Below are positions 1 through 64,000 of a stretch of 64,000 nt of DNA, piece after piece (position 1 is the first letter of the stretch; each line of letters opens with the position of its first letter). The stretch is from an uncultured Alphaproteobacteria bacterium (GTDB taxonomy: Bacteria > Pseudomonadota > Alphaproteobacteria > Micavibrionales > UBA1664): contig CALSUG010000006.1 of NCBI GenBank assembly GCA_943789475.1, positions 124,001 to 188,000 of the forward strand. The letters run 5' to 3'. The position numbers and the translations under genes are program-made. Under the pieces are notes generated by a model. That model did no database searches and was not told the DNA's origin. It saw only the letters and a program-made list of their open reading frames with translations.

Positions 1-312
1 AATCTTTGGTGGCGCTTGACAACGGCTTCCAGTATCAAATCAGGAACGGTAGACCCGTCAATCGCTATACGCTTTGAAGTCGAAAAAGGTACTCTTTCAT
101 TCATCGACTATCGCGACAATGGTCCCGGCATAGATAAATCACTCATCGAGACTGAGGTAATATTCGACCCTGAGTTCTCAACCAAGCGAGATGGAACTGG
201 TTTGGGTCTTGCAATTGCAGGCGAGGCGGCATCGAGAAACAGCCTGGAACTGAACGTCTTGGTGTCAGATCAGGGTGCCTATTTTAGGCTACAGCCCGTG
301 AATGGAGAGTAG
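1..312 (+). CDS. GHKL/histidine-kinase-type ATPase, 3' end only
   Basis: The frame is open from base 1 to a TAG at 310-312, so this is the C-terminal ~103 residues of a larger protein cut by the window edge; a TTG at 16 is not needed as a start. It shows a G1-type box (DNGPGI) and a G2-type box (GTGLGLAIA) that bind ATP in the Bergerat fold of histidine kinases, Hsp90 and MutL. No histidine phosphoacceptor domain is visible because the N-terminus is missing. The next gene, two bases downstream, has a receiver domain, so the pair could be a kinase and its receiver. MutL- or Hsp90-like ATPases in defence clusters are the alternative. Confidence 0.8.
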   Translation, partial: NLWWRLTTASSIKSGTVDPSIAIRFEVEKGTLSFIDYRDNGPGIDKSLIETEVIFDPEFSTKRDGTGLGLAIAGEAASRNSLELNVLVSDQGAYFRLQPVNGE

Positions 313-678
313 AATTGACTATTAAGTTATTGTTGGTGGAAGATGACCAAGGTGACCGTCAGGGCTTTGAGCAAAGCGTGACGCGTTTCAATCATGAGAA
401 TGGAACCAATTTTCAGGTTGTTTCATTTAGCACATTGGACGCGACCTTAAATGCGCTCGACAGTAGCTTTGACTGCGCTGTTATTGACATGAAACTTGGC
501 GATACAGGCGGCGAGGGGAATGAAATTCTCAGAGCCTTGAACGATGCGAACGTTCGAATGCCGATTGTGATCCTGACGGGGACACCAGGCGAAGCCGACG
601 ACGGGTTTGTTCATATTGAGGTACTGAAAAAGGGCGAGGCGGATCACTCGGAAATTCTTGAAGATTTCCGCCAAGTGC

Positions 679-687
679 ATGCATCTG
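679..687. repeat. 9-bp target-site duplication, left copy (right copy 1738-1746)
   Basis: ATGCATCTG occurs directly before the left inverted repeat and again directly after the right one (1738-1746). It marks the insertion point of the IS in the receiver-domain gene. Confidence 0.95.
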
Positions 688-1737
688 GGCTTTGTTGCAC
701 AAAACGGATTGTGACCGGACTTCCCCTTTCCCCGGACAGACCTATCCTACGGGCACCGTGACGGGTATGCCGAGAGAGGTGTAGCGGTTGAGCACCGCGA
801 CGCGGATCTGGATTTCGGCGACCTGCCGGTCGAAGTCTCTCGACATCAGGGATTGGCCGAGAAGCTTGATACAGTTCATTTTGCTCTCGACGCGGCTTCG
901 GCGGTGGTATCCGCTCCATTTTCGCCAGATGGCGCGGCCGAGGTATCGCGATGCATTGACTGCCTCGTTCCGGGCGACAGCTCCAGCGCTTGAGGGTTTC
1001 CACGGCTTGGCGTTCTTGCGCGGTGGGATGACTGCATGCGCGCGACGGGCAGCAATCGCGTCGTGGCATTTTCGAGTGTCATAGGCCCCGTCAGCCGTGA
1101 CGCTGCCAATGGCTTGGTCTGGCGGGATTTGCTCGAGCAATTCTGGCAACATGGGCGCGTCGCCGACATTGCTGGTGGTGACCTCGACCGCCCGCACTTC
1201 CAGTGTTTCTTCGTCGATCCCTATGTGTATCTTGCGCCATATCCGGCGTTTCGGGCCGCCATGCTTGCGGGCGTTCCACTCGCCTTCACCTTCCGACTTG
1301 ATGCCGGTACTGTCGATGAGCAGGCTCAGCGGGCCGGTGCCGCAACGAAAGGGCAGGTTCACGTTCAGTGTCTTCTGACGGCGGCACAAGGTGCTGAAAT
1401 CCGGCACCGCCCAGTTCAACCCGACCAACCGCAGCAAGCTCTCGACAAAACCCGTGGTCTGCCGGAGCGGCATGCCGAAAAGCACCTTCAGGGTTAGGCA
1501 GGTCTGGATCGCGGCATCGCTGAATTGTTGCTGCCGCCCACGTTTGCCCGTTGGAGGTGGCGTCCAGTCCATCTCCGGATCAAACCAGATCGAAAGCGAT
1601 CCGCGTTGCTTCAGTGCTGTGTTGTACGAAGGCCAGTTCCTGGTCTTGTACTTCGTAGGGGCCCAACTGCTCATGCCACACAGCTATCATGCTGGATTCA
1701 TACAGTGAATCCCCAGCGTAATTTGTGCAACAAAGCC
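688..1737 (-). mobile_element. Insertion sequence, IS5 family, IS903-like group
   Basis: A 1050-bp element is bounded by terminal inverted repeats GGCTTTGTTGCACAAA (left end at 688, right end at 1737, in inverted orientation). It is flanked by a 9-bp direct repeat (679-687 and 1738-1746). Length, 9-bp duplication and the DDE transposase fit the IS903 group of IS5. It carries one transposase gene on the minus strand. Perfect ends and duplication suggest a recent insertion. Confidence 0.93.
742..1674 (-). CDS. IS5-family (IS903-like) DDE transposase
   Basis: The 310-residue protein has the DDE triad of DNA cut-and-paste transposases: D121 in DSTGIK, D195 in ADGAYDT and E263 in the Y-x2-R-x3-E type motif YHRRSRVES. 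An N-terminal DNA-binding part (RGRQQQFSDAAIQTCLTLK) precedes the catalytic domain. It fills most of the 1050-bp element and lies opposite to the gene it interrupts. The frame is intact, so the element may be active. The protein acts on the terminal inverted repeats of its own element. Confidence 0.95.
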   Translation of the reverse strand: MSSWAPTKYKTRNWPSYNTALKQRGSLSIWFDPEMDWTPPPTGKRGRQQQFSDAAIQTCLTLKVLFGMPLRQTTGFVESLLRLVGLNWAVPDFSTLCRRQKTLNVNLPFRCGTGPLSLLIDSTGIKSEGEGEWNARKHGGPKRRIWRKIHIGIDEETLEVRAVEVTTSNVGDAPMLPELLEQIPPDQAIGSVTADGAYDTRKCHDAIAARRAHAVIPPRKNAKPWKPSSAGAVARNEAVNASRYLGRAIWRKWSGYHRRSRVESKMNCIKLLGQSLMSRDFDRQVAEIQIRVAVLNRYTSLGIPVTVPVG

Positions 1738-2492
1738 ATGCATCTGGGTTGACCAGAGTGATGGGTGGTCGTGGGCTTCTTGAGCAATCATTAAACCAAG
1801 TGTTCAAATCAAACCTTCTCGGCCAGAAAAATTCCTGGAAGCGGTATGGGCAAATTGACTCGGAAAAATCTGAAAAGGCACTGATGCGCCACGTCATGAA
1901 CCATCTGATACAACTCGTTGACCTGGATGAAGAAAGTTGCGTTCCGGAAGAGTTCTACATTTTTCCTCCAATTGGTGACCTCAAGAGAACCGGCACAGTG
2001 CTGCAATCCAAGGAGAGTGGGTCGTACTTTGCGGTAATGAATCCACTTTGCGATTTAACCGTGCGCCCAAATGGAGAATTTAAGGCAAGGCACATCACGC
2101 TGTGCAAAATTGCAACTATTGATGAGTGCGCCGAACACGAAGCTAAAAGTAAGGAAAATGTCAGGAAGGAATTGGTGAAAAACAAGAAGAACTGCTATCA
2201 TTTCCTCCCCAGTACCGACTTCTTTGACGGTGGATTCATGGATTTTGAATCATTGGTGTCTGTGAAGAAGGGGGAACTTCAAGATGGCTTTGAAGATCCA
2301 CTTCTTCAGATATCGCCTGCATTTATGAAGGATGTTATATCGCGGTTTTCGTCATTCTACGGTAGGCAGGGCCAGCCCTCTCTCACCCATGCCGAAGAAT
2401 GAACAAATGTGGGAGCGGTATCGCCATTGCAGAGTACGTGGCCGTCGGCAAGTCGTTCGGCACTCTTGAAGCGAAGGTGAGAACCGATTGCT

Positions 2493-3350
2493 ATGGACAA
2501 CGAAAGCGACGCCAATGCCACGGCCATTCCTGTTGCTCGTTCATTCAATATGTCTCGAATAAAAGGCAAGGACACTAAGCCTGAACTGTTTGTTCGCCGA
2601 ATGCTGCACTCGATGGGCTACCGATTTCGGCTTCATGCGCCAGAGTTACCTGGAACACCAGATATTGTTTTTCGACCTCGGAAGAAGGTTGTATTCGTTC
2701 ACGGGTGTTTCTGGCATCGGCACCCCGGTTGCGAAAAAACGACTACACCAAAAACAAGGCATGAATTCTGGCGGGAAAAATTCGAACGAAATGTCCGACG
2801 TGATCATGCCGCACAGGAGCAACTCTGTGAAATGGGCTGGTCGTATGCCTATTCGGCAGATGAATGGGAAAGCCTGCGCTACCGCGCCATGGCAATTTCT
2901 GCTGTGATGGTGTTAATCGACCAGGAAGATGCGAAGAACACTGCCCCACTCAGCACGCATCCCAAAGCCGCCACTCGGATATTTCAGCTACTGGGTCACA
3001 TCACTGAGATGCCACTCATTCCAGCGCAGCGGATTGCGGTCATTAATGGCTATGACGCAATTGACCCAAACGACCTGCCCTCAAACGAGGAACAAACCGC
3101 CTATGGCAAAGACGTTTCGATTCCCTGCTTCTTTGACGCCGTGAACTTGGCGCAAGTTGCCGGTGCGGACAGCATTCGCCAAGACCTCGGGGAAGCGCAG
3201 GATTTCTTTGCAGACGTGGGGATCGCCAAGGCCGCTGATCCAGCGGGGTTCGACGCTTTCAAAACGGATGGTGCGAGACAATGGGCGGATCTTGTGCTTT
3301 TCAACGAGACACTCAAAACCTATCAGACTCTGCCAGATGGCCTCACGTGA
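2493..3350 (+). CDS. Vsr-type endonuclease N-terminus fused to a metallopeptidase-like tail
   Basis: Residues ~17-116 match very-short-patch-repair endonucleases: MSRIKGKDTKPEL, the catalytic aspartate of GTPDIVF (D57), and the zinc/catalytic block HGCFWHRHPGC (C72, H75, H77, C80), then FWREKFERNVRRD. Vsr should continue with a WEC motif that supplies the last zinc cysteine; instead the sequence changes at about residue 116. The remaining ~170 residues contain a DEWES...AMA segment and a THPKAATRIFQLL segment of the kind found in the C-terminal half of ImmA/IrrE- or Lit-like metallopeptidases, but no HExxH. I infer a deletion that joined two neighbouring genes. Normal Vsr nicks at T:G mismatches made by cytosine methylases; no methylase is in view. 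Activity is doubtful. Confidence 0.7.
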   Translation: MDNESDANATAIPVARSFNMSRIKGKDTKPELFVRRMLHSMGYRFRLHAPELPGTPDIVFRPRKKVVFVHGCFWHRHPGCEKTTTPKTRHEFWREKFERNVRRDHAAQEQLCEMGWSYAYSADEWESLRYRAMAISAVMVLIDQEDAKNTAPLSTHPKAATRIFQLLGHITEMPLIPAQRIAVINGYDAIDPNDLPSNEEQTAYGKDVSIPCFFDAVNLAQVAGADSIRQDLGEAQDFFADVGIAKAADPAGFDAFKTDGARQWADLVLFNETLKTYQTLPDGLT

Positions 3351-4092
3351 TGACACGGGTTTGTACTTGATAAACGATCAGATCAGTTTCTTTACCCAGA
3401 GCGACAATACTCTTGCGATCCACCGGCAATCGCTGATCTTCGCTGACCACAAAGACAAACTGATGCAAGCCGGTATCGTCATATTCGCAAAGGGGGATTG
3501 CGACCCCCTTCCCATCTCGCGGCAAGACACTCAAGCCACTATGCAACCGCACCTTCAAATTGCGCACATCAGCCCCGAGGGGTAGCGGGTGCCATTCATC
3601 CGCGTAGCGTTCAAAAGCCACAACGTAACCAGGTTCTGGCGTCGTAAGCTCAAAGACAAACTTCTGGCCGATTCGGAACACCGCAGTCTCGTCTATCGGT
3701 TGGTCACGCCGCGCTATGGACAATGGCTCCACTGCCACGGCTCGTATGCCACCTGTGGCTGCATGAGCTTGCAGGAACATTTCCCACTCTGATCTTCTAG
3801 GGATCTGGAACATCTCCGGCGCTTTGTCCTGCCCAAAGGCATAATGATTTCCCGCCAACCATTCATGTATGGCTCGCGCCTTCTGCCAGGCAATCTCCCC
3901 TCTCCGAAAGTTTCGATGAGGGTCTTCTGTTTCGCTGATCGGACTCCCCTGCGCCTCAACAACAAGATCGTCAAAACGCGCGCCAAGATGTTTAGCCAAT
4001 TCTCTCAGCACCTTATAAAGCGCCTTCGTAGGTCCTCGTCGCTCTGCAACCGATGCGTTGGCCCAGTCCACTTCAAAAAATGCCTTCATCAT
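3343..4092 (-). CDS. DUF4384-like protein of unknown function
   Basis: About 249 residues; start chosen at the ATG at 4092 (a second ATG follows immediately, and a TTG precedes it) behind a GGGGT ribosome-binding sequence. The C-terminal half (FRIGQKFVFELTTPEPGYVV and on, then L-P motifs) resembles the DUF4384 domain, a beta-rich domain often found next to caspase-like peptidases or kinases in bacterial conflict genes. The N-terminal half is helical and charged with no recognised domain. It converges with the Vsr-fusion gene, overlapping it by 8 bp, and diverges from the recombinase operon. It has island-like composition. The domain call is from motif memory, not a search. Confidence 0.55.
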   Translation of the reverse strand: MMKAFFEVDWANASVAERRGPTKALYKVLRELAKHLGARFDDLVVEAQGSPISETEDPHRNFRRGEIAWQKARAIHEWLAGNHYAFGQDKAPEMFQIPRRSEWEMFLQAHAATGGIRAVAVEPLSIARRDQPIDETAVFRIGQKFVFELTTPEPGYVVAFERYADEWHPLPLGADVRNLKVRLHSGLSVLPRDGKGVAIPLCEYDDTGLHQFVFVVSEDQRLPVDRKSIVALGKETDLIVYQVQTRVIT

Positions 4093-4220
4093 CAATACCC
4101 CAAAATACCCGCTGGATACTTTTACGACATTCGCCTCAATCTCCTATTCTTCCTTCATACAGATGTACTTGCATCACAACAGCCCCAGCAAATTACCTGT
4201 GGGTAGAAAGGAATAATTCG
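4093..4220. promoter_or_regulatory. Divergent intergenic region, recombinase / DUF4384-like gene
   Basis: This 128-bp gap separates two outward-facing genes and must hold both promoters if they are expressed. I see no convincing -35/-10 pair or repeat. The only clear signal is a ribosome-binding sequence AAAGGAA at 4207-4213 for the downstream small gene. Confidence 0.35.
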
Positions 4221-4414
4221 TTGACCGATCAGGCCCAGCCACGCGAGACTCATGAGGAGACAGTTCCTGCATTGCTAAATGGCAATCTGCTGGAACTGGT
4301 GCGTTTCCTTGCGCGGGCGGCAGCGGAAGCGGATTTTCAGGAACAGACGAGCAATGAACGCTCTGCGAGCTCTGACATGGAAGATGAAAGCCGCCCGCAG
4401 AAAGGACCACGCTC

Positions 4415-4418
<4 letters not shown>
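4221..4418 (+). CDS. Small protein upstream of the serine recombinase
   Basis: A 65-residue protein starting at TTG 4221, which sits 7 bases after AAAGGAA. It ends by ATGA overlap with the recombinase start at 4415, so the two are translationally coupled. The sequence is acidic with a helical core (LLNGNLLELVRFLARAAAE). Small proteins in this position before large serine recombinases are common in alphaproteobacterial islands; a role as a recombination partner or directionality factor is possible but unproven. Confidence 0.65.
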
Positions 4419-6271
<1,853 letters not shown>

Positions 6272-6284
6272 ATAAGATGTATAG

Positions 6285-6313
6285 TGTATAGCCCCTACTC
6301 ACATAGAAAGCAA
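6285..6313 (-). promoter_or_regulatory. Promoter of tRNA-fMet
   Basis: On the minus strand TTGCTT (6308-6313) and TATACA (6285-6290) are separated by 17 bp, with a few bases to the mature 5' end at 6271. It fits in the short gap between the stop of the rlmD-like gene and the tRNA. Confidence 0.6.
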
Positions 6314-6327
6314 GAGCATTCATCAAA

Positions 6328-7593
6328 TTATTTTTGCGCAAACAATCCAACTAACTCCGCATGATCGCTCCATATAAATTGGTCCACCATTTGCAATGAT
6401 TGCAATTCATATCCATCATCCATTAACACACGCGCATCACGCGCGAATGTTGTTGGATTACACGATACCGATATCACCGCGGGAATGTCCGATTTCACAA
6501 TCATTTTGACCTGCTCCAAAGCACCCGCACGCGGTGGATCCATTATCACGACATCATAAACATTTAATTCTTTTCCATTCAACGGATCACGAAACAAATC
6601 ACGTTTATATGCATTTTTGTGTCCTGCTTTTTTAAGCGATTGAATGGCGTCATCACCACTTTCAAATGCGTCAATATGGACGCATTGATCCAACAAGCCA
6701 CCCGTGAATGTTCCGCATCCAGAAAATAAATCCGCCATACGTGATACATCATGAGGGCATAGTGATTTAACAGCATTCACCAATGCACTCTGCCCCTCCA
6801 CAGAAGGTTGAAGGAACGCAAATGGTGCAAGTGGAATACGTAAATTACCAAACACCACTATTGGCTTTTCCGTCTCCAACATTACCTGCGGTATATCTTT
6901 ATCACGCGCACGCCATGAGAAACGAATAATTGGTGTTTTATTCACAATATCCGCAATGGCTTCTAACACTGGCAAATCAGGTTCATCTCGTTTTCCCAAC
7001 GCACCCGTCCATGTGACGTCATATCCATTATCCGTCTTTTGGATAAACACATTTCCAGCCCCACGATCGGGAATAAACGGAGAAAACGCACCTTCCAATG
7101 AAGTTTTCACTTTCATCATTTCAGGCAATAACAGCTGGCATTCGGAAATTGGCAAGATTTGATTTGAACGTTTTTTGTGATATCCAAAAATTACCTTTTT
7201 ACCATTTTTCAAATACGAAAATTTCGCCCGCCGACGCACATATCCGTCAATAAAAACAGGCGACAACCATTGGATCGGATCTATCTGTTTTTTTGACAGC
7301 GTCGTTTTTATTTTTGTAAATTTCCATGACTGATATGCATCCGCTTTCATATGTTGGAGAGCACATCCACCGCACGATTCATAATGTTTACATGGCGGTG
7401 ATTGACGATCGGGTGATGGAGTTACAACGTTCAACAATTTTCCGCGGGACACACCACCCTTTGATGGAAGGATAGAGACATCAACACCCTCCCCTATCAA
7501 TGCACCATCAACGAAAACAGGGTTGCCGTTATATTCGGCAACCCCGTCCCCTTTTGCACCTATTGATGTAATCGTCAGATGCGTTTTATTCAT
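6328..7593 (-). CDS. TrmA/RlmD-family RNA (uracil-5)-methyltransferase
   Basis: The 421-residue protein has an N-terminal TRAM-like part (SIGAKGDGVAEYNGNPVFVDG), an iron-sulfur cysteine set (CKHYESCGGC plus a Cys upstream) and a C-terminal SAM methyltransferase domain with DLFSGCGTFTG, MDPPRAG and the catalytic SCNPTTFARD. It transfers methyl from SAM to C5 of a uridine in rRNA or tRNA. Length and domains fit RlmD/RumA-like enzymes of Alphaproteobacteria; the exact target base cannot be told. Its ATG overlaps the stop of ppa by one base (TAATG), so the two genes are coupled. Confidence 0.88.
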   Translation of the reverse strand: MNKTHLTITSIGAKGDGVAEYNGNPVFVDGALIGEGVDVSILPSKGGVSRGKLLNVVTPSPDRQSPPCKHYESCGGCALQHMKADAYQSWKFTKIKTTLSKKQIDPIQWLSPVFIDGYVRRRAKFSYLKNGKKVIFGYHKKRSNQILPISECQLLLPEMMKVKTSLEGAFSPFIPDRGAGNVFIQKTDNGYDVTWTGALGKRDEPDLPVLEAIADIVNKTPIIRFSWRARDKDIPQVMLETEKPIVVFGNLRIPLAPFAFLQPSVEGQSALVNAVKSLCPHDVSRMADLFSGCGTFTGGLLDQCVHIDAFESGDDAIQSLKKAGHKNAYKRDLFRDPLNGKELNVYDVVIMDPPRAGALEQVKMIVKSDIPAVISVSCNPTTFARDARVLMDDGYELQSLQMVDQFIWSDHAELVGLFAQK

Positions 7594-8120
7594 TATTTTT
7601 CAGCGTTCTTGATGCCTTCCATGATAAGGGATTTCGCCTTATCTGCACCTTCCCAACCTAAAACCTTTGCCCATTTACCTTTTTCAAGGTCTTTGTAATG
7701 TGTGAAGAAATGTTCGATTTGTTCACGAATAATTGGACGAATGTCATCTAAATCTTCGATATTGTCGTGGTATGGGAACATTTTTGATACAGGGACAGCG
7801 ATAATTTTTTCATCCATTCCGCCGTCATCTTCCATCATTAAAACCGCAACAGGACGTGAACGTAAAACCGCACCAGGGATAACCGGCATTTCACCCAAAA
7901 CCATCACATCAATCGGGTCACCATCACCACCAAGTGTGTGAGGAACAAAACCATAATTCGCTGGATAAAACATTGGTGTATGAACAAAACGATCAACAAA
8001 CATCATGCCTGAATCTTTATCCATTTCGTATTTTACCGGCACGGCACCTTTTGGGTTTTCGATGATCACATTGATATCGTTTGGCGCATCTTTACCGATT
8101 GAGAGTTTATCGAGGTTCAT
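7593..8120 (-). CDS. ppa: Inorganic pyrophosphatase
   Basis: A 175-residue soluble family I pyrophosphatase with the signature DGDPIDVMVL and acidic metal ligands around it, preceded by the substrate-binding YPANYGFVPHT. It hydrolyses PPi released by biosynthetic reactions in the cytoplasm. Length is typical for bacteria. It is the first gene of a two-gene unit with the downstream RNA methyltransferase. The start is the ATG at 8120, behind AAGGAAAAAA. Confidence 0.96.
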   Translation of the reverse strand: MNLDKLSIGKDAPNDINVIIENPKGAVPVKYEMDKDSGMMFVDRFVHTPMFYPANYGFVPHTLGGDGDPIDVMVLGEMPVIPGAVLRSRPVAVLMMEDDGGMDEKIIAVPVSKMFPYHDNIEDLDDIRPIIREQIEHFFTHYKDLEKGKWAKVLGWEGADKAKSLIMEGIKNAEK

Positions 8121-8177
8121 TTATTTTTTCCTTTGTTTAATTAAGCATCGCTACTTAATCAAATTCCATGAATTGAA

Positions 8178-9029
8178 TCAAGAGATAAAGGGTTTAAACA
8201 CTGTTCTGTTTTGCGCTCTATTCGCTTGATCAACCAAATGGGGCGCCATAAACATCATACCATCATCATGATATGCCTTTTGCAGTTTTGTACGAACAGA
8301 TTCCCCTGAGTACACCAAATTCATCATAACATTCATACCATTCGTATAGTCCGCACTCCCCTTATCATTAGCATTCAATTTTACGTCACCAATATAAGCG
8401 CCATTACCCATATGAAATCGCTGAACAAGATGCCTATTTTCGGAAAGGTATTGTAGTGCATACCCCTTCAAACGATCTGTATCTGGTCGAATATCATTCA
8501 CATCACCAGTGATTTTGTTTTTCAACCAATCCGTAAAATTACGATCTTCTGCCGGTTTATTTCCAGCGACACGTAAAGGCGATAAAGTTGACGCCGTCAT
8601 GTGAGATGATGAATCTTCCATTGCACCACGTACCGCACCAATCAAGGCCTCCCCGGCCCCTCTTTTAAATGAGGAAATACTGTAAAAAATAAATGATGGC
8701 CTCCCCTTACCTTTTGCTTTACACGGTGTGTCCGTTAGAATTTTCTCTACATCCCCACAAAAATCTTCTTCGGTCATAATATTTTTATTAAATCGGGCTG
8801 TATACAACGCCGCCTCAACAACACCATTCTCATCTGTACGCACCCATGTTTGATGTGTATCCATTCCTGCACCAACACGGTCAGAAACAAACCCCTTGCG
8901 CGTTGTTGCAACAGGATGGACTTTATCCATTTTTTCACCAATTAATTGATCAATAATCAATATGTCATTACGATTCACAAGATGAAAATCCTTATTCACA
9001 ACATCATTAAATGGAACCCTTACATCCAT
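8178..9029 (-). CDS. Malonyl-CoA decarboxylase-like protein (divergent)
   Basis: The 283-residue protein aligns by eye with the catalytic half of malonyl-CoA decarboxylase: FYSISSFKRGAGEALIG resembles the serine-containing active-site block, TLSPLR resembles the TLSPIPGF motif, and RFHMGNGA matches the catalytic-histidine motif. A true enzyme would turn malonyl-CoA into acetyl-CoA. The usual N-terminal helical domain is missing and several positions differ, so it may be a paralogue with another acyl-CoA or a non-enzymatic role. The ATG at 9029 is chosen, behind AGAAAGG; a TTG lies two codons upstream. It stands alone between ppa and the globin gene. Confidence 0.62.
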   Translation of the reverse strand: MDVRVPFNDVVNKDFHLVNRNDILIIDQLIGEKMDKVHPVATTRKGFVSDRVGAGMDTHQTWVRTDENGVVEAALYTARFNKNIMTEEDFCGDVEKILTDTPCKAKGKGRPSFIFYSISSFKRGAGEALIGAVRGAMEDSSSHMTASTLSPLRVAGNKPAEDRNFTDWLKNKITGDVNDIRPDTDRLKGYALQYLSENRHLVQRFHMGNGAYIGDVKLNANDKGSADYTNGMNVMMNLVYSGESVRTKLQKAYHDDGMMFMAPHLVDQANRAQNRTVFKPFIS

Positions 9030-9085
9030 AAACAAAAAGCCTTTCTTTTATTTTTAAGAAAGACTGTTATACTCACAAATTAAAT

Positions 9086-9499
9086 TTATGACAATACTTT
9101 ATTTGGTCGATAGTACAGTGCCAGACGCAAGCTTTGCGCAACACGTTCGCTTGTCTCAATATAATGCTTTGCAACATCATCTGTATGAACATCACGTACC
9201 GTTTCATGAAACAATACCAACCAACGGTCAAACAACGATTCCTCAAATTGAGGAATATCCATATGTTTTTTCATAGGATTCCCTTTGTATTGAACATGAT
9301 CCCCGACAAAATGTTCGGTCGAAGACATCAAGGTTGACCAAAATGAATACATTATTTCCAAATGAGGTTCCCATGGTTTTTCATCATGACCAATCATATT
9401 ATCAAAGACAGGCCCCAAATTTTCATCTTTGCGCACCCGGCGATAAAAATCGTCTACAACGAATTTAACCGTTTCAGCGGTGATAATATCCTTTTTCAA
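9086..9499 (-). CDS. Group III truncated haemoglobin
   Basis: A 137-residue globin of the 2-over-2 type. FYRRVRKDENLGPVF starts the B-helix region, WEPHLEIMYSFWSTLM covers the distal/E-helix side, and KKHMDI carries the likely proximal histidine, followed by FDRWLVLFHETV. Group III truncated globins bind oxygen or peroxide-type ligands in the cytoplasm and are common in microaerobic or aerobic Proteobacteria. The next gene downstream in transcription is a malonyl-CoA decarboxylase-like gene; no functional link is evident. Confidence 0.88.
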   Translation of the reverse strand: MKKDIITAETVKFVVDDFYRRVRKDENLGPVFDNMIGHDEKPWEPHLEIMYSFWSTLMSSTEHFVGDHVQYKGNPMKKHMDIPQFEESLFDRWLVLFHETVRDVHTDDVAKHYIETSERVAQSLRLALYYRPNKVLS

Positions 9500-9512
9500 A
9501 CACTACCTGCCT

Positions 9513-10106
9513 TTACCCAGCCATTTTATAAGTTGTTTCAAAATGATTATTATCTAATTCAATAAACCCATCTGCCAATTCACGGTATTGAGGTAACATT
9601 TTATTCAACGCCTCCCAACGATCATTAACGGCTTTTTCCGATATTTTAAAATCACGATGGTTGATGCGCTTAAGCGCAACATCAACATCACATTGAATAT
9701 GAAACATCTCGATACGATAACCTTCACTCTTAAGTCGCTTAATTAAATCAAGGCTCAATGGATTTGCGCATCCCATATCCTTAATAATATGAACACGTTT
9801 TTCCAATGCTTCATCTGCCATTTCGTATGCTAATTCACGAACAGGTAATTCCCATTTCTGATATGCGGCTTGCGCACCTAAATTTTTCGCATCCAATTCA
9901 TATTCTGGTGTTTCAACCATCACACGATCAGGATTTAAAATGTATGAGTTTTGAGGGAATTCATCGCAACGTAATTTCATATCAACAAAATACGATTTAC
10001 CCGCACCTGGAATTCCACATGTTGCATAAACAACCGGTTTTTTCCGTGATGTAGCATCAAGTAAAAACCGGTTGCGTAGAATATTTTTTGAATTTTGCGA
10101 GATCAC
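9513..10106 (-). CDS. Zeta-toxin-like P-loop kinase
   Basis: A 197-residue P-loop protein with Walker A GIPGAGKS at residues ~32-39, LNPDRVM as the zeta-type acidic motif, and a C-terminal lid with arginines (RINHRDFK). The fold is that of zeta toxin / small-molecule kinases. It starts at GTG 10106, overlapping the stop of the upstream SIMPL gene (TAGTG). No epsilon-like antitoxin gene is next to it, so I read it as a stand-alone kinase, not a toxin-antitoxin pair. Its substrate is unknown. Confidence 0.72.
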   Translation of the reverse strand: MISQNSKNILRNRFLLDATSRKKPVVYATCGIPGAGKSYFVDMKLRCDEFPQNSYILNPDRVMVETPEYELDAKNLGAQAAYQKWELPVRELAYEMADEALEKRVHIIKDMGCANPLSLDLIKRLKSEGYRIEMFHIQCDVDVALKRINHRDFKISEKAVNDRWEALNKMLPQYRELADGFIELDNNHFETTYKMAG

Positions 10107-10849
10107 TATTTAATCACAGCACGAGCATTGATTGTCATAGACACATTTGTATCACCAGCTTGTGCCGAAGGAGTTGGCATTCCTGCGTCCATAGCCATTG
10201 CCTGCATTTCCATTTTTGCAGCACGTGCATAAACAGGGCGTGGTGCATATGAATTTGCATCAACATTAATTTCAACAAAATCAACGTCCGATTTACCCAA
10301 TGCACGCGCAACACGCATCGCACGCTCTTTCAACGCCTTAACTGTTTCTTCCATCAAACCATCACGAGTTTGCTCATACTTATCTGTTGATAATCGATAA
10401 TTCAATCCGTTCATCGCAAATCCCATATCTTGAATTTTTCCCGTCACATTCAACACATCATCAGCAACAACAGATTTAATCGTCAACGTTTGTGATCCAC
10501 GCCATTTATCAAGAACACGTTTATTGTTATTCCCGTTTTTATCACGAATATAACGATAATCTGGATTCACATAGTAATTTCCTGTCTCCACCTTCAATGA
10601 TGGGTATCTTTTAACTAACGCCGTGGCACTTGCCATTGCTTCATTAATTGTTCTTTGAACTGACTTAGAATCTTTTCCCTCTTCTTCAATACGAAGTGAG
10701 GCGACCAAAAGATCTTGTTCAACCTCGACACGTTCCGTTGCAGAAATATTCAATGCCGTGTGACCGTCAGGTAACGCGATAACTTCCTGAGCTTGGACAG
10801 GTAAAATAAATAAAGCAGATAGCGCCGATGCGAGAAGTATGTTTTTCAT
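10106..10849 (-). CDS. SIMPL (DUF541) domain periplasmic protein
   Basis: The ATG at 10849 is chosen because it gives a clean signal peptide (MKNILLASALSALFILPVQA, cleavage after QAQ region) and follows GAAAGGTC. The mature part of ~225 residues has the SIMPL pattern: an early ISATERVEVEQDL strand, repeated use of GQ/WRGSQTLTIK, and a late conserved block with RAMRVARALGK. Bacterial SIMPL proteins are periplasmic or outer-membrane associated and of poorly defined function, linked to stress tolerance. It is coupled to the downstream kinase. Confidence 0.85.
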   Translation of the reverse strand: MKNILLASALSALFILPVQAQEVIALPDGHTALNISATERVEVEQDLLVASLRIEEEGKDSKSVQRTINEAMASATALVKRYPSLKVETGNYYVNPDYRYIRDKNGNNNKRVLDKWRGSQTLTIKSVVADDVLNVTGKIQDMGFAMNGLNYRLSTDKYEQTRDGLMEETVKALKERAMRVARALGKSDVDFVEINVDANSYAPRPVYARAAKMEMQAMAMDAGMPTPSAQAGDTNVSMTINARAVIK

Positions 10850-10920
10850 GAAAAATGACCTTTCTTTTCTAAATAATAGATACTCACCTTCCACCAAAAA
10901 TATGGCTTAATCAAGACCTA

Positions 10921-12243
10921 TTATATTAACGACCATGTCGTACCATCACGACCATCTTTAATTGCAACACCCACGGATAATAATTCATCCCTAATTTCAT
11001 CACTGCGTGCAAAATCCTTGTTTGCGCGTGCATCATTACGTTCTTGAATTAGTTCTTCAACTTTATTTGCATCAACATCTGCTGTCTTTTCATTTTGCGC
11101 CCACTCATTTGCGTCCTGAGTTAACAACCCCAAAACATTTGCAGATGCTTGTAACTTGAATGACTTTTCCTTTGCCAGACGATGAAGTTCCGCAATGGCC
11201 TTTGGCGTATTCATATCATCGCACATCGCGGCAACAACAGCATCATCCGCCTCATTATCTTGTTTAATATTAGTAAGCACACCATACCACTTATTCAATG
11301 TCTTAGTCGCACTTTCAACACCCTCTTGTGTCCAATCGAATGGTTGACGATAATGCGTCGATAGCAATGCAAAACGCACGGCCTCGCCCTTCATTCCATC
11401 ATTAATCATGTCATGGACAAGCAAAACATTACCGATTGATTTTGACATTTTCTCACCTTCAACCGTCACAAAACCATTATGCATCCAATAATTTGCAAAT
11501 TCATCTGCGCCCGTTGCACAACAGCTTTGTGCAATTTCATTTTCATGATGGGGGAATGTTAAATCCAATCCACCACCATGGATGTCGAATGTTTTTCCTA
11601 AATATTGCTCAGCCATCACTGAACATTCAATATGCCACCCTGGACGACCATTACCCCACGGACTATCCCATCCAGGTTGATTTTCATTTGATGGTTTCCA
11701 CAAGACAAAATCAGCAGGATCTTTTTTATACGGTGCGACCTCGACCCGTGCACCCATAATTTGCTCGTCACGATTGCGTCCTGACAAACGACCATACCCA
11801 TCATATGAAGGAACATTGAATAAAACATGCCCTTCTTTTTCGTACGCATGCCCCTTTTCAATCAATGTTTTAATCATCGAAATCATACCATCGACATGGT
11901 CTGTTGCCTTTGGTTGATGGTGAGGTTGTAAAACACCCAAACTCGCCATATCACCATTATAAATTTTCGCATATTTTTCCGTTATATCGGATATAGGAAC
12001 ACCTGACGCATTCGCCGCATCCATAATTTTGTCATCAATATCTGTAATATTAGCCACGTGCGTTACACGATCATATTTATGTTCCAACACACGGCGAAAG
12101 GTATCAAAAACAACTGCCGCACGTGCATTACCAATATGAGCATAGCTATATACCGTTGGTCCACACACATATAATTTAATATGATCTGAATCAATCGGTT
12201 TAAATTCTTCTTTAGTACGGGACAAGCTATTGTAAATTTTCAT
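10921..12243 (-). CDS. cysS: Cysteinyl-tRNA synthetase
   Basis: The 440-residue class I synthetase has CGPTVYSYAHIGNAR near the N-terminus (zinc cysteine and HIGH-type motif), GWHIECSVM and HHENEIAQS for zinc binding, and KMSKS before the anticodon-binding region. It charges tRNA-Cys in the cytoplasm. The protein is slightly shorter than the ~460 usual because the C-terminal domain is compact. It is followed closely by small hypothetical genes upstream on the same strand, possibly one transcript. Confidence 0.97.
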   Translation of the reverse strand: MKIYNSLSRTKEEFKPIDSDHIKLYVCGPTVYSYAHIGNARAAVVFDTFRRVLEHKYDRVTHVANITDIDDKIMDAANASGVPISDITEKYAKIYNGDMASLGVLQPHHQPKATDHVDGMISMIKTLIEKGHAYEKEGHVLFNVPSYDGYGRLSGRNRDEQIMGARVEVAPYKKDPADFVLWKPSNENQPGWDSPWGNGRPGWHIECSVMAEQYLGKTFDIHGGGLDLTFPHHENEIAQSCCATGADEFANYWMHNGFVTVEGEKMSKSIGNVLLVHDMINDGMKGEAVRFALLSTHYRQPFDWTQEGVESATKTLNKWYGVLTNIKQDNEADDAVVAAMCDDMNTPKAIAELHRLAKEKSFKLQASANVLGLLTQDANEWAQNEKTADVDANKVEELIQERNDARANKDFARSDEIRDELLSVGVAIKDGRDGTTWSLI

Positions 12244-12256
12244 GGTTATGAATAGA

Positions 12257-12724
12257 TCATAACGCGTGATATTTTTCTACCGTCTTTTCAATCGAATTTA
12301 AAAAACCATCACCTTGTATCAAATCCACATGGACACATCCACGTGCGTGTAAATCATTTAATTTTTGAATAAGTGTTACAATTGCCCCGCCATACGGATC
12401 TTCACTATCATGCCTATGATTTAACAATGGTGGTTCTTGTGGAGCATGCACTGTATATGCCTGCACCGCCTTAGCCATTTTAGTGTCGTCTTGATGATCG
12501 TCTGTTATGATTTGAGTTTCACCGATCAACCCTTCTAAAAAAACGATTAACGACTCAACTGATATATCCGCCATATCATCTTCATGATCTTGCCAGTCAT
12601 CATGAGGACGTTGTTTTCGTTTTTGATATTCTGGATCATGCCTTTCAATAGAGTCATGCATGTCATTTTCCTCAATTTTACGAGGAAGAAACGATTGCCT
12701 AATTCTCTCTATACGGTTATCCAT
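12257..12724 (-). CDS. Hypothetical protein, 155 aa
   Basis: Unrecognised. The N-terminal third is highly charged (many H, D, R, K), and the rest is mixed alpha/beta with GGAIVTLIQKLNDLH and HVDLIQGDGFLNSIEKTV. No signal peptide or membrane segment. The ATG overlaps the stop of the next upstream gene (TAATG), so the two are coupled. It lies 13 bp before cysS. Codon use matches the chromosome. Confidence 0.6.
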   Translation of the reverse strand: MDNRIERIRQSFLPRKIEENDMHDSIERHDPEYQKRKQRPHDDWQDHEDDMADISVESLIVFLEGLIGETQIITDDHQDDTKMAKAVQAYTVHAPQEPPLLNHRHDSEDPYGGAIVTLIQKLNDLHARGCVHVDLIQGDGFLNSIEKTVEKYHAL

Positions 12725-13218
12725 TATTCCTTAACGAAAAGTTCTCCTATATTCGAATTATCTTCTGGTGAATACCAATCTGATCTATTGAACCATAGCA
12801 ATTTTGCCTTTTCAGGATTCTTATTCGACCATAAACGAAATTCTGCAACACGCGCAAACATCATCCAAAAATTTGTTTCATTCATCACAAATGGTTCTTT
12901 ACGATCAGCATAAACAGGTTTCAAGATAAACTCAGCAACCACACTTGATGATCCACCTAATTCCCTAAACATCCGCTCAGCAAGCCCCTTGGACAACTGT
13001 AATCTTGAATACTTCCTAACGTTTTCAGGTACAATTCCTACGTTTTCGCCATACATTTTAAATTTAAAAAATGTTTTATCATCCAGTTCATCAAACACGA
13101 TTAGATTTTGTAAACTGCTATATTCATCTGTCTGCAGCTCAACCTTTACAACAATGTGCTTCTTTTCATCATGCATATTAAAAACATTAGAGATTCTATT
13201 AGATTCTGATAAATTCAT
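12724..13218 (-). CDS. Hypothetical protein, 164 aa
   Basis: Unrecognised soluble protein with alternating charged and hydrophobic stretches and several aromatic residues near the C-terminus (FWMMFARVAEFRLW, LLWFNRSDWY). It forms a coupled pair with the 155-residue gene downstream and follows a small exported protein gene. Function unknown. Confidence 0.6.
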   Translation of the reverse strand: MNLSESNRISNVFNMHDEKKHIVVKVELQTDEYSSLQNLIVFDELDDKTFFKFKMYGENVGIVPENVRKYSRLQLSKGLAERMFRELGGSSSVVAEFILKPVYADRKEPFVMNETNFWMMFARVAEFRLWSNKNPEKAKLLWFNRSDWYSPEDNSNIGELFVKE

Positions 13219-13228
13219 TGCTGATTTA

Positions 13229-13498
13229 TCAATGTCTTGTGCCTGCCCTTACAAATGGACTCATTTTTGCAAAATTATCCGCATCCATCTGTGTTTTTGA
13301 CAACTTTAATTGTGTAAATAGTATTTTTTCAGGATGTGTATTCTTATGAATTTTTACATCCGGCAATATTGCTGGTTCTGCCAACACATCCACCACCACT
13401 GGTGGCAAGAAATCATTAATGACATTGTCTTGAGCAACAGCAAAACCGCTAACTAACGTCATTATAAAACTAAAAGAAAGGATGTATTTTGATATCAT
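13229..13498 (-). CDS. Small exported hypothetical protein
   Basis: An 89-residue protein with a plausible signal peptide (MISKYILSFSFIMTLVSGFAVAQ), leaving ~66 mature residues without cysteines or repeats. It heads the run of three hypothetical genes toward cysS and diverges from the Smr gene. Unrecognised. Confidence 0.6.
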   Translation of the reverse strand: MISKYILSFSFIMTLVSGFAVAQDNVINDFLPPVVVDVLAEPAILPDVKIHKNTHPEKILFTQLKLSKTQMDADNFAKMSPFVRAGTRH

Positions 13499-13556
13499 TT
13501 TTAAATTGTGCTACTCATAATTATTAATTCAACAGGGGCAATTATAAACGGAAACC

Positions 13557-14117
13557 ATGGCAAATAAAGGACGAAATATCAACGATGGTGAATTATCCCT
13601 ATGGGGACGCTTTATAGAAGGTATTAACCCACTACATAAAAGCAAAACAAACACGTCCAATCCTTCACCAACACAAAAAAAACAAACACACACACAATCT
13701 CGTAAGGCTTCACCTCCGCTTGCACCAACTTCACACCCCATACAAAAACCTCAACAAAATCTTGATCGTCGCACATTAACAAAGTTAAAATCGGGAAAAA
13801 TGGATATAGAAGGCCGTATCGACCTCCATGGAAAAACACAAGATCAAGCCTATCACGCATTAAAAGGATTCTTAACATCCGCCTTTGCCCAACAAAAGCG
13901 ATGTGTTTTGGTTATCACTGGTAAAGGAGGACGTCACAAGCAAGAAGATGTTTTCTCATCAATTCCTCAAGGACAAGGAGTGTTAAAAACAAGGCTTCCA
14001 GATTGGCTATCGACATCACCATTAAATGATATTGTTTTACGTCACGAACCCGCACAGGCAAAACATGGCGGTGGCGGTGCTTTTTATATTTATCTCAAAA
14101 GACAAAGAACAGCATAA
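13557..14117 (+). CDS. Smr-domain protein
   Basis: The 186-residue protein has a disordered, K/T/P-rich N-terminus (~residues 20-65) and a C-terminal Smr domain beginning GRIDLHGKTQDQAYHAL, with the conserved TGKGGRH and the end pattern AKHGGGGAFYIYLKR. Smr domains have DNA- or RNA-nicking activity and occur in MutS2 and stand-alone proteins. The DLHG and TGKG motifs needed for activity are present. It faces the hypothetical genes on the left across a 58-bp gap. Confidence 0.87.
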   Translation: MANKGRNINDGELSLWGRFIEGINPLHKSKTNTSNPSPTQKKQTHTQSRKASPPLAPTSHPIQKPQQNLDRRTLTKLKSGKMDIEGRIDLHGKTQDQAYHALKGFLTSAFAQQKRCVLVITGKGGRHKQEDVFSSIPQGQGVLKTRLPDWLSTSPLNDIVLRHEPAQAKHGGGGAFYIYLKRQRTA

Positions 14118-14165
14118 TTAGAACTTAATATTTTTTTCATATTTTTTTGTTATAAATAAATCATT

Positions 14166-14866
14166 ATGGGCGATAAAACACCTGATAATTTTGAAGTTAT
14201 TGATGAGGATGATATTCAATCTCCGTTATCCATTAGTGATACGTCTCCCCAAAAAATACACCTACATGATCTCACATCAATTGAAGTTTTTTTAAAAAAA
14301 TTACAACGGTTGATAAACGAAGGAAAATCACTGGATAACATAACAGTAACTCTTAATCGTCAGAAACGTTCTCTTGATACCCTTATATTAGACCATGGGC
14401 TTGTATCATCCGATGCGCTTCTCACGAACTTACATGACAATCACAGAGAACGATCCCCTTTCCTATGTCGCAACTTCCAAGAAACATCCGATCGTCGACA
14501 ACATGTCCGCGGTAAAACACCATACGTTATATTTTTCACCCCCAAACAAAGATGTCGAAATAAGAGAAAATAAAAAAGGTATCGTTGAGGGGAATATCCC
14601 TCATTCTAACATTTCACAACGCTTAATATTTCCCTGTAATCCCATATAGTGTATCAGAAAGCATTTCCCCAGATAGGATTCCCAAAACATGCTTTGCTGT
14701 TTTAGCCATCCCATCAATATATCACTTGATGAAAATAATGATTGCCCTTTTTATGACTTGGCATGTTCAATCGACACTGGCATTAGATTTAAGTGGCATT
14801 TCACCTGATATTTTAAACAATCTTTCATCAAAACCTGTCAAAAACTTGCCATATTCAGCAACATAA
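14166..14866 (+). pseudogene. Frameshifted orphan gene
   Basis: The start ATG at 14166 opens a frame that looks coding to ~14425 (LIL...SSDALLTNLH). The coding character then moves to a second frame (TITENDPLSYVATSKKHP to QRLIFP, ~14430-14634) and then to a third (VIPYSVSES to NLPYSAT, ending TAA at 14864-14866). Joined, the parts make one ~230-residue protein with no recognised domain. Two shifts within 250 bp suggest decay or local sequence errors. No single intact product is likely. This stretch would otherwise be a gene-free gap of ~300 bp. Confidence 0.55.
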
Positions 14867-14881
14867 TTTATAACCTAAAAT

Positions 14882-15986
14882 ATGCATGTCGCCCGTATAA
14901 CAGATAGCGAAGGTAACCTCATCAAAAATGATGATGGCACGGTTTATGCGTATTGAGGCATCTAAATTTAAAACAAAAGAAGATGCAAAAAAAATTCTCA
15001 ATAACTTATCAAACAAGTTAGGTATAGGTGAGTTATCTTATTGCTGTGGCTATGGTGATTGTCGTGCAACAGTTCATTTTCGCAAAGAAATAGAAAAAGC
15101 ATCAGGAAAAAAATCCAAGGCACGTCCCGCGGCATGGGTGTCCGATGACGTAAAATCACATGATATTGGATGCCCCGGCCCTGTAAATTATCATCATGAA
15201 CATATTCCCCATAATGGACTAAGTCTAGCTGAGGCCATTATGACAGAGGGTGAACATATTCTCCTCCACCTCAATATGGATTTAGGCGTTCGCACCGTAC
15301 CACAATTTAACCAAGCCAGTGGTACAGACACCGAAGATATAAAATGGAGAAAAATCAACCAAAATCATCACAGTTATTTCCCTATAGATACGTTAGATCA
15401 ATTGGCCAACACCATTTCACAAATTTATCGCGAGGGTAAAAGGCCTGCCCTCGATAGAATACAAATTGCCTATGAAGGGTTATGCCCCCCTCTTTCCAGA
15501 TTCATTGTTCGCAATGATGCGCACGACAGAATGCAATTAATAGAAACATTAATGGATAAGGCTATTCACAAAAAAGAACACCCCAAACAATATAATGACG
15601 ATAGTGATTTTGTATTCGGGTCACCACGCCTTGTCTTTTTTGAAGCCGCACAAACAGTGCAAAAATCGCAACACCCCGAAAAGAAAAAGCGCGCACGCGG
15701 ATGGCGACATGATGTTGGTGATGGGCGCACAACATATGATCAAATCGGATTGCAAAAAACAGGATTAACTGCGGATGATTTCTTCCCACATGGGGCACTT
15801 ATTATCGCGCGCCCCTTCGTCCACAAAAATTTTAATGAAAACTTTCCTATCGTGCATTGGTCTATCGAAGGCGAGAGCAACATTGACCTTGATCCCTCAT
15901 CCGAAATGGAAAAAATTCTCTGTTGGCATGGTCGCAACCATCCCCCACGCCAACCACGCGCACGCCAATACGAGTTACATATCTAA
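14882..15986 (+). pseudogene. Orphan cysteine-containing protein with N-terminal frameshift
   Basis: The long open frame begins only at 14928 with an unlikely MMMARFMRI start. A better N-terminus, MHVARITDSEGNLIKNDDG, begins at 14882 in another frame and meets the long frame at ~14956, where removing one T of a TT pair joins VYAY to EASKFKTKED. The product would be ~367 residues with cysteine clusters (YCCGYGDC, IGCPG) and no recognised domain. If the shift is real, an internal start would be needed. It converges with hslU, ending 4 bp inside it. Confidence 0.6.
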
Positions 15987-17305
15987 AGAATAAATTTAGA
16001 CAGATCGACGTTACCTGATAGTTCCTTTAGCGTCTCCGTGACCATTTTTGCATTTACCTGATATGTTTCACCACCTTTATCACAGGCCGTGAATGATATT
16101 TCATCCAACAAATATTCCATCACCGTATGCAAACGTCGCGCACCAATATTTTCAACCGTACGGTTGATTTCCGTTGCTAATTTTGCAATTTCATCAATCG
16201 CCGCATCATCAAATTCTAATGTCACATTTTCCGTGGCCAATAACGCCTGATATTGTTTAATCAAACTTGCCTCTGGTTCCGTCAAAATGCGCTTGAAATC
16301 TTCCTCGGTCAGCGCACGCAATTCAACCCGAATTGGTAAACGCCCCTGTAATTCAGCCAACAAATCAGACGGTTTCGCGTAATGAAATGCACCCGATGCG
16401 ATGAACAAAATATAATCCGTTTTCACGTTTCCGTATTTTGTCGAAACATTTGTTCCTTCAATCAATGGTAACAAATCACGTTGTACACCTTCGCGTGAAA
16501 CATCACCCCCACGCGCATCTGAACGCGCGGCAATTTTATCAATCTCATCCAAAAACACAATCGCGTTTTGTTCAACCAATTCAATCGCTTCCGATTGAAC
16601 TTTATCTTCATCCAACAACTTATCAGATTCTTCAGCAATCAAAATTTCATATGAATCTTCAACCGTCATTTTCTTCTTTTTCGTTTGCGCACCCATGCCC
16701 AACATGTCACCCAAATTCATCATCCCAATTGATGCGCCCGGCATTCCCGGAACATCAAATTGCGGCATACCTTTGGCTTGCTCTTGAACCTCGATTTCAA
16801 TTTCACGATCATTCAGATCACCATTACGCAACTTTTCACGGAAACTGTCTTTTGTGCTCTCACTCGCGCTATCACCAACCAATGCATCCAAAACACGTTT
16901 TTCGGCCGTAATTTCCGCCTTGGCCTTTACCGTTTTTCGCAAATCCTCACGCACCATGTGGATCGCGACTTCCATCAAATCACGAATGATTTGCTCAACA
17001 TCACGACCAACATATCCAACTTCCGTAAATTTCGTCGCCTCAACCTTTACAAATGGTGCTTGCGCCAATTTTGCCAAACGGCGGGCAATTTCCGTTTTAC
17101 CAACACCTGTTGGCCCAATCATAAGGATGTTCTTTGGCAACACCTCCTCCTTCATTGGGCTTTCCAATTGTTGTCGGCGCCAACGATTACGCAAGGCAAC
17201 AGACACCGCACGTTTTGCATCCTTTTGACCAATAATGTAACGATCAAGCTCACTGACAATTTCACGAGGCGTAAACGCCGCAATAGAATTTTTATTCGTT
17301 TTCAT
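15983..17305 (-). CDS. hslU: HslU, ATPase subunit of the HslUV protease
   Basis: A 440-residue AAA+ unfoldase with Walker A GPTGVGKT, the pore loop region GYVGRDVEQ, Walker [10 protein letters not shown] and sensor residues in the C-terminal domain ([15 protein letters not shown]). It forms a hexamer on the HslV peptidase and feeds unfolded proteins into it. The last residues (LSKFIL) match the HslV-contacting tail. hslV lies 2 bp upstream in the same transcript. Confidence 0.98.
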
Positions 17306-17307
17306 TT

Positions 17308-17874
17308 TTATATTTTTTCCATCACTAAATTATTATTTGTATAAACACAGATGTCGCCCGCGATACCCATCGCCTTTGTCACGATTTCTTCCGCAGATAG
17401 GTCTGAATTATTAACCAATGCGCGCGCCGCGGCCAATGCGTAATTCCCACCAGACCCAATGGCCACAACACCATCTTCGGGCTCAACAACATCACCCGTC
17501 CCCGATAAAATCAATGACACATCTTTGTCGCAAACAATCATCATTGCCTCGAGTTTGCGTAGGTATTTGTCCGTCCGCCAATCTTTTGCCAATTCAACAC
17601 ACGCGCGTGTTAATTGTCCTGGGTGGGTTTCTAATTTCGCTTCCAAACGCTCGAATAATGTAAACGCATCAGCGGTTGATCCCGCAAATCCTGTAATAAT
17701 CTCGCCATGTTTGCCCAAACGACGAACCTTTTTCGCATTATTTTTTAATACGGTTTGCCCCATGGACACCTGCCCATCACCGCCGACCACAACTTGATCA
17801 CCCTTACGGACAGAACAAATCGTCGTTGCGTGCCAACGCGTTGCATCATATGGAGAATTATTTTGATCACTCAT
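17308..17874 (-). CDS. hslV: HslV, peptidase subunit of the HslUV protease
   Basis: A proteasome-beta-like threonine peptidase. The ATG at 17874 is chosen (SD GAAGGTG); a GTG three codons upstream is less likely. A short propeptide precedes the catalytic Thr ([10 protein letters not shown]17 of the precursor), with GGDGQVSMG following. The mature length of ~172 is normal. It is the first gene of the hslVU pair and is probably expressed from a promoter in the 66-bp gap before the antiporter stop. Confidence 0.97.
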
Positions 17875-17940
17875 TTCAAACACCTTCTTTAATTAATGAA
17901 TGAAAGATACCGCACATGGCCCATAAATCAAGTGACCATA

Positions 17941-19158
17941 TTATGGCAGGACGTCTTGTTTTGTTTTTCGAACCGATGGTAAAATTTTAAACACAAACGG
18001 CGTGACCAACATGCCCAAAACAGTAACCAACAAAAAGAATTGTGCACTTTCAATTGGTAACAAATTTACCGCCATAGACACACTAATCACCATCAATGTA
18101 AACTCACCTGGCTGACACAACATCATTGCGATTTCACTAGCATGCTTACGTTTCATACCAAACGATCGACAGAGAGGATAAAGCGTTAATCCTTTTACAA
18201 AAAAGATACCCACGACCGACATCGCCAACAATATTGGATTGCTCAATATTTCTGCAATATCAACCTTCATACCAATAGATACAAAAAATACACCCAGCAA
18301 TAATGATTTTAACGGATATAGAATTTTTTCAATTTTTTCACAAAATTCTGTTTCCGCAATCATCAATCCCGCCAAAAACGCACCAAGCCCTGCCGACAAC
18401 CCTATTTTTTGCGTTGTTATTGAAATCAAACAAACAATAAATAAAACAAACGTTACCAACCATTCATTTTTATTTGTTCCTACAATTTTATGAAGAACAG
18501 GTTGAATGATTTTCTTACCAATAAAATAAATCAAACCAACCGCAATACTCGCAAAAACCAATGATAATATAACAATTAACGGTGTTGACGATTGATCTGT
18601 TGCACTTGCGGCAAATGCCCCGATCATCACCAATATCGGCACAACGGCCATATCTTGCATTAATAAAATTGAAAACGAAATGCGTCCATTGGCTTTTCTA
18701 TCCAATTTGTACTCCTTCAACAATTGCATCACGATTGCCGTGGAAGACAAGGCAAAACCAAACCCAACAATGATCGATGTTTGCAACGCATTTCCAAAAA
18801 ACAACGCAACGCCCGCGATGATAGATCCCGTGATCAACACCTGCGCACTACCTAATCCAAAAATATATTTTTTAAGTTCTTTTAATTTTTCGAATGATAA
18901 CTCCAACCCAATCATAAAAAGGAGCGCTAAAATCCCCAACTCCCCCATCAAATTCACACTGTCCAAATCAATCAATGGAGCGACATCAAATGCGGTTAAT
19001 AAATTGGGGCTAATCAAAATACCACTGACCAAAAAACCTAACACTGGTGACACGTGCATGCGGTTAAATAACGGCACAATCAATCCCGCAATCCCAAATA
19101 TCAAAAGGCATTTATAAAGAACAGGAATAATATCAGCGTGTTTAAGTGTTTCTTCCAT
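17941..19158 (-). CDS. CPA2-type cation:proton antiporter (Kef/NapA-like)
   Basis: A 405-residue integral membrane protein with ~12 hydrophobic segments. It contains the FMIGLELSFEKL pattern and a GLSAGLGAFLAGLMIAETEF block typical of the Na+/H+ or K+/H+ exchanger domain. The C-terminal RCK/TrkA-N regulatory domain of KefB/C is absent, so it is a short CPA2 member. It would exchange a monovalent cation for H+ at the inner membrane. It ends the folA-side gene run and lies 4 bp from folA. Confidence 0.85.
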   Translation of the reverse strand: MEETLKHADIIPVLYKCLLIFGIAGLIVPLFNRMHVSPVLGFLVSGILISPNLLTAFDVAPLIDLDSVNLMGELGILALLFMIGLELSFEKLKELKKYIFGLGSAQVLITGSIIAGVALFFGNALQTSIIVGFGFALSSTAIVMQLLKEYKLDRKANGRISFSILLMQDMAVVPILVMIGAFAASATDQSSTPLIVILSLVFASIAVGLIYFIGKKIIQPVLHKIVGTNKNEWLVTFVLFIVCLISITTQKIGLSAGLGAFLAGLMIAETEFCEKIEKILYPLKSLLLGVFFVSIGMKVDIAEILSNPILLAMSVVGIFFVKGLTLYPLCRSFGMKRKHASEIAMMLCQPGEFTLMVISVSMAVNLLPIESAQFFLLVTVLGMLVTPFVFKILPSVRKTKQDVLP

Positions 19159-19162
19159 ATAA

Positions 19163-19666
19163 TTATTTCATTCTATCATAAATATAAAAACTGTAACCAT
19201 CATGGTCATCACATGATGTCTGTGACCATTCGTTTTTATCAAATTCAGGAAAAAAAACATCACCTTCATAATCACCATCAACGATTGTGATGTACAAACG
19301 ATCCGCAAATGGTAAAGCTTGTGTGTAAACCGCCCCGCCACCAATCACCATTACTTCTTTTGCATGTGACTTTGCCACATCAACCGCACTCTCAACAGAT
19401 GGACAAACAACACAGTCTTCCGCCACATAATCATCCTGACGTGTAATAATAATATTCTGACGCTTTGACAAGGCAGGACCAGAGTGGGGATCACTCCCCT
19501 TCATTGCATGGATTGATTCAAATGTTGCCCGCCCCATGACAATCGGTTTATCCAACGTCTGCGCCTTGAAATATTTAAAATCCTCAGAAATATGCCATGG
19601 AATTTTATCACCATTACCAATCACTCTATTTTTTGCCATTGCCGCGATCATTGATATTTTTGTCAT
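19163..19666 (-). CDS. folA: Dihydrofolate reductase
   Basis: The ATG at 19666 is chosen because it follows GGAGGGG and gives the canonical N-terminus ISMIAAMAKNRVIGNGDKIPWH. The protein (~167 residues) carries the folate-site acidic region, MGRATFES and the NADPH loop GGGAVYTQALP. It reduces dihydrofolate to tetrahydrofolate. Its ATG overlaps the ubiA stop (ATGA), so it is coupled to ubiA. An upstream in-frame start would add 15 residues with no support. Confidence 0.96.
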   Translation of the reverse strand: MTKISMIAAMAKNRVIGNGDKIPWHISEDFKYFKAQTLDKPIVMGRATFESIHAMKGSDPHSGPALSKRQNIIITRQDDYVAEDCVVCPSVESAVDVAKSHAKEVMVIGGGAVYTQALPFADRLYITIVDGDYEGDVFFPEFDKNEWSQTSCDDHDGYSFYIYDRMK

Positions 19667-20598
19667 GATACCCCTCCATATAATGAAAATATTACAATCA
19701 AAACACACCATAACAATCCATAATCGCGGTTTGATTGGAATCGACGTAAAGTATTTTTATGGTTATCAATTCGCATTGTTCTTACCTGCCACATCAAATG
19801 TAACAATGGCAAAATACACAAACCATACAGTGCGTAAAAATCGATTTTTAAAACAAAAAACACAACAGAAAAAAATAAAATAAAATGAATAAAATAAAAT
19901 AGATAAATTATTTTATTAGTATACTTATTGAAATTTTCAACAAGATATCGTGCTGACGATTTTACCCCAACCAGAGCATCATCAGAACGATCCTGCATTG
20001 CATAAATTGTATCATAACCCAGTGTCCAAAAAAATCCTGACACATATAACAATATAGGAAACAATGACAATTCGCCTGTCACGGCGACCCACCCCATAAG
20101 AGCACCAAAATTAAAAGTCAGACCCAAAAACGCCTGTGGCCACCATGTAATGCGTTTCATTAATGGATAAAGAACGACGAAAAATAACGACAAAAATCCC
20201 AATATTATTACTTCAATATCTAATTGAACAAGGAGAAATAAACCACTCAACAACAACAATAAAATAAAAATAATTACTGATTTTACACTTACATCTCCTG
20301 AGGGAATCGGGCGCGTTGCTGTACGTTCAATTTTTCCATCTAGATCACGATCCCATAGATCATTAATCGCACATCCTGCACCGCGCATAATAATCGCACC
20401 AACGGCGAACAAAGCCATTAATCGCCATTCACCAACACCACCACTTAATAATATGGCCCATAACGCAGGCAATAATAACAACCACGTTCCGATAGGGCGA
20501 TCAAGGCGAATCAGGTAAAAATACGGACGCGCAAATGTCGGCACATATTCCACCCACCCCTTTGTTATAATATCAGTATGGTTTTGTTTTGATGTCAT
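19663..20598 (-). CDS. ubiA: 4-hydroxybenzoate polyprenyltransferase
   Basis: A membrane prenyltransferase of ~311 residues, with the first aspartate motif NDLWDRDLDG followed by KIERTATRPIPSG and a second region around YDTIYAMQDRSDD. It attaches the isoprenoid tail to 4-hydroxybenzoate in ubiquinone synthesis at the inner membrane. The ATG at 20598 is chosen over an upstream extension. Only 16 bp separate it from the divergent rsmE start, so its promoter must lie in rsmE. Confidence 0.95.
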   Translation of the reverse strand: MTSKQNHTDIITKGWVEYVPTFARPYFYLIRLDRPIGTWLLLLPALWAILLSGGVGEWRLMALFAVGAIIMRGAGCAINDLWDRDLDGKIERTATRPIPSGDVSVKSVIIFILLLLLSGLFLLVQLDIEVIILGFLSLFFVVLYPLMKRITWWPQAFLGLTFNFGALMGWVAVTGELSLFPILLYVSGFFWTLGYDTIYAMQDRSDDALVGVKSSARYLVENFNKYTNKIIYLFYFIHFILFFSVVFFVLKIDFYALYGLCILPLLHLMWQVRTMRIDNHKNTLRRFQSNRDYGLLWCVLIVIFSLYGGVS

Positions 20599-20614
20599 GG
20601 GTATAATCCATACC

Positions 20615-21322
20615 ATGGAACACAATTATACAAAAGCACCCCGACTGTTTTTAAACACGCCTTTATCAATCGGCACGGATACACATCTCGACAAAGATCA
20701 ATCGCATTATCTCCTCAACGTCATGCGAAAAGATGACAATGACATGGTTCGTGTGTTTAATGGAAAAGATGGTGAATTTATTGGTATCATTCAAAAACAA
20801 TCCAAAAAATTGTGTACCCTAACCAACCTCGAACAATTAAAACAACAACCAGATAACAAAAGTGAAATACATCTTTTTTTCGTCCCCATCAAAAAAGATC
20901 GCATGGGATTTATGATTGAAAAGGCCGTTGAGTTAGGCGCAACGCACCTACACCCCATAATAACTGATCGCACTCAGCACGGAAAAATAAATACTAATAA
21001 AATTGAAAAACAAATTATAGAGGCGGCAGAACAGTGCGAACGTTTGGACACCCCACACCTATCCCCCATACAAAAATTCACAAACACTATTTTCCCTAAA
21101 CAAACCTATGTTGGATTGGAACGCGATAACGCTCCCCTATTTCACGCTCAACACACAGATAAAATTTCCATTCTCATTGGACCAGAAGGTGGATGGTCAG
21201 ACAAAGAAAAGCGACACATCAATGCCGCCCCTGAATTCACCCCTGTATCATTGGGGGATAATATTTTGCGCGCTGAAACGGCCGCGTTATTTATGCTGTC
21301 ACGAATTGATATACCAACATAA
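20615..21322 (+). CDS. rsmE: 16S rRNA (uracil1498-N3)-methyltransferase
   Basis: A ~235-residue SPOUT-class methyltransferase: N-terminal PUA-like part (APRLFLNTPL, DQSHYLLNVMRKDDNDMVRVFNG) and the trefoil-knot region with KKDRMGFMIEKAVELGATHL, LIGPEGGWSDKEK and SLGDNILRAETAA. It methylates U1498 near the 30S decoding centre. The start is the ATG at 20615. The gene overlaps the convergent MAPEG gene by ~32 bp. Confidence 0.94.
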   Translation: MEHNYTKAPRLFLNTPLSIGTDTHLDKDQSHYLLNVMRKDDNDMVRVFNGKDGEFIGIIQKQSKKLCTLTNLEQLKQQPDNKSEIHLFFVPIKKDRMGFMIEKAVELGATHLHPIITDRTQHGKINTNKIEKQIIEAAEQCERLDTPHLSPIQKFTNTIFPKQTYVGLERDNAPLFHAQHTDKISILIGPEGGWSDKEKRHINAAPEFTPVSLGDNILRAETAALFMLSRIDIPT

Positions 21323-21686
21323 AGGACGACACCAAAATCGCCAATAGCGTCAAGATCATACCCGCGGTACGAAACTTCATAAATTTATCACTCGCCATAC
21401 CAATCGCATGCAAAATACGTCCTACGACCAATGCACCACCGATACCATAGATATAGTTTGGCGCGGCACCAAAAATATCCGACACATTTAATTCACACAA
21501 AAACATCAACAACAATCCCAATGGAGCTGTTTCTACAAAATTAGCCTGACGGCGCATTGCACGAATTAGCTGTTCGTTACCACCATCACCAATACTTACC
21601 TTTGATTTTCCACGTTGCATACCAACCATCATTGTTAGAACCAAAAAGACAACTCCCAATATCCCCGCACATAATCCTGTAACCAT
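21291..21686 (-). CDS. MAPEG-family membrane protein
   Basis: A 131-residue protein with four hydrophobic segments. The block RAMRRQANFVETAPLGLLLM matches the conserved MAPEG loop (R-x2-N-x2-E), and GRILHAIGMA follows. Bacterial members are glutathione-binding or of unknown function. The 3' end overlaps rsmE on the other strand. It has its own 5' region of ~70 bp shared with the divergent TerD-like gene. Confidence 0.83.
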   Translation of the reverse strand: MVTGLCAGILGVVFLVLTMMVGMQRGKSKVSIGDGGNEQLIRAMRRQANFVETAPLGLLLMFLCELNVSDIFGAAPNYIYGIGGALVVGRILHAIGMASDKFMKFRTAGMILTLLAILVSSFMLVYQFVTA

Positions 21687-21758
21687 AACCTCAATCCTTC
21701 TATATTTGTTTTTCTACGCAATCATGATAGCGTATCTTGTAATATATAGGAGAAAAAC

Positions 21759-22499
21759 ATGGTTCGATCAAATCATTCTGGCGATTCACTATCCAGCGCA
21801 AGCAAAAGCACTGCTGATTTTTCAGGAAAAGGTGGCGTAGGCGCAGGCGGAATAAAGGAAAATAATGACGTCAGCCCACAAGACATGTTGGACAACAATG
21901 GTGAAAGTGGGCTGATTTCACCACCAGAAAACGGTTTTGACAACATTCACGTAGGATTGGCATGGAACAACGTTATTGTCGAAAAATCTTCTGGATTTAT
22001 GGGGTTAATCAAAAAATCCACAAAACAAGGTGTTGACCTTGACCTTGGTTGTTTTTTCGAACTTCAAAACGGCACACGTGGCGTTTTACAACCCTTTGGT
22101 GACCTTTACGGATCACTGGGAAACATCCCCTACATCCACCATTGTGGTGACGAACGTACGGGCGATGCCGATGGTGATGATGAATATTTAACAATCAATG
22201 GTGCCAAATGGCCCGAAATAAAACGTATCATGTTTTATACCTATATCTATAAAGGTGGTAATGATTGGTCACAAATTCGTCCCGATTTGAACATTGATTT
22301 TAAAAATGGTGACACCCCCATTCATATTAACTCCAGCCTTAAAACAGAAGACCACACCATTTGCGCATTAGCATCCATAAAAAATGTGAATAATGGTATT
22401 CAGGTTGTAACGCACGGCGAATATTTCATGTCACAAGCGGCGATGGATCGCGCATTTGGCTTTGGACTTGAATGGGATAATGATGGCGGTAAAGATTAA
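21759..22499 (+). CDS. TerD-like stress / tellurium-resistance protein
   Basis: The 246-residue protein has a low-complexity G/S-rich N-terminus (~60 residues) and a TerD fold: HVGLAWN, GVDLDLGCFFEL, the calcium-binding DERTGDADGDDEYLTIN block, and IKRIMFYTYIYKGGNDW. TerD domains bind Ca2+ and appear in stress and phage-related operons. No other ter genes are near. It is followed 12 bp later by rodA, so co-transcription is possible. Confidence 0.85.
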   Translation: MVRSNHSGDSLSSASKSTADFSGKGGVGAGGIKENNDVSPQDMLDNNGESGLISPPENGFDNIHVGLAWNNVIVEKSSGFMGLIKKSTKQGVDLDLGCFFELQNGTRGVLQPFGDLYGSLGNIPYIHHCGDERTGDADGDDEYLTINGAKWPEIKRIMFYTYIYKGGNDWSQIRPDLNIDFKNGDTPIHINSSLKTEDHTICALASIKNVNNGIQVVTHGEYFMSQAAMDRAFGFGLEWDNDGGKD

Positions 22500-22511
22500 C
22501 CACTTCCTACC

Positions 22512-23657
22512 ATGATTAATTTTTCCTCCACCGCCTCATCCAACCTCACAATATGGGGCAAGGTAAAATCATTACCTTATATTTTGATTTTGCTCATCAT
22601 AACGGTTGCTGGATTGGGCGGAATAGCCCTCTATTCCGCCGCAGGTGGTGAATTTTATCATTGGGCCGACAAACATTTTTTACGATTTTCGTTTTTATTC
22701 ACAGGCATGATTATCATCGCCGTTATTCATCTAAAATATTGGTACTGGTTATCATACCCCTTATGGCTTGTCGGTTTCACACTTCTCCTTATCGTGGAAC
22801 TCATGGGACAAGTTGGTATGGGGGCACAACGATGGATTAACCTTGGTTTCATGAATTTACAACCATCCGAGTTAATGAAAATCGCCGTTATCATGTCATT
22901 GGCGCGATATTATCACGACATAGGAATAAGAGGTGCGCGAAAATATAAAAACCTGATGTGGCCAGCCATTATCATGGGATTACCCATGGCATTGGTTATG
23001 TTACAACCCGATTTGGGAACGGCATTAATGATCGGTATGGGGGGCATCTCCGTCTTATTCTTGGCCGGTGTCCCTGCCAGATTATTCATCGTTGGTATTA
23101 TCGCCCTATCTGCCATCATTCCCCTGTCATACCAATATGTTTTAAAAGATTATCAGCGTGCGCGTGTCGATACGTTTCTCGATCCATCACGTGACCCCAT
23201 GGGGGCAGGATACCATGTCACACAGTCTAAGATTGCTATCGGATCTGGTGGTGTAAACGGAAAAGGTTTCCTTGAAGGCACACAATCACGTCTTAATTTT
23301 TTACCTGAAAAACATACAGATTTCATCTTCACACTATGGACAGAAGAGCACGGTTTTACAGGTGGCCTATTCATTATCGGACTATATATCGCCACCTTTG
23401 TTTTTGGATTTATTTATGCGTTTCAGGCCAAGCATGTCTTTTCACGATTACTCATACTCGGTCTGTGTATCAACCTATCTTTATACGTGATGATTAACAC
23501 GGGTATGGTGATGGGTGTTTTACCCGTTGTTGGTGTTCCGCTACCCCTTGTATCCTATGGTGGATCGGCGATGTTGGCCGCATTAATTTGTTATGGGCTT
23601 ATAATTTCGGCGCGGGTTCATCACGGACAACCGATTCCGAAAGGTGAGGATTTTTAG
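22512..23657 (+). CDS. rodA: RodA, SEDS-family peptidoglycan glycosyltransferase
   Basis: A 381-residue polytopic protein with ~10 membrane segments. It has MGAQRWINLG, QPSELMKIA, QPDLGTAL, FLPEKHTDFIFTLW (SEDS signature with acidic residue) and GVPLPLVSYGGSAML. It polymerises lipid II during cell elongation together with a class B PBP, so the organism is probably rod-shaped. No mrdA (PBP2) is adjacent in the window. The 3' end overlaps the convergent orphan gene by 59 bp. Confidence 0.96.
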   Translation: MINFSSTASSNLTIWGKVKSLPYILILLIITVAGLGGIALYSAAGGEFYHWADKHFLRFSFLFTGMIIIAVIHLKYWYWLSYPLWLVGFTLLLIVELMGQVGMGAQRWINLGFMNLQPSELMKIAVIMSLARYYHDIGIRGARKYKNLMWPAIIMGLPMALVMLQPDLGTALMIGMGGISVLFLAGVPARLFIVGIIALSAIIPLSYQYVLKDYQRARVDTFLDPSRDPMGAGYHVTQSKIAIGSGGVNGKGFLEGTQSRLNFLPEKHTDFIFTLWTEEHGFTGGLFIIGLYIATFVFGFIYAFQAKHVFSRLLILGLCINLSLYVMINTGMVMGVLPVVGVPLPLVSYGGSAMLAALICYGLIISARVHHGQPIPKGEDF

Positions 23658-25359
23658 TTTTCTGCTTACCAGTAGCACTTATTTCAAATTGACTTCGCAC
23701 TTTCACAAGTTTTTTAATTGCTTTTGCCGCGGCCTTTGCAGGCAACATATTCTCTAACTCTTCATCCGAACTTAGTGGTTCATTTTCATTATTAGCCAAA
23801 GGCGGTGACATATAATCCGCGTGAACAAATTCTGGCATATCACGCACTTCATACCTTAAATATTCATCACGATCATTATCACGAACAATCGATGTTACCT
23901 GATGATAATCAAATGAAAAAACATGTCCTTGCCTATCATGAATATGTTTTACACCATCACCATCAATGAGTTGAAGCGCCAGATCACCCGTTTGTGTATT
24001 GCGAACCTGTGAAATCAAGCTCGCTCCGCGATGACAGTCGGCATAACATCGTTGTATCAATTCCCATTGCTTTTCATGTTTATCCGTGTGCAGAGGCAAA
24101 TCATTAACAACACCAAATGCGTCATTAACATCCCCATAAGGAACAAGCATCATATCCTTAAAAAATAATTCAGGCATCTTACATGACCGTAACGTATCAA
24201 ATATAAATTTTGTATCCGTTGTGAAATCAGATTTATAATCATACAGACGCGTATAGTGGTTTAACTTTGTTCGATTAAGCGCTCTACTAATTCCCTTACT
24301 GATAGTGTTCATTCCACGACCAAGAGCATTCGATCCCAAAAATAATCCCGTTATACCAGCTCTTGTAAAAACAGATGCGAAACCTATTGTTTTTGCCGCT
24401 GACAACATTGCAATACCAACCCCAATCAAGGGAGACGCAATCGCCGCACCAGCAAGCCCCAAAACAAACGCAGTATAATTAATGCGAGCAACCAAATGTG
24501 CCAAAGGTTGCGTTCCACTTTGCAATCCGCTTTTGACCTTATTCAAAATCCCTTTATAATTACGATTGGGATTAAAATGGCTCATCAAATCCGCCGCCGC
24601 AACATTCGCCGTTTCCCGCATCACCTGATTTAATTCAGATTTAGGAATAGATTTCGGGTGTAACCTTCACAGATAGGGCTAATAATGTATTTTTATATAC
24701 AGCGCTATCCAACATATCATCATTAATGAAAAATCCATCATCACCTAGATGATTAACATACTGATAAATTGTATAGTGATCTGATTTTTTTTTTATCCTT
24801 TATCGCAAACACCACACAACTTTCCGATCGAATAAGGCGATCACTTTCTTGAATAAATGTTTCATGCGTTTGAATATCTTTTGCGCAACCTTGTATGATC
24901 ATCCTGTATACGTTCCGCCATTTTATCATATGACATTTCACCATTGGCAAAATGGTCATCTTTACGATGAAACGATAAAACATCAATATCTGCAAAATTC
25001 GTAGTGTCACCAGACAATACCGATTCCAAACTTTCAGGATGCTCAGAAAATAAAATACTAACCCCTTTATGAGATCGATAGACACCCTTGTGTGGAATGG
25101 GTAATGTTTTTTCAACGATTGCATAGGCGCCATATGATGTATCAATCCAGCCAAGTGTTTCTTGTAGTCCATGACGTTCAATAATTTTAGGAAAAATACG
25201 AGGTGTCTCTAAGTTGGCGTCTTTTGCGCTACTCAACTTCAATCGCATATCCATCACATTTTTGTGATTGTTATCACGATTTGCAATCGGAACAGCACAT
25301 AATAAGCTTTTAAAGCTTCGCCAATAATCCAGTCGTGTTGATTGATTTAAATTTTCCAC
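23599..25359 (-). pseudogene. Large orphan membrane protein broken by three small frameshifts
   Basis: Three minus-strand frames join into one protein of ~570 residues. From the ATG at 25359 the frame runs to ~24880 (AERIQDDHTRLRK), where one A of an AAAA run is in excess. It continues with DIQTHETFIQESDR to a 10-A tract at 24785-24794. After it the third frame gives SDHYTIYQYVNHLGDDGFFI to KVTP at ~24655. A one-base change in a CCC run leads to PKSIPKSELNQVMRETAN and the remaining 340 residues, ending at 23599. The middle carries hydrophobic segments (YTAFVLGLAGAAIASPLIGV and another). No domain recognised. Each joint is at a homopolymer. Confidence 0.6.
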
Positions 25360-25442
25360 GTGCCATAATATAAAATTTATAAAAATATGTCAATATCTAT
25401 TTTCTTTACTTTGCCGTATTTAACCCTTATGGTGCGCGGGTT

Positions 25443-26570
25443 ATGAGTGATAGTTCAATTGAAAAACACGCGCGGGTTTTTGCCGCACCAAAAACAGACA
25501 GCGAAGGCCGCCAGAACCTTATTGGACTGTCCAAAGACGAACTCATCTCCCTATTACAAGAATACCAAGTGCCCGGATTTCGCGCAAAACAGGTATGGCA
25601 TTGGATTTACCAACGTGGTGTAAAATCATTTGATGAGATGGGGAACATTCCAAAAGATATGAAAGCGTTCATGAATGATCGTTTTTCCATTGGTCGCCCA
25701 TCCGTTGAAACAGAACAAAAATCAAAAGACGGTACCATCAAATGGTTGCTCAAACTGGATGATGGACAATTGGTTGAAACCGTTTTTATTCCCGAAAAAA
25801 CACGCGGAACATTATGTATCTCATCACAAATTGGATGCACCCTGACATGTAAATTTTGCCATACAGGGACACAACCGCTTGTCCGCAATCTTGGCCCACA
25901 TGAATTACTACAACAAATCATGCATGCACGTGATGTTCTAAACGAATGGCCATCAACTGCTGCAAAAGAAGGCGGGCGCGATTTCACCAATATCGTCCTT
26001 ATGGGCATGGGTGAACCATTATACAATTACGAAAACGTCGCCAAGGCGATGAAAATTTGTATGGATGATGATGGATTATGCATTTCAAAACGTCGCATTA
26101 CACTATCAACGTCTGGCCTTGTCCCATTGATTACACGGTGCGGTGAAGAATTAAATGTTAATTTGGCAATATCATTACACGCGGTGAATGACGAATTGCG
26201 ATCCGACATCATGCCGATTAACAAGAAATATCCATTAAAAGAATTGATGCAGGCGTGTCGTGATTATCCATTGGATAAAAAACGCCGCATTACATTCGAA
26301 TATGTGATGTTAAAAGATATTAATGACCGTGATGAAGACGCGCATCAACTGGTAAAACTCATCGGTGATATTCCTGCAAAAATAAACCTCATCCCATTCA
26401 ACGAATGGCCTGGAAGTGAGTTTGCGTGTTCAGACCGAAGTCGCATCGAAAAATTTTCAAAAATACTTCGGGATAAGGGGATGGATGCCCCTATACGAAA
26501 AACACGAGGTGATGATATTCTTGCCGCCTGTGGTCAGTTAAAATCAGCAAGCAAGCGTTACAAAAAATAA
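25443..26570 (+). CDS. rlmN: Dual-specificity RNA methyltransferase RlmN
   Basis: A 375-residue radical-SAM enzyme. The cluster motif is CTLTCKFC (Cys-x3-Cys-x2-Cys), followed by the GMGEPL motif and a C-terminal catalytic region with Cys in DILAACGQL. It methylates C2 of A2503 in 23S rRNA and A37 in some tRNAs. The start at 25443 gives a short N-terminal extension before GLSKDEL. It is followed after ~16 bp by the M23 peptidase gene on the same strand. Confidence 0.97.
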   Translation: MSDSSIEKHARVFAAPKTDSEGRQNLIGLSKDELISLLQEYQVPGFRAKQVWHWIYQRGVKSFDEMGNIPKDMKAFMNDRFSIGRPSVETEQKSKDGTIKWLLKLDDGQLVETVFIPEKTRGTLCISSQIGCTLTCKFCHTGTQPLVRNLGPHELLQQIMHARDVLNEWPSTAAKEGGRDFTNIVLMGMGEPLYNYENVAKAMKICMDDDGLCISKRRITLSTSGLVPLITRCGEELNVNLAISLHAVNDELRSDIMPINKKYPLKELMQACRDYPLDKKRRITFEYVMLKDINDRDEDAHQLVKLIGDIPAKINLIPFNEWPGSEFACSDRSRIEKFSKILRDKGMDAPIRKTRGDDILAACGQLKSASKRYKK

Positions 26571-26586
26571 TAATCATAAAACTTTT

Positions 26587-27987
26587 ATGCTAAACAATTT
26601 CAAAATAAAACACCGTCACCTCCTCACGACTACTGGTAACATACGTATTAAATATGTTGTCGTTTTGGCGTTCACTCTTGTCTTTTTTTTATGGTGGAGC
26701 ATATCGGGTGATGGCACGCAAAATACTACCTCTCCTTCACCAATTCAAATAACCACAGAAAAAACAGATGAGGCGATTACCAATACACAGACACGCCTCA
26801 CAATTACCGAAAACAATTACGACCCCGAAATGGCAGGCAATAGCATTACACCATTCCTAACACGTATGGGAAACCGTCCATATTTCAACAAACCATACGA
26901 ATGGACAAAAACAATTACAGTCAAAAGCGGTGATGTTCTTGGCCTTCTTATGGAAGAAACAGGTTTGAGCGGTGACGATTATGTTGGCGCAACACGCGCA
27001 ATAAAAAAAGAAGTCGATCCACAAGACATTCGCCCTGGGCACAAAATTGTTATTTCAAATGAACGATTAGGAAACACGGATACTATCAAAGATATATCCT
27101 ATGTTTTTGATAGCTTAACATCCGTTCAAGTAACCCCATCGAGTGATACATGGGTTGCGGAAAAGAAAACACGTCCCCTAACTATAAAAACACACGCGGC
27201 ACGTGTCAGCATTGAAAATTCAATATTCGGCAGTTTAGGCAAGGCGGATGTTCCCGATGGAATCATTAATCGTATGATCACGGCCTATTCATGGACGGTG
27301 GATTTTCAACGTGATATTTGGGGCGGTGAAAAAGTTGAAGTTTTGTATGAAACAAAAGAAACCGATGATGGTGAATATGTCCGGTCCAACAAATTGCTTT
27401 ATGCCAATCTTAAACTCCGTAACAAGGAAATGCCTATTTACCTGTTTGAAAAAGAAAAAGGATATTTCAATTATTTCGAACCTGATGGGCAATCAATTCG
27501 CCGCGCATTAATGCGAACCCCTGTCGATGGAGCGCGCCTATCATCGGGATATGGAAGCCGCCGTCACCCAGTACTAGGATACAAAAAAATGCATAAAGGT
27601 TTGGATTTTGCAGCACCAACAGGCACACCCGTTTATGCCGCAGGTGATGGAACAATCTTGCGCGCAAACAGATTTAGCTCCTTTGGTAATTACGTTAAAA
27701 TCCGCCACAATGATACATATACTACGGCTTATGCTCACCTGAATAAATTTGCAAAAGGTATCCGTAAAGGTACCCGTGTAAAGCAAGGACAGGTTATTGC
27801 CTATGTCGGAACAACAGGCCGCTCAACCGGCCCTCACCTCCATTATGAAGTTCATAAAAACGGTCGTCACGTCAATCCACATTCCGTCGATTTACCACTA
27901 GGTGACAAATTAAAAGGTTCAAAATTAACTAAATTTAAGGCTGTTGTAAAAAAACGATATCAAGAATTTCTTGATCTTTTAAAATAA
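26587..27987 (+). CDS. M23 peptidase with membrane anchor
   Basis: A 466-residue envelope protein. It has an N-terminal signal anchor (IKYVVVLAFTLVFFLWWS), a LysM-like/OapA-type region (TITVKSGDVLGLLMEETGLSGDD), a middle Csd3-like domain, and a C-terminal lysostaphin-type LytM domain with MHKGLDFAAPTGTPVYA and GPHLHYEV supplying zinc ligands. It likely cuts peptide cross-links in peptidoglycan. Metal ligands are intact. The end overlaps the convergent SURF1 gene by 28 bp. Confidence 0.92.
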   Translation: MLNNFKIKHRHLLTTTGNIRIKYVVVLAFTLVFFLWWSISGDGTQNTTSPSPIQITTEKTDEAITNTQTRLTITENNYDPEMAGNSITPFLTRMGNRPYFNKPYEWTKTITVKSGDVLGLLMEETGLSGDDYVGATRAIKKEVDPQDIRPGHKIVISNERLGNTDTIKDISYVFDSLTSVQVTPSSDTWVAEKKTRPLTIKTHAARVSIENSIFGSLGKADVPDGIINRMITAYSWTVDFQRDIWGGEKVEVLYETKETDDGEYVRSNKLLYANLKLRNKEMPIYLFEKEKGYFNYFEPDGQSIRRALMRTPVDGARLSSGYGSRRHPVLGYKKMHKGLDFAAPTGTPVYAAGDGTILRANRFSSFGNYVKIRHNDTYTTAYAHLNKFAKGIRKGTRVKQGQVIAYVGTTGRSTGPHLHYEVHKNGRHVNPHSVDLPLGDKLKGSKLTKFKAVVKKRYQEFLDLLK

Positions 27988-28643
27988 ACTAGCAAGGCCA
28001 TAATCACCCAGACACCGGACATCAAAAACCAAAATAACATATATTGCATATGTTTGTTACGTGGTTTGGGTAAACCATCAAATGCAATCATATTTCCAGT
28101 ATTAGATGTCAGGTATAGAACCTGAGGATGAACATTTTTTAATTTAAAATTTTTCTCAATATCTTTGATATTGATTGTGTACCACAAATTATTTTCTGGG
28201 CTGTTTTGGGGGGTAAAGGCTCCTGCCTGATCTGGGATGCGTAAATACCCTATAGCACGCATAGGATAGAGATCATCAAACGCCACTTCCTCACCATTTT
28301 TTATCCACCCATAATTAATTAAAACAACAATACCATCATCCGTTTTTAACTTACCAATCACATGATGGCCAACTTCACCATCATATGTTCTGGGACTGAT
28401 TTTAAACAGGTATGAATCACCGTGTTGTGCATCAATATATCCACGTTGGAATGGTGTATTATCAGACAAATCCAATTGCACATTCATTGGATCAATATTT
28501 TCTTGGATATCAATTTTTTCAATAATATCTGTTTTCCATTTCAGACGATCAAGCTGCCAAAAACCAAGAGAAACAAGTGTGTAAAAACCACCGATTAAAA
28601 ATATTATTGTAAGGATGCGTTTAAACACCGTGTGTTTCACCAC
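27960..28643 (-). CDS. SURF1-family cytochrome oxidase assembly factor
   Basis: A ~227-residue protein with an N-terminal membrane segment including GFWQLDRLKWK (SURF1 GxWQxxR motif) and a C-terminal one (MLFWFLMSGVWVIMALLVYF). Between them is the periplasmic region with RTYDGEVGHHVIG and VLINYGWI. SURF1 helps insert haem a into subunit I of the aa3 oxidase. It starts with GTG and overlaps the DUF983 gene by 23 bp, so it belongs to the cox11-coxC transcript. Confidence 0.9.
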   Translation of the reverse strand: MVKHTVFKRILTIIFLIGGFYTLVSLGFWQLDRLKWKTDIIEKIDIQENIDPMNVQLDLSDNTPFQRGYIDAQHGDSYLFKISPRTYDGEVGHHVIGKLKTDDGIVVLINYGWIKNGEEVAFDDLYPMRAIGYLRIPDQAGAFTPQNSPENNLWYTINIKDIEKNFKLKNVHPQVLYLTSNTGNMIAFDGLPKPRNKHMQYMLFWFLMSGVWVIMALLVYFKRSRNS

Positions 28644-28980
28644 GATGTTTGTAATTCAATGCCATTACATAGGCCTTTAACGGTTGCATCATGATGATAC
28701 AGCATCCAATCGCGGCAAATGTCCATATGATTGCATGCGCCCATAATGGTACAACAAACATATTATCCAATATCAATGCCATCGGCGTGAGAAGGAAACC
28801 AAGAATAAATGTCAAAAATACCGCGGGGCCATCGCCACTGTCCTGATTACGAACATTCAACCCACATGATGCACATTCGGTAATAACATCCAATGTCAAT
28901 TTATGGGGAAAAACATTTGGCGTTCCACATTTGGGACAACCGCATTTCATCGATTGTTTAATAATTTTAGTATCAATCAT
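28621..28980 (-). CDS. DUF983 membrane protein
   Basis: A 119-residue protein with two zinc-ribbon-like CxxC pairs (CPKCG and CASCG) near the N-terminus and two hydrophobic segments after (FLTFILGFLLTPMALIL, AIIWTFAAIGCCIIMM). DUF983 proteins occur next to coxC and SURF1 genes in Alphaproteobacteria, and the same context is seen here. Function is not established; a part in oxidase assembly is inferred from position. Confidence 0.86.
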   Translation of the reverse strand: MIDTKIIKQSMKCGCPKCGTPNVFPHKLTLDVITECASCGLNVRNQDSGDGPAVFLTFILGFLLTPMALILDNMFVVPLWAHAIIWTFAAIGCCIIMMQPLKAYVMALNYKHRGETHGV

Positions 28981-28986
28981 GAGCGA

Positions 28987-29805
28987 TTAATGCGCGATGG
29001 CATCGCCAGCACCCCAGAAATAAACGGCAACGAATAAGAACAACCACACGACATCAACAAAATGCCAATACCACGCCGCGGCCTCAAATCCAAAATGGCT
29101 ATCCTTTGTAAAATGATCTGCTTTCGCACGTTTCCAACACACACCTAAGAAAATTGTTCCAACTAAAACGTGGAAACCATGAAACCCTGTCGCCATATAA
29201 AATGTTGACGGGAAAATACCATCTTTAAATCCAAATAATAGATGAGTGTATTCATACACTTGAAAACACAAGAACACGAAACCAAGTGCAGTTGTTAACC
29301 CCAACGCCTTTACAAAACCATCCTTATCGCTATTCAAAATCGCCGCATGCGCCCATGTCACCGTACAACCCGACAACAACAAAATCATTGTCATGAGCAA
29401 TGGGAGACCCAGTGGATCAACCGTTACAATGCCTTCTGGAGGCCATATACCACCAACTGGAAATAACGATGCATTAAAGAATGCCCAGAAAAATGCCACG
29501 AAAAACATCAGTTCGGATGCAATAAACAACATCATTCCAAAACGGAAACCAATTTTGGCAACCGCACTATGTGCCTTTTCAACGACCGCTTCAAAAACAA
29601 CATCACGCCACCAAAAAAACATACATGCCAATACGGCCATAAACCCAAGGATCAATAATGCGGATCCTTTATCATGCATAAAAAACACACCGCCCACGGC
29701 CATTAATCCCGCGGCAAATGCCGATAACATTGGCCATATACTTGGGTTAACCATATGATATGGATGTGGTTTGCCGGTGGTACCGTATTCAATTTTTTCT
29801 GACAT
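28987..29805 (-). CDS. coxC: Cytochrome c oxidase subunit III
   Basis: The 272-residue protein begins with HPYHMVNPSIWP and has seven hydrophobic segments. Conserved parts include RFGMMLFIASELMFFVAFFW (with the Glu of subunit III), GFHGFHVLVGT and AAWYWHFVDVVWLFLF. It is a core subunit of aa3-type oxidase in the inner membrane. Subunits I and II are not in the window. It is followed by DUF983 and SURF1 and preceded by cox11. Confidence 0.97.
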   Translation of the reverse strand: MSEKIEYGTTGKPHPYHMVNPSIWPMLSAFAAGLMAVGGVFFMHDKGSALLILGFMAVLACMFFWWRDVVFEAVVEKAHSAVAKIGFRFGMMLFIASELMFFVAFFWAFFNASLFPVGGIWPPEGIVTVDPLGLPLLMTMILLLSGCTVTWAHAAILNSDKDGFVKALGLTTALGFVFLCFQVYEYTHLLFGFKDGIFPSTFYMATGFHGFHVLVGTIFLGVCWKRAKADHFTKDSHFGFEAAAWYWHFVDVVWLFLFVAVYFWGAGDAIAH

Positions 29806-29825
29806 GATATATTCCCTAGAAATTA

Positions 29826-30416
29826 CTAATCGTCGCTATTGTAAAAGTTTTCCATCGCTTCGTCTAGTTCCGATGAATCAGCCTGAAAAAAATTATATGA
29901 CAGCGTGATTGTCGTCACATCTTCCATATCTGGATCATCGGCAATGGAGGGATCAATATAAAATACAACAGGCATATTCATTTCCTCACCTGACTTAAGA
30001 ATTTGATAATCAAAACAAAAACATTGCGTCTTGTGAAAATATTTTCCCGCCTTTAATGGCGTAATATTATACACGGCCGTCCCTGCCACAGGTTTAGGCC
30101 CATTGTTTTTCGCAACAAAATTAATCAACGCATCCTGTCCAACATGCAATGATATGCGTGACATTTCCGCGTTAAAATCCCACGGCAATTTACGATTAAC
30201 ATCCGTTGTAAAATTTACCGTCATTTTACGATCTAGTATTTTATCAGGCAGTGATGTCGATAATTGTGTCGTTCCACCAATTCCCGTCACACGACAAAAC
30301 AAATTATATAATGGCACAGATGCAAACGCCAAACACACCATGATAAATACAATACCAAACACCATCATTAAAGTTCTCGTGTTTTTTATCGTGTGTTTGT
30401 TTATCCATATAATCAA
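29826..30416 (-). CDS. ctaG: Cox11/CtaG copper chaperone for cytochrome oxidase
   Basis: A 196-residue protein with one N-terminal membrane anchor (TLMMVFGIVFIMVCLAFASVP), then YNLFCRVTGIGGTT, the copper-binding CFCF motif (FHKTQCFCFDYQ) and the MPVVFYIDPS block. It delivers copper to the CuB site of subunit I. The copper cysteines are intact. It heads the four-gene set running to SURF1. The fadD-like gene diverges from it across ~106 bp. Confidence 0.95.
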   Translation of the reverse strand: MIIWINKHTIKNTRTLMMVFGIVFIMVCLAFASVPLYNLFCRVTGIGGTTQLSTSLPDKILDRKMTVNFTTDVNRKLPWDFNAEMSRISLHVGQDALINFVAKNNGPKPVAGTAVYNITPLKAGKYFHKTQCFCFDYQILKSGEEMNMPVVFYIDPSIADDPDMEDVTTITLSYNFFQADSSELDEAMENFYNSDD

Positions 30417-30522
30417 AATAAAGTATTCCCTTCACTTATCAATCAATTATTAGGGATTTTGCGTTATTCTATCTCGTGATACCATAGGTGTATTCAAACA
30501 TCTTGATCGAGATACAAAAAAC

Positions 30523-32157
30523 ATGACAGACACTAACATCCCAACATACCCCCTACACCAACTGGTCGATAACGCCGCGCGCGATTATCCAGGCAACAAT
30601 GCCTTTGATTTTTTAGGAAAAAAATTCACATGGGGTGAAATGGGCGAAGCCGTTGATTGCTTTGCACGTGGTCTACAAGATGCCGAAGTTGCCGTTGGCA
30701 CGAAAATTGGCCTATGCCTACCTAATTGCCCACAATATATAGTTGCCTATTACGGTGCGTTAAAGGCGGGTATGACAGTGGTGAATTACAACCCTTTATA
30801 TGCCGAGGATGAATTAGAATATCAAATTAATGATTCCGAAACGGAAATCATGGTCACGCTCGACCTTACCGCAACATACGACAAGGTCGGATTGATGCTG
30901 GATCGTACAGAAACATTAAAACATATCATCGTGTGCCGTTTCACGGATGTTTTACCGTTCCCTAAAAATTTATTATTCCCTGTATTTAAAAGCCGCGAAA
31001 TCGCGTCGTGGCCACGTGACGAGGCACATGTTGATTTTTCAGACATACTTGCCAATGAAGGCAGCCCTACACCTGTCGAAATTGACGCAGAAAATGATAT
31101 CGCCCTCCTCCAATATACTGGCGGAACGACTGGCGTACCCAAAGGCGCAATGTTAACCCACGCAAACCTGTCCGCAAATGCCGAACAAGGGTTAATAGCA
31201 TTTGAAGGTGTTAAAATGGGGGCTGAAAAAATGTTGGCTGTTATTCCATTTTTCCATGTTTTTGCCATGACGGTCGCGCTTAACCTTGGAACACGTATCG
31301 CATCTGAAATCATTGCCATTCCACGGTTTGATTTGGACGACGCCATCAAATTAATACACAAGAAAAAACCAACAGTCATGCCCGCGGTTGCCGCTATTTA
31401 TGGTGCGATTGCCAATTCACCACTTGTACAAAAATATGATTTAACATCCCTAACAAAATGTATTTCAGGTGGTGCGCCCCTGCCCGTTAAAATCAAAAAA
31501 GATTTCGAAGACATGACAGGATGCGTTTTGGTTGAGGGATATGGCCTGACCGAAACATCACCTGTTACCCACGTGAACCCCATGGATGGACGCCCGAACA
31601 AGGCAGGATCAATCGGATTACCATTGGCCGGAACCACGGTTGAAATTCGCAATCCCGACAAACCGAAAAAGGTGATGAAAGATGGTGAAAAAGGTGAAAT
31701 CTGTATCAAAGGCCCACAAGTGATGAAGGGATATTGGCACAATAACGAAGCCACCCAAAATACCATGATTGGTGATTTCCTTCGCACTGGTGATATCGCA
31801 TATAAAGACGGCGATGGTTATTTCTTTATCGTTGATCGTATCAAGGATTTGATCATTACCAACGGATATAACGTATATCCACGCCATGTTGAGGAAGCCA
31901 TCTATAAACATCAAGATGTCGAAGAATGCATTGTAGGTGGCCTGCCCGATGCAAAACGTGGTGAACGTGTAAAGGCATGGATTAAATTAAAAGATGGTCA
32001 CCGTGTGAGCGAAGACGTCCTTCGTGATTTCCTAAAAGATAAAATTTCAAAAATTGAAATGCCAAAGGATATTGAATTTAGAACTCAACCTTTACCAAAA
32101 ACCATGATCGGAAAATTATCGAGAAAAGATATTATCGCGGAAGAGATGGACACGTAA
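30523..32157 (+). CDS. Long-chain fatty acyl-CoA ligase
   Basis: A 544-residue AMP-forming ligase. It has the P-loop-like LLQYTGGTTGVPKGAM, VEGYGLTETSP for adenylate binding, and the hinge/C-terminal motifs FLRTGDIAYKDGDGYFFIVDR and IKDLIITNGYNVYP, with a final catalytic Lys near KTMIGKLSRK. It activates fatty acids to acyl-CoA at the membrane. Length and motifs fit FadD. It has its own promoter region opposite cox11 and is followed by a double-hairpin repeat. Confidence 0.93.
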   Translation: MTDTNIPTYPLHQLVDNAARDYPGNNAFDFLGKKFTWGEMGEAVDCFARGLQDAEVAVGTKIGLCLPNCPQYIVAYYGALKAGMTVVNYNPLYAEDELEYQINDSETEIMVTLDLTATYDKVGLMLDRTETLKHIIVCRFTDVLPFPKNLLFPVFKSREIASWPRDEAHVDFSDILANEGSPTPVEIDAENDIALLQYTGGTTGVPKGAMLTHANLSANAEQGLIAFEGVKMGAEKMLAVIPFFHVFAMTVALNLGTRIASEIIAIPRFDLDDAIKLIHKKKPTVMPAVAAIYGAIANSPLVQKYDLTSLTKCISGGAPLPVKIKKDFEDMTGCVLVEGYGLTETSPVTHVNPMDGRPNKAGSIGLPLAGTTVEIRNPDKPKKVMKDGEKGEICIKGPQVMKGYWHNNEATQNTMIGDFLRTGDIAYKDGDGYFFIVDRIKDLIITNGYNVYPRHVEEAIYKHQDVEECIVGGLPDAKRGERVKAWIKLKDGHRVSEDVLRDFLKDKISKIEMPKDIEFRTQPLPKTMIGKLSRKDIIAEEMDT

Positions 32158-32168
32158 TAACCACTCCC

Positions 32169-32266
32169 CGTCATTGCAGGGTTTATCCCTGCAATCCATC
32201 TAACCCCATATATTATATTGAAAATAGATTACAGGTATTTTGCGAATGCAAAAACCTGTAATGACG
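32169..32266. repeat. REPIN-like double hairpin element
   Basis: Two palindromes face each other. The first is a perfect 9-bp stem ATTGCAGGG-tttat-CCCTGCAAT (32173-32195). The second is ATTACAGGT-a-TTTTGC-gaat-GCAAAA-ACCTGTAAT (32228-32262), 9 plus 6 pairs. The outer borders are inverted copies of CGTCATT (32169-32175 and 32260-32266). This is the layout of a REP doublet; it may also terminate the fadD-like transcript and the convergent gene. I did not find a second copy in the window by eye. Confidence 0.7.
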
Positions 32267-32276
32267 AATAAAATCA

Positions 32277-32804
32277 TCACCCCAAGTGTGGAATGACTGT
32301 TCCATCGGGTGCAATACCATCGCGATTGCTACGCGCCTGTTGCCATTGAGCGTGTTGTTCAGATGGTAAATTCATGTTTGAATCTGGGTCAAATTTTTGC
32401 GCCATTAGTTGCGCTGTAATTCTTATACCGCAACCATCCCATATATCCTGTACTGTATAGTCTCCGAAAAATGCCTTGCCGCACCGTTGCAACTCTTCCT
32501 CTAAATCCAAATAACCACCAAACCCTATCACAGATGCATAATCGATTTTATCATCCACACCATCAACATAGCCTGAAAATTGAATTTCAATCACACCATC
32601 GGGACGTGTAAAAATTTTAAATTCACTTTCATCTTCCATCGTTTCTGGGGAAGATATTGTAAACATATCAAACTCCTCACCATGTGAGTGTTTTTGAACA
32701 GATATGCCTCTGCTTTTTAACTCATCAAAAAATGGTTGTAAAATTTCAGATGGTGTTTTTTGTGTTATTGCATTTGCTGATTTTCCAAATGGTACTGCGC
32801 TCAT
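32277..32804 (-). CDS. Hypothetical protein, 175 aa
   Basis: Unrecognised soluble acidic protein with several glycine-rich turns (VIGFGGYLDLEEELQRCG, DIWDGCGIRITAQLM). No signal peptide or membrane segment. It stands alone between the REPIN-like element and rnd. Composition matches the chromosome. Confidence 0.6.
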   Translation of the reverse strand: MSAVPFGKSANAITQKTPSEILQPFFDELKSRGISVQKHSHGEEFDMFTISSPETMEDESEFKIFTRPDGVIEIQFSGYVDGVDDKIDYASVIGFGGYLDLEEELQRCGKAFFGDYTVQDIWDGCGIRITAQLMAQKFDPDSNMNLPSEQHAQWQQARSNRDGIAPDGTVIPHLG

Positions 32805-32868
32805 AATATATACTCCCTATATTTTATATACATTATGAATAACGATGAAATAAAAATACGTCAACTAT

Positions 32869-33981
32869 TTAACCAACTTTACTAATGTCAATTTCACCGT
32901 CTTTGAGGGATAGGCCAACGCGACCTTCCATAAGGTCGACGCATTTCGATCCAAAAATATCGTACCGCCACCCCTTCATCGCGGGGACGTCCGCCTTTTC
33001 ACCCTTTAATGCGATTTCTTGCAAATCATCATTATCGGCAATACGGCGTGGTGTCATGTCGTTTTGTGCGGCCTCGATTTTCAACAATAATTTCAACATT
33101 TCCAAAATGCCGCCTTTATTTGCGGGGAATGATTTTTTCTTTTTCCGTTTTGGTAATGTATCTGGATCAGCATTGATGATTTTATGCACCGCATCCAACA
33201 TTGCCTTACCCATTGGCTTGTTCACTTGTGATGATTGAAAACCGCGCACACGCTCTAACGCTGTTTTGTCTTTTGGCATTGTCATCGCAATTTCCATCAC
33301 CGTATCATCACGCATAATAAAATTCTTAGGCATATCACGGCGCATTGCTTCGGCCTCACGCCACCCCGCAATTTCTTTCAACACACCCAAATGACGTGGC
33401 TTATCCGAGCGCATTTTGATTTTCTCCCATACGCGATCCGTATGTACATGATATGTGTCAGGATCGGATAAACGCGCGATGTCTTCGACGATCCACCCCT
33501 CACGACCACGCTCCGCCAATTGATCTTTCAATTTTAAATAGATGTCTTTCAGGTAAATCACATCACCCAATGCATAATCGATTTGAGCCTGTGACAATGG
33601 ACGTTTTGACCAATCGGTGAATTGTTGTGCCTTGCTAATCTCTACATTACAAATGTCTTTACACAAATTGGCGTATGATACTTGTTCACCATATCCTAAA
33701 ACGCTTGCCGCGACTTGCGTATCAAAAATGGGCGAGGGCACCTTGCCCGTTAAATGATAAAAAATTTCCAAATCTTGGTAGGCGGAATGCAACACTTTCA
33801 CCACATCAGGATCGTTGAGTGCGTCCAACAATGGTTCCATATCTGTATCAGGATCAAGAGGGTCAATAATCGTGGGTTCAATCCCCGGGCCCGACACCTG
33901 TACAAGGCATAATTTAGAAAAATATGTTTTCTCGCGCACAAATTCAGTATCAAGCAATAAATATTCTGGCTTTTTTGTCAT
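32869..33981 (-). CDS. rnd: Ribonuclease D
   Basis: A 370-residue 3'-5' exonuclease. The DEDD residues are seen in LLLDTEFVRE, HSAYQDLEIF and the YALGDVIYL block, and an HRDC domain follows at ~residues 205-285. It trims tRNA precursors. The C-terminal extension (WRYDIFGSKCVDLMEGRVGL) is the type seen in alphaproteobacterial RNase D. It diverges from aspS across 78 bp. Confidence 0.95.
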   Translation of the reverse strand: MTKKPEYLLLDTEFVREKTYFSKLCLVQVSGPGIEPTIIDPLDPDTDMEPLLDALNDPDVVKVLHSAYQDLEIFYHLTGKVPSPIFDTQVAASVLGYGEQVSYANLCKDICNVEISKAQQFTDWSKRPLSQAQIDYALGDVIYLKDIYLKLKDQLAERGREGWIVEDIARLSDPDTYHVHTDRVWEKIKMRSDKPRHLGVLKEIAGWREAEAMRRDMPKNFIMRDDTVMEIAMTMPKDKTALERVRGFQSSQVNKPMGKAMLDAVHKIINADPDTLPKRKKKKSFPANKGGILEMLKLLLKIEAAQNDMTPRRIADNDDLQEIALKGEKADVPAMKGWRYDIFGSKCVDLMEGRVGLSLKDGEIDISKVG

Positions 33982-34059
33982 AGAAAAAGACTATAAACCC
34001 TTTGCAAGTCTTTGTCATCATGGGTATAAAAAGACAACGATTTAAACCAAGGAAAAAAA

Positions 34060-35886
34060 ATGACACATCAATTCAGAACACATAATTGCGCCCAATTGCG
34101 CGCCGAAAATGTTGGCGAAACTGTAAAATTATCCGGATGGATTCACCGTAAACGTGACCATGGAGGATTATTATTCGTTGATTTGCGCGATACACACGGC
34201 CTGACCCAATGTGTTATTGATACCGATCACGCACAGTTTGAAGAATTCGATGGATGGCGCGTTGAATCCGTTGTGACGATTACGGGTAAAGTGATCGCAA
34301 GATCGGACGAGACAACAAACGACAAATTACCAACCGGTGCAATTGAGGTCGGTATTGAGAGTGTTGAGTTACAATCATCCGCCGCGACATTACCATTCCA
34401 AGTTGCCGTTGATGACGGTGCGGGTGAAGATTTACGCCTACAATATCGCTTCCTCGATCTACGTCGTAAAGACATGCACGACAAAATTCGCCTGCGTAAT
34501 AATGTGATTTCATCCATGCGCCGTCGTATGGTTGATAAAGAATTTCAAGAATTCCAAACACCAATTTTGACGGCAAGTTCACCAGAAGGCGCACGTGATT
34601 ATTTGGTTCCATCACGTTTGCACCCAGGTCAGTTTTATGCTCTACCGCAAGCACCACAGCAATTTAAACAATTATTGATGATGTCAGGATTTGATAAATA
34701 TTTCCAAATCGCACCATGTTTCCGTGATGAAGATGGTCGCGCCGACCGTTTGGCTGAATTTTATCAATTGGATATCGAGATGTCATTTGTATCTCAGGAA
34801 GATGTTTTCAACACAATTCAACCTGTTATCGCGGGCATATTTGAAGAATTTAATGATTTCACGGGTACAGCCCACAAAATTGAATGGATGCCACATATCA
34901 CATATGCGGATTCAATGTTGAAATACGGGTCAGACAAACCTGACCTTCGTAATCCATTAGAAATCGTTGATGTAACATCCGTGTTTGCACGTGATGATGT
35001 TGAATTCAAAGCTTTTAAATCAATCGTTGAAAAAGGCGGCGTTGTTCGTGCCATTAAGGCGCCAAGTGTTGCCGATCAACCGCGTTCATTTTTTGATAAG
35101 CTGAACACTTGGGCACAAGGCGAAGGCGCATTTGGTATGGGTTATATCCAATTTGCCGAAGGTGAAGGTAAAGGCCCAATTGCAAAATTTGTAACAGGTG
35201 AGGCGCAAGCCGAATTACGCACGGCGATCAACGCGGTTGACGGCGATGCAGTATTTTTTGTTTGTGACAAGGTTGAAGCGGCCGAAAAAATGGCTGGTAA
35301 GGCACGTGACGCAATTTGTGATGCGTTACCAAGCGGTCATACACACGAACGCGAAAGTGGCGTATACAAATTCGCATGGATCGTTGATTACCCAATGTTT
35401 GAACGTGATGAGGAAACAGGAAAAATTGATTTCTCTCACAACCCATTTTCAATGCCACAAGGCGGAATGGATGCATTGGATTCTGACACACCTGAAAATG
35501 TTTTGGCATATCAATATGACTGTATCTGTAACGGTTTTGAACTATGTTCTGGTGCGATCCGTAACCACAAACCTGAAATCATGGAAAAGGCATTCGGCAT
35601 GGCCGGGTATGACCAATCCGTGTTGGAAGACAAATTTGGCGGTATGTTATCAGCGTTTAAATTTGGTGCACCTCCGCATGGTGGATGTGCATTCGGGATT
35701 GACCGTATCGTGATGTTGTTGGCGAATGAGCCCAACCTTCGTGAAGTGTATGCATTCGTGATGAATGGCCAATACCAAGATCTTATGATGTCCGCACCAA
35801 GCATGGTTGATAGTGCGCAATTGAAAGATTTGCACATCAAATTAGATACGCCAAAGGCAATGGTGAACAAGGACGAAGCAGCTTAA
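34060..35886 (+). CDS. aspS: Aspartyl-tRNA synthetase
   Basis: A 608-residue class II synthetase. It has an OB-fold anticodon domain ([19 protein letters not shown]), motif 2 region ([16 protein letters not shown]), a bacterial GAD insert around residues 300-420, and motif 3 GIDRIVMLL. The start follows AAGGAAA. Alphaproteobacterial AspRS enzymes often charge both tRNA-Asp and tRNA-Asn; whether that applies here depends on Gat genes elsewhere. Confidence 0.97.
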
Positions 35887-35897
35887 GAAAACGCTTT

Positions 35898-36626
35898 TTA
35901 TACAATTACAGGATTTAACCCGCGGAGATGATCGTCTTTGCGGGTTTCGTCTATCATATGCTGTAAATTTTTTAACATCACTTCACCATAATCAAATTGA
36001 CCTGCCCACAATGCAGGATACAATCCATCGTCTGGGCACTCATCTGCCTTTAACCCCTCAGGTATATGCGACCACAATTGAGCCAATTCATCATTATTTG
36101 TAATGCCCTCCGCTAAAAAGAAAGTGACAAACGCCTTTTCAATGGTCATTCCACCATCAGGTTGTCCATTCACACCCGTTCGAAAATCATCTGTCCAAAA
36201 TGTTTCCCGTTCAAACACAGTTCCCACATTAATATAGTTAAATGATGTTTGCCCTTTAACCTTATTAACCCGTAAACGCATATTCATGGGAGTAAATCGA
36301 TTATTATGCGTCCCTACTTTAAATTCCAACATTGATTGACGTCCAATAATAGCCGCACCAATTTCATTATCTGAGGGACAATAATCATCCGTAAACTTAA
36401 ACGGTAATTTATACTTATCATTCAAAGCATCGATGTATTCACCACAAAAATTAATCAGATAGCCTAACGCCTTTGTTCTCGTCATATAATCTGGTGTTTC
36501 CCGAACAGCAGGGATCGATGAAGGAAATGTCAACGAATGAACATTCATCGGTTGCACCACCTCGTTATTATTAAACGTCACACCACCCCACGCCTCCTTG
36601 GCTCTATCTAATGCTGATTTTATCAT
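35898..36626 (-). CDS. Hypothetical protein, ~242 aa
   Basis: Unrecognised soluble protein. The ATG at 36626 (MIKSALDRAKEAWGG) is chosen over one seven codons upstream that adds a poor N-terminus. No clear domain, signal or membrane part. It converges on aspS with a 12-bp gap and lies just left of the prophage remnant, so it may be the last chromosomal gene before it or part of that accessory region. Confidence 0.55.
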   Translation of the reverse strand: MIKSALDRAKEAWGGVTFNNNEVVQPMNVHSLTFPSSIPAVRETPDYMTRTKALGYLINFCGEYIDALNDKYKLPFKFTDDYCPSDNEIGAAIIGRQSMLEFKVGTHNNRFTPMNMRLRVNKVKGQTSFNYINVGTVFERETFWTDDFRTGVNGQPDGGMTIEKAFVTFFLAEGITNNDELAQLWSHIPEGLKADECPDDGLYPALWAGQFDYGEVMLKNLQHMIDETRKDDHLRGLNPVIV

Positions 36627-36658
36627 GTGAAAAATAAAAACACACAATATAAATTACG

Positions 36659-36913
36659 TCAATTTATTTCATAAAATTTTTGTATAGGATGACGGTAAAC
36701 AATGGACAATTGCCACAACCGTCCTGCACTTATACGATTTATCCCCATTTCATATTTTTGCAGTTGTTGGTAGGTCACTCCAATTTTATCAGACACATCC
36801 TTCAACGACATATCGCGCACCATACGGACGTGGTGTAACCCGACAGATAGGATGATAATTAGAAAAGAAACGGGATATAACGGTACATAACGGGATATAT
36901 CGGGACAAAACAC
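36659..36913 (-). pseudogene. XRE-type HTH regulator, damaged N-terminus
   Basis: The C-terminal ~60 residues are a good HTH_3 domain (MSLKDVSDKIGVTYQQLQKYEMGINRISAG, given here in two parts in mind: helix 2 SLKDVSDKIG, helix 3 TYQQLQKYE). The part upstream (SRYVPLYPVSFLIIIL) is not HTH-like and is encoded by a run of four 10-bp repeats, so it is not a natural start. No ATG sits at the expected start, before VGLHHVRMVRD. It may start at a rare codon or be a fragment. Related regulators act as phage or stress repressors. Confidence 0.5.
36867..36906. repeat. Four tandem 10-bp repeats
   Basis: Four consecutive 10-mers on the plus strand, GAAACGGGAT, ATAACGGTAC, ATAACGGGAT and ATATCGGGAC, share an (A/T)ACGG(G/T)A(T/C) pattern. 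The period is exactly one helical turn. The array lies directly upstream of the HTH fragment, where an operator would be expected. Confidence 0.7.
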
Positions 36914-37034
36914 ACGGAAATCAAATGTTTTGCCAAAAAATCAGGCGATTTTTAAAAGGCATTTAAAAAGTGTTTAAACGACACTTAGAAAACCCATTTT
37001 TAAAGTGTTCCGACAAATGGTTTGATAATTATTT

Positions 37035-37824
37035 CTATATTTCACGTGCCATAACACAGATGGCCTTACCCTGAATATCGATATCATCTTCATTTACCTC
37101 ATAGAGAGCCTAGTAATCCTTATTGTCAGAGATAATCATGACTTTCTTGGCAGGTAAGCGTTGCAACCGTTTTATTTGTGTTTCGCCATCAATGGCAATG
37201 AAAAACACGCCCTCTCTTGCGTTGGTGTGTTTTTCATCCTTTGAAAACACAACGTTTTCACCTTCTCTAGATCGTTGGATGCATGTGATCACCACTCATA
37301 AGACAGGAAAAAACATTTGTAGAATCAATATCAAATTTTTTGGTAATGGCTCCCCAATCAAGATCGATAGAATAGCCTGCAGGTTGTGATGATGTATCTT
37401 CCCCTGTCAGTAACCATTCAAGGGATACGCCGCCAACACGGGATATGCTCACAACAGAGGCAGCCTGTGGGGTTCTCATCCCATCAAGGTAGTCCAACAT
37501 GTTGTCGTGGTTAATGCCTGTTTCTTTCGCAAGTGCTTCTGATCCACCCATCTTATCGGCGAGTTCATTTAAACGCTCTGCAAAGGATTCGCTATATGTT
37601 GGTTCTCTGCCTGTTGCAAGCCACTGGATCGAAACACCACCAATATCTGCAATCAACCCCATTGGCTCTGACTTAGGGTCATTTCTTCCTGCAGAATAGT
37701 TGCTGAGAGTGCTTACAGGGATACCCGTTTTGGATGAAAACGAATCATAACCACCATTTTTTAGAATTAAAAACTTAATTCTGTCAGAAAGCGTTTTTGT
37801 TTCATCTTTTTTTGCTTGTTTCAT
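37035..37824 (-). pseudogene. Mu-like/CI-type repressor with S24-like domain, broken
   Basis: The N-terminal part (to 37267) has two HTH-like segments (FSSKTGIPVSTLSNYSAGRND; EALAKETGINHDNMLDYLDG, seen as separate motifs) and begins a LexA/CI C-terminal domain. The frame shifts right after GDHMHPTI; the rest (REGENVVFSKD, GETQIKRLQRLP, ISDNKDY) continues in another frame, stops at TAG 37110-37112, and could resume to 37035 (EVNEDDIDIQGKAICVMARE). The catalytic Ser of the GDSM motif is His here. The Lys of IKRLQ is kept. It faces the ner-like gene across the operator region. Not functional as a self-cleaving repressor. Confidence 0.75.
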
Positions 37825-37855
37825 CTTCCAATAACAACCTGTTTTTATTTAATAA

Positions 37856-37936
37856 ATTACAAAAAATGGATTTTTATACAAACATTTAAGATGAAAATTA
37901 CAAAAAGTGGTTTCTATAACATCCATTTTTTGTAAT
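37856..37936. promoter_or_regulatory. Three-copy operator array between repressor and ner-like gene
   Basis: ATTACAAAAAATGGAT occurs at 37856-37871, nearly repeated as ATTACAAAAAGTGGTT at 37897-37912, and as a perfect inverted copy at 37921-37936. The sites lie in the 180-bp gap between the divergent repressor and ner-like genes, the position of the O1-O3 operators of Mu-like phages. The probable ligand is the adjacent repressor or the Ner-like protein. Confidence 0.72.
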
Positions 37937-38006
37937 CATTCAAATACCACTTAACTTAAATGAATTAAAAAATCGGCTCCAACCGATCAACCCATAGGAA
38001 GAATGA

Positions 38007-38300
38007 ATGCCAAAAAAAATTCATAAAGAAGACGTTAAAGCGATGATCCGTAAAAAGGGATCAAACATGGAGGCCCTAGGGGTAAGCCATGGCCTTGGCA
38101 AATCTTCTATTAGTGCATCTTTTTGCGTCCCATCACCCACAGCCCATAAAGTCATATCCGCTTTTGTAGGACTTTCTGTCCAACGCATATGGCCTGAATG
38201 GTATGACGCTGATGGCAACCGCATCTATCAACCTAGAAAACAATCTATCGCAAAAAAACAATCACGTCACTGTCAAAAATCAAAAGGAGAATTAGCATGA
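38007..38300 (+). CDS. Ner-like DNA-binding regulator
   Basis: A 97-residue protein with the Ner/Nlp fold: DVKAMIRKKGSNMEALGVSHGL, SSISASF and VQRIWPEWYDADGNR. The last motif is diagnostic for Mu Ner homologues, which turn down early transcription by binding the control region. A basic tail (KKQSRHCQKSK) follows. The gene is intact, unlike the repressor. Its ATG follows AGGAAG. The next gene overlaps its end by 4 bp. Confidence 0.85.
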   Translation: MPKKIHKEDVKAMIRKKGSNMEALGVSHGLGKSSISASFCVPSPTAHKVISAFVGLSVQRIWPEWYDADGNRIYQPRKQSIAKKQSRHCQKSKGELA

Positions 38301-38788
38301 ACAGAAAAGATTGCCTTGATATGGCTATGGAATTTCACCCCGATACTGTTGAAGACTTAATATCGGATGCTCAAAACATATTTAGTTGGTTGAATGATGA
38401 ACTTGTCATTGATGCGGGTACTTGTTCCCCTGATCCTGAATTGGATCAACTTCTCGCAGATGCTCTAAAATCAAAAACAGTACAACCTAAACAAAAAAAC
38501 GTTTCATCCCATAACGATAATATACCTCATTACGATACAGAAACGATTACGACAAAAACAACAAAGTCAAATGATGATGAACCGATTCGGTCACCACAGG
38601 CAATTTACAACCTCATTAAATTGTTCATTGAAGAAGGTTCTGAACCTCGCCCCCGTGATTTAATCGAAGCAGGTGCATGTCAGAACGGTATCTACCATGC
38701 ATTAAAACAATTGGAAGATCAGAACAAAATAGAGCGTATCAGACTTGCGCCGCGCAATACCATTATTCGTTTAAAGGAGGTTGCGTAA
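38297..38788 (+). CDS. Hypothetical protein with winged-helix-like C-terminus
   Basis: A 163-residue protein. The middle is a low-complexity T/K/D-rich linker (~60-95); the end (IYNLIKLFIEEGSEPRPRDL, then NGIYHALKQLEDQNKIERI) looks like a small winged helix. The start overlaps the ner-like stop (ATGA) with upstream SD AAAAGGAGAA. Probably an early phage gene of regulatory type; not further identified. Confidence 0.6.
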   Translation: MNRKDCLDMAMEFHPDTVEDLISDAQNIFSWLNDELVIDAGTCSPDPELDQLLADALKSKTVQPKQKNVSSHNDNIPHYDTETITTKTTKSNDDEPIRSPQAIYNLIKLFIEEGSEPRPRDLIEAGACQNGIYHALKQLEDQNKIERIRLAPRNTIIRLKEVA

Positions 38789-38982
38789 TGAGACAGTCTT
38801 CTTTCCTACACCCCACATATGGATATTTCACGGAAATGGAATATGGAATTTTGCAGGCAAAAAACTTGTCACCTGCGGATATGAAACGCGCCGAGGCAAT
38901 CAAGAAGAAATCGGTTGAACGCAAAAAGGCCGTTCAAAAAATGGCCAAACTTAAACAGAAAATCGGAAACAAAGGAAAATAA
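38788..38982 (+). CDS. Small basic protein
   Basis: A 64-residue protein starting at ATG 38788, overlapping the previous stop (TAATG) and following the strong SD AAAGGAGG at 38773-38780. The C-terminal half is lysine-rich and helical (AEAIKKKSVERKKAVQKMAK). A longer upstream frame exists but ignores this start. Unrecognised. Confidence 0.6.
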   Translation: MRQSSFLHPTYGYFTEMEYGILQAKNLSPADMKRAEAIKKKSVERKKAVQKMAKLKQKIGNKGK

Positions 38983-38984
38983 AA

Positions 38985-39233
38985 ATGGATAACGTTACTA
39001 AAATTATAAACCACTCCGAATTGAAACAACAGTTGCAAGAAAGACGTGAAAGACAAGAAGGAGTGGATTTTCACGATGATATTATTCAAGCCCTTCGTCA
39101 TAAACGCCGCATCATTGATCGTGAAATGGACATTATTGATCACAAAATGAACCGTGTTCACAAAATGGAAAAAGAATGCGGTCAGTTAATCACTCTTTCA
39201 AATAAAATCAGACAAGAACAGGCAGACAAATAA
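38985..39233 (+). CDS. Small coiled-coil protein
   Basis: An 82-residue charged, helical protein (ELKQQLQERRERQEGVDF, then DREMDIIDHKMNRVHKMEKE) with an AAAGGAAA SD. It overlaps the next gene by one base. Unrecognised; small proteins in this place of Mu-like phages vary widely. Confidence 0.55.
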   Translation: MDNVTKIINHSELKQQLQERRERQEGVDFHDDIIQALRHKRRIIDREMDIIDHKMNRVHKMEKECGQLITLSNKIRQEQADK

Positions 39234-40008
39234 TGTCAAAGCGTCGCCCATACAGGGATAAGAACCAACCCAGTTTATTTGATTTTAGTGGCAATTTCAC
39301 GATTGGAACAATCAATATAAACCAAGGACATCAAAGCGAACCTGACGGAAGCCGTCACGAGTTTCTGTTGAAGCATATATCGGTGGTCCTGATTTTAAAG
39401 AGAAAGCCGAAGAGTTTCGCAAGAAATTATTAATGCCAGGTGCGGGTAAATTAGTTTTGCCGCATCAGGGCGAAATGAAGGTCATAGTTAAAAATCCTCG
39501 TCGGGTGCATCAATATAATGAAGTGGGTCTTGTTCGTTTTTCTATTGCCTTTGAAATCACAGACGAAGAACCAACAACAACGCAAGCACCATTACAAACA
39601 GTCTATGAATTAGGTAATGCAAAGACAGATGCCCTATCAGCATTTAAGCTGAATTTCTTAGCCGCCTATATCAGTAGCGCGCCTGATTTTGTATTGGATG
39701 ATATTATTGCCCAACACAGAGGAATTTAAAACCGTTTTAAAGGGTGTTTTAAATACGGTTGAATCGGTAATTAATTTGCCATCGATGCGCGTGTCATCGG
39801 CAACAGATTTGATCACTGATTTTGAAAATATCTTTAGTGATTTTGAAAATATATTTAAGCCATCTGTGCCTTTTGCATCTGTAATACAAGCAGATATTGA
39901 AGTGATTGAACCCGCCGATGCGGTGCAAGGTGTTATAGGTTTAACATCATCGGCATCAAAAAGCCGGTTCGATCAAGAAACATCATCTTTGAACACGCAA
40001 GCCATCCC
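39233..40008 (+). pseudogene. gp43-like DNA circularisation/tail protein, frameshifted and truncated
   Basis: Three frames join to one gp43-like protein. After ATG 39233 and an odd N-terminus, the frame shifts at ~39365 to VSVEAYIGGPDFKEKAEEF and GAGKLVLPHQGEMKVIVKNP, which match the DNA-circularisation N-terminal domain. It shifts again at ~39715, from DDIIAQ to TEEFKTVLKGVLNTVESV, and continues to ~40008, where the inverted segment begins. At ~260 residues it is much shorter than the usual 400-500. The N-terminal part before VSVEAY may be a fusion. Confidence 0.65.
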
Positions 40009-40213
40009 GATCCGCACCAAGGAATAAAACGATGGCTTTTGCACCAGGTAATGGATGATGTGAAAATCCTGCAGGCTGTAAAAATTCAAGATTTTTAATT
40101 TCTCCCGCTAACACTTCGACCTGTACGGCCATGTGCTTTCCCTTATCATTCACTGACTTCAATTCAGCACGGGCAATCATGTTTTTAACTTTGTTAATGA
40201 GGGTGTTAATCAT
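40004..40213 (-). pseudogene. gp45-like baseplate assembly protein V, N-terminal part
   Basis: Starts at ATG 40213 behind GGGGAGG. Residues NMIARAELKSVNDKGK, VQVEVLAGE and GFSHHPLPGAKAIVLFLGADRD match the N-terminal domain of Mu gp45 / baseplate V spike proteins. Homology ends at the inversion junction; the frame then runs to an accidental stop at 39983. The C-terminal part lies on the plus strand from 41007. Confidence 0.75.
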
Positions 40214-41010
40214 GGCTAGTTACCTCCCCACAAATCATCATCTTCTTGTTCTTGACGAACGGCAGGCAAGTCATATGCCTCTGGTGGCTTTACCAATATT
40301 TGTGTTGATGATCCCTCTGTCTCATGACGTGAAAATGTAACGCCACTGATCAACATATCTCGTGCAATATTCAAATCTTCATCTTTGGTTGGAACAAGTG
40401 TATTCAATTGCCAATATTCATTCTTGGCCGCGTACCATGACCCGACCGTATAATTGACATGAACGCCTTTGTAACGACGGTGACGAACCTCCCACTCGGC
40501 TCGCTCTTGCATATCAAGGTCGTAGCCATTTTTTTCTGCAATAATGACTAAGGGGCGATAGCGTTTGATTGCATGATCATATGCAATACCTTTTGCATGT
40601 GCATTATCACTCGCACTACTAAGGTCATTGGCTGATGACTGGCCTTTAACGGTAATGATTGAATAACGATCTTGATGCGAAACATCCGCGGATCTCGTTT
40701 CTATATTATGGCCCAATGTTAATTGCCCATTACTACGTTTTGAACTTGGTTGTGCTAAAATCATACCACCAACACCATCTGATATTGGCCTTAAACCACG
40801 ATAACGGCATGCACGCTCAATGAACGCAAATGCTGTTTCGCCTGGCTCAATAGATAATTTTTGAAATGCGCGGCCGACATCACCTGACACCTGAACATTC
40901 ATGTCAAAAGGCTTGAGAACAATCTCAGCGATCTTATCCAATTTCATATTTGTAAATTCATATGGCCCATCAATTGTTGCGGCACAATCAACTAAATCAG
41001 CGAAACGATC
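40009..41010. other. Inverted ~1-kb segment inside the baseplate genes
   Basis: Genes on both sides are on the plus strand in Mu order, but this segment holds gp44-like and the first part of gp45-like on the minus strand. The gp45 halves rejoin well (LFLGADRD from 40004-40213 minus to DRGVVVGIEHPD from 41007 plus) if the segment is flipped. Both ends contain GATC (40009-40012, 41007-41010). No longer inverted repeat is visible. The N-terminal part of gp44 does not reappear at the left junction. Confidence 0.72.
40216..41007 (-). pseudogene. gp44-like baseplate hub protein, N-terminus missing
   Basis: The minus frame is open from the right junction (RFADLVDCAATIDGPYEF at ~41007) to TAA at 40216, ~263 residues. 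An ATG at 40947 lies inside it. DLVDC, PFDM and the FIERACRYRGLRPISDG region match the Mu gp44/P hub family, which carries the central baseplate. The ~75-90 N-terminal residues expected before DLVDC are absent because the inversion breakpoint cuts there. Its stop is 2 bp before the gp45-like start. Confidence 0.72.
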
Positions 41011-41348
41011 GCGGCGTTGTTGTAGGGATTGAACATCCAGATTATAGACCTAAAGATAAAAAGCCAGGGGAAACGATTATTCATGACGCATCAGGGCAGC
41101 AAATTTATTTGAAAGATGACGGATCTATTCATATCAAAACCAATGGAAAACTCACCATCGATGCGAATGAAAAAGTTCGTGTGAATACACCTCGTTTTGA
41201 GGTTACAGGACACATCATTGATAATGTTGATGCCACTGGTCAAACCATGTCTGACATGCGGGATATTTTCAATATTCATACGCATCACGAAAATGATGTT
41301 CAGGGTGAGACAGACCAACCAACCCAACAAATGGGAGGTAGCTCATGA
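41007..41348 (+). pseudogene. gp45-like baseplate assembly protein V, C-terminal part
   Basis: In-frame from the right junction: DRGVVVGIEHPDYRPKDK, GETIIHDASGQQIYLKDDGS and a beta-repetitive tail ending THHENDVQGETDQPTQQ. This is the spike C-terminal half of the gp45 family. An ATG at 40962 gives an open frame but its first ~15 residues are antisense to gp44 coding. It overlaps gp46 by 4 bp (ATGA), as in an intact phage operon. Confidence 0.75.
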
Positions 41349-41830
41349 GAATGATATTAAATGAAAATGGTCTTCTTGATTTTGATTTTGGTGCAACTGG
41401 TATTCGCCAAGATTTAACATTGGAGACGGCTTATCTTTTATCTGTTTTGACAGACCGCCGCGCAGATGTTGATGATGAGTTACCATTCCCAGAAGAACCA
41501 AGTTTATTGCCACCAGATCGTCGCGGGTATGTGGGGGATATTTTAGATGAAAAAGGTCGACTAATAGGCTCTAAATTATGGCTTTTATCTCGTGAAATAA
41601 CATCCGAAAAAACACGTCGTCGCGCTGAAAGATATGTACGTGAATCTGTGCAATGGGCCATAGATGACGGATATGTTTCTGAAAATACTATTAACGCATT
41701 TTACGATAGAGAAAATCACCAGTGCCTCAATATTCTTGTTGAACCTGTCGTCATTGATGGCATCGGTTTCAAACTAAACTTAACCAATGTTTTAACCCCC
41801 AATGTAAACGAGGTTTTAAATGTCATTTAA
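41345..41830 (+). CDS. gp46-like phage baseplate protein
   Basis: A 161-residue intact protein. GIRQDLTLETAYLLSVLTDRRA and GSKLWLLSREITSEKTRRRAE, with YVRESVQWAIDDG, match the Mu gp46 family (baseplate wedge). It overlaps gp45 by 4 bp and gp47 by 11 bp. The reading frame is clean. Without other tail genes it has no known use here. Confidence 0.82.
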   Translation: MRMILNENGLLDFDFGATGIRQDLTLETAYLLSVLTDRRADVDDELPFPEEPSLLPPDRRGYVGDILDEKGRLIGSKLWLLSREITSEKTRRRAERYVRESVQWAIDDGYVSENTINAFYDRENHQCLNILVEPVVIDGIGFKLNLTNVLTPNVNEVLNVI

Positions 41831-42878
41831 TACTGAAACACCACAAACAATTCAACGCCGCCAAGAAGCAGAAGCAGAAATGGTTTTGCCAGGATCAAGT
41901 CCACGCATTGCAAATACACCTGAAGCATTAGTTACACGGGCAACAACACTGGCAGGATATGAACTTCATAAGCATATAGATGAAGAGGCGAAAGAAATTT
42001 TACCGCACACGGCCACACGCACACTTCCCCAACATGGGAGCATGCAATCGGTTGATCAGAAAAGTGAAAATAAGGCTCAAGGTATTGCTCGATTTACAGG
42101 TATTGATGGCGCAATTATACCTGCCCTTACCATCATTCAACGTGCTGATAATGTTCAATTCGTCACCACTGCCGATGTGACAATTGTGGGCACAACAGCA
42201 AATGGTACGATTGAAGCCGTTAATGCAGGTGCAAATGGTAATACACCCGCGGCAACGAACCTTGAATTAATTTCACCTCTTATTGGAATTGAAAGCACCG
42301 TGATTGTTGATGTTGACGGTTTGTCTTTGGGTGCTGATATAGAAAGAGTAGAGCCTTATAGAGAACGTATATTGGAGCAATGGCGACAACCTCCCCATGG
42401 CGGTGCATTGTTTGATTACGCATATTGGGCCAAGGAAGTGGTCGGTGTAACAAGAGCATGGCCATTTCTAAATTTAGTGCAGGGGATTCCTGTTTCAATC
42501 ACTTTTGTTATAGATGATCGAGAAGATATTTTCCCAACCGCGTTAGAGGTAGCCGCCGTTGAAGAATACATTGATTCACAACGACCTGTTGGCGCATTGT
42601 TTGAGGTGTTTGCCCCTACCGCTAAATCAATCGACATGGAGATTGGTTTAAATCCAAATACTGTTGCGGTGCAAGAAACGGTTCGAGCAGAATTAGAAGA
42701 TTTTTTCAAACGTGAGGCCGAGCCAGGAAAGACACTGCGCCTATCTAGATTGCAAGAATCAATTTTGGTGGCCACAGGTGAATTTCATCATGTTTTGATA
42801 ACGCCTAACGCCGATATTGTCGCGGATGAATCTGAACTACCGATCCTTGGGACAATCACATGGAGTTTAGCGACATGA
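41820..42878 (+). CDS. gp47-like baseplate J protein
   Basis: A 352-residue intact protein of the baseplate J family: ARFTGIDGAIIPALTIIQRADN, GTIEAVNAGANGNTPA, ERVEPYRERILEQWRQPPHGG and the AYWAKEVVGVTRAW block are typical. It forms part of the baseplate wedge of contractile tails. It overlaps gp48 by 4 bp (ATGA). Confidence 0.88.
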   Translation: MSFNTETPQTIQRRQEAEAEMVLPGSSPRIANTPEALVTRATTLAGYELHKHIDEEAKEILPHTATRTLPQHGSMQSVDQKSENKAQGIARFTGIDGAIIPALTIIQRADNVQFVTTADVTIVGTTANGTIEAVNAGANGNTPAATNLELISPLIGIESTVIVDVDGLSLGADIERVEPYRERILEQWRQPPHGGALFDYAYWAKEVVGVTRAWPFLNLVQGIPVSITFVIDDREDIFPTALEVAAVEEYIDSQRPVGALFEVFAPTAKSIDMEIGLNPNTVAVQETVRAELEDFFKREAEPGKTLRLSRLQESILVATGEFHHVLITPNADIVADESELPILGTITWSLAT

Positions 42879-43513
42879 TCCGCACCCAAGAACATTATCT
42901 TAACTTGCTTTTAAATGATTTTTTGCCAGTGGGACAGTTGGACAAAAGTCCTGAGAGCAATATTGCTAAAGTGTTAAGTATTCCTGCAAAAGAATTTGCT
43001 TATATCGATGCCAGGACAAAATTGTTGCGTCAGGAATCGGATCCGCGCACGACTTATCATTTGTTGGATGAGTGGGAATTTTGTGCAGGGTTACCTGATG
43101 CATGTGATGTGGGTGAAAAGACATTAGAAGAACGCCGCAATCGTCTTTTTCAAAAAGTCACGTCTGTTGGTGGTGCATCACGCCAGTATTTCAAACAGAT
43201 TGCCGAAAATCTTGGATATGACACAACGATTGAAGAGTACAGACCATTGGAATGTGGTGATTTTGAATGTGGTGACTATACGGTTGAACAAGCGGACGGT
43301 GTTTTGCTTTACGGATTATCCGACACATTAAATCATACATTTGATTGGAACATGCGTGTTCACGGTCACCGTATTACCCCCTTTGAATGTGGGGTGAGCG
43401 AGTGCGGTGATTATATGGCCAACATTACAGAAGCAGAAGATTTGGCATGCATTTTATCAAACCTTAAACCTGCACATACACATTTATCAACAATCTATGA
43501 AGAGGAGGAATAA
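42875..43513 (+). CDS. gp48-like (YmfQ/DUF2313) tail protein
   Basis: A ~212-residue protein starting at ATG 42875 (MIRTQEHYLNLLLNDFLP), overlapping the gp47 stop; an in-frame ATG at 42860 adds five residues. The sequence TYHLLDEWEFCAGLPDACD and RNRLFQKVTSVGGASRQYFKQ match the DUF2313 family, with repeated ECGDF/ECGDY motifs at the end. It joins the baseplate to the tail fibre. Intact. Confidence 0.84.
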   Translation: MIRTQEHYLNLLLNDFLPVGQLDKSPESNIAKVLSIPAKEFAYIDARTKLLRQESDPRTTYHLLDEWEFCAGLPDACDVGEKTLEERRNRLFQKVTSVGGASRQYFKQIAENLGYDTTIEEYRPLECGDFECGDYTVEQADGVLLYGLSDTLNHTFDWNMRVHGHRITPFECGVSECGDYMANITEAEDLACILSNLKPAHTHLSTIYEEEE

Positions 43514-43515
43514 AC

Positions 43516-43983
43516 ATGGAATATGTCCCACCAATTAACGGCGATCAGGGTGATCCAGATCGCGCCTATATAAACAAAGATCCATTAAACGTAGACCCAA
43601 ATTTACGCCGTGGATCACAACCACCTGCGGCGGCTATTGAGCATCCAATGCGTGAAATTACAAATGTCATCACTGCGGCAGGCTTGACACCTGATGGTGG
43701 CGATTTAACCCAATTATCACAAGCAATTGCTGCATTAATTTTAGCGAATGCGACAAGTGTTGATCCTGCGACTACAACTGCGGCAGGTATTGTTGAAAAC
43801 GCAACACCAAGTGAGGTGAAAAACGAAACCGCAGGTAAAAACATCATCGCTGATAATGCTAAACACATTAATGGTGTAGCCAAGGCGTTTGGATCATTCA
43901 ATGGTAAATTGGGCGTATCTATTTTTAACAGTTACGGCATTGCAAGCATTGTTCGTAATTCGTCTGGTGTTTATCTGTCATAA
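43516..43983 (+). pseudogene. Tail-fibre / collar protein, truncated
   Basis: 155 residues start well (PPINGDQGDPDRAYINKDPL, a fibre N-terminus) with a typical middle and end abruptly in AFGSFNGKLGVSIFNSYGIA...SGVYL followed by a stop. Phage fibres continue here with a beta-rich stretch. The last residues are encoded by DNA that also codes the end of the GGDEF frame on the other strand, so the phage sequence ends at ~43978. The prophage boundary cuts this gene. Confidence 0.75.
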
Positions 43984-44437
43984 TAATAACAAATTCATCA
44001 CCGCCAGGATTTCCAAGAATATCTGTTTCACGAAAACCAAATTTTTTAATAACCTCTGCAAATTTTTCGAGCGCCTGATCACCAACCTGCAAATTATAAT
44101 CATCATTAATTCGTTTAAAACCAGCCAAATCAATACTAACGATTACACCACCCTTTGATTGTCCACGATCAATTCGATTTTGCTCTTGTGAAAGCGCCTT
44201 TTCAAAACCACGATCATTAAGCAACCCTGTTAATTGCTTTGTATTTACAAGATTACTCAACTGTTCAATAAGAACATCTCTTTGATGTATAGCAAGTGCT
44301 TGATTATTTATCTCACCTGCCATTTCCCACAACAGATCCTCCGCGTGCTCTACATCACGTGGCCTCTCCCCTCTCGTAAGCTTACTCATAATATTGACCG
44401 CTTGATTAGATAAAATTCTTGTGTCTGTTGGTTTCAT
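43925..44437 (-). pseudogene. GGDEF protein, C-terminus lost at the prophage edge
   Basis: From ATG 44437 the protein runs 170 residues: a helical N-terminus with TRGERPRDVEHAED, then a GGDEF domain start (DRGFEKALSQEQNRID, VIVSIDLAGFKRINDDYN, GNPGGDEFVIIM). The domain should go on for ~80 more residues. Instead it enters prophage sequence after GGDEFVIIMTD and stops. The GGDEF active-site motif is intact but the fold is incomplete. The missing end is not recognisable at the left side of the remnant. Confidence 0.78.
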
Positions 44438-44505
44438 AATTACATTTATACGCAATATTTATTTTTATGTCAATATACAACCGCACAAAAGTTTAAAAAA
44501 AATAA

Positions 44506-44537
44506 TTGACATATTCAAAAAATTTATTTACTATACT
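44506..44537 (+). promoter_or_regulatory. Possible promoter of the orphan gene at 44568
   Basis: TTGACA at 44506-44511 and TATACT at 44532-44537 are good boxes, but the 20-bp spacer is longer than optimal. TTTACT at 44527 would give 15 bp. The stretch is strongly A+T-rich. Confidence 0.4.
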
Positions 44538-44567
44538 CCAACACTAATTAAACAACAGGTAAAAAAG

Positions 44568-45452
44568 ATGACAAAAAAACCATTTAACGAAAACGCACCA
44601 GACCTACAAACAACCCTCGAACAATACGAGAAAGCCTTTGCAGGTCAACTCATCGAAATTGCCGTTGGTCAAGACAAACTGAAAACAATGTTTGATGAGC
44701 ATCCTGATTTTCAGGAAGATAAATATGATGGTATGCCATCAATGAAGATCGCACAAAAACTTGGTATCATTTCTGATGAAACTGCGGATGCATTACTCGT
44801 TCTTCAAGCCGGTGTTCGCATGGCATATAATGCACAAAAAATGACCAAAGCCCTACAAGGTGAAGAAGTAGAAACAATTAAAATTGAAAAGCACAGCGTT
44901 GATTTTATGAATGGTGATTTATTCGACGCACGTTTCAAGGCACTTAAATTTGGTGGCTCAGATCAAGTTGTTGATGCACAAGCATCATATGCAATGTCAC
45001 AAGTTGCCCTTAACGAATTATCATCTGATTTAACTTACTTATCAAAACTTGAATCTGGTGAAAAAAAAGGGTTTGAGGATACAGAAAGCATCGTAAAACA
45101 TAGAATATCAATGTGGGATGGCGCACCAGATACCTTTGCAAAATACGGTGCAGAACTTATCACACAAGCAGCCCAACAACTTGCATCAGAACCCGCTCTT
45201 CAAGAAAACGTTGCAAAAAATGTGCAAGATCTTGCCGCATATTTAATGCCTAAAAATGCAAATGAAGTATCTCTGAAGCCTGTACATTTTGCCACACAAG
45301 ATATCTATGATGCGGTCAGAACTGCTCATGACGAAGTGAAGGCAATTGGAGCGCATCATGTAGTAACGCCTCACCTCATGTACTTTATTGAGGATGCTAC
45401 TCTTAAATCTCAAGCACCAGACGGAAAAATATCACCATCTTTAGATTTTTAA
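44568..45452 (+). CDS. Hypothetical protein, 294 aa
   Basis: The ATG at 44568 is preferred; an upstream frame extension of 49 residues has no SD support and is A+T-rich non-coding sequence. The protein is soluble, mainly helical and acidic (YEKAFAGQLIEIAVGQDKL, ADALLVLQAGVRMAYNAQKM). No domain recognised. It has its own terminator and perhaps its own promoter, so it is a monocistronic unit just right of the prophage edge. Confidence 0.65.
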   Translation: MTKKPFNENAPDLQTTLEQYEKAFAGQLIEIAVGQDKLKTMFDEHPDFQEDKYDGMPSMKIAQKLGIISDETADALLVLQAGVRMAYNAQKMTKALQGEEVETIKIEKHSVDFMNGDLFDARFKALKFGGSDQVVDAQASYAMSQVALNELSSDLTYLSKLESGEKKGFEDTESIVKHRISMWDGAPDTFAKYGAELITQAAQQLASEPALQENVAKNVQDLAAYLMPKNANEVSLKPVHFATQDIYDAVRTAHDEVKAIGAHHVVTPHLMYFIEDATLKSQAPDGKISPSLDF

Positions 45453-45485
45453 TAAAAATTAAAAACGAAATCTATAAATCAAAAT

Positions 45486-45517
45486 ACCCATCCATGAATT
45501 TGGTGGGTGTTTTTTTA
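45486..45517 (+). terminator. Rho-independent terminator
   Basis: ACCCATCC pairs with GGTGGGT (one bulged base) across a short loop (45486-45508) and is followed by a run of seven T (45510-45516). It ends the 294-aa gene. Confidence 0.75.
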
Positions 45518-45539
45518 TGTCCGTGATATTCTATTCTTA

Positions 45540-46487
45540 ATGAATAAAGATAATATCCTCCCCCTTCTCACTTCACCGCAAAATTGGCAGTGGGGCGAAT
45601 TTAAAAATAACGACAGACAACAAATTCGCTATGGATGGAATGCACCCGATGATCCAAAGGCGTTGATTATAATTGCCGAGGGACGCACGGAATGCATTGA
45701 AGAATATTTTGAAATCATTCGCGAATTAAATGCCAAAGGATATGCGTGCGCAATTATGGATTGGCAAGGACACGGTTTATCCTATCGTCATTTTGATGAC
45801 AATAGCCGTCAACATTCATACGGTTTTGATCGTGACATTGATGAATTTTCATTATTCTTATCCAAAATAGATGGGATTCAAGAATTGAAAGAATTACCAA
45901 AAGTACTGATGGCACATTCAATGGGGGGGAATATCACATTACGTTATATGGCGGAAAACCCTGATACTTTTAAATGTGCCTATCTCATTGCTCCAATGCT
46001 TGGCCTTCAACCAAAGCGAATTATTAAATACATCGCCCCAATAATCTTGCGTGCCGCCTCGTCACTCAAGCGAATGCACAAACATGCCTTGGGGCAAACA
46101 AAGTGGAATGAAACATTCGCCAATATTGCAAAACACAAGGTCTCAAGCGACCCCATACGCCGAAACAAACAGCCTTATTTATTCAAAACACAACCTGAAC
46201 TCAGGTGTGGTGGTGTAACCTTTGGATGGCTACACCACGCATTACAATCCATCGCGATGCTACAAACCTCAGAGCTATGCAACAAAATCACAACACCCAC
46301 ATTCATCGCCATTGCCGGAAAGGATGTGGTTGTTGATAATCAAAAATCAAAAAACACAGCTACCTTATTACCCAAATGTGAAACACAAATATTCGATGGT
46401 GCAGAACATCAAATCCACGCCGAACGTGATGAAATTAGGAATGTTCTTCTAGACAGCCTACATGATTTTTTTGGAAAACACTTGTAA
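45540..46487 (+). CDS. Alpha/beta hydrolase (monoacylglycerol-lipase-like)
   Basis: A 315-residue hydrolase. The ATG at 45540 is chosen; an earlier in-frame start lies in the terminator. It has the nucleophile motif AHSMGG, a DWQGHGLS strand-turn, and the late acid/histidine region (AGKDVVVDNQKS, GAEHQIHAE). The family acts on acyl esters; the substrate is unknown. A second related gene follows 31 bp later. Confidence 0.85.
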   Translation: MNKDNILPLLTSPQNWQWGEFKNNDRQQIRYGWNAPDDPKALIIIAEGRTECIEEYFEIIRELNAKGYACAIMDWQGHGLSYRHFDDNSRQHSYGFDRDIDEFSLFLSKIDGIQELKELPKVLMAHSMGGNITLRYMAENPDTFKCAYLIAPMLGLQPKRIIKYIAPIILRAASSLKRMHKHALGQTKWNETFANIAKHKVSSDPIRRNKQPYLFKTQPELRCGGVTFGWLHHALQSIAMLQTSELCNKITTPTFIAIAGKDVVVDNQKSKNTATLLPKCETQIFDGAEHQIHAERDEIRNVLLDSLHDFFGKHL

Positions 46488-46518
46488 TTTACCATAATTT
46501 ATTGCTATTCTCATCTCT

Positions 46519-47622
46519 ATGAACAAAGATGAAATTATAGATACACTAAGACATGATCCAAAGGCAGAGGATTTACGCACGCATTTCCTTAACGACCTGA
46601 ATGATATCAATTTTAACCGATTGATTAATGATCATTTGACACCCCCTACCGATTGGCATGAAGGTGATTATACCACATCTGATGGATGGAAATTACGCCA
46701 TACATTTTCATCCATAGCAAATCCAAAAGCATTGCTTGTCATTTTACAAGGACGCGCCCAATCCGCACATGAATATTACGATTTCATCAATCGTGCACAT
46801 GATAAAGGTTATGCCGTATTCACATTTGATCGTCGTTCACACGGTAATTCGCAACAATATTTCACCGATGGACGTACCGACCACCATATTCCCGACATTA
46901 TGTTACAGGTCAGTGACGTTGCCGAAATCATGGAACATGTTGTTAAGCCATCTCAATATGGCAACCTGCCTCGTGCTATCGTTGGGCATTCAATGGGGGG
47001 CGCGGAAACCGCGTCACATTTAAAAACATATCAAGATGATTTTAAAGCCGCAGTTTACCTCGCCCCGATGTTTGCTATACATGTAGGACAAAACAAAGTG
47101 AGTAATTTTCTCTTACGCAAGTTACAAACTCCAATCTTGTGGAATGTAAAAAATGTCGGCCCACACATATCAGCAAAACTTCTTAACTGGTTCGGGCAAG
47201 AACATTTAGGTTTAGAAAGTCGTGCCAAGTTTTCATCACCATGGGATATGGCCATTGAAAAAGAAACATTCTCTCCACGAAAAAGTGATGATCTCGTTGG
47301 ACAATCAATCCAACCAACATTAACGACATTAAGACGTGCAAAGCAAGTTGGCACACCCACATGGGGAACAGCACAAGAATGCCTTCGTATGACAAGCATG
47401 ATCCAACAAAAAGGATTTTTTGACGATATAAAAACACCGAGCCTTAATCTATTGTCTGAGGTCGATTTTGCAAATGATACACCGCTAATGCAGGAAATGA
47501 GTAAAGACACAGGCATGGAAACTGTTGTTATGCCAGGACGTCATCAAACATTAAACGAAGTTCCGGATATAAAAGAAGAGGCATATACGCGCATGTTTAA
47601 TTTTTTAAAGATGCATCTTTAA
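46519..47622 (+). CDS. Second alpha/beta hydrolase (paralogue)
   Basis: A 367-residue protein with VGHSMGG as nucleophile elbow, FDRRSHGNS as the oxyanion-side motif and MPGRHQTLNE for the catalytic His. It resembles the upstream hydrolase in order of motifs and N-terminal WKLRHTF start, so the pair probably arose by duplication. It is longer by ~50 residues at the N-terminus. Substrate unknown. Confidence 0.83.
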   Translation: MNKDEIIDTLRHDPKAEDLRTHFLNDLNDINFNRLINDHLTPPTDWHEGDYTTSDGWKLRHTFSSIANPKALLVILQGRAQSAHEYYDFINRAHDKGYAVFTFDRRSHGNSQQYFTDGRTDHHIPDIMLQVSDVAEIMEHVVKPSQYGNLPRAIVGHSMGGAETASHLKTYQDDFKAAVYLAPMFAIHVGQNKVSNFLLRKLQTPILWNVKNVGPHISAKLLNWFGQEHLGLESRAKFSSPWDMAIEKETFSPRKSDDLVGQSIQPTLTTLRRAKQVGTPTWGTAQECLRMTSMIQQKGFFDDIKTPSLNLLSEVDFANDTPLMQEMSKDTGMETVVMPGRHQTLNEVPDIKEEAYTRMFNFLKMHL

Positions 47623-47681
47623 ACCTTCACTAAACACTGTTATGATATTTTTAAGTCATTTTAATAAAAGGATAAATCGAC

Positions 47682-47906
47682 ATGGCACTAGAATATAAAC
47701 GATTAAGCGACCGCATTTTATTCGCATTGGAATTGGCTGTTGAACAAGATGACATCAGCATCGCCGATCACTTGGTTGCAGCAATGGAACAAGCCATTAC
47801 ACGTGCAACAGGTGGGCAAGGTTTTGTTGAGCGTCGTGAATTGGCACCAGAATACGATGCAGTATTATCACAATATGATGAATTAAAAGCCAACCAAGGC
47901 AAGTAA
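47682..47906 (+). CDS. Small conserved-type helical protein
   Basis: A 74-residue protein (LSDRILFALELAVEQDDISI, AMEQAITRATGGQGFVERRE). SD AAAGGATAAA precedes it. It looks like a small helical protein common in Alphaproteobacteria, but the function is unknown. Confidence 0.65.
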   Translation: MALEYKRLSDRILFALELAVEQDDISIADHLVAAMEQAITRATGGQGFVERRELAPEYDAVLSQYDELKANQGK

Positions 47907-47975
47907 TCACGCGCTATATCATTGATATAGATTCATCTTCCGAAAACACAGTGACATCAAGTTCCTGTGCTTTTT

Positions 47976-48395
47976 TTATTTTGGCTGCCACCCTATTGGT
48001 TTGTAAAAATTATAATCTCCCTCAGCAACATAGTGATTAATATCAATAAATTCGAACCCCACAGGAATTTGATGATTATTTTCTTTTAACCAATCTCGAA
48101 CGACCGCATAAACACGCCGAGAGGCATCTGTATTAGGCAAAAATTCCATTTCAGAACACCACTCTAGAAATGAATATCCTTCTTTTCTAGAGGTTACAGA
48201 ATGAATTTTTGAAGCTCCATTTTTAAAAATGAACCATTCTGAACTATGTTTTTCACCAGAATAAACCCTTAAATAAGCATCCACATCGCCGATATTCACA
48301 ACTTCAAACTTATAGCCATTTTCATCTTGTTCACATTGAGGATTCGTTCTCCCCTGCACTAATTTTTGGAAAATATCTTTGGCGCGCTGTAGCAT
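47976..48395 (-). CDS. Hypothetical protein, 139 aa
   Basis: Unrecognised. Soluble mixed alpha/beta protein with aromatic-rich C-terminus (HYVAEGDYNFYKPIGWQPK). It lies 19 bp after ligA in the same direction, so it may share its transcript. Confidence 0.55.
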   Translation of the reverse strand: MLQRAKDIFQKLVQGRTNPQCEQDENGYKFEVVNIGDVDAYLRVYSGEKHSSEWFIFKNGASKIHSVTSRKEGYSFLEWCSEMEFLPNTDASRRVYAVVRDWLKENNHQIPVGFEFIDINHYVAEGDYNFYKPIGWQPK

Positions 48396-48414
48396 GTCAC
48401 CAAGATACAGCAGG

Positions 48415-50457
<2,043 letters not shown>

Positions 50458-50525
50458 TTATTTTTTAGCATGTTGCGAGAGCATATCAAACAACGGAAGA
50501 CACAGAGTGCACTGAAAATTTAAAT

Positions 50526-50933
50526 CTATACCATATTAATGTTCTTCAAAATATCCCCAATAAAAATTCCCAATAACGTACCTTCAGTTAACAAAAACAC
50601 AAAAAATAATATTGCCAAAACAAATGGAACTATAGCAAGTTTAATCATTCTACGTTTATCTTGATTGATCTCTCTTTGTTTTTTGCTGTTCGTCGTGAAG
50701 CCCTCATCACATTCATCTTTTACTCCCCAAAATAAAGATCCGATAAAAATCAACATAGTGAACATAAATAAAATTAAACAGAATAAATAACATGTTTGAG
50801 CATATATTGATGGGCTCTCTAAGTTTGTAAAAAACAACACTGACGAAGTAATACCAGAAGTCGATAGAGTCAATATTGATGCGTAAAGAGTTCGAAAATT
50901 TTGCGCGAATGCAGGAAAGGCTTCAGCGTTCAT
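50526..50933 (-). CDS. Hypothetical membrane protein
   Basis: Start chosen at ATG 50933, behind AAGGAA, giving ~135 residues; an ATG 21 codons upstream lacks such support. Three hydrophobic segments (TSGITSSVLFFTNL weakly, CYLFCLILFMFTMLIFIGSLF, AIVPFVLAILFFVFLL). A cytoplasmic basic loop (NSKKQREINQDKRRM) separates the last two. Unrecognised. Confidence 0.6.
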   Translation of the reverse strand: MNAEAFPAFAQNFRTLYASILTLSTSGITSSVLFFTNLESPSIYAQTCYLFCLILFMFTMLIFIGSLFWGVKDECDEGFTTNSKKQREINQDKRRMIKLAIVPFVLAILFFVFLLTEGTLLGIFIGDILKNINMV

Positions 50934-51077
50934 AAATATTCCTTTTAAAATGTTAAAGATATTTATAGTTTTAACATTAAGCGACCACTTCTTCAAATTA
51001 GCGTGTGCTTTTCTTTTTTACCGCGTTAACAATATAAACAAGTGACTTCACGATATAATGTGTTTAGATCTATTTTT

Positions 51078-51962
51078 ATGTTTAAAAAAATGTTATCTGG
51101 TTTTTCCAATAAAGATTGGGGGCTACTTGCCCTTGTTATATTAACGTGGGGTGCGAACGCCACCGCGGTTAAGGTTGGCACGAACGAAATATCGCCCTAC
51201 ACACTTGTCTTTATTCGCGGGCTTTTGACATCCTTAATATTTTTACCATTTATAAAAAAGATATCAAAATCTGATTTCATCAACTTATCTATTGTGGGTC
51301 TTACATTTTTTGCCCTTCATTATTCCGTCATGTACATGGCGATTGATTCCATTAACAGCAACAGTTTCGTTGTATTGGTCATGTTGTCCATGCCTATATC
51401 TATTATTTTATCATCTTTATTTTTAAAAGAAAAAATTGCAAAGGAAACCTACATAGGAATTGGAATTTGTTTTATTGGTCTTATTTTTGCATTTGGCATA
51501 CCTGATATTGCGCAATATCCAATTGGCGCATTGTTATGCATTATCACGGCGATTTTATGGGCCATTGGGTCATTATTAATGAAACGAACGAAACACATCC
51601 ACCTGCCAACATTTACATTTTATACATTTGCGATCGCAACACCGTTTTTAGGGATTTCGGCATATATAGCGGGAGGTGACACCATGTTTCAATTCAAGGA
51701 CATAAATCCAGTTCGTTTAGGGATTTCTATTTTTTATCAAGTCATTGTTATGGGGGGCATGGCCGCAATATGGGGATATTTAATTGGTCATCATCGCGCC
51801 GAACATGTCACGCCATTTTTATTGTTACAAGTCCCCGTTGCCGCCGTGACAGGTTATTTTTTATTAGGCGAAACCATTACCATACAATTTATAATCAGTA
51901 GTATCCTCATTCTATCTGGTGTTGGGATTATCCATTATTTCCGATTAAAAAAATCAACATAA
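51078..51962 (+). CDS. EamA/DMT-family transporter
   Basis: A ~294-residue protein with ten hydrophobic segments and two EamA repeats: LVILTWGANATAVKVGTNE in the first, and GALLCIITAILWAIGSLLMKR in the second, with LLGETIT near the end. DMT transporters export metabolites such as amino acids or purines; the substrate is unknown. The ATG at 51078 is chosen; the track-style start 36 bp upstream lacks support. Confidence 0.88.
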   Translation: MFKKMLSGFSNKDWGLLALVILTWGANATAVKVGTNEISPYTLVFIRGLLTSLIFLPFIKKISKSDFINLSIVGLTFFALHYSVMYMAIDSINSNSFVVLVMLSMPISIILSSLFLKEKIAKETYIGIGICFIGLIFAFGIPDIAQYPIGALLCIITAILWAIGSLLMKRTKHIHLPTFTFYTFAIATPFLGISAYIAGGDTMFQFKDINPVRLGISIFYQVIVMGGMAAIWGYLIGHHRAEHVTPFLLLQVPVAAVTGYFLLGETITIQFIISSILILSGVGIIHYFRLKKST

Positions 51963-52180
51963 ATCGACGATTTAACGGTATAATGGTTCCATCAACGGCA
52001 TAAATACGCCTTCATCGTTACAATTTTGTTGAATGCAAAACAAAATCATCAAACGAACTGATAACATTGATTTTTACTTTTAAAATTAGATACTTATACA
52101 GTTATTGGAAGTAACAAAATAAAATTCGACAAACGAACTAAGTAATCTACGTATTATTGTATAAAAACAGTCGGTTAAAA
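51963..52180. other. Convergent intergenic region, no gene
   Basis: A 218-bp A+T-rich gap between the transporter and recN stops. It contains a direct repeat CAAACGAACT at 52050-52059 and 52130-52139, but no hairpin with a clear T tract and no open frame of interest. Confidence 0.5.
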
Positions 52181-53842
52181 TCATGCAACATTTCGCAAAA
52201 CCTTGGCCGCGGCGCGCGCTTCATCCGTTAATGATGCACCCGATACCATGCGGGCGATCTCATCAACGCGATCGGCCTCACCCTCAATCTGTGTGACGCT
52301 TGTTGTGGTCATGCCTGCGTCCGTTTCCGCCTTGGCCACAATCCAATGATGGTTTGCTTTGGCCGCGACTTGTGGGCTGTGCGTCACCACCAAAATTTGT
52401 TCATTATCGGCCATACGGTACAACCGTTCACCCACCGCGTCCGCCGTTGAACCGCCAATACCGCTATCGACCTCGTCAAACACCATAACGGGTACGGGTG
52501 ATGTGCGTGATAGGACAACCTTGAGCGCCAACATAATACGTGACAATTCTCCACCCGATGCGACCTTGCCCAACTCGCCCTCGGGTGATCCTGCGTTGGT
52601 TTGGATCAAGAATTTCACATCATCCATACCGTTAAGCGTAGGGACATCTGTACGTTCAACCTGCACACGGAAAATTGCGTTCCCTAATTTAAGATCGGGC
52701 AATTCCGCCATGATTTGCGTACCCAGATCATCCGCGACGCCCATGCGCGCGCGTGATAACACATCGGCCTGTTGCATATATTGCGCCTCGGCTTGGCGTT
52801 CAGCCAAAACCAATTCATCCATAATTTTATCGTTGTTTTGAATGGTCGAAATTTTTCCACGCATATCGTCCAGCAAATCGGACAAATCGTCACACAACAC
52901 GTTATGTTTACGTGCCATGGCGCGCAATTCATGCAAACGATCATCGACATGTTCGATATTGCCGTCATTGCCCCAATCATGACCCATCATTTCGATATCA
53001 CCGGCGATATCACGCAGGGCGGATAGATGTGCATCCATTTGTTGGATGACAGGGTCAATTTTATCCGCGGCCTTATCCGCGATTTTTTCCAATGCACGGA
53101 TGGCACGGTACAGGGAATCGTTTGTCGCCTTATCACCATCCAAGGCTTGGAATGCCTCGTTCAACCCCTCCATTATCGCCTCATAATGTTGAAGTCGTTG
53201 GCGTTTTTCTAACAAGATATATTCTTCACCTTTTTCAGGAGCGGTCTTGGATAATTCCTCAATACAGGCTGTTAAATATTCCTCATCCGCCTTTGCCTTA
53301 TCCAATGCGTCTTGGTGATCAATAACAGCCTTTTTAGCCTTTGACCATGTACGCCACGCATCATTTATTTTTACAACATCGGCGTATAAACCACCAAAAT
53401 TATCAACCAATGCGCCGTGAGCTTTCGAGTCCATCAAACCATGTGTGGCAAATTGTCCATGAATATCGATGAGCATATTCCCAAGATTACGAAGCAAAGA
53501 CACACTCACAGGTTTGTCATTGATATACGCCTTACTTTTTCCATCCGCGGTTAAGGTTCGGCGAATGATTAATTCACCTTCGGCGTCGAAATCTTGGTCA
53601 GCAAGATAAGCGAAAACAGAATGATTTAATGGTAATTCAAATGAGGCGGTAACTGTGCCTTTATCCGCACCTTTACGCAGCAAACCACTATCAGCACGCG
53701 CACCCAAAACAAGACCTAGAGAATCAAGAAGAATCGATTTACCCGCGCCCGTTTCACCCGTCAAAACAGTCATCCCCTTACGCATATCAAGGGATAGCGT
53801 TTCAATCAGGACAATATTTTGAATAACAAGATGGGCGAGCAT
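52181..53842 (-). CDS. recN: DNA repair protein RecN
   Basis: A 553-residue SMC-like ATPase. Walker A is GETGAGKSILLDSLGL, the C-terminal part has LKVVLSRTSPVPVMVFDEVDSGIGG (Walker B/signature) and coiled coils lie between (LDKAKADEEYLTAC). It acts at double-strand breaks. It follows bamD in the cluster. Length matches the family. Confidence 0.96.
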   Translation of the reverse strand: MLAHLVIQNIVLIETLSLDMRKGMTVLTGETGAGKSILLDSLGLVLGARADSGLLRKGADKGTVTASFELPLNHSVFAYLADQDFDAEGELIIRRTLTADGKSKAYINDKPVSVSLLRNLGNMLIDIHGQFATHGLMDSKAHGALVDNFGGLYADVVKINDAWRTWSKAKKAVIDHQDALDKAKADEEYLTACIEELSKTAPEKGEEYILLEKRQRLQHYEAIMEGLNEAFQALDGDKATNDSLYRAIRALEKIADKAADKIDPVIQQMDAHLSALRDIAGDIEMMGHDWGNDGNIEHVDDRLHELRAMARKHNVLCDDLSDLLDDMRGKISTIQNNDKIMDELVLAERQAEAQYMQQADVLSRARMGVADDLGTQIMAELPDLKLGNAIFRVQVERTDVPTLNGMDDVKFLIQTNAGSPEGELGKVASGGELSRIMLALKVVLSRTSPVPVMVFDEVDSGIGGSTADAVGERLYRMADNEQILVVTHSPQVAAKANHHWIVAKAETDAGMTTTSVTQIEGEADRVDEIARMVSGASLTDEARAAAKVLRNVA

Positions 53843-53861
53843 GATATCAGGTCACCTCATC

Positions 53862-54683
53862 CTATTCAGGCCTAAACAGGCTTTCCATTGTACGATCGAT
53901 AAAGCCACGATCACCATTTAATTTTTCACGTTGCGCATCGTCCATCAACTTATATGTGTCCTCGTACCACACACTACCTGGATAGTTATATCCCAAAACG
54001 GCCGCTATCCGTGTTGCCTCTTCTTTAATACCAAGGGACAAGTACGATTCAACAAGCCTGTGTAGTGCCTCGGGCACATGTGTTGTCGTTTGGTAATTTT
54101 TGATAACGTTTTTAAAACGACGAACACCTGCATGATATTGATTGCGCACTAAATAATAACGACCAATATTCATCTCTTTTCCTGCCAAGTGATCCATTGT
54201 TAAGTCCAATTTCAATTTTGCGTCACGTGCATATTTTGAGTTAGGGTACGCCCGCAGTATCGCCTCAAAATTTTCTTTTGCTAATTCTGTCATTTCTTGA
54301 TCACGCCCAACATCAGAAATTTGATCATAGAAATTTAATGCCTTTAAATAATAGGCGTAATCAATATCCTTATTTCCTGGATGAAGACGCATAAAACGAT
54401 CAAGCGCCAATTGCGATTCAATATAATTTTCATTTTCATACGCAGCATAGGCCGCCATCAATTGAGCCTTAGTCGCCCATGCAGAGTAAGGATGCTGGCG
54501 TTCTACCTCATTAAACAAATTGAATGCGGTCATGTATTGCTTCGCATCCAAAGCATTAGCAGCATCATTGTAAAGTTGTTCAACAGGTTTTGCAGGTTCA
54601 AAATCTTGTTCGAGTGGATTTCCATTATCCGATGAACAAGCAACAAGAAAGACAACAAGAGAAAGCACAATTATTTTTTTCAT
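53862..54683 (-). CDS. bamD: Outer-membrane assembly lipoprotein BamD
   Basis: A 273-residue lipoprotein. The signal ends in the lipobox LVAC (cys ~16). TPR-like repeats include AYNDAANALDAKQYMTAFNLFNEVE and PYSAWATKAQLMAAYA; the region NEVERQHPYSAWA is the BamD hallmark. It is part of the BAM complex that inserts outer-membrane proteins. It lies between lpxC and recN as in other Alphaproteobacteria. Confidence 0.96.
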   Translation of the reverse strand: MKKIIVLSLVVFLVACSSDNGNPLEQDFEPAKPVEQLYNDAANALDAKQYMTAFNLFNEVERQHPYSAWATKAQLMAAYAAYENENYIESQLALDRFMRLHPGNKDIDYAYYLKALNFYDQISDVGRDQEMTELAKENFEAILRAYPNSKYARDAKLKLDLTMDHLAGKEMNIGRYYLVRNQYHAGVRRFKNVIKNYQTTTHVPEALHRLVESYLSLGIKEEATRIAAVLGYNYPGSVWYEDTYKLMDDAQREKLNGDRGFIDRTMESLFRPE

Positions 54684-54725
54684 GCACTAACATTAGTGCG
54701 GAAAAAGACCACAAGCAATGGGATA

Positions 54726-55655
54726 TTATGCGTTATAGGCAAGTTTTGATGTTGAAGACACATTACCATCAGACGAACTTGTTCCAATCCCTAAATGATC
54801 TTCAATAACTGTATAATGACGCGGATCAGACATCAATTCATGAAGCAATTGATTAGTGAGTGCATGACCACCTTTTTCACAAACAAAACGTCCTATAACG
54901 GGCATACCTAAAAGATATGTGTCACCAATAGCATCTAGCAATTTATGACGAACCGCCTCATCCCCACGACGTAATCCTTCTGGGTTAAGAACACGATCGT
55001 TATCATATACAACAGCATTATCCAAACCACCACCTTTGATTAGGCCAGCTTGTTGCAGCATCGTAACATCCTGCATTCGTGTAAATGTACGACAATCAGA
55101 CAACTCATTCTGAAACGCAACATTATCGTTCAAATCAAATGTGTATGATTGACGACCAATCATGTCATTATCAAAATCAATGGTATACTCAAATACACTC
55201 GACACATCTGGCTCAAATCGTGCCATGCGCCCCTGATCATCTTTTATTTCAACTGTTTTCAAAATACGCAAAGCCTTGCGTGGCGCATCAAGTGATTGCA
55301 GCCCTACCTGTTTAAACGCATCAACAAATTGTTTTGATGATCCATCCATAATTGGCACCTCACCATCATCCAATATCACAATTGCGTTATCGATACCCAA
55401 CCCAGCAAACGCCGCAATGACATGTTCAATTGTACTAACTGAAATACCAGCTTTGTTTGTCAATCGCGTACATAATTGAGATGCTTCAACCATATCCCAT
55501 TGAGCAGGAATTACATTATCAACATCCGTGATATCTTGGCGAATAAATTTAATACCTTGATTTGCTAACGCAGGTGACACAATCATGGTGACAGGCTCTC
55601 CACTATGCAGCCCCCCCCCCTTAAACGTTACTTGATCTTTTAATGTATGTTGCAT
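54726..55655 (-). CDS. lpxC: UDP-3-O-acyl-GlcNAc deacetylase
   Basis: A 309-residue zinc deacetylase, committing step of lipid A synthesis. Zinc ligands are in TIEHVIAAFAGLGIDNA and HKLLDAIGD. Near the N-terminus KGGGLHSGEPV is encoded by AAG plus a ten-G run, correctly in frame. It is needed for an LPS outer membrane, so the cell is Gram-negative. It lies between ftsZ and bamD. Confidence 0.97.
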   Translation of the reverse strand: MQHTLKDQVTFKGGGLHSGEPVTMIVSPALANQGIKFIRQDITDVDNVIPAQWDMVEASQLCTRLTNKAGISVSTIEHVIAAFAGLGIDNAIVILDDGEVPIMDGSSKQFVDAFKQVGLQSLDAPRKALRILKTVEIKDDQGRMARFEPDVSSVFEYTIDFDNDMIGRQSYTFDLNDNVAFQNELSDCRTFTRMQDVTMLQQAGLIKGGGLDNAVVYDNDRVLNPEGLRRGDEAVRHKLLDAIGDTYLLGMPVIGRFVCEKGGHALTNQLLHELMSDPRHYTVIEDHLGIGTSSSDGNVSSTSKLAYNA

Positions 55656-55724
55656 GATATAATAATAGGGCGTTTACCGCCCTATCAAAATTCACTACTG
55701 ATTTCTTTATGTTACAAATACAGA

Positions 55725-57431
55725 TTAACTAATTTGACGACGTAAAAATGCCGGAATCTCAAGATCATCTGATGCTGTCTTTGCATTCGTTTTTACCTGA
55801 ACTGCAGGCGCATCAATATTTAATGTTCCTTGAGGTTCTGTCGTTGTTGGCGTGTCATATGCCGTTGCAACGGTTTTACGCTCAGCAGTTAACCCAGAAG
55901 GCATCGCTGATGCAGATCCACTTGTAGTAGTATCTGTAGTTTCAACAACCTCATCTTCCTGCACTTGAGCGCGGCCTGTAATACGCTCAAATAAAGATGG
56001 TGTTTTCTTCGCTTCTTTTTGAGACGCCTGGCGCGTTGGTGGATTCAATGTTAATGAACTTCCCTGTCCTGCACCCTGATCATGAACCGCAGGCGCATGT
56101 GGTGGAATAACACTTGAATTATAAGATGTTGTTTGCACTTCCTCCGGTTGCACCTCAACCTTACGAACAGCATTCCCCTCTGTTATAAATTCAGCTCCAA
56201 CAATTCCTGTTTCCGCCTGATTTAACTCAACATTTACATCTTGCGTTAGCGATGCAACCGCTTGATTAACATTAACCGATGGTGTTTCAATATATGTTGG
56301 TTGCGTCGCAACGGCTTCCGGCGTTGTCGCAGTATTAACACGTGCTGGCTCTGGATAACGTGTTGCAAAGCTATCCGCCGATGGGGCGACAACGGTTTCC
56401 TCAACTTGTCTTGACTGTACATTCAAATTTGTTGCACGCAATGGACGCGATGCCGCACGACGGTTTATTTCCGCCTCTATTCCTGTTGCAACAACCGTTA
56501 CACGAATTGTTCCATCCAAAGAATCATCAAAAGTAGATCCAAAAATAATTGTCGCATCTGGATCAACTTCATCCGTAATACGATTACTCGCCTCTTCAAT
56601 TTCAAACAACGTCATATCATGGCCACCCGAAATATTAATAATAACCGAACGCGCACCCTTCATGGAAACATCATCCAGAAGTGGATTATTAATCGCTTGT
56701 TCTGCTGCCTCCATCGCGCGACGTTCACCTGTTGCCTCACCTGTCCCCATCATAGCCTTACCCATTTCAGATGTTGCCGAGCGAACATCCGCAAAATCAA
56801 GATTAATCATACCTGGAACAACCATAAGATCAGTCACACCACGAACACCCGATTGCAAAACCTCATCCGCCAAACGGAATGCGTCCGCAAATGTCGTTTT
56901 CTCATTCGCAATACGGAATAAATTTTGGTTTGGAATAACGATCAATGTATCAACATATTGCGCCATTTCATCAATACCAGCCTCGGCCAAACGCATACGT
57001 TGCGCGCCTTCAAACTGGAACGGCTTTGTAACGACACCCACCGTCAGAATTCCTTTTTCTTTACAAGCCTGTGCGATCACTGGAGCCGCACCTGTACCCG
57101 TACCACCGCCCATTCCGGCAGTTATAAAAACCATATTTTGATCATTCAATTGATCCATAACATCATTCAAGGATTCTTCTGCCGCTGCACGACCAATCTC
57201 TGGTCTTGCACCTGCCCCCAAACCACCTGTCGAATCCTGACCAAGCTGCAGAACATTTTGAGAAAGAGAATTTTCCAATGCTTGTGCATCTGTATTCACC
57301 GTTAAAAAACTCACACCATCAAGCTTTGATGAAATCATATTGTTCACCGCGTTCCCGCCTGCACCACCGACACCAATAACGGTGATTTTAGGTGAAAATG
57401 GACCTTTAACTGCCTGATCGTTTGAATACAT
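55725..57431 (-). CDS. ftsZ: Cell division GTPase FtsZ
   Basis: A 568-residue tubulin homologue. The GTP loop is [10 protein letters not shown] (~residue 110), with NTDAQAL and the T7 loop (NLDFADVRS) intact. Residues ~325-550 are an extended, T/Q/V-rich linker much longer than the E. coli one. The C-terminal peptide [13 protein letters not shown] binds FtsA. It assembles the division ring. A 167-bp gap upstream separates it from ftsA and probably holds its own promoter. Confidence 0.98.
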
Positions 57432-57598
57432 TACGCTCTTATTCCCTTTTTATATCAAATATTTACTCAAGATTTATAAAGTAAAATCGCATAATAATGG
57501 TAGAAAACCAAAGGTGACACACGAATCACTTATTTAAAAAGTGTATGATGTTCGTTTTACAAATGCAAATGTGAAGCCATAATATTTTAAAAGAGAAC
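57432..57598. promoter_or_regulatory. ftsA-ftsZ intergenic region
   Basis: This gap between two tightly linked division genes is unusually long for the cluster. It is A+T-rich and is the natural place for an ftsZ promoter. I cannot name a single -35/-10 pair with confidence. Confidence 0.4.
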
Positions 57599-58864
57599 TT
57601 ACCAGTTTTCTTTTAACCATCGATTCAAACGAGACCACAACGACTCATCACTACACTGACCCTCAAAGCGAGGTTGCTCATCCATACGATCACACGCATA
57701 ATGAACAAGACCAACAGTTTTACAAAATTCTGTTCCCTTTGCCATTTCTGGCAGGCCTGCCAACATAATAGGCTTTCCAATACGAACCTGTTTATTCAAC
57801 ATAACACCCGCCAAATCACGCACACCCGCCAACTGACACGCTCCACCAGTTAAAACAACTCGACCACCTGTAAATACATCCATACCATTCACATCCAGAT
57901 CGCCACGAACAAGTTCAAAAATTTCTTCAACACGTGGACGAATAATATTAACCAATGTCGCTCGCGGCTCTTGCCTATCATGGATATTCACATCCTCCCC
58001 CAGTGTTGGAATATCAATCACATCATTCAAATCACTGAATGATGGTGCGCAAGATCCATACAGCGTTTTAATACGTTCAGCATCATAAAATGACGTATTT
58101 AACCCCATAGCCAAGTCATTAGTGACATGCATACCGCCAACAGGAATAGCCCCAGCGTGAACCATCGCCCCCCGATAGAACACCGCATAACTAGTTACAC
58201 CAGCCCCCATATCAATAACTAGACAGCCCATGTCTTTTTCATCCGCGACGAGCGATGCAAGGCCTGACGCATATGGTGCAACACAAAGACAATCAACCTC
58301 CAAATGATTTTTTTCAGCAACCGAAATCACATTACGAAGTGCTCCAATTTCAGCCTTAACACAATGCATATCGACCTTTAATTCATCCGCGTGCATACCA
58401 ATAGGGTTTTCAACTCCACCATGACCATCAACAGCATATGATGTTGGGATTGAATGAATGATAGCGTGAGTATCCGACTGCTCCTCTTCTTCCAATTTTA
58501 AAAGCGCAGAAAAAATATCCTTTTCTTCGATCTCTTGTCCCATAATTTTCAATGAAACACTCGCCCGACTAGACGTTGTATAAGTTGATGGAATGGAGAT
58601 AACAACATCACGCAATGGATAACCATTAGTAATTTTTTCCGCCATAATTTCTGCAGCATGAACGACCTGTTTGACCGCTTTTTCTGTCTCTTTTAAATCA
58701 ACGATTACACCATTTTTAACACCTTGAGATGCCAAATGGCAAAAACCAATCATTTCCGCCCCCCCCTCATCATCAACAACTTGTGCAATAATGCATGCAA
58801 TTTTCGCACTTCCTATATCAATGGCAGCAATAACAGAACCTTTTGGGCGATTTTTATGTTTCAT
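57599..58864 (-). CDS. ftsA: Cell division protein FtsA
   Basis: A 421-residue actin-like protein: IAAIDIGSAKIACIIAQ phosphate-1 motif, a 1C subdomain, MGCLVIDMGAGVTSYA phosphate-2 and TGGACQLAG adenosine motif. The C-terminal RLNRWLKENW is an amphipathic membrane helix. It tethers FtsZ to the membrane. It is 7 bp from ftsQ. Confidence 0.97.
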   Translation of the reverse strand: MKHKNRPKGSVIAAIDIGSAKIACIIAQVVDDEGGAEMIGFCHLASQGVKNGVIVDLKETEKAVKQVVHAAEIMAEKITNGYPLRDVVISIPSTYTTSSRASVSLKIMGQEIEEKDIFSALLKLEEEEQSDTHAIIHSIPTSYAVDGHGGVENPIGMHADELKVDMHCVKAEIGALRNVISVAEKNHLEVDCLCVAPYASGLASLVADEKDMGCLVIDMGAGVTSYAVFYRGAMVHAGAIPVGGMHVTNDLAMGLNTSFYDAERIKTLYGSCAPSFSDLNDVIDIPTLGEDVNIHDRQEPRATLVNIIRPRVEEIFELVRGDLDVNGMDVFTGGRVVLTGGACQLAGVRDLAGVMLNKQVRIGKPIMLAGLPEMAKGTEFCKTVGLVHYACDRMDEQPRFEGQCSDESLWSRLNRWLKENW

Positions 58865-58871
58865 AATTATT

Positions 58872-59729
58872 TTATATCAAGTTAGTTTTGGTTGATGAAG
58901 ATCGACTCATCACCTCTTGTGATTTTCCCGATTCACTTTCGATAATGATACGATCTTCACCTCTTAAATCAATGGACAATAACGGACGTGATAATATTTT
59001 ATTATTGTTTTCCGCCTTCGCCAATCGTGATAGCGCAAACCCCATATCTTTTTCAGGCATATGAATACGCGTTTTCATCACCGTTATAAGATCCCAACGA
59101 CGATCACCAATCCATTCAGCACCCTTGATATATTTCGCAACATTTGGCTCAACCATAACCATACGCATTAGATCAGATGCATGATGGGGAGCAGCAACAC
59201 CGTGTACCACCAATAATTTTTTAAACTGAGACGCCGCAACATTAGGAATAATATCACCGTCGATATCAACGACAACAGGTGCACGCCCATCACGGTCCCA
59301 CACAACAAACGGAATACGTTCAAGAATACGAACATTCACAACACCACTATATTGACGCGCCACCACCACATTCTTTACCCACGGCAATTTTTTAATGCTT
59401 GCTTGAATATCTTGCACATCAACAAACAATAGAGGATCCTTCAATTGCACCTTAATTGCGCGTTGCAGATCATTCATTAAAGTTCTATCACGCCCTTCAA
59501 TAACAACATCCTGCACAACCAACCCCTGTAACGCACTCCATTCCACAAATGATTTCCACGCCATATTTGCACCGCTTGCAAATACACCGCCAAGCCACAA
59601 CCAAGCCACAAACCAAATGATTATCGCAGGTATAATCAATCTCTTCAACGCGGATAGTATCCACTCCAACAACCGTTCCCAAAACGGTTTTCGTTGCACT
59701 GATTTCGCTTTCTTGCGTTTAACCACCAT
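58872..59729 (-). CDS. ftsQ: Cell division protein FtsQ
   Basis: A 285-residue bitopic protein: basic N-terminus (KRKKAKSVQRKPF), one membrane segment (LIIPAIIIWFVAWLWLGGVF), then a POTRA domain (GLVVQDVVIEGRDRT) and the FtsQ beta domain (WVKNVVVARQYSGVVNVRILER, given in parts). It links division-ring proteins in the periplasm. It is 2 bp from ddl. Confidence 0.95.
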   Translation of the reverse strand: MVVKRKKAKSVQRKPFWERLLEWILSALKRLIIPAIIIWFVAWLWLGGVFASGANMAWKSFVEWSALQGLVVQDVVIEGRDRTLMNDLQRAIKVQLKDPLLFVDVQDIQASIKKLPWVKNVVVARQYSGVVNVRILERIPFVVWDRDGRAPVVVDIDGDIIPNVAASQFKKLLVVHGVAAPHHASDLMRMVMVEPNVAKYIKGAEWIGDRRWDLITVMKTRIHMPEKDMGFALSRLAKAENNNKILSRPLLSIDLRGEDRIIIESESGKSQEVMSRSSSTKTNLI

Positions 59730-59731
59730 TG

Positions 59732-60604
59732 TTATTTATTTTTCACACATGCCGTTTCAACAAGGTGAGAACAAAGCTCTACAAAACTCATGCCATTATA
59801 AACAACCTGTGATGGACCAATCGATTCAGGTGTAAAACCCGGCTGTGTATTGATTTCCAAAAATACCAATCCTGCACCACCTTCATCATAACGATAATCA
59901 CATCGCGCAATTCCTTGACACCCCAGAGCCTCAAATGTTTTTTCCGACCATTCCATGGCCTGTTCATAGACCTCTCTTGGAATACCTGCTGGTAAAATTG
60001 TTTCCGTACGATCATCCTCATACTTTGCCTCATAATCAAAAAATTTGGTATGAGACACGATCTCAGACACCGCCTGCGCCTTACCGTCCAACACCGCACA
60101 TGTTAATTCACGACCAGGAATATAACGTTCAGCCAACATACCCAAAGATTTTACATCCGGTTGAAAATTATCCTGCTCAAAAACAATATTAACATCCACA
60201 CTAGACCCTTGATCAATTGGCTTCAAAACATATGGAGGAACATAAGGCCACACCAGCGTTTCTGGAACCTTTACTCCCACCGACTGGACCACAATTTTTG
60301 AAATTCCCTTATCCATTCCTACCGCCGATGACATCACACCAGAATGCGTATAGGGGATTTGCATCATTTCAAGAACACCTTGAATAACACCATCTTCCCC
60401 CCCCTTACCGTAAATGTTATTAAACACAACATCAGGGCGCGGAGTTAATTGAGATACGAAATCATGAATGTCACGAGATACATCAACGACACGAACATCA
60501 TAGTCCCCTTCAATTAAAGCTTTTTCAACAGCTTTCCCTTTGTCCAAAGACACCTGACGTTCAGGCGACCATCCACCAACTAATAATACAACCGATTTTC
60601 TCAT
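59732..60604 (-). CDS. ddl: D-alanine--D-alanine ligase
   Basis: A 290-residue ATP-grasp enzyme with GGWSPERQVSLDKG near the start, the ATP loop region KPIDQGSSVDV, and FLEINTQPGFTPES at the end. It makes the D-Ala-D-Ala dipeptide used by MurF. It stands in the usual dcw position before ftsQ. Confidence 0.97.
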   Translation of the reverse strand: MRKSVVLLVGGWSPERQVSLDKGKAVEKALIEGDYDVRVVDVSRDIHDFVSQLTPRPDVVFNNIYGKGGEDGVIQGVLEMMQIPYTHSGVMSSAVGMDKGISKIVVQSVGVKVPETLVWPYVPPYVLKPIDQGSSVDVNIVFEQDNFQPDVKSLGMLAERYIPGRELTCAVLDGKAQAVSEIVSHTKFFDYEAKYEDDRTETILPAGIPREVYEQAMEWSEKTFEALGCQGIARCDYRYDEGGAGLVFLEINTQPGFTPESIGPSQVVYNGMSFVELCSHLVETACVKNK

Positions 60605-60628
60605 AGAATTTAGGCTAGCAGAATCGTT

Positions 60629-61552
60629 TTATAATGACGATTTATTTTTATTAAATTCACCAATACGACGAATTTCCCAGCGCAGGTCAATGCCATACTT
60701 ATCCATCACACGTTTACGCATTTCTTCGCCCAAACCTTCCAGATCTTGCGCCGTTGCGTTACCGTTATTCAACATGAAATTACAATGTTTTTCACTCATC
60801 TGAGCGTCACCAATTGAAAATCCACGACCACCAACACTATCAATCAATTCCCATGCCTTGTGATCATCAGGATTTGCGAATGTTGACCCACCTGTTCGCG
60901 CCTTGACGGGCTGGCTTCCATGACGTTTAGCACGTATATCATCAATTCGTGATTGAATGATATCTCCGTCTTCCGGAATAGTTTTAAACCGCGCAGATAC
61001 AAAAATGATATTACTTGGTAAATCATTATGGCGATACGACAACCCCATATCATCCGGCGTATATGCATGAATATCGCCAGATGCATCAATGCCGATACAA
61101 TCAACCAAAACGTCTTTTATTTCATAACCATATGCGCCTGCATTCATGCGAAGTGCACCGCCGATTGATCCAGGGATACCACTTAAAAATTCAATCCCAC
61201 CAAGGTCATTTTCCGCGCTGTACCTTGCCACATTCATGTCCAGTGCCGCGGCGCCCGCGGTTATAATTCCTGTATCCTCATCATGCGATATACCCGCAAA
61301 ATCGCGTCCCATTTTAATGACAACGCCTTTAATACCACCATCACGGACAATCATGTTTGAACATAAACCCAACATTGTCACAGGAATATCAGTTGGGCAT
61401 TGTTTTATAAATTCAACAAGGTCATCGACGTCTGCGGGTTTAAATAAAACTTCCGCAGGTCCACCAACACGAAACCATGTTCCCTTGGCAATATCTGTAT
61501 TTTCACTTATCCGTCCACGCACGGATGGCAATCTTGATAATAACGAGGTCAT
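60629..61552 (-). CDS. murB: UDP-N-acetylenolpyruvoylglucosamine reductase
   Basis: A 307-residue flavoenzyme of the MurB family: TWFRVGGPAEVLF and the FAD loop LGLCSNMIVRDGG, SGIPGSIGGALRMNAGAYG, GGSTFANPDDHKAW and the catalytic HCNFMLNNGNA. The SGGSTF-type Ser is within GGSTF. It reduces enolpyruvyl-UDP-GlcNAc to UDP-MurNAc. Its ATG overlaps the murC stop (TAATG). Confidence 0.97.
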   Translation of the reverse strand: MTSLLSRLPSVRGRISENTDIAKGTWFRVGGPAEVLFKPADVDDLVEFIKQCPTDIPVTMLGLCSNMIVRDGGIKGVVIKMGRDFAGISHDEDTGIITAGAAALDMNVARYSAENDLGGIEFLSGIPGSIGGALRMNAGAYGYEIKDVLVDCIGIDASGDIHAYTPDDMGLSYRHNDLPSNIIFVSARFKTIPEDGDIIQSRIDDIRAKRHGSQPVKARTGGSTFANPDDHKAWELIDSVGGRGFSIGDAQMSEKHCNFMLNNGNATAQDLEGLGEEMRKRVMDKYGIDLRWEIRRIGEFNKNKSSL

Positions 61553-62988
61553 TACGCAGCAGTGTCCTTACGATAATATTCCTCCAACTGATTTGGGAAA
61601 TCATACGCCCATTTGGTCACATTTCCCGCGCCAAGAAAAACAACCATGTCATTAGGTTGCAATCGCGGGCCAAGCATATCAATCAATTGGTTCACATCCG
61701 CACAATATGACGCATCATTATGCCCATGTTTTGAGACAGCATCTGCCAATGTTTGACCATTCACGCCTTCAATTGGTTGTTCGCCCGCCTCGTAAACATC
61801 AGTAACAATAACCGTGTCCGCCTCGTTAAAACATGTCGAAAACTCTTCGAATAAATCGTCTAAACGCGTGTAACGATGCGGTTGCATAATCGCATGAATT
61901 TTACCATTTGTTTGCTCAACACCTGTGCGTGCCGCGGCCAAGACAGCCTCGATTTCAACAGGGTGATGCGCATAATCATCAATCACGGTGACACCATTCA
62001 CCTCGCCCGTTTTTGTAAAGCGACGTTTAACGCCTTGAAATGAAGCCAATCCTTTTTTCATCGCCTCATCGTCCATGCCCATCTCATGACCAACAATAAT
62101 CGCGGCCGTGGCATTCAAAACATTATGACGTCCAAGCATAGGAAGTGTGAAACCAGAAAGAATGCGATCTTCACCATCTTCCAACCATCCTTTAATGCGA
62201 ATATCAAATTGCGTGTTCGCGCCCTGCGCCTGCATATTCAAAATTTGCATGTCCGCTTGTGATGAAAAACCATATGTAATGACGCGGCGATCTTGCAATT
62301 GTGGAATTAGATTTTGAACCTCGGCATTATCAATACACAGCGCCGCAAAACCATAAAAAGGAAGATTATTTACAAAATTACGGAATGCTGCCTTGGCATT
62401 GTCAAAGCTCCCGTAAAAATCGAGATGTTCTGGATCTATATTTGTGACCACCGCGGCCGTGGCGGGAAGGCGTGTAAATGTTCCATCACTTTCATCCGCC
62501 TCGGCAACCACCCAATCGCCCTGCCCCAAACGAACATTTGTGCCATAGGCATTGACGATTCCACCATTTACGACCGTTGGATCAAACGCGCCAACCTCCA
62601 TCATGGTTCCAACCATTGATGTTGTCGTTGTTTTGCCGTGCGTTCCTGCAATTGCAATCCCCAAACGTAGGCGCATAATTTCGGCCAACATCTCGGCACG
62701 TTTAATAATAGGAAGGCGTTTTGCCCGCGCCTCAATCAATTCAGGGTTATCATTCTTGACCGCCGATGAAATCACAACCGCCGATGCGTCCCCTAAATTG
62801 TCTGCAGTATGACCAATAGCGACATGAATACCCTTATCACGCAAACGTTTTACATTAGGGCTATCTGATAAGTCAGATCCCTGAACTGTGTAGCCCAAAT
62901 CAATCAAGATTTCGGCAATACCGCTCATCCCAATTCCACCGATGCCTACAAAATGCATGGTACCTATTGTTTTTGGATTTAATCTCAT
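61552..62988 (-). CDS. murC: UDP-N-acetylmuramate--L-alanine ligase
   Basis: A 478-residue Mur ligase: N-terminal HFVGIGGIGMSGIAE (UDP binding), the ATP loop GTHGKTTTTSMV, EADESDGTF and the C-terminal DDYAHHPVEIEAVL. It adds L-Ala to UDP-MurNAc. It overlaps murG by 4 bp. Confidence 0.98.
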   Translation of the reverse strand: MRLNPKTIGTMHFVGIGGIGMSGIAEILIDLGYTVQGSDLSDSPNVKRLRDKGIHVAIGHTADNLGDASAVVISSAVKNDNPELIEARAKRLPIIKRAEMLAEIMRLRLGIAIAGTHGKTTTTSMVGTMMEVGAFDPTVVNGGIVNAYGTNVRLGQGDWVVAEADESDGTFTRLPATAAVVTNIDPEHLDFYGSFDNAKAAFRNFVNNLPFYGFAALCIDNAEVQNLIPQLQDRRVITYGFSSQADMQILNMQAQGANTQFDIRIKGWLEDGEDRILSGFTLPMLGRHNVLNATAAIIVGHEMGMDDEAMKKGLASFQGVKRRFTKTGEVNGVTVIDDYAHHPVEIEAVLAAARTGVEQTNGKIHAIMQPHRYTRLDDLFEEFSTCFNEADTVIVTDVYEAGEQPIEGVNGQTLADAVSKHGHNDASYCADVNQLIDMLGPRLQPNDMVVFLGAGNVTKWAYDFPNQLEEYYRKDTAA

Positions 62989-64000
62989 GCGTTTTTATCC
63001 CATCCTTTAAGAAGAGCAATCACAAGATTACCTAGTTTTCTTGTCGCCTCTGGCTTGGCCGCAGCACGTGCACCTTCGGCTGCACGGAATAATGTTTCTG
63101 GTGATAACATCAAACTTTCAATACGCGCGGCAAGTGTGGATGCATTCAAATCTTTTTCTTCCATCACCCATGCACCATCCAATTTCGCAATAGATTGGGC
63201 GTTCACCTTTTGCTGTTGATCGGCATGATGAGGATACGGAATATAGATTGCAGGAATCCCCGCAATCGCGATTTCGGAAACCGTGCTTGCACCTGAACGC
63301 GCAATAACCAAATGTGATTTTTTCAACACCTCTGGAACATCATCAAAAAATGGTGCCAGCTGCACTTGAATACCCGCGTCATCATAAATAGATTGCACCT
63401 CGTCCATATCTTCCGCGTGGCATTGTTGAGTAACATTCAAGCGTGATTTCAATTCTTGCGGCAATGATACCAAGGCCTGCGGAACATTTTGCGCCATAAC
63501 TTTCGCACCTAATGATCCGCCCATAACAGTCAATCCAAATGGTTCGTCCGTATCGGGTGTATTATAAGGATGAGAATATAATGCGGATATTTCCGAGCGC
63601 ACAGGGTTCCCCGTAACAACCGCCCGCACGCCGTCTTGCTCATCCAATGAGGAGATCTCAGGCAAGCTCAATGCAATGCGATCTGCTTTTTTCGCAAGAT
63701 AGGCATTCGCCTTTCCTAACACCGCATTTTGTTCATGAATGACCGTCATAATGTCACCGCGTTGTGCAACAACCATTGGCGGTAATGATGGATAACCGCC
63801 AAATCCGATAACTAAATTTGGCGCGTATTTATTCACCAATCGATTTGATTGAAAATAACCATAAGCTAATAAAAACAATCCCTTTACCTTACCCAACAGG
63901 CCAGATGGTAATGTCGATGATGAAATAACATTCACGTTTAAATCATCATACCCATCCGTATATTTAACCGCACGTTTATCCGTCACAACAACAACACGAC
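62985..64000 (-). CDS. murG: UDP-GlcNAc transferase MurG, N-terminus beyond the window
   Basis: The minus frame is open to base 64000 (RVVVVTDKRAVKY is the first visible stretch), so the GTG at 63986 is not the true start; the missing N-terminus includes the GGTGGH loop. Visible motifs are GFGGYPSLPP, HEQNAVLGKAN and GSLGAKV, the acceptor and donor sites. MurG transfers GlcNAc to lipid I, forming lipid II. It overlaps murC by 4 bp. Confidence 0.96.
   Translation of the reverse strand, partial: RVVVVTDKRAVKYTDGYDDLNVNVISSSTLPSGLLGKVKGLFLLAYGYFQSNRLVNKYAPNLVIGFGGYPSLPPMVVAQRGDIMTVIHEQNAVLGKANAYLAKKADRIALSLPEISSLDEQDGVRAVVTGNPVRSEISALYSHPYNTPDTDEPFGLTVMGGSLGAKVMAQNVPQALVSLPQELKSRLNVTQQCHAEDMDEVQSIYDDAGIQVQLAPFFDDVPEVLKKSHLVIARSGASTVSEIAIAGIPAIYIPYPHHADQQQKVNAQSIAKLDGAWVMEEKDLNASTLAARIESLMLSPETLFRAAEGARAAAKPEATRKLGNLVIALLKGWDKNA

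Follow-up and report, generated by a model that had tools for sequence, protein, structure and literature searches.

The window, the 64-kb stretch of DNA analyzed here, is part of a contig of 292,723 bases in a genome of 1.97 Mb that is assembled in 9 contigs and whose aspS gene is nearest, at 82-83%, to those of MAGs labelled Alphaproteobacteria NORP145 and Micavibrio sp. UBA1664. Between aspS (34060-35886) and a minus-strand GGDEF gene that extends up to 44455, both belonging to the host, lies a Mu-like relic of ∼7 kb, as compared with ∼30 kb for an intact relative. The features of the relic are as follows.

37110..37824, minus: CI-type repressor pseudogene, HTH part at 37267-37824 and an S24-like part that lies in a different frame (37110-37295) (Pfam Phage_CI_repr)
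38007..38300, plus: Ner-like regulator, HTH_35 (Pfam HTH_35 E=8e-14; PHROG 769)
38297..39230, plus: small early genes with no assigned function (ORFs; no significant family match)
39233..39366, plus: fusion zone, where an early ORF reads into gp43 at about residue 54 (ORFs, alignment, G084 gene set)
39367..40003, plus: gp43 (DNA circularisation protein) fragment, about residues 54-272 (PHROG 184 E=2e-11; DNA_circ_N; alignments)
40004..40006: left joint, ATC, where gp43 (NTQA-I) and gp45 may overlap by 3 bp (alignment, joint comparison)
40004..40213, minus: gp45 N-terminal part, inverted, start codon at 40213 (PF06890 E=4e-15; tblastn to relatives)
40216..41013, minus: gp44 (gpP, baseplate hub), inverted, about residue 92 to the end (PF22255, PF21929; tblastn; alignment)
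41007..41013: right joint, GATCGCG microhomology of gp44 and gp45 (4 bases well supported, 7 likely)
41007..41348, plus: gp45 C-terminal part, not inverted (tblastn to relatives; alignment)
41345..41830, plus: gp46 (PF07409 E=5e-25)
41820..42878, plus: gp47, baseplate J (PF04865 E=5e-58)
42860..43513, plus: gp48 (PF10076 E=3e-24)
43516..43975, plus: tail fibre, truncated (PHROGs tail fibre families; tblastn to relatives)
43967..44455, minus: host GGDEF gene, cut short at its boundary with the tail fibre gene (PF00990; homologues extend beyond)

A decaying prophage and its host locus

The preliminary description of this DNA had taken the element for a phage; it is instead a degraded prophage within a bacterial chromosome. 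The gp43-gp48 baseplate gene set is present by Pfam and PHROG, as is a left end with a leftward repressor and a rightward Ner, the latter with homologues in three relatives. The second frame of the repressor matches loci of intact relatives, also in three-frame translation. We refer to the element as a remnant rather than a complete prophage because transposase and head genes are absent: no ORF from 36.9 to 44 kb has the size of a transposase gene and gpT, the Mu-type capsid gene, finds no match in the whole genome. (The PF09299 profile finds no match in the genome either, as is also the case for its control.) Relative to the intact prophage of genome G084 the early region leads directly into gp43, with transposase, B, portal, F, gpT, sheath and tape measure gone; at the fusion zone everything from the transposase to gp42 is missing, together with the gp43 N-terminus. 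Further lesions of the same relic include frameshifts in the repressor and in gp43 (near 39700, from alignments) and the truncation at the fibre/GGDEF boundary. The frames of the gp44 part, gp46, gp47 and gp48 remain open, so that the decay would be either young or slow. As a separate observation, the intact G084 prophage encodes a Mu F-like protein with a C-terminal PBECR2 nuclease-like domain (L041, 1826-3082).

In a genome of the same genus (G004) aspS, an HTH gene and GGDEF genes follow one another in that order on a single 7.4-kb contig, and searches of that genome with gp44 and gp47 gave no match. Since the host order is the same there, with no match to these two genes, the prophage must have entered between the aspS and GGDEF host genes. 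At 43516-44455 the cut-off tail fibre gene abuts the cut-off GGDEF gene, and a search of the window with a homologue from the same genus did not recover the absent half of the latter; a single loss thus probably removed the right end of the prophage along with part of the host gene. Several neighboring ORFs may be mentioned in passing. Downstream of aspS is an ORF of 249 residues (35898-36647) with no Pfam or PADLOC match, followed by a small HTH gene (36659-36913) that has a homologue in the same position beside aspS in G004; its PADLOC matches (RmrA) are weak, cover the HTH part only and say little. An adjacent pair of alpha/beta-hydrolase-like genes at 45507-47622 is, judging from the translations only, probably an old duplication.

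The inverted block and the missing DNA

The preliminary description reported an inverted 1-kb segment that splits gp44 and gp45, and this is what we find. A block running from 40004 to about 41006-41010, single copy in the genome and comprising the first ∼70 codons of gp45 and the C-terminal three quarters of gp44, lies on the minus strand between the plus-strand gp43 pieces and the plus-strand C-terminal part of gp45 with gp46-gp48. We compared the gene order with that of 14 relatives. All six prophage loci from bacteria of the same taxonomic order are collinear by tblastn, gp43-gp44-gp45-gp46-gp47-gp48 in a single direction (with gp43 detected in three of the six), and gp44-gp48 are likewise collinear in each of eight annotated phages, Mu included. 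The inverted arrangement was found in none of the 14. A shared order in related phages, which the preliminary description had proposed as a check that could overturn the inversion, is absent from the relatives examined. Because all relatives and phages examined are collinear, the inversion is derived in the genome of the window. The rearrangement is known from this one genome, as assembled sequence only; no near-identical DNA was found in phages and E. coli genomes, the exact left-joint sequence did not occur in viral contigs, and searches for gp47 by peptide patterns in genome and viral contig collections yielded no confirmed case.

Together with the inversion, gp43 has lost its end and gp44 its first ∼90 codons, about 664 bp relative to L024, one of two different Mu-like prophage loci of genome G013 (the other being L029; contigs 54 and 56, respectively), while the inverted block itself measures 1,007 bp as against 1,022 bp in L024. 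The gp44 proteins of L024 and L029 are 44% and 30% identical to that of the window. Loss of the gp44 N-terminus had been noted previously and is confirmed by the G084 protein, for which the match begins at residue 92 of 364; that gp43 has likewise lost about 130 residues at its C-terminus had been missed. A search with gp43 matches only the middle part of this protein in the genome of the window, and neither the lost gp43 piece nor the lost gp44 piece was found elsewhere in the genome.

Sequences at the two joints

The comparison places each joint with an accuracy of a few bases. For gp45 an alignment of the 14 relatives was used, in which the spacing between the PGA motif and YR, counted by hand, is 27 residues in most sequences. 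Joining the window gp45 as GADRD/RGVVVG, with one shared Asp codon, gives 27 residues and joining it as GADR/GVVVG, at the first GATC, gives 25. Since the former fits and the latter does not, the break is placed, on this count, in the second Asp-Arg pair, GATCGC. It had been proposed that flipping the segment rejoins gp45 at GADRD/DRGVVVG, and it does so with the spacing of the family restored.

At the left joint, AAGCC/ATC/CCGATCC, the ATC is the gp45 Asp codon on the other strand. It may also belong to the NTQA-I of gp43, as suggested by NSQAI in L024, whose gp43 is 36% identical to that of the window. The GATC at 40009 lies inside the block and is gp45's own Asp-Arg codon pair. At the right joint, GAAAC/GATCGCG/GCGTT, GATC (41007-41010) fits both the Asp-Arg-Phe of gp44 and the Asp-Arg of gp45, and the overlap would probably extend to GATCGCG if the preceding gp44 arginine codon was CGC; the 4 bases are well supported and anything longer depends on the ancestral bases of the lost sides. 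For random joints in the window an overlap of at least 4 bp has a probability of 0.02 and one of at least 7 bp a probability of 0.0006. The earlier statement that both junctions contain GATC thus holds on the right, and fails on the left where the ATC of 40004-40006 is preceded by C, whereas the accompanying statement that neither carries a long inverted repeat was verified by a repeat search. Since a GATC occurs within 6 bp of about 5% of random points, its presence near a single joint means little either way.

Origin of the rearrangement

The explanation that we consider highly probable is a microhomology-mediated inversion-deletion during the decay of a Mu-like prophage, the host being an alphaproteobacterium close to Micavibrio. 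On this account gp43, gp44 and gp45 would have been broken and the ends rejoined wrongly. The gp44-gp45 piece would have been reinserted backwards via an inverted match of only GATC or, probably, GATCGCG, and everything between the gp43 and gp44 break points, from the C-terminal end of the former to the N-terminal part of the latter, would have dropped out, the ends being joined at ATC; we infer repair by microhomology-mediated end joining or by template switching. A natural inversion and deletion, one of two possibilities raised at the outset, is supported by the 14 collinear relatives and by the absence of the lost pieces from the genome. We take both to be one event, because a separate deletion would have had to stop precisely where the inversion joint lies. 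A variant with two events is possible, if doubtful: gp44 and gp45 match as a true inverted repeat, which would be enough alone for the right joint, and the left one would result if the DNA from gp43 up to the newly formed joint were then deleted, at ATC, yet one event is simpler.

The second possibility raised was an artefact, that is an assembly or library chimera in which, for example, fragments cut at GATC were then ligated. The GATC at the right joint and the restriction of the arrangement to a single genome speak for such a chimera. Ligation at GATC sites would, however, leave GATC at 40003-40006, where the bases are in fact CATC (GCC/ATC), and it is ruled against because the length of gp45 fixes the break at that point; GATC is thus not found exactly at every joint. 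More generally, the block is single copy and free of repeats that might mislead an assembler, the lost gp43/gp44 part occurs nowhere else in the assembly, and the contig is long, with several other lesions in the relic. A chimera of any kind is in our estimation unlikely. Far less probable still is a programmed, reversible inversion. An invertible segment does occur in Mu-like phages, the G segment of Mu, but that segment is located elsewhere, downstream in the fibre genes. Neither inverted repeats nor recombination sites bound the block on its two sides (the match is 4-7 bp only, at one joint), and no recombinase is recognised by Pfam or PHROG among the ORFs of the relic. The other orientation, moreover, would not restore gp44, as its N-terminal part is deleted. 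Equally remote is a recurrent enzyme-driven flip, for example by breakage at GATC codons and religation with end trimming, that would inactivate the prophage baseplates of the lineage.

The rearrangement is thus best read as a microhomology-mediated inversion-deletion, and as a lesion it is ordinary and sharply delimited, in a Mu-like prophage that is decaying. It leaves gp43, gp44 and gp45 broken and has no evident function. In the window these three genes are pseudogenes, and the intact-looking gp46-gp48 should not be annotated as a working baseplate or tailocin. Significance beyond annotation is slight, the locus being a small and well delimited example of inversion-deletion with microhomology in a decaying prophage.

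Our search found no literature on Mu-like prophages in Micavibrio. The closest points of reference are the following. Outside the block, gp43-gp48 of Escherichia phage Mu (NC_000929) are the same genes in the same order, with gp47 of Mu 33% identical to that of the window over 99% of its length; Mu is intact, whereas the relic has broken gp43-gp45 genes and lacks roughly 23 kb. The prophage of G084 (contig 6, about 66-98 kb), from the same taxonomic order, is 44% identical in gp44, 50% in the C-terminal part of gp45, 46% in gp46 and 46% in gp48, but has the normal order and retains transposase, portal, gpT and sheath. The G segment of Mu, flipped by Gin, likewise inverts within the late region of a Mu-type phage; the inversion in the window affects other genes, has no recombinase or recombination sites and is not restorable. 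Finally, cryptic (grounded) prophages, for which a review is available (PMC6379469), share with the relic partial deletion, frameshifts and loss of mobility genes. In our judgement a small inversion is a less usual lesion among such prophages, and otherwise nothing essential differs.
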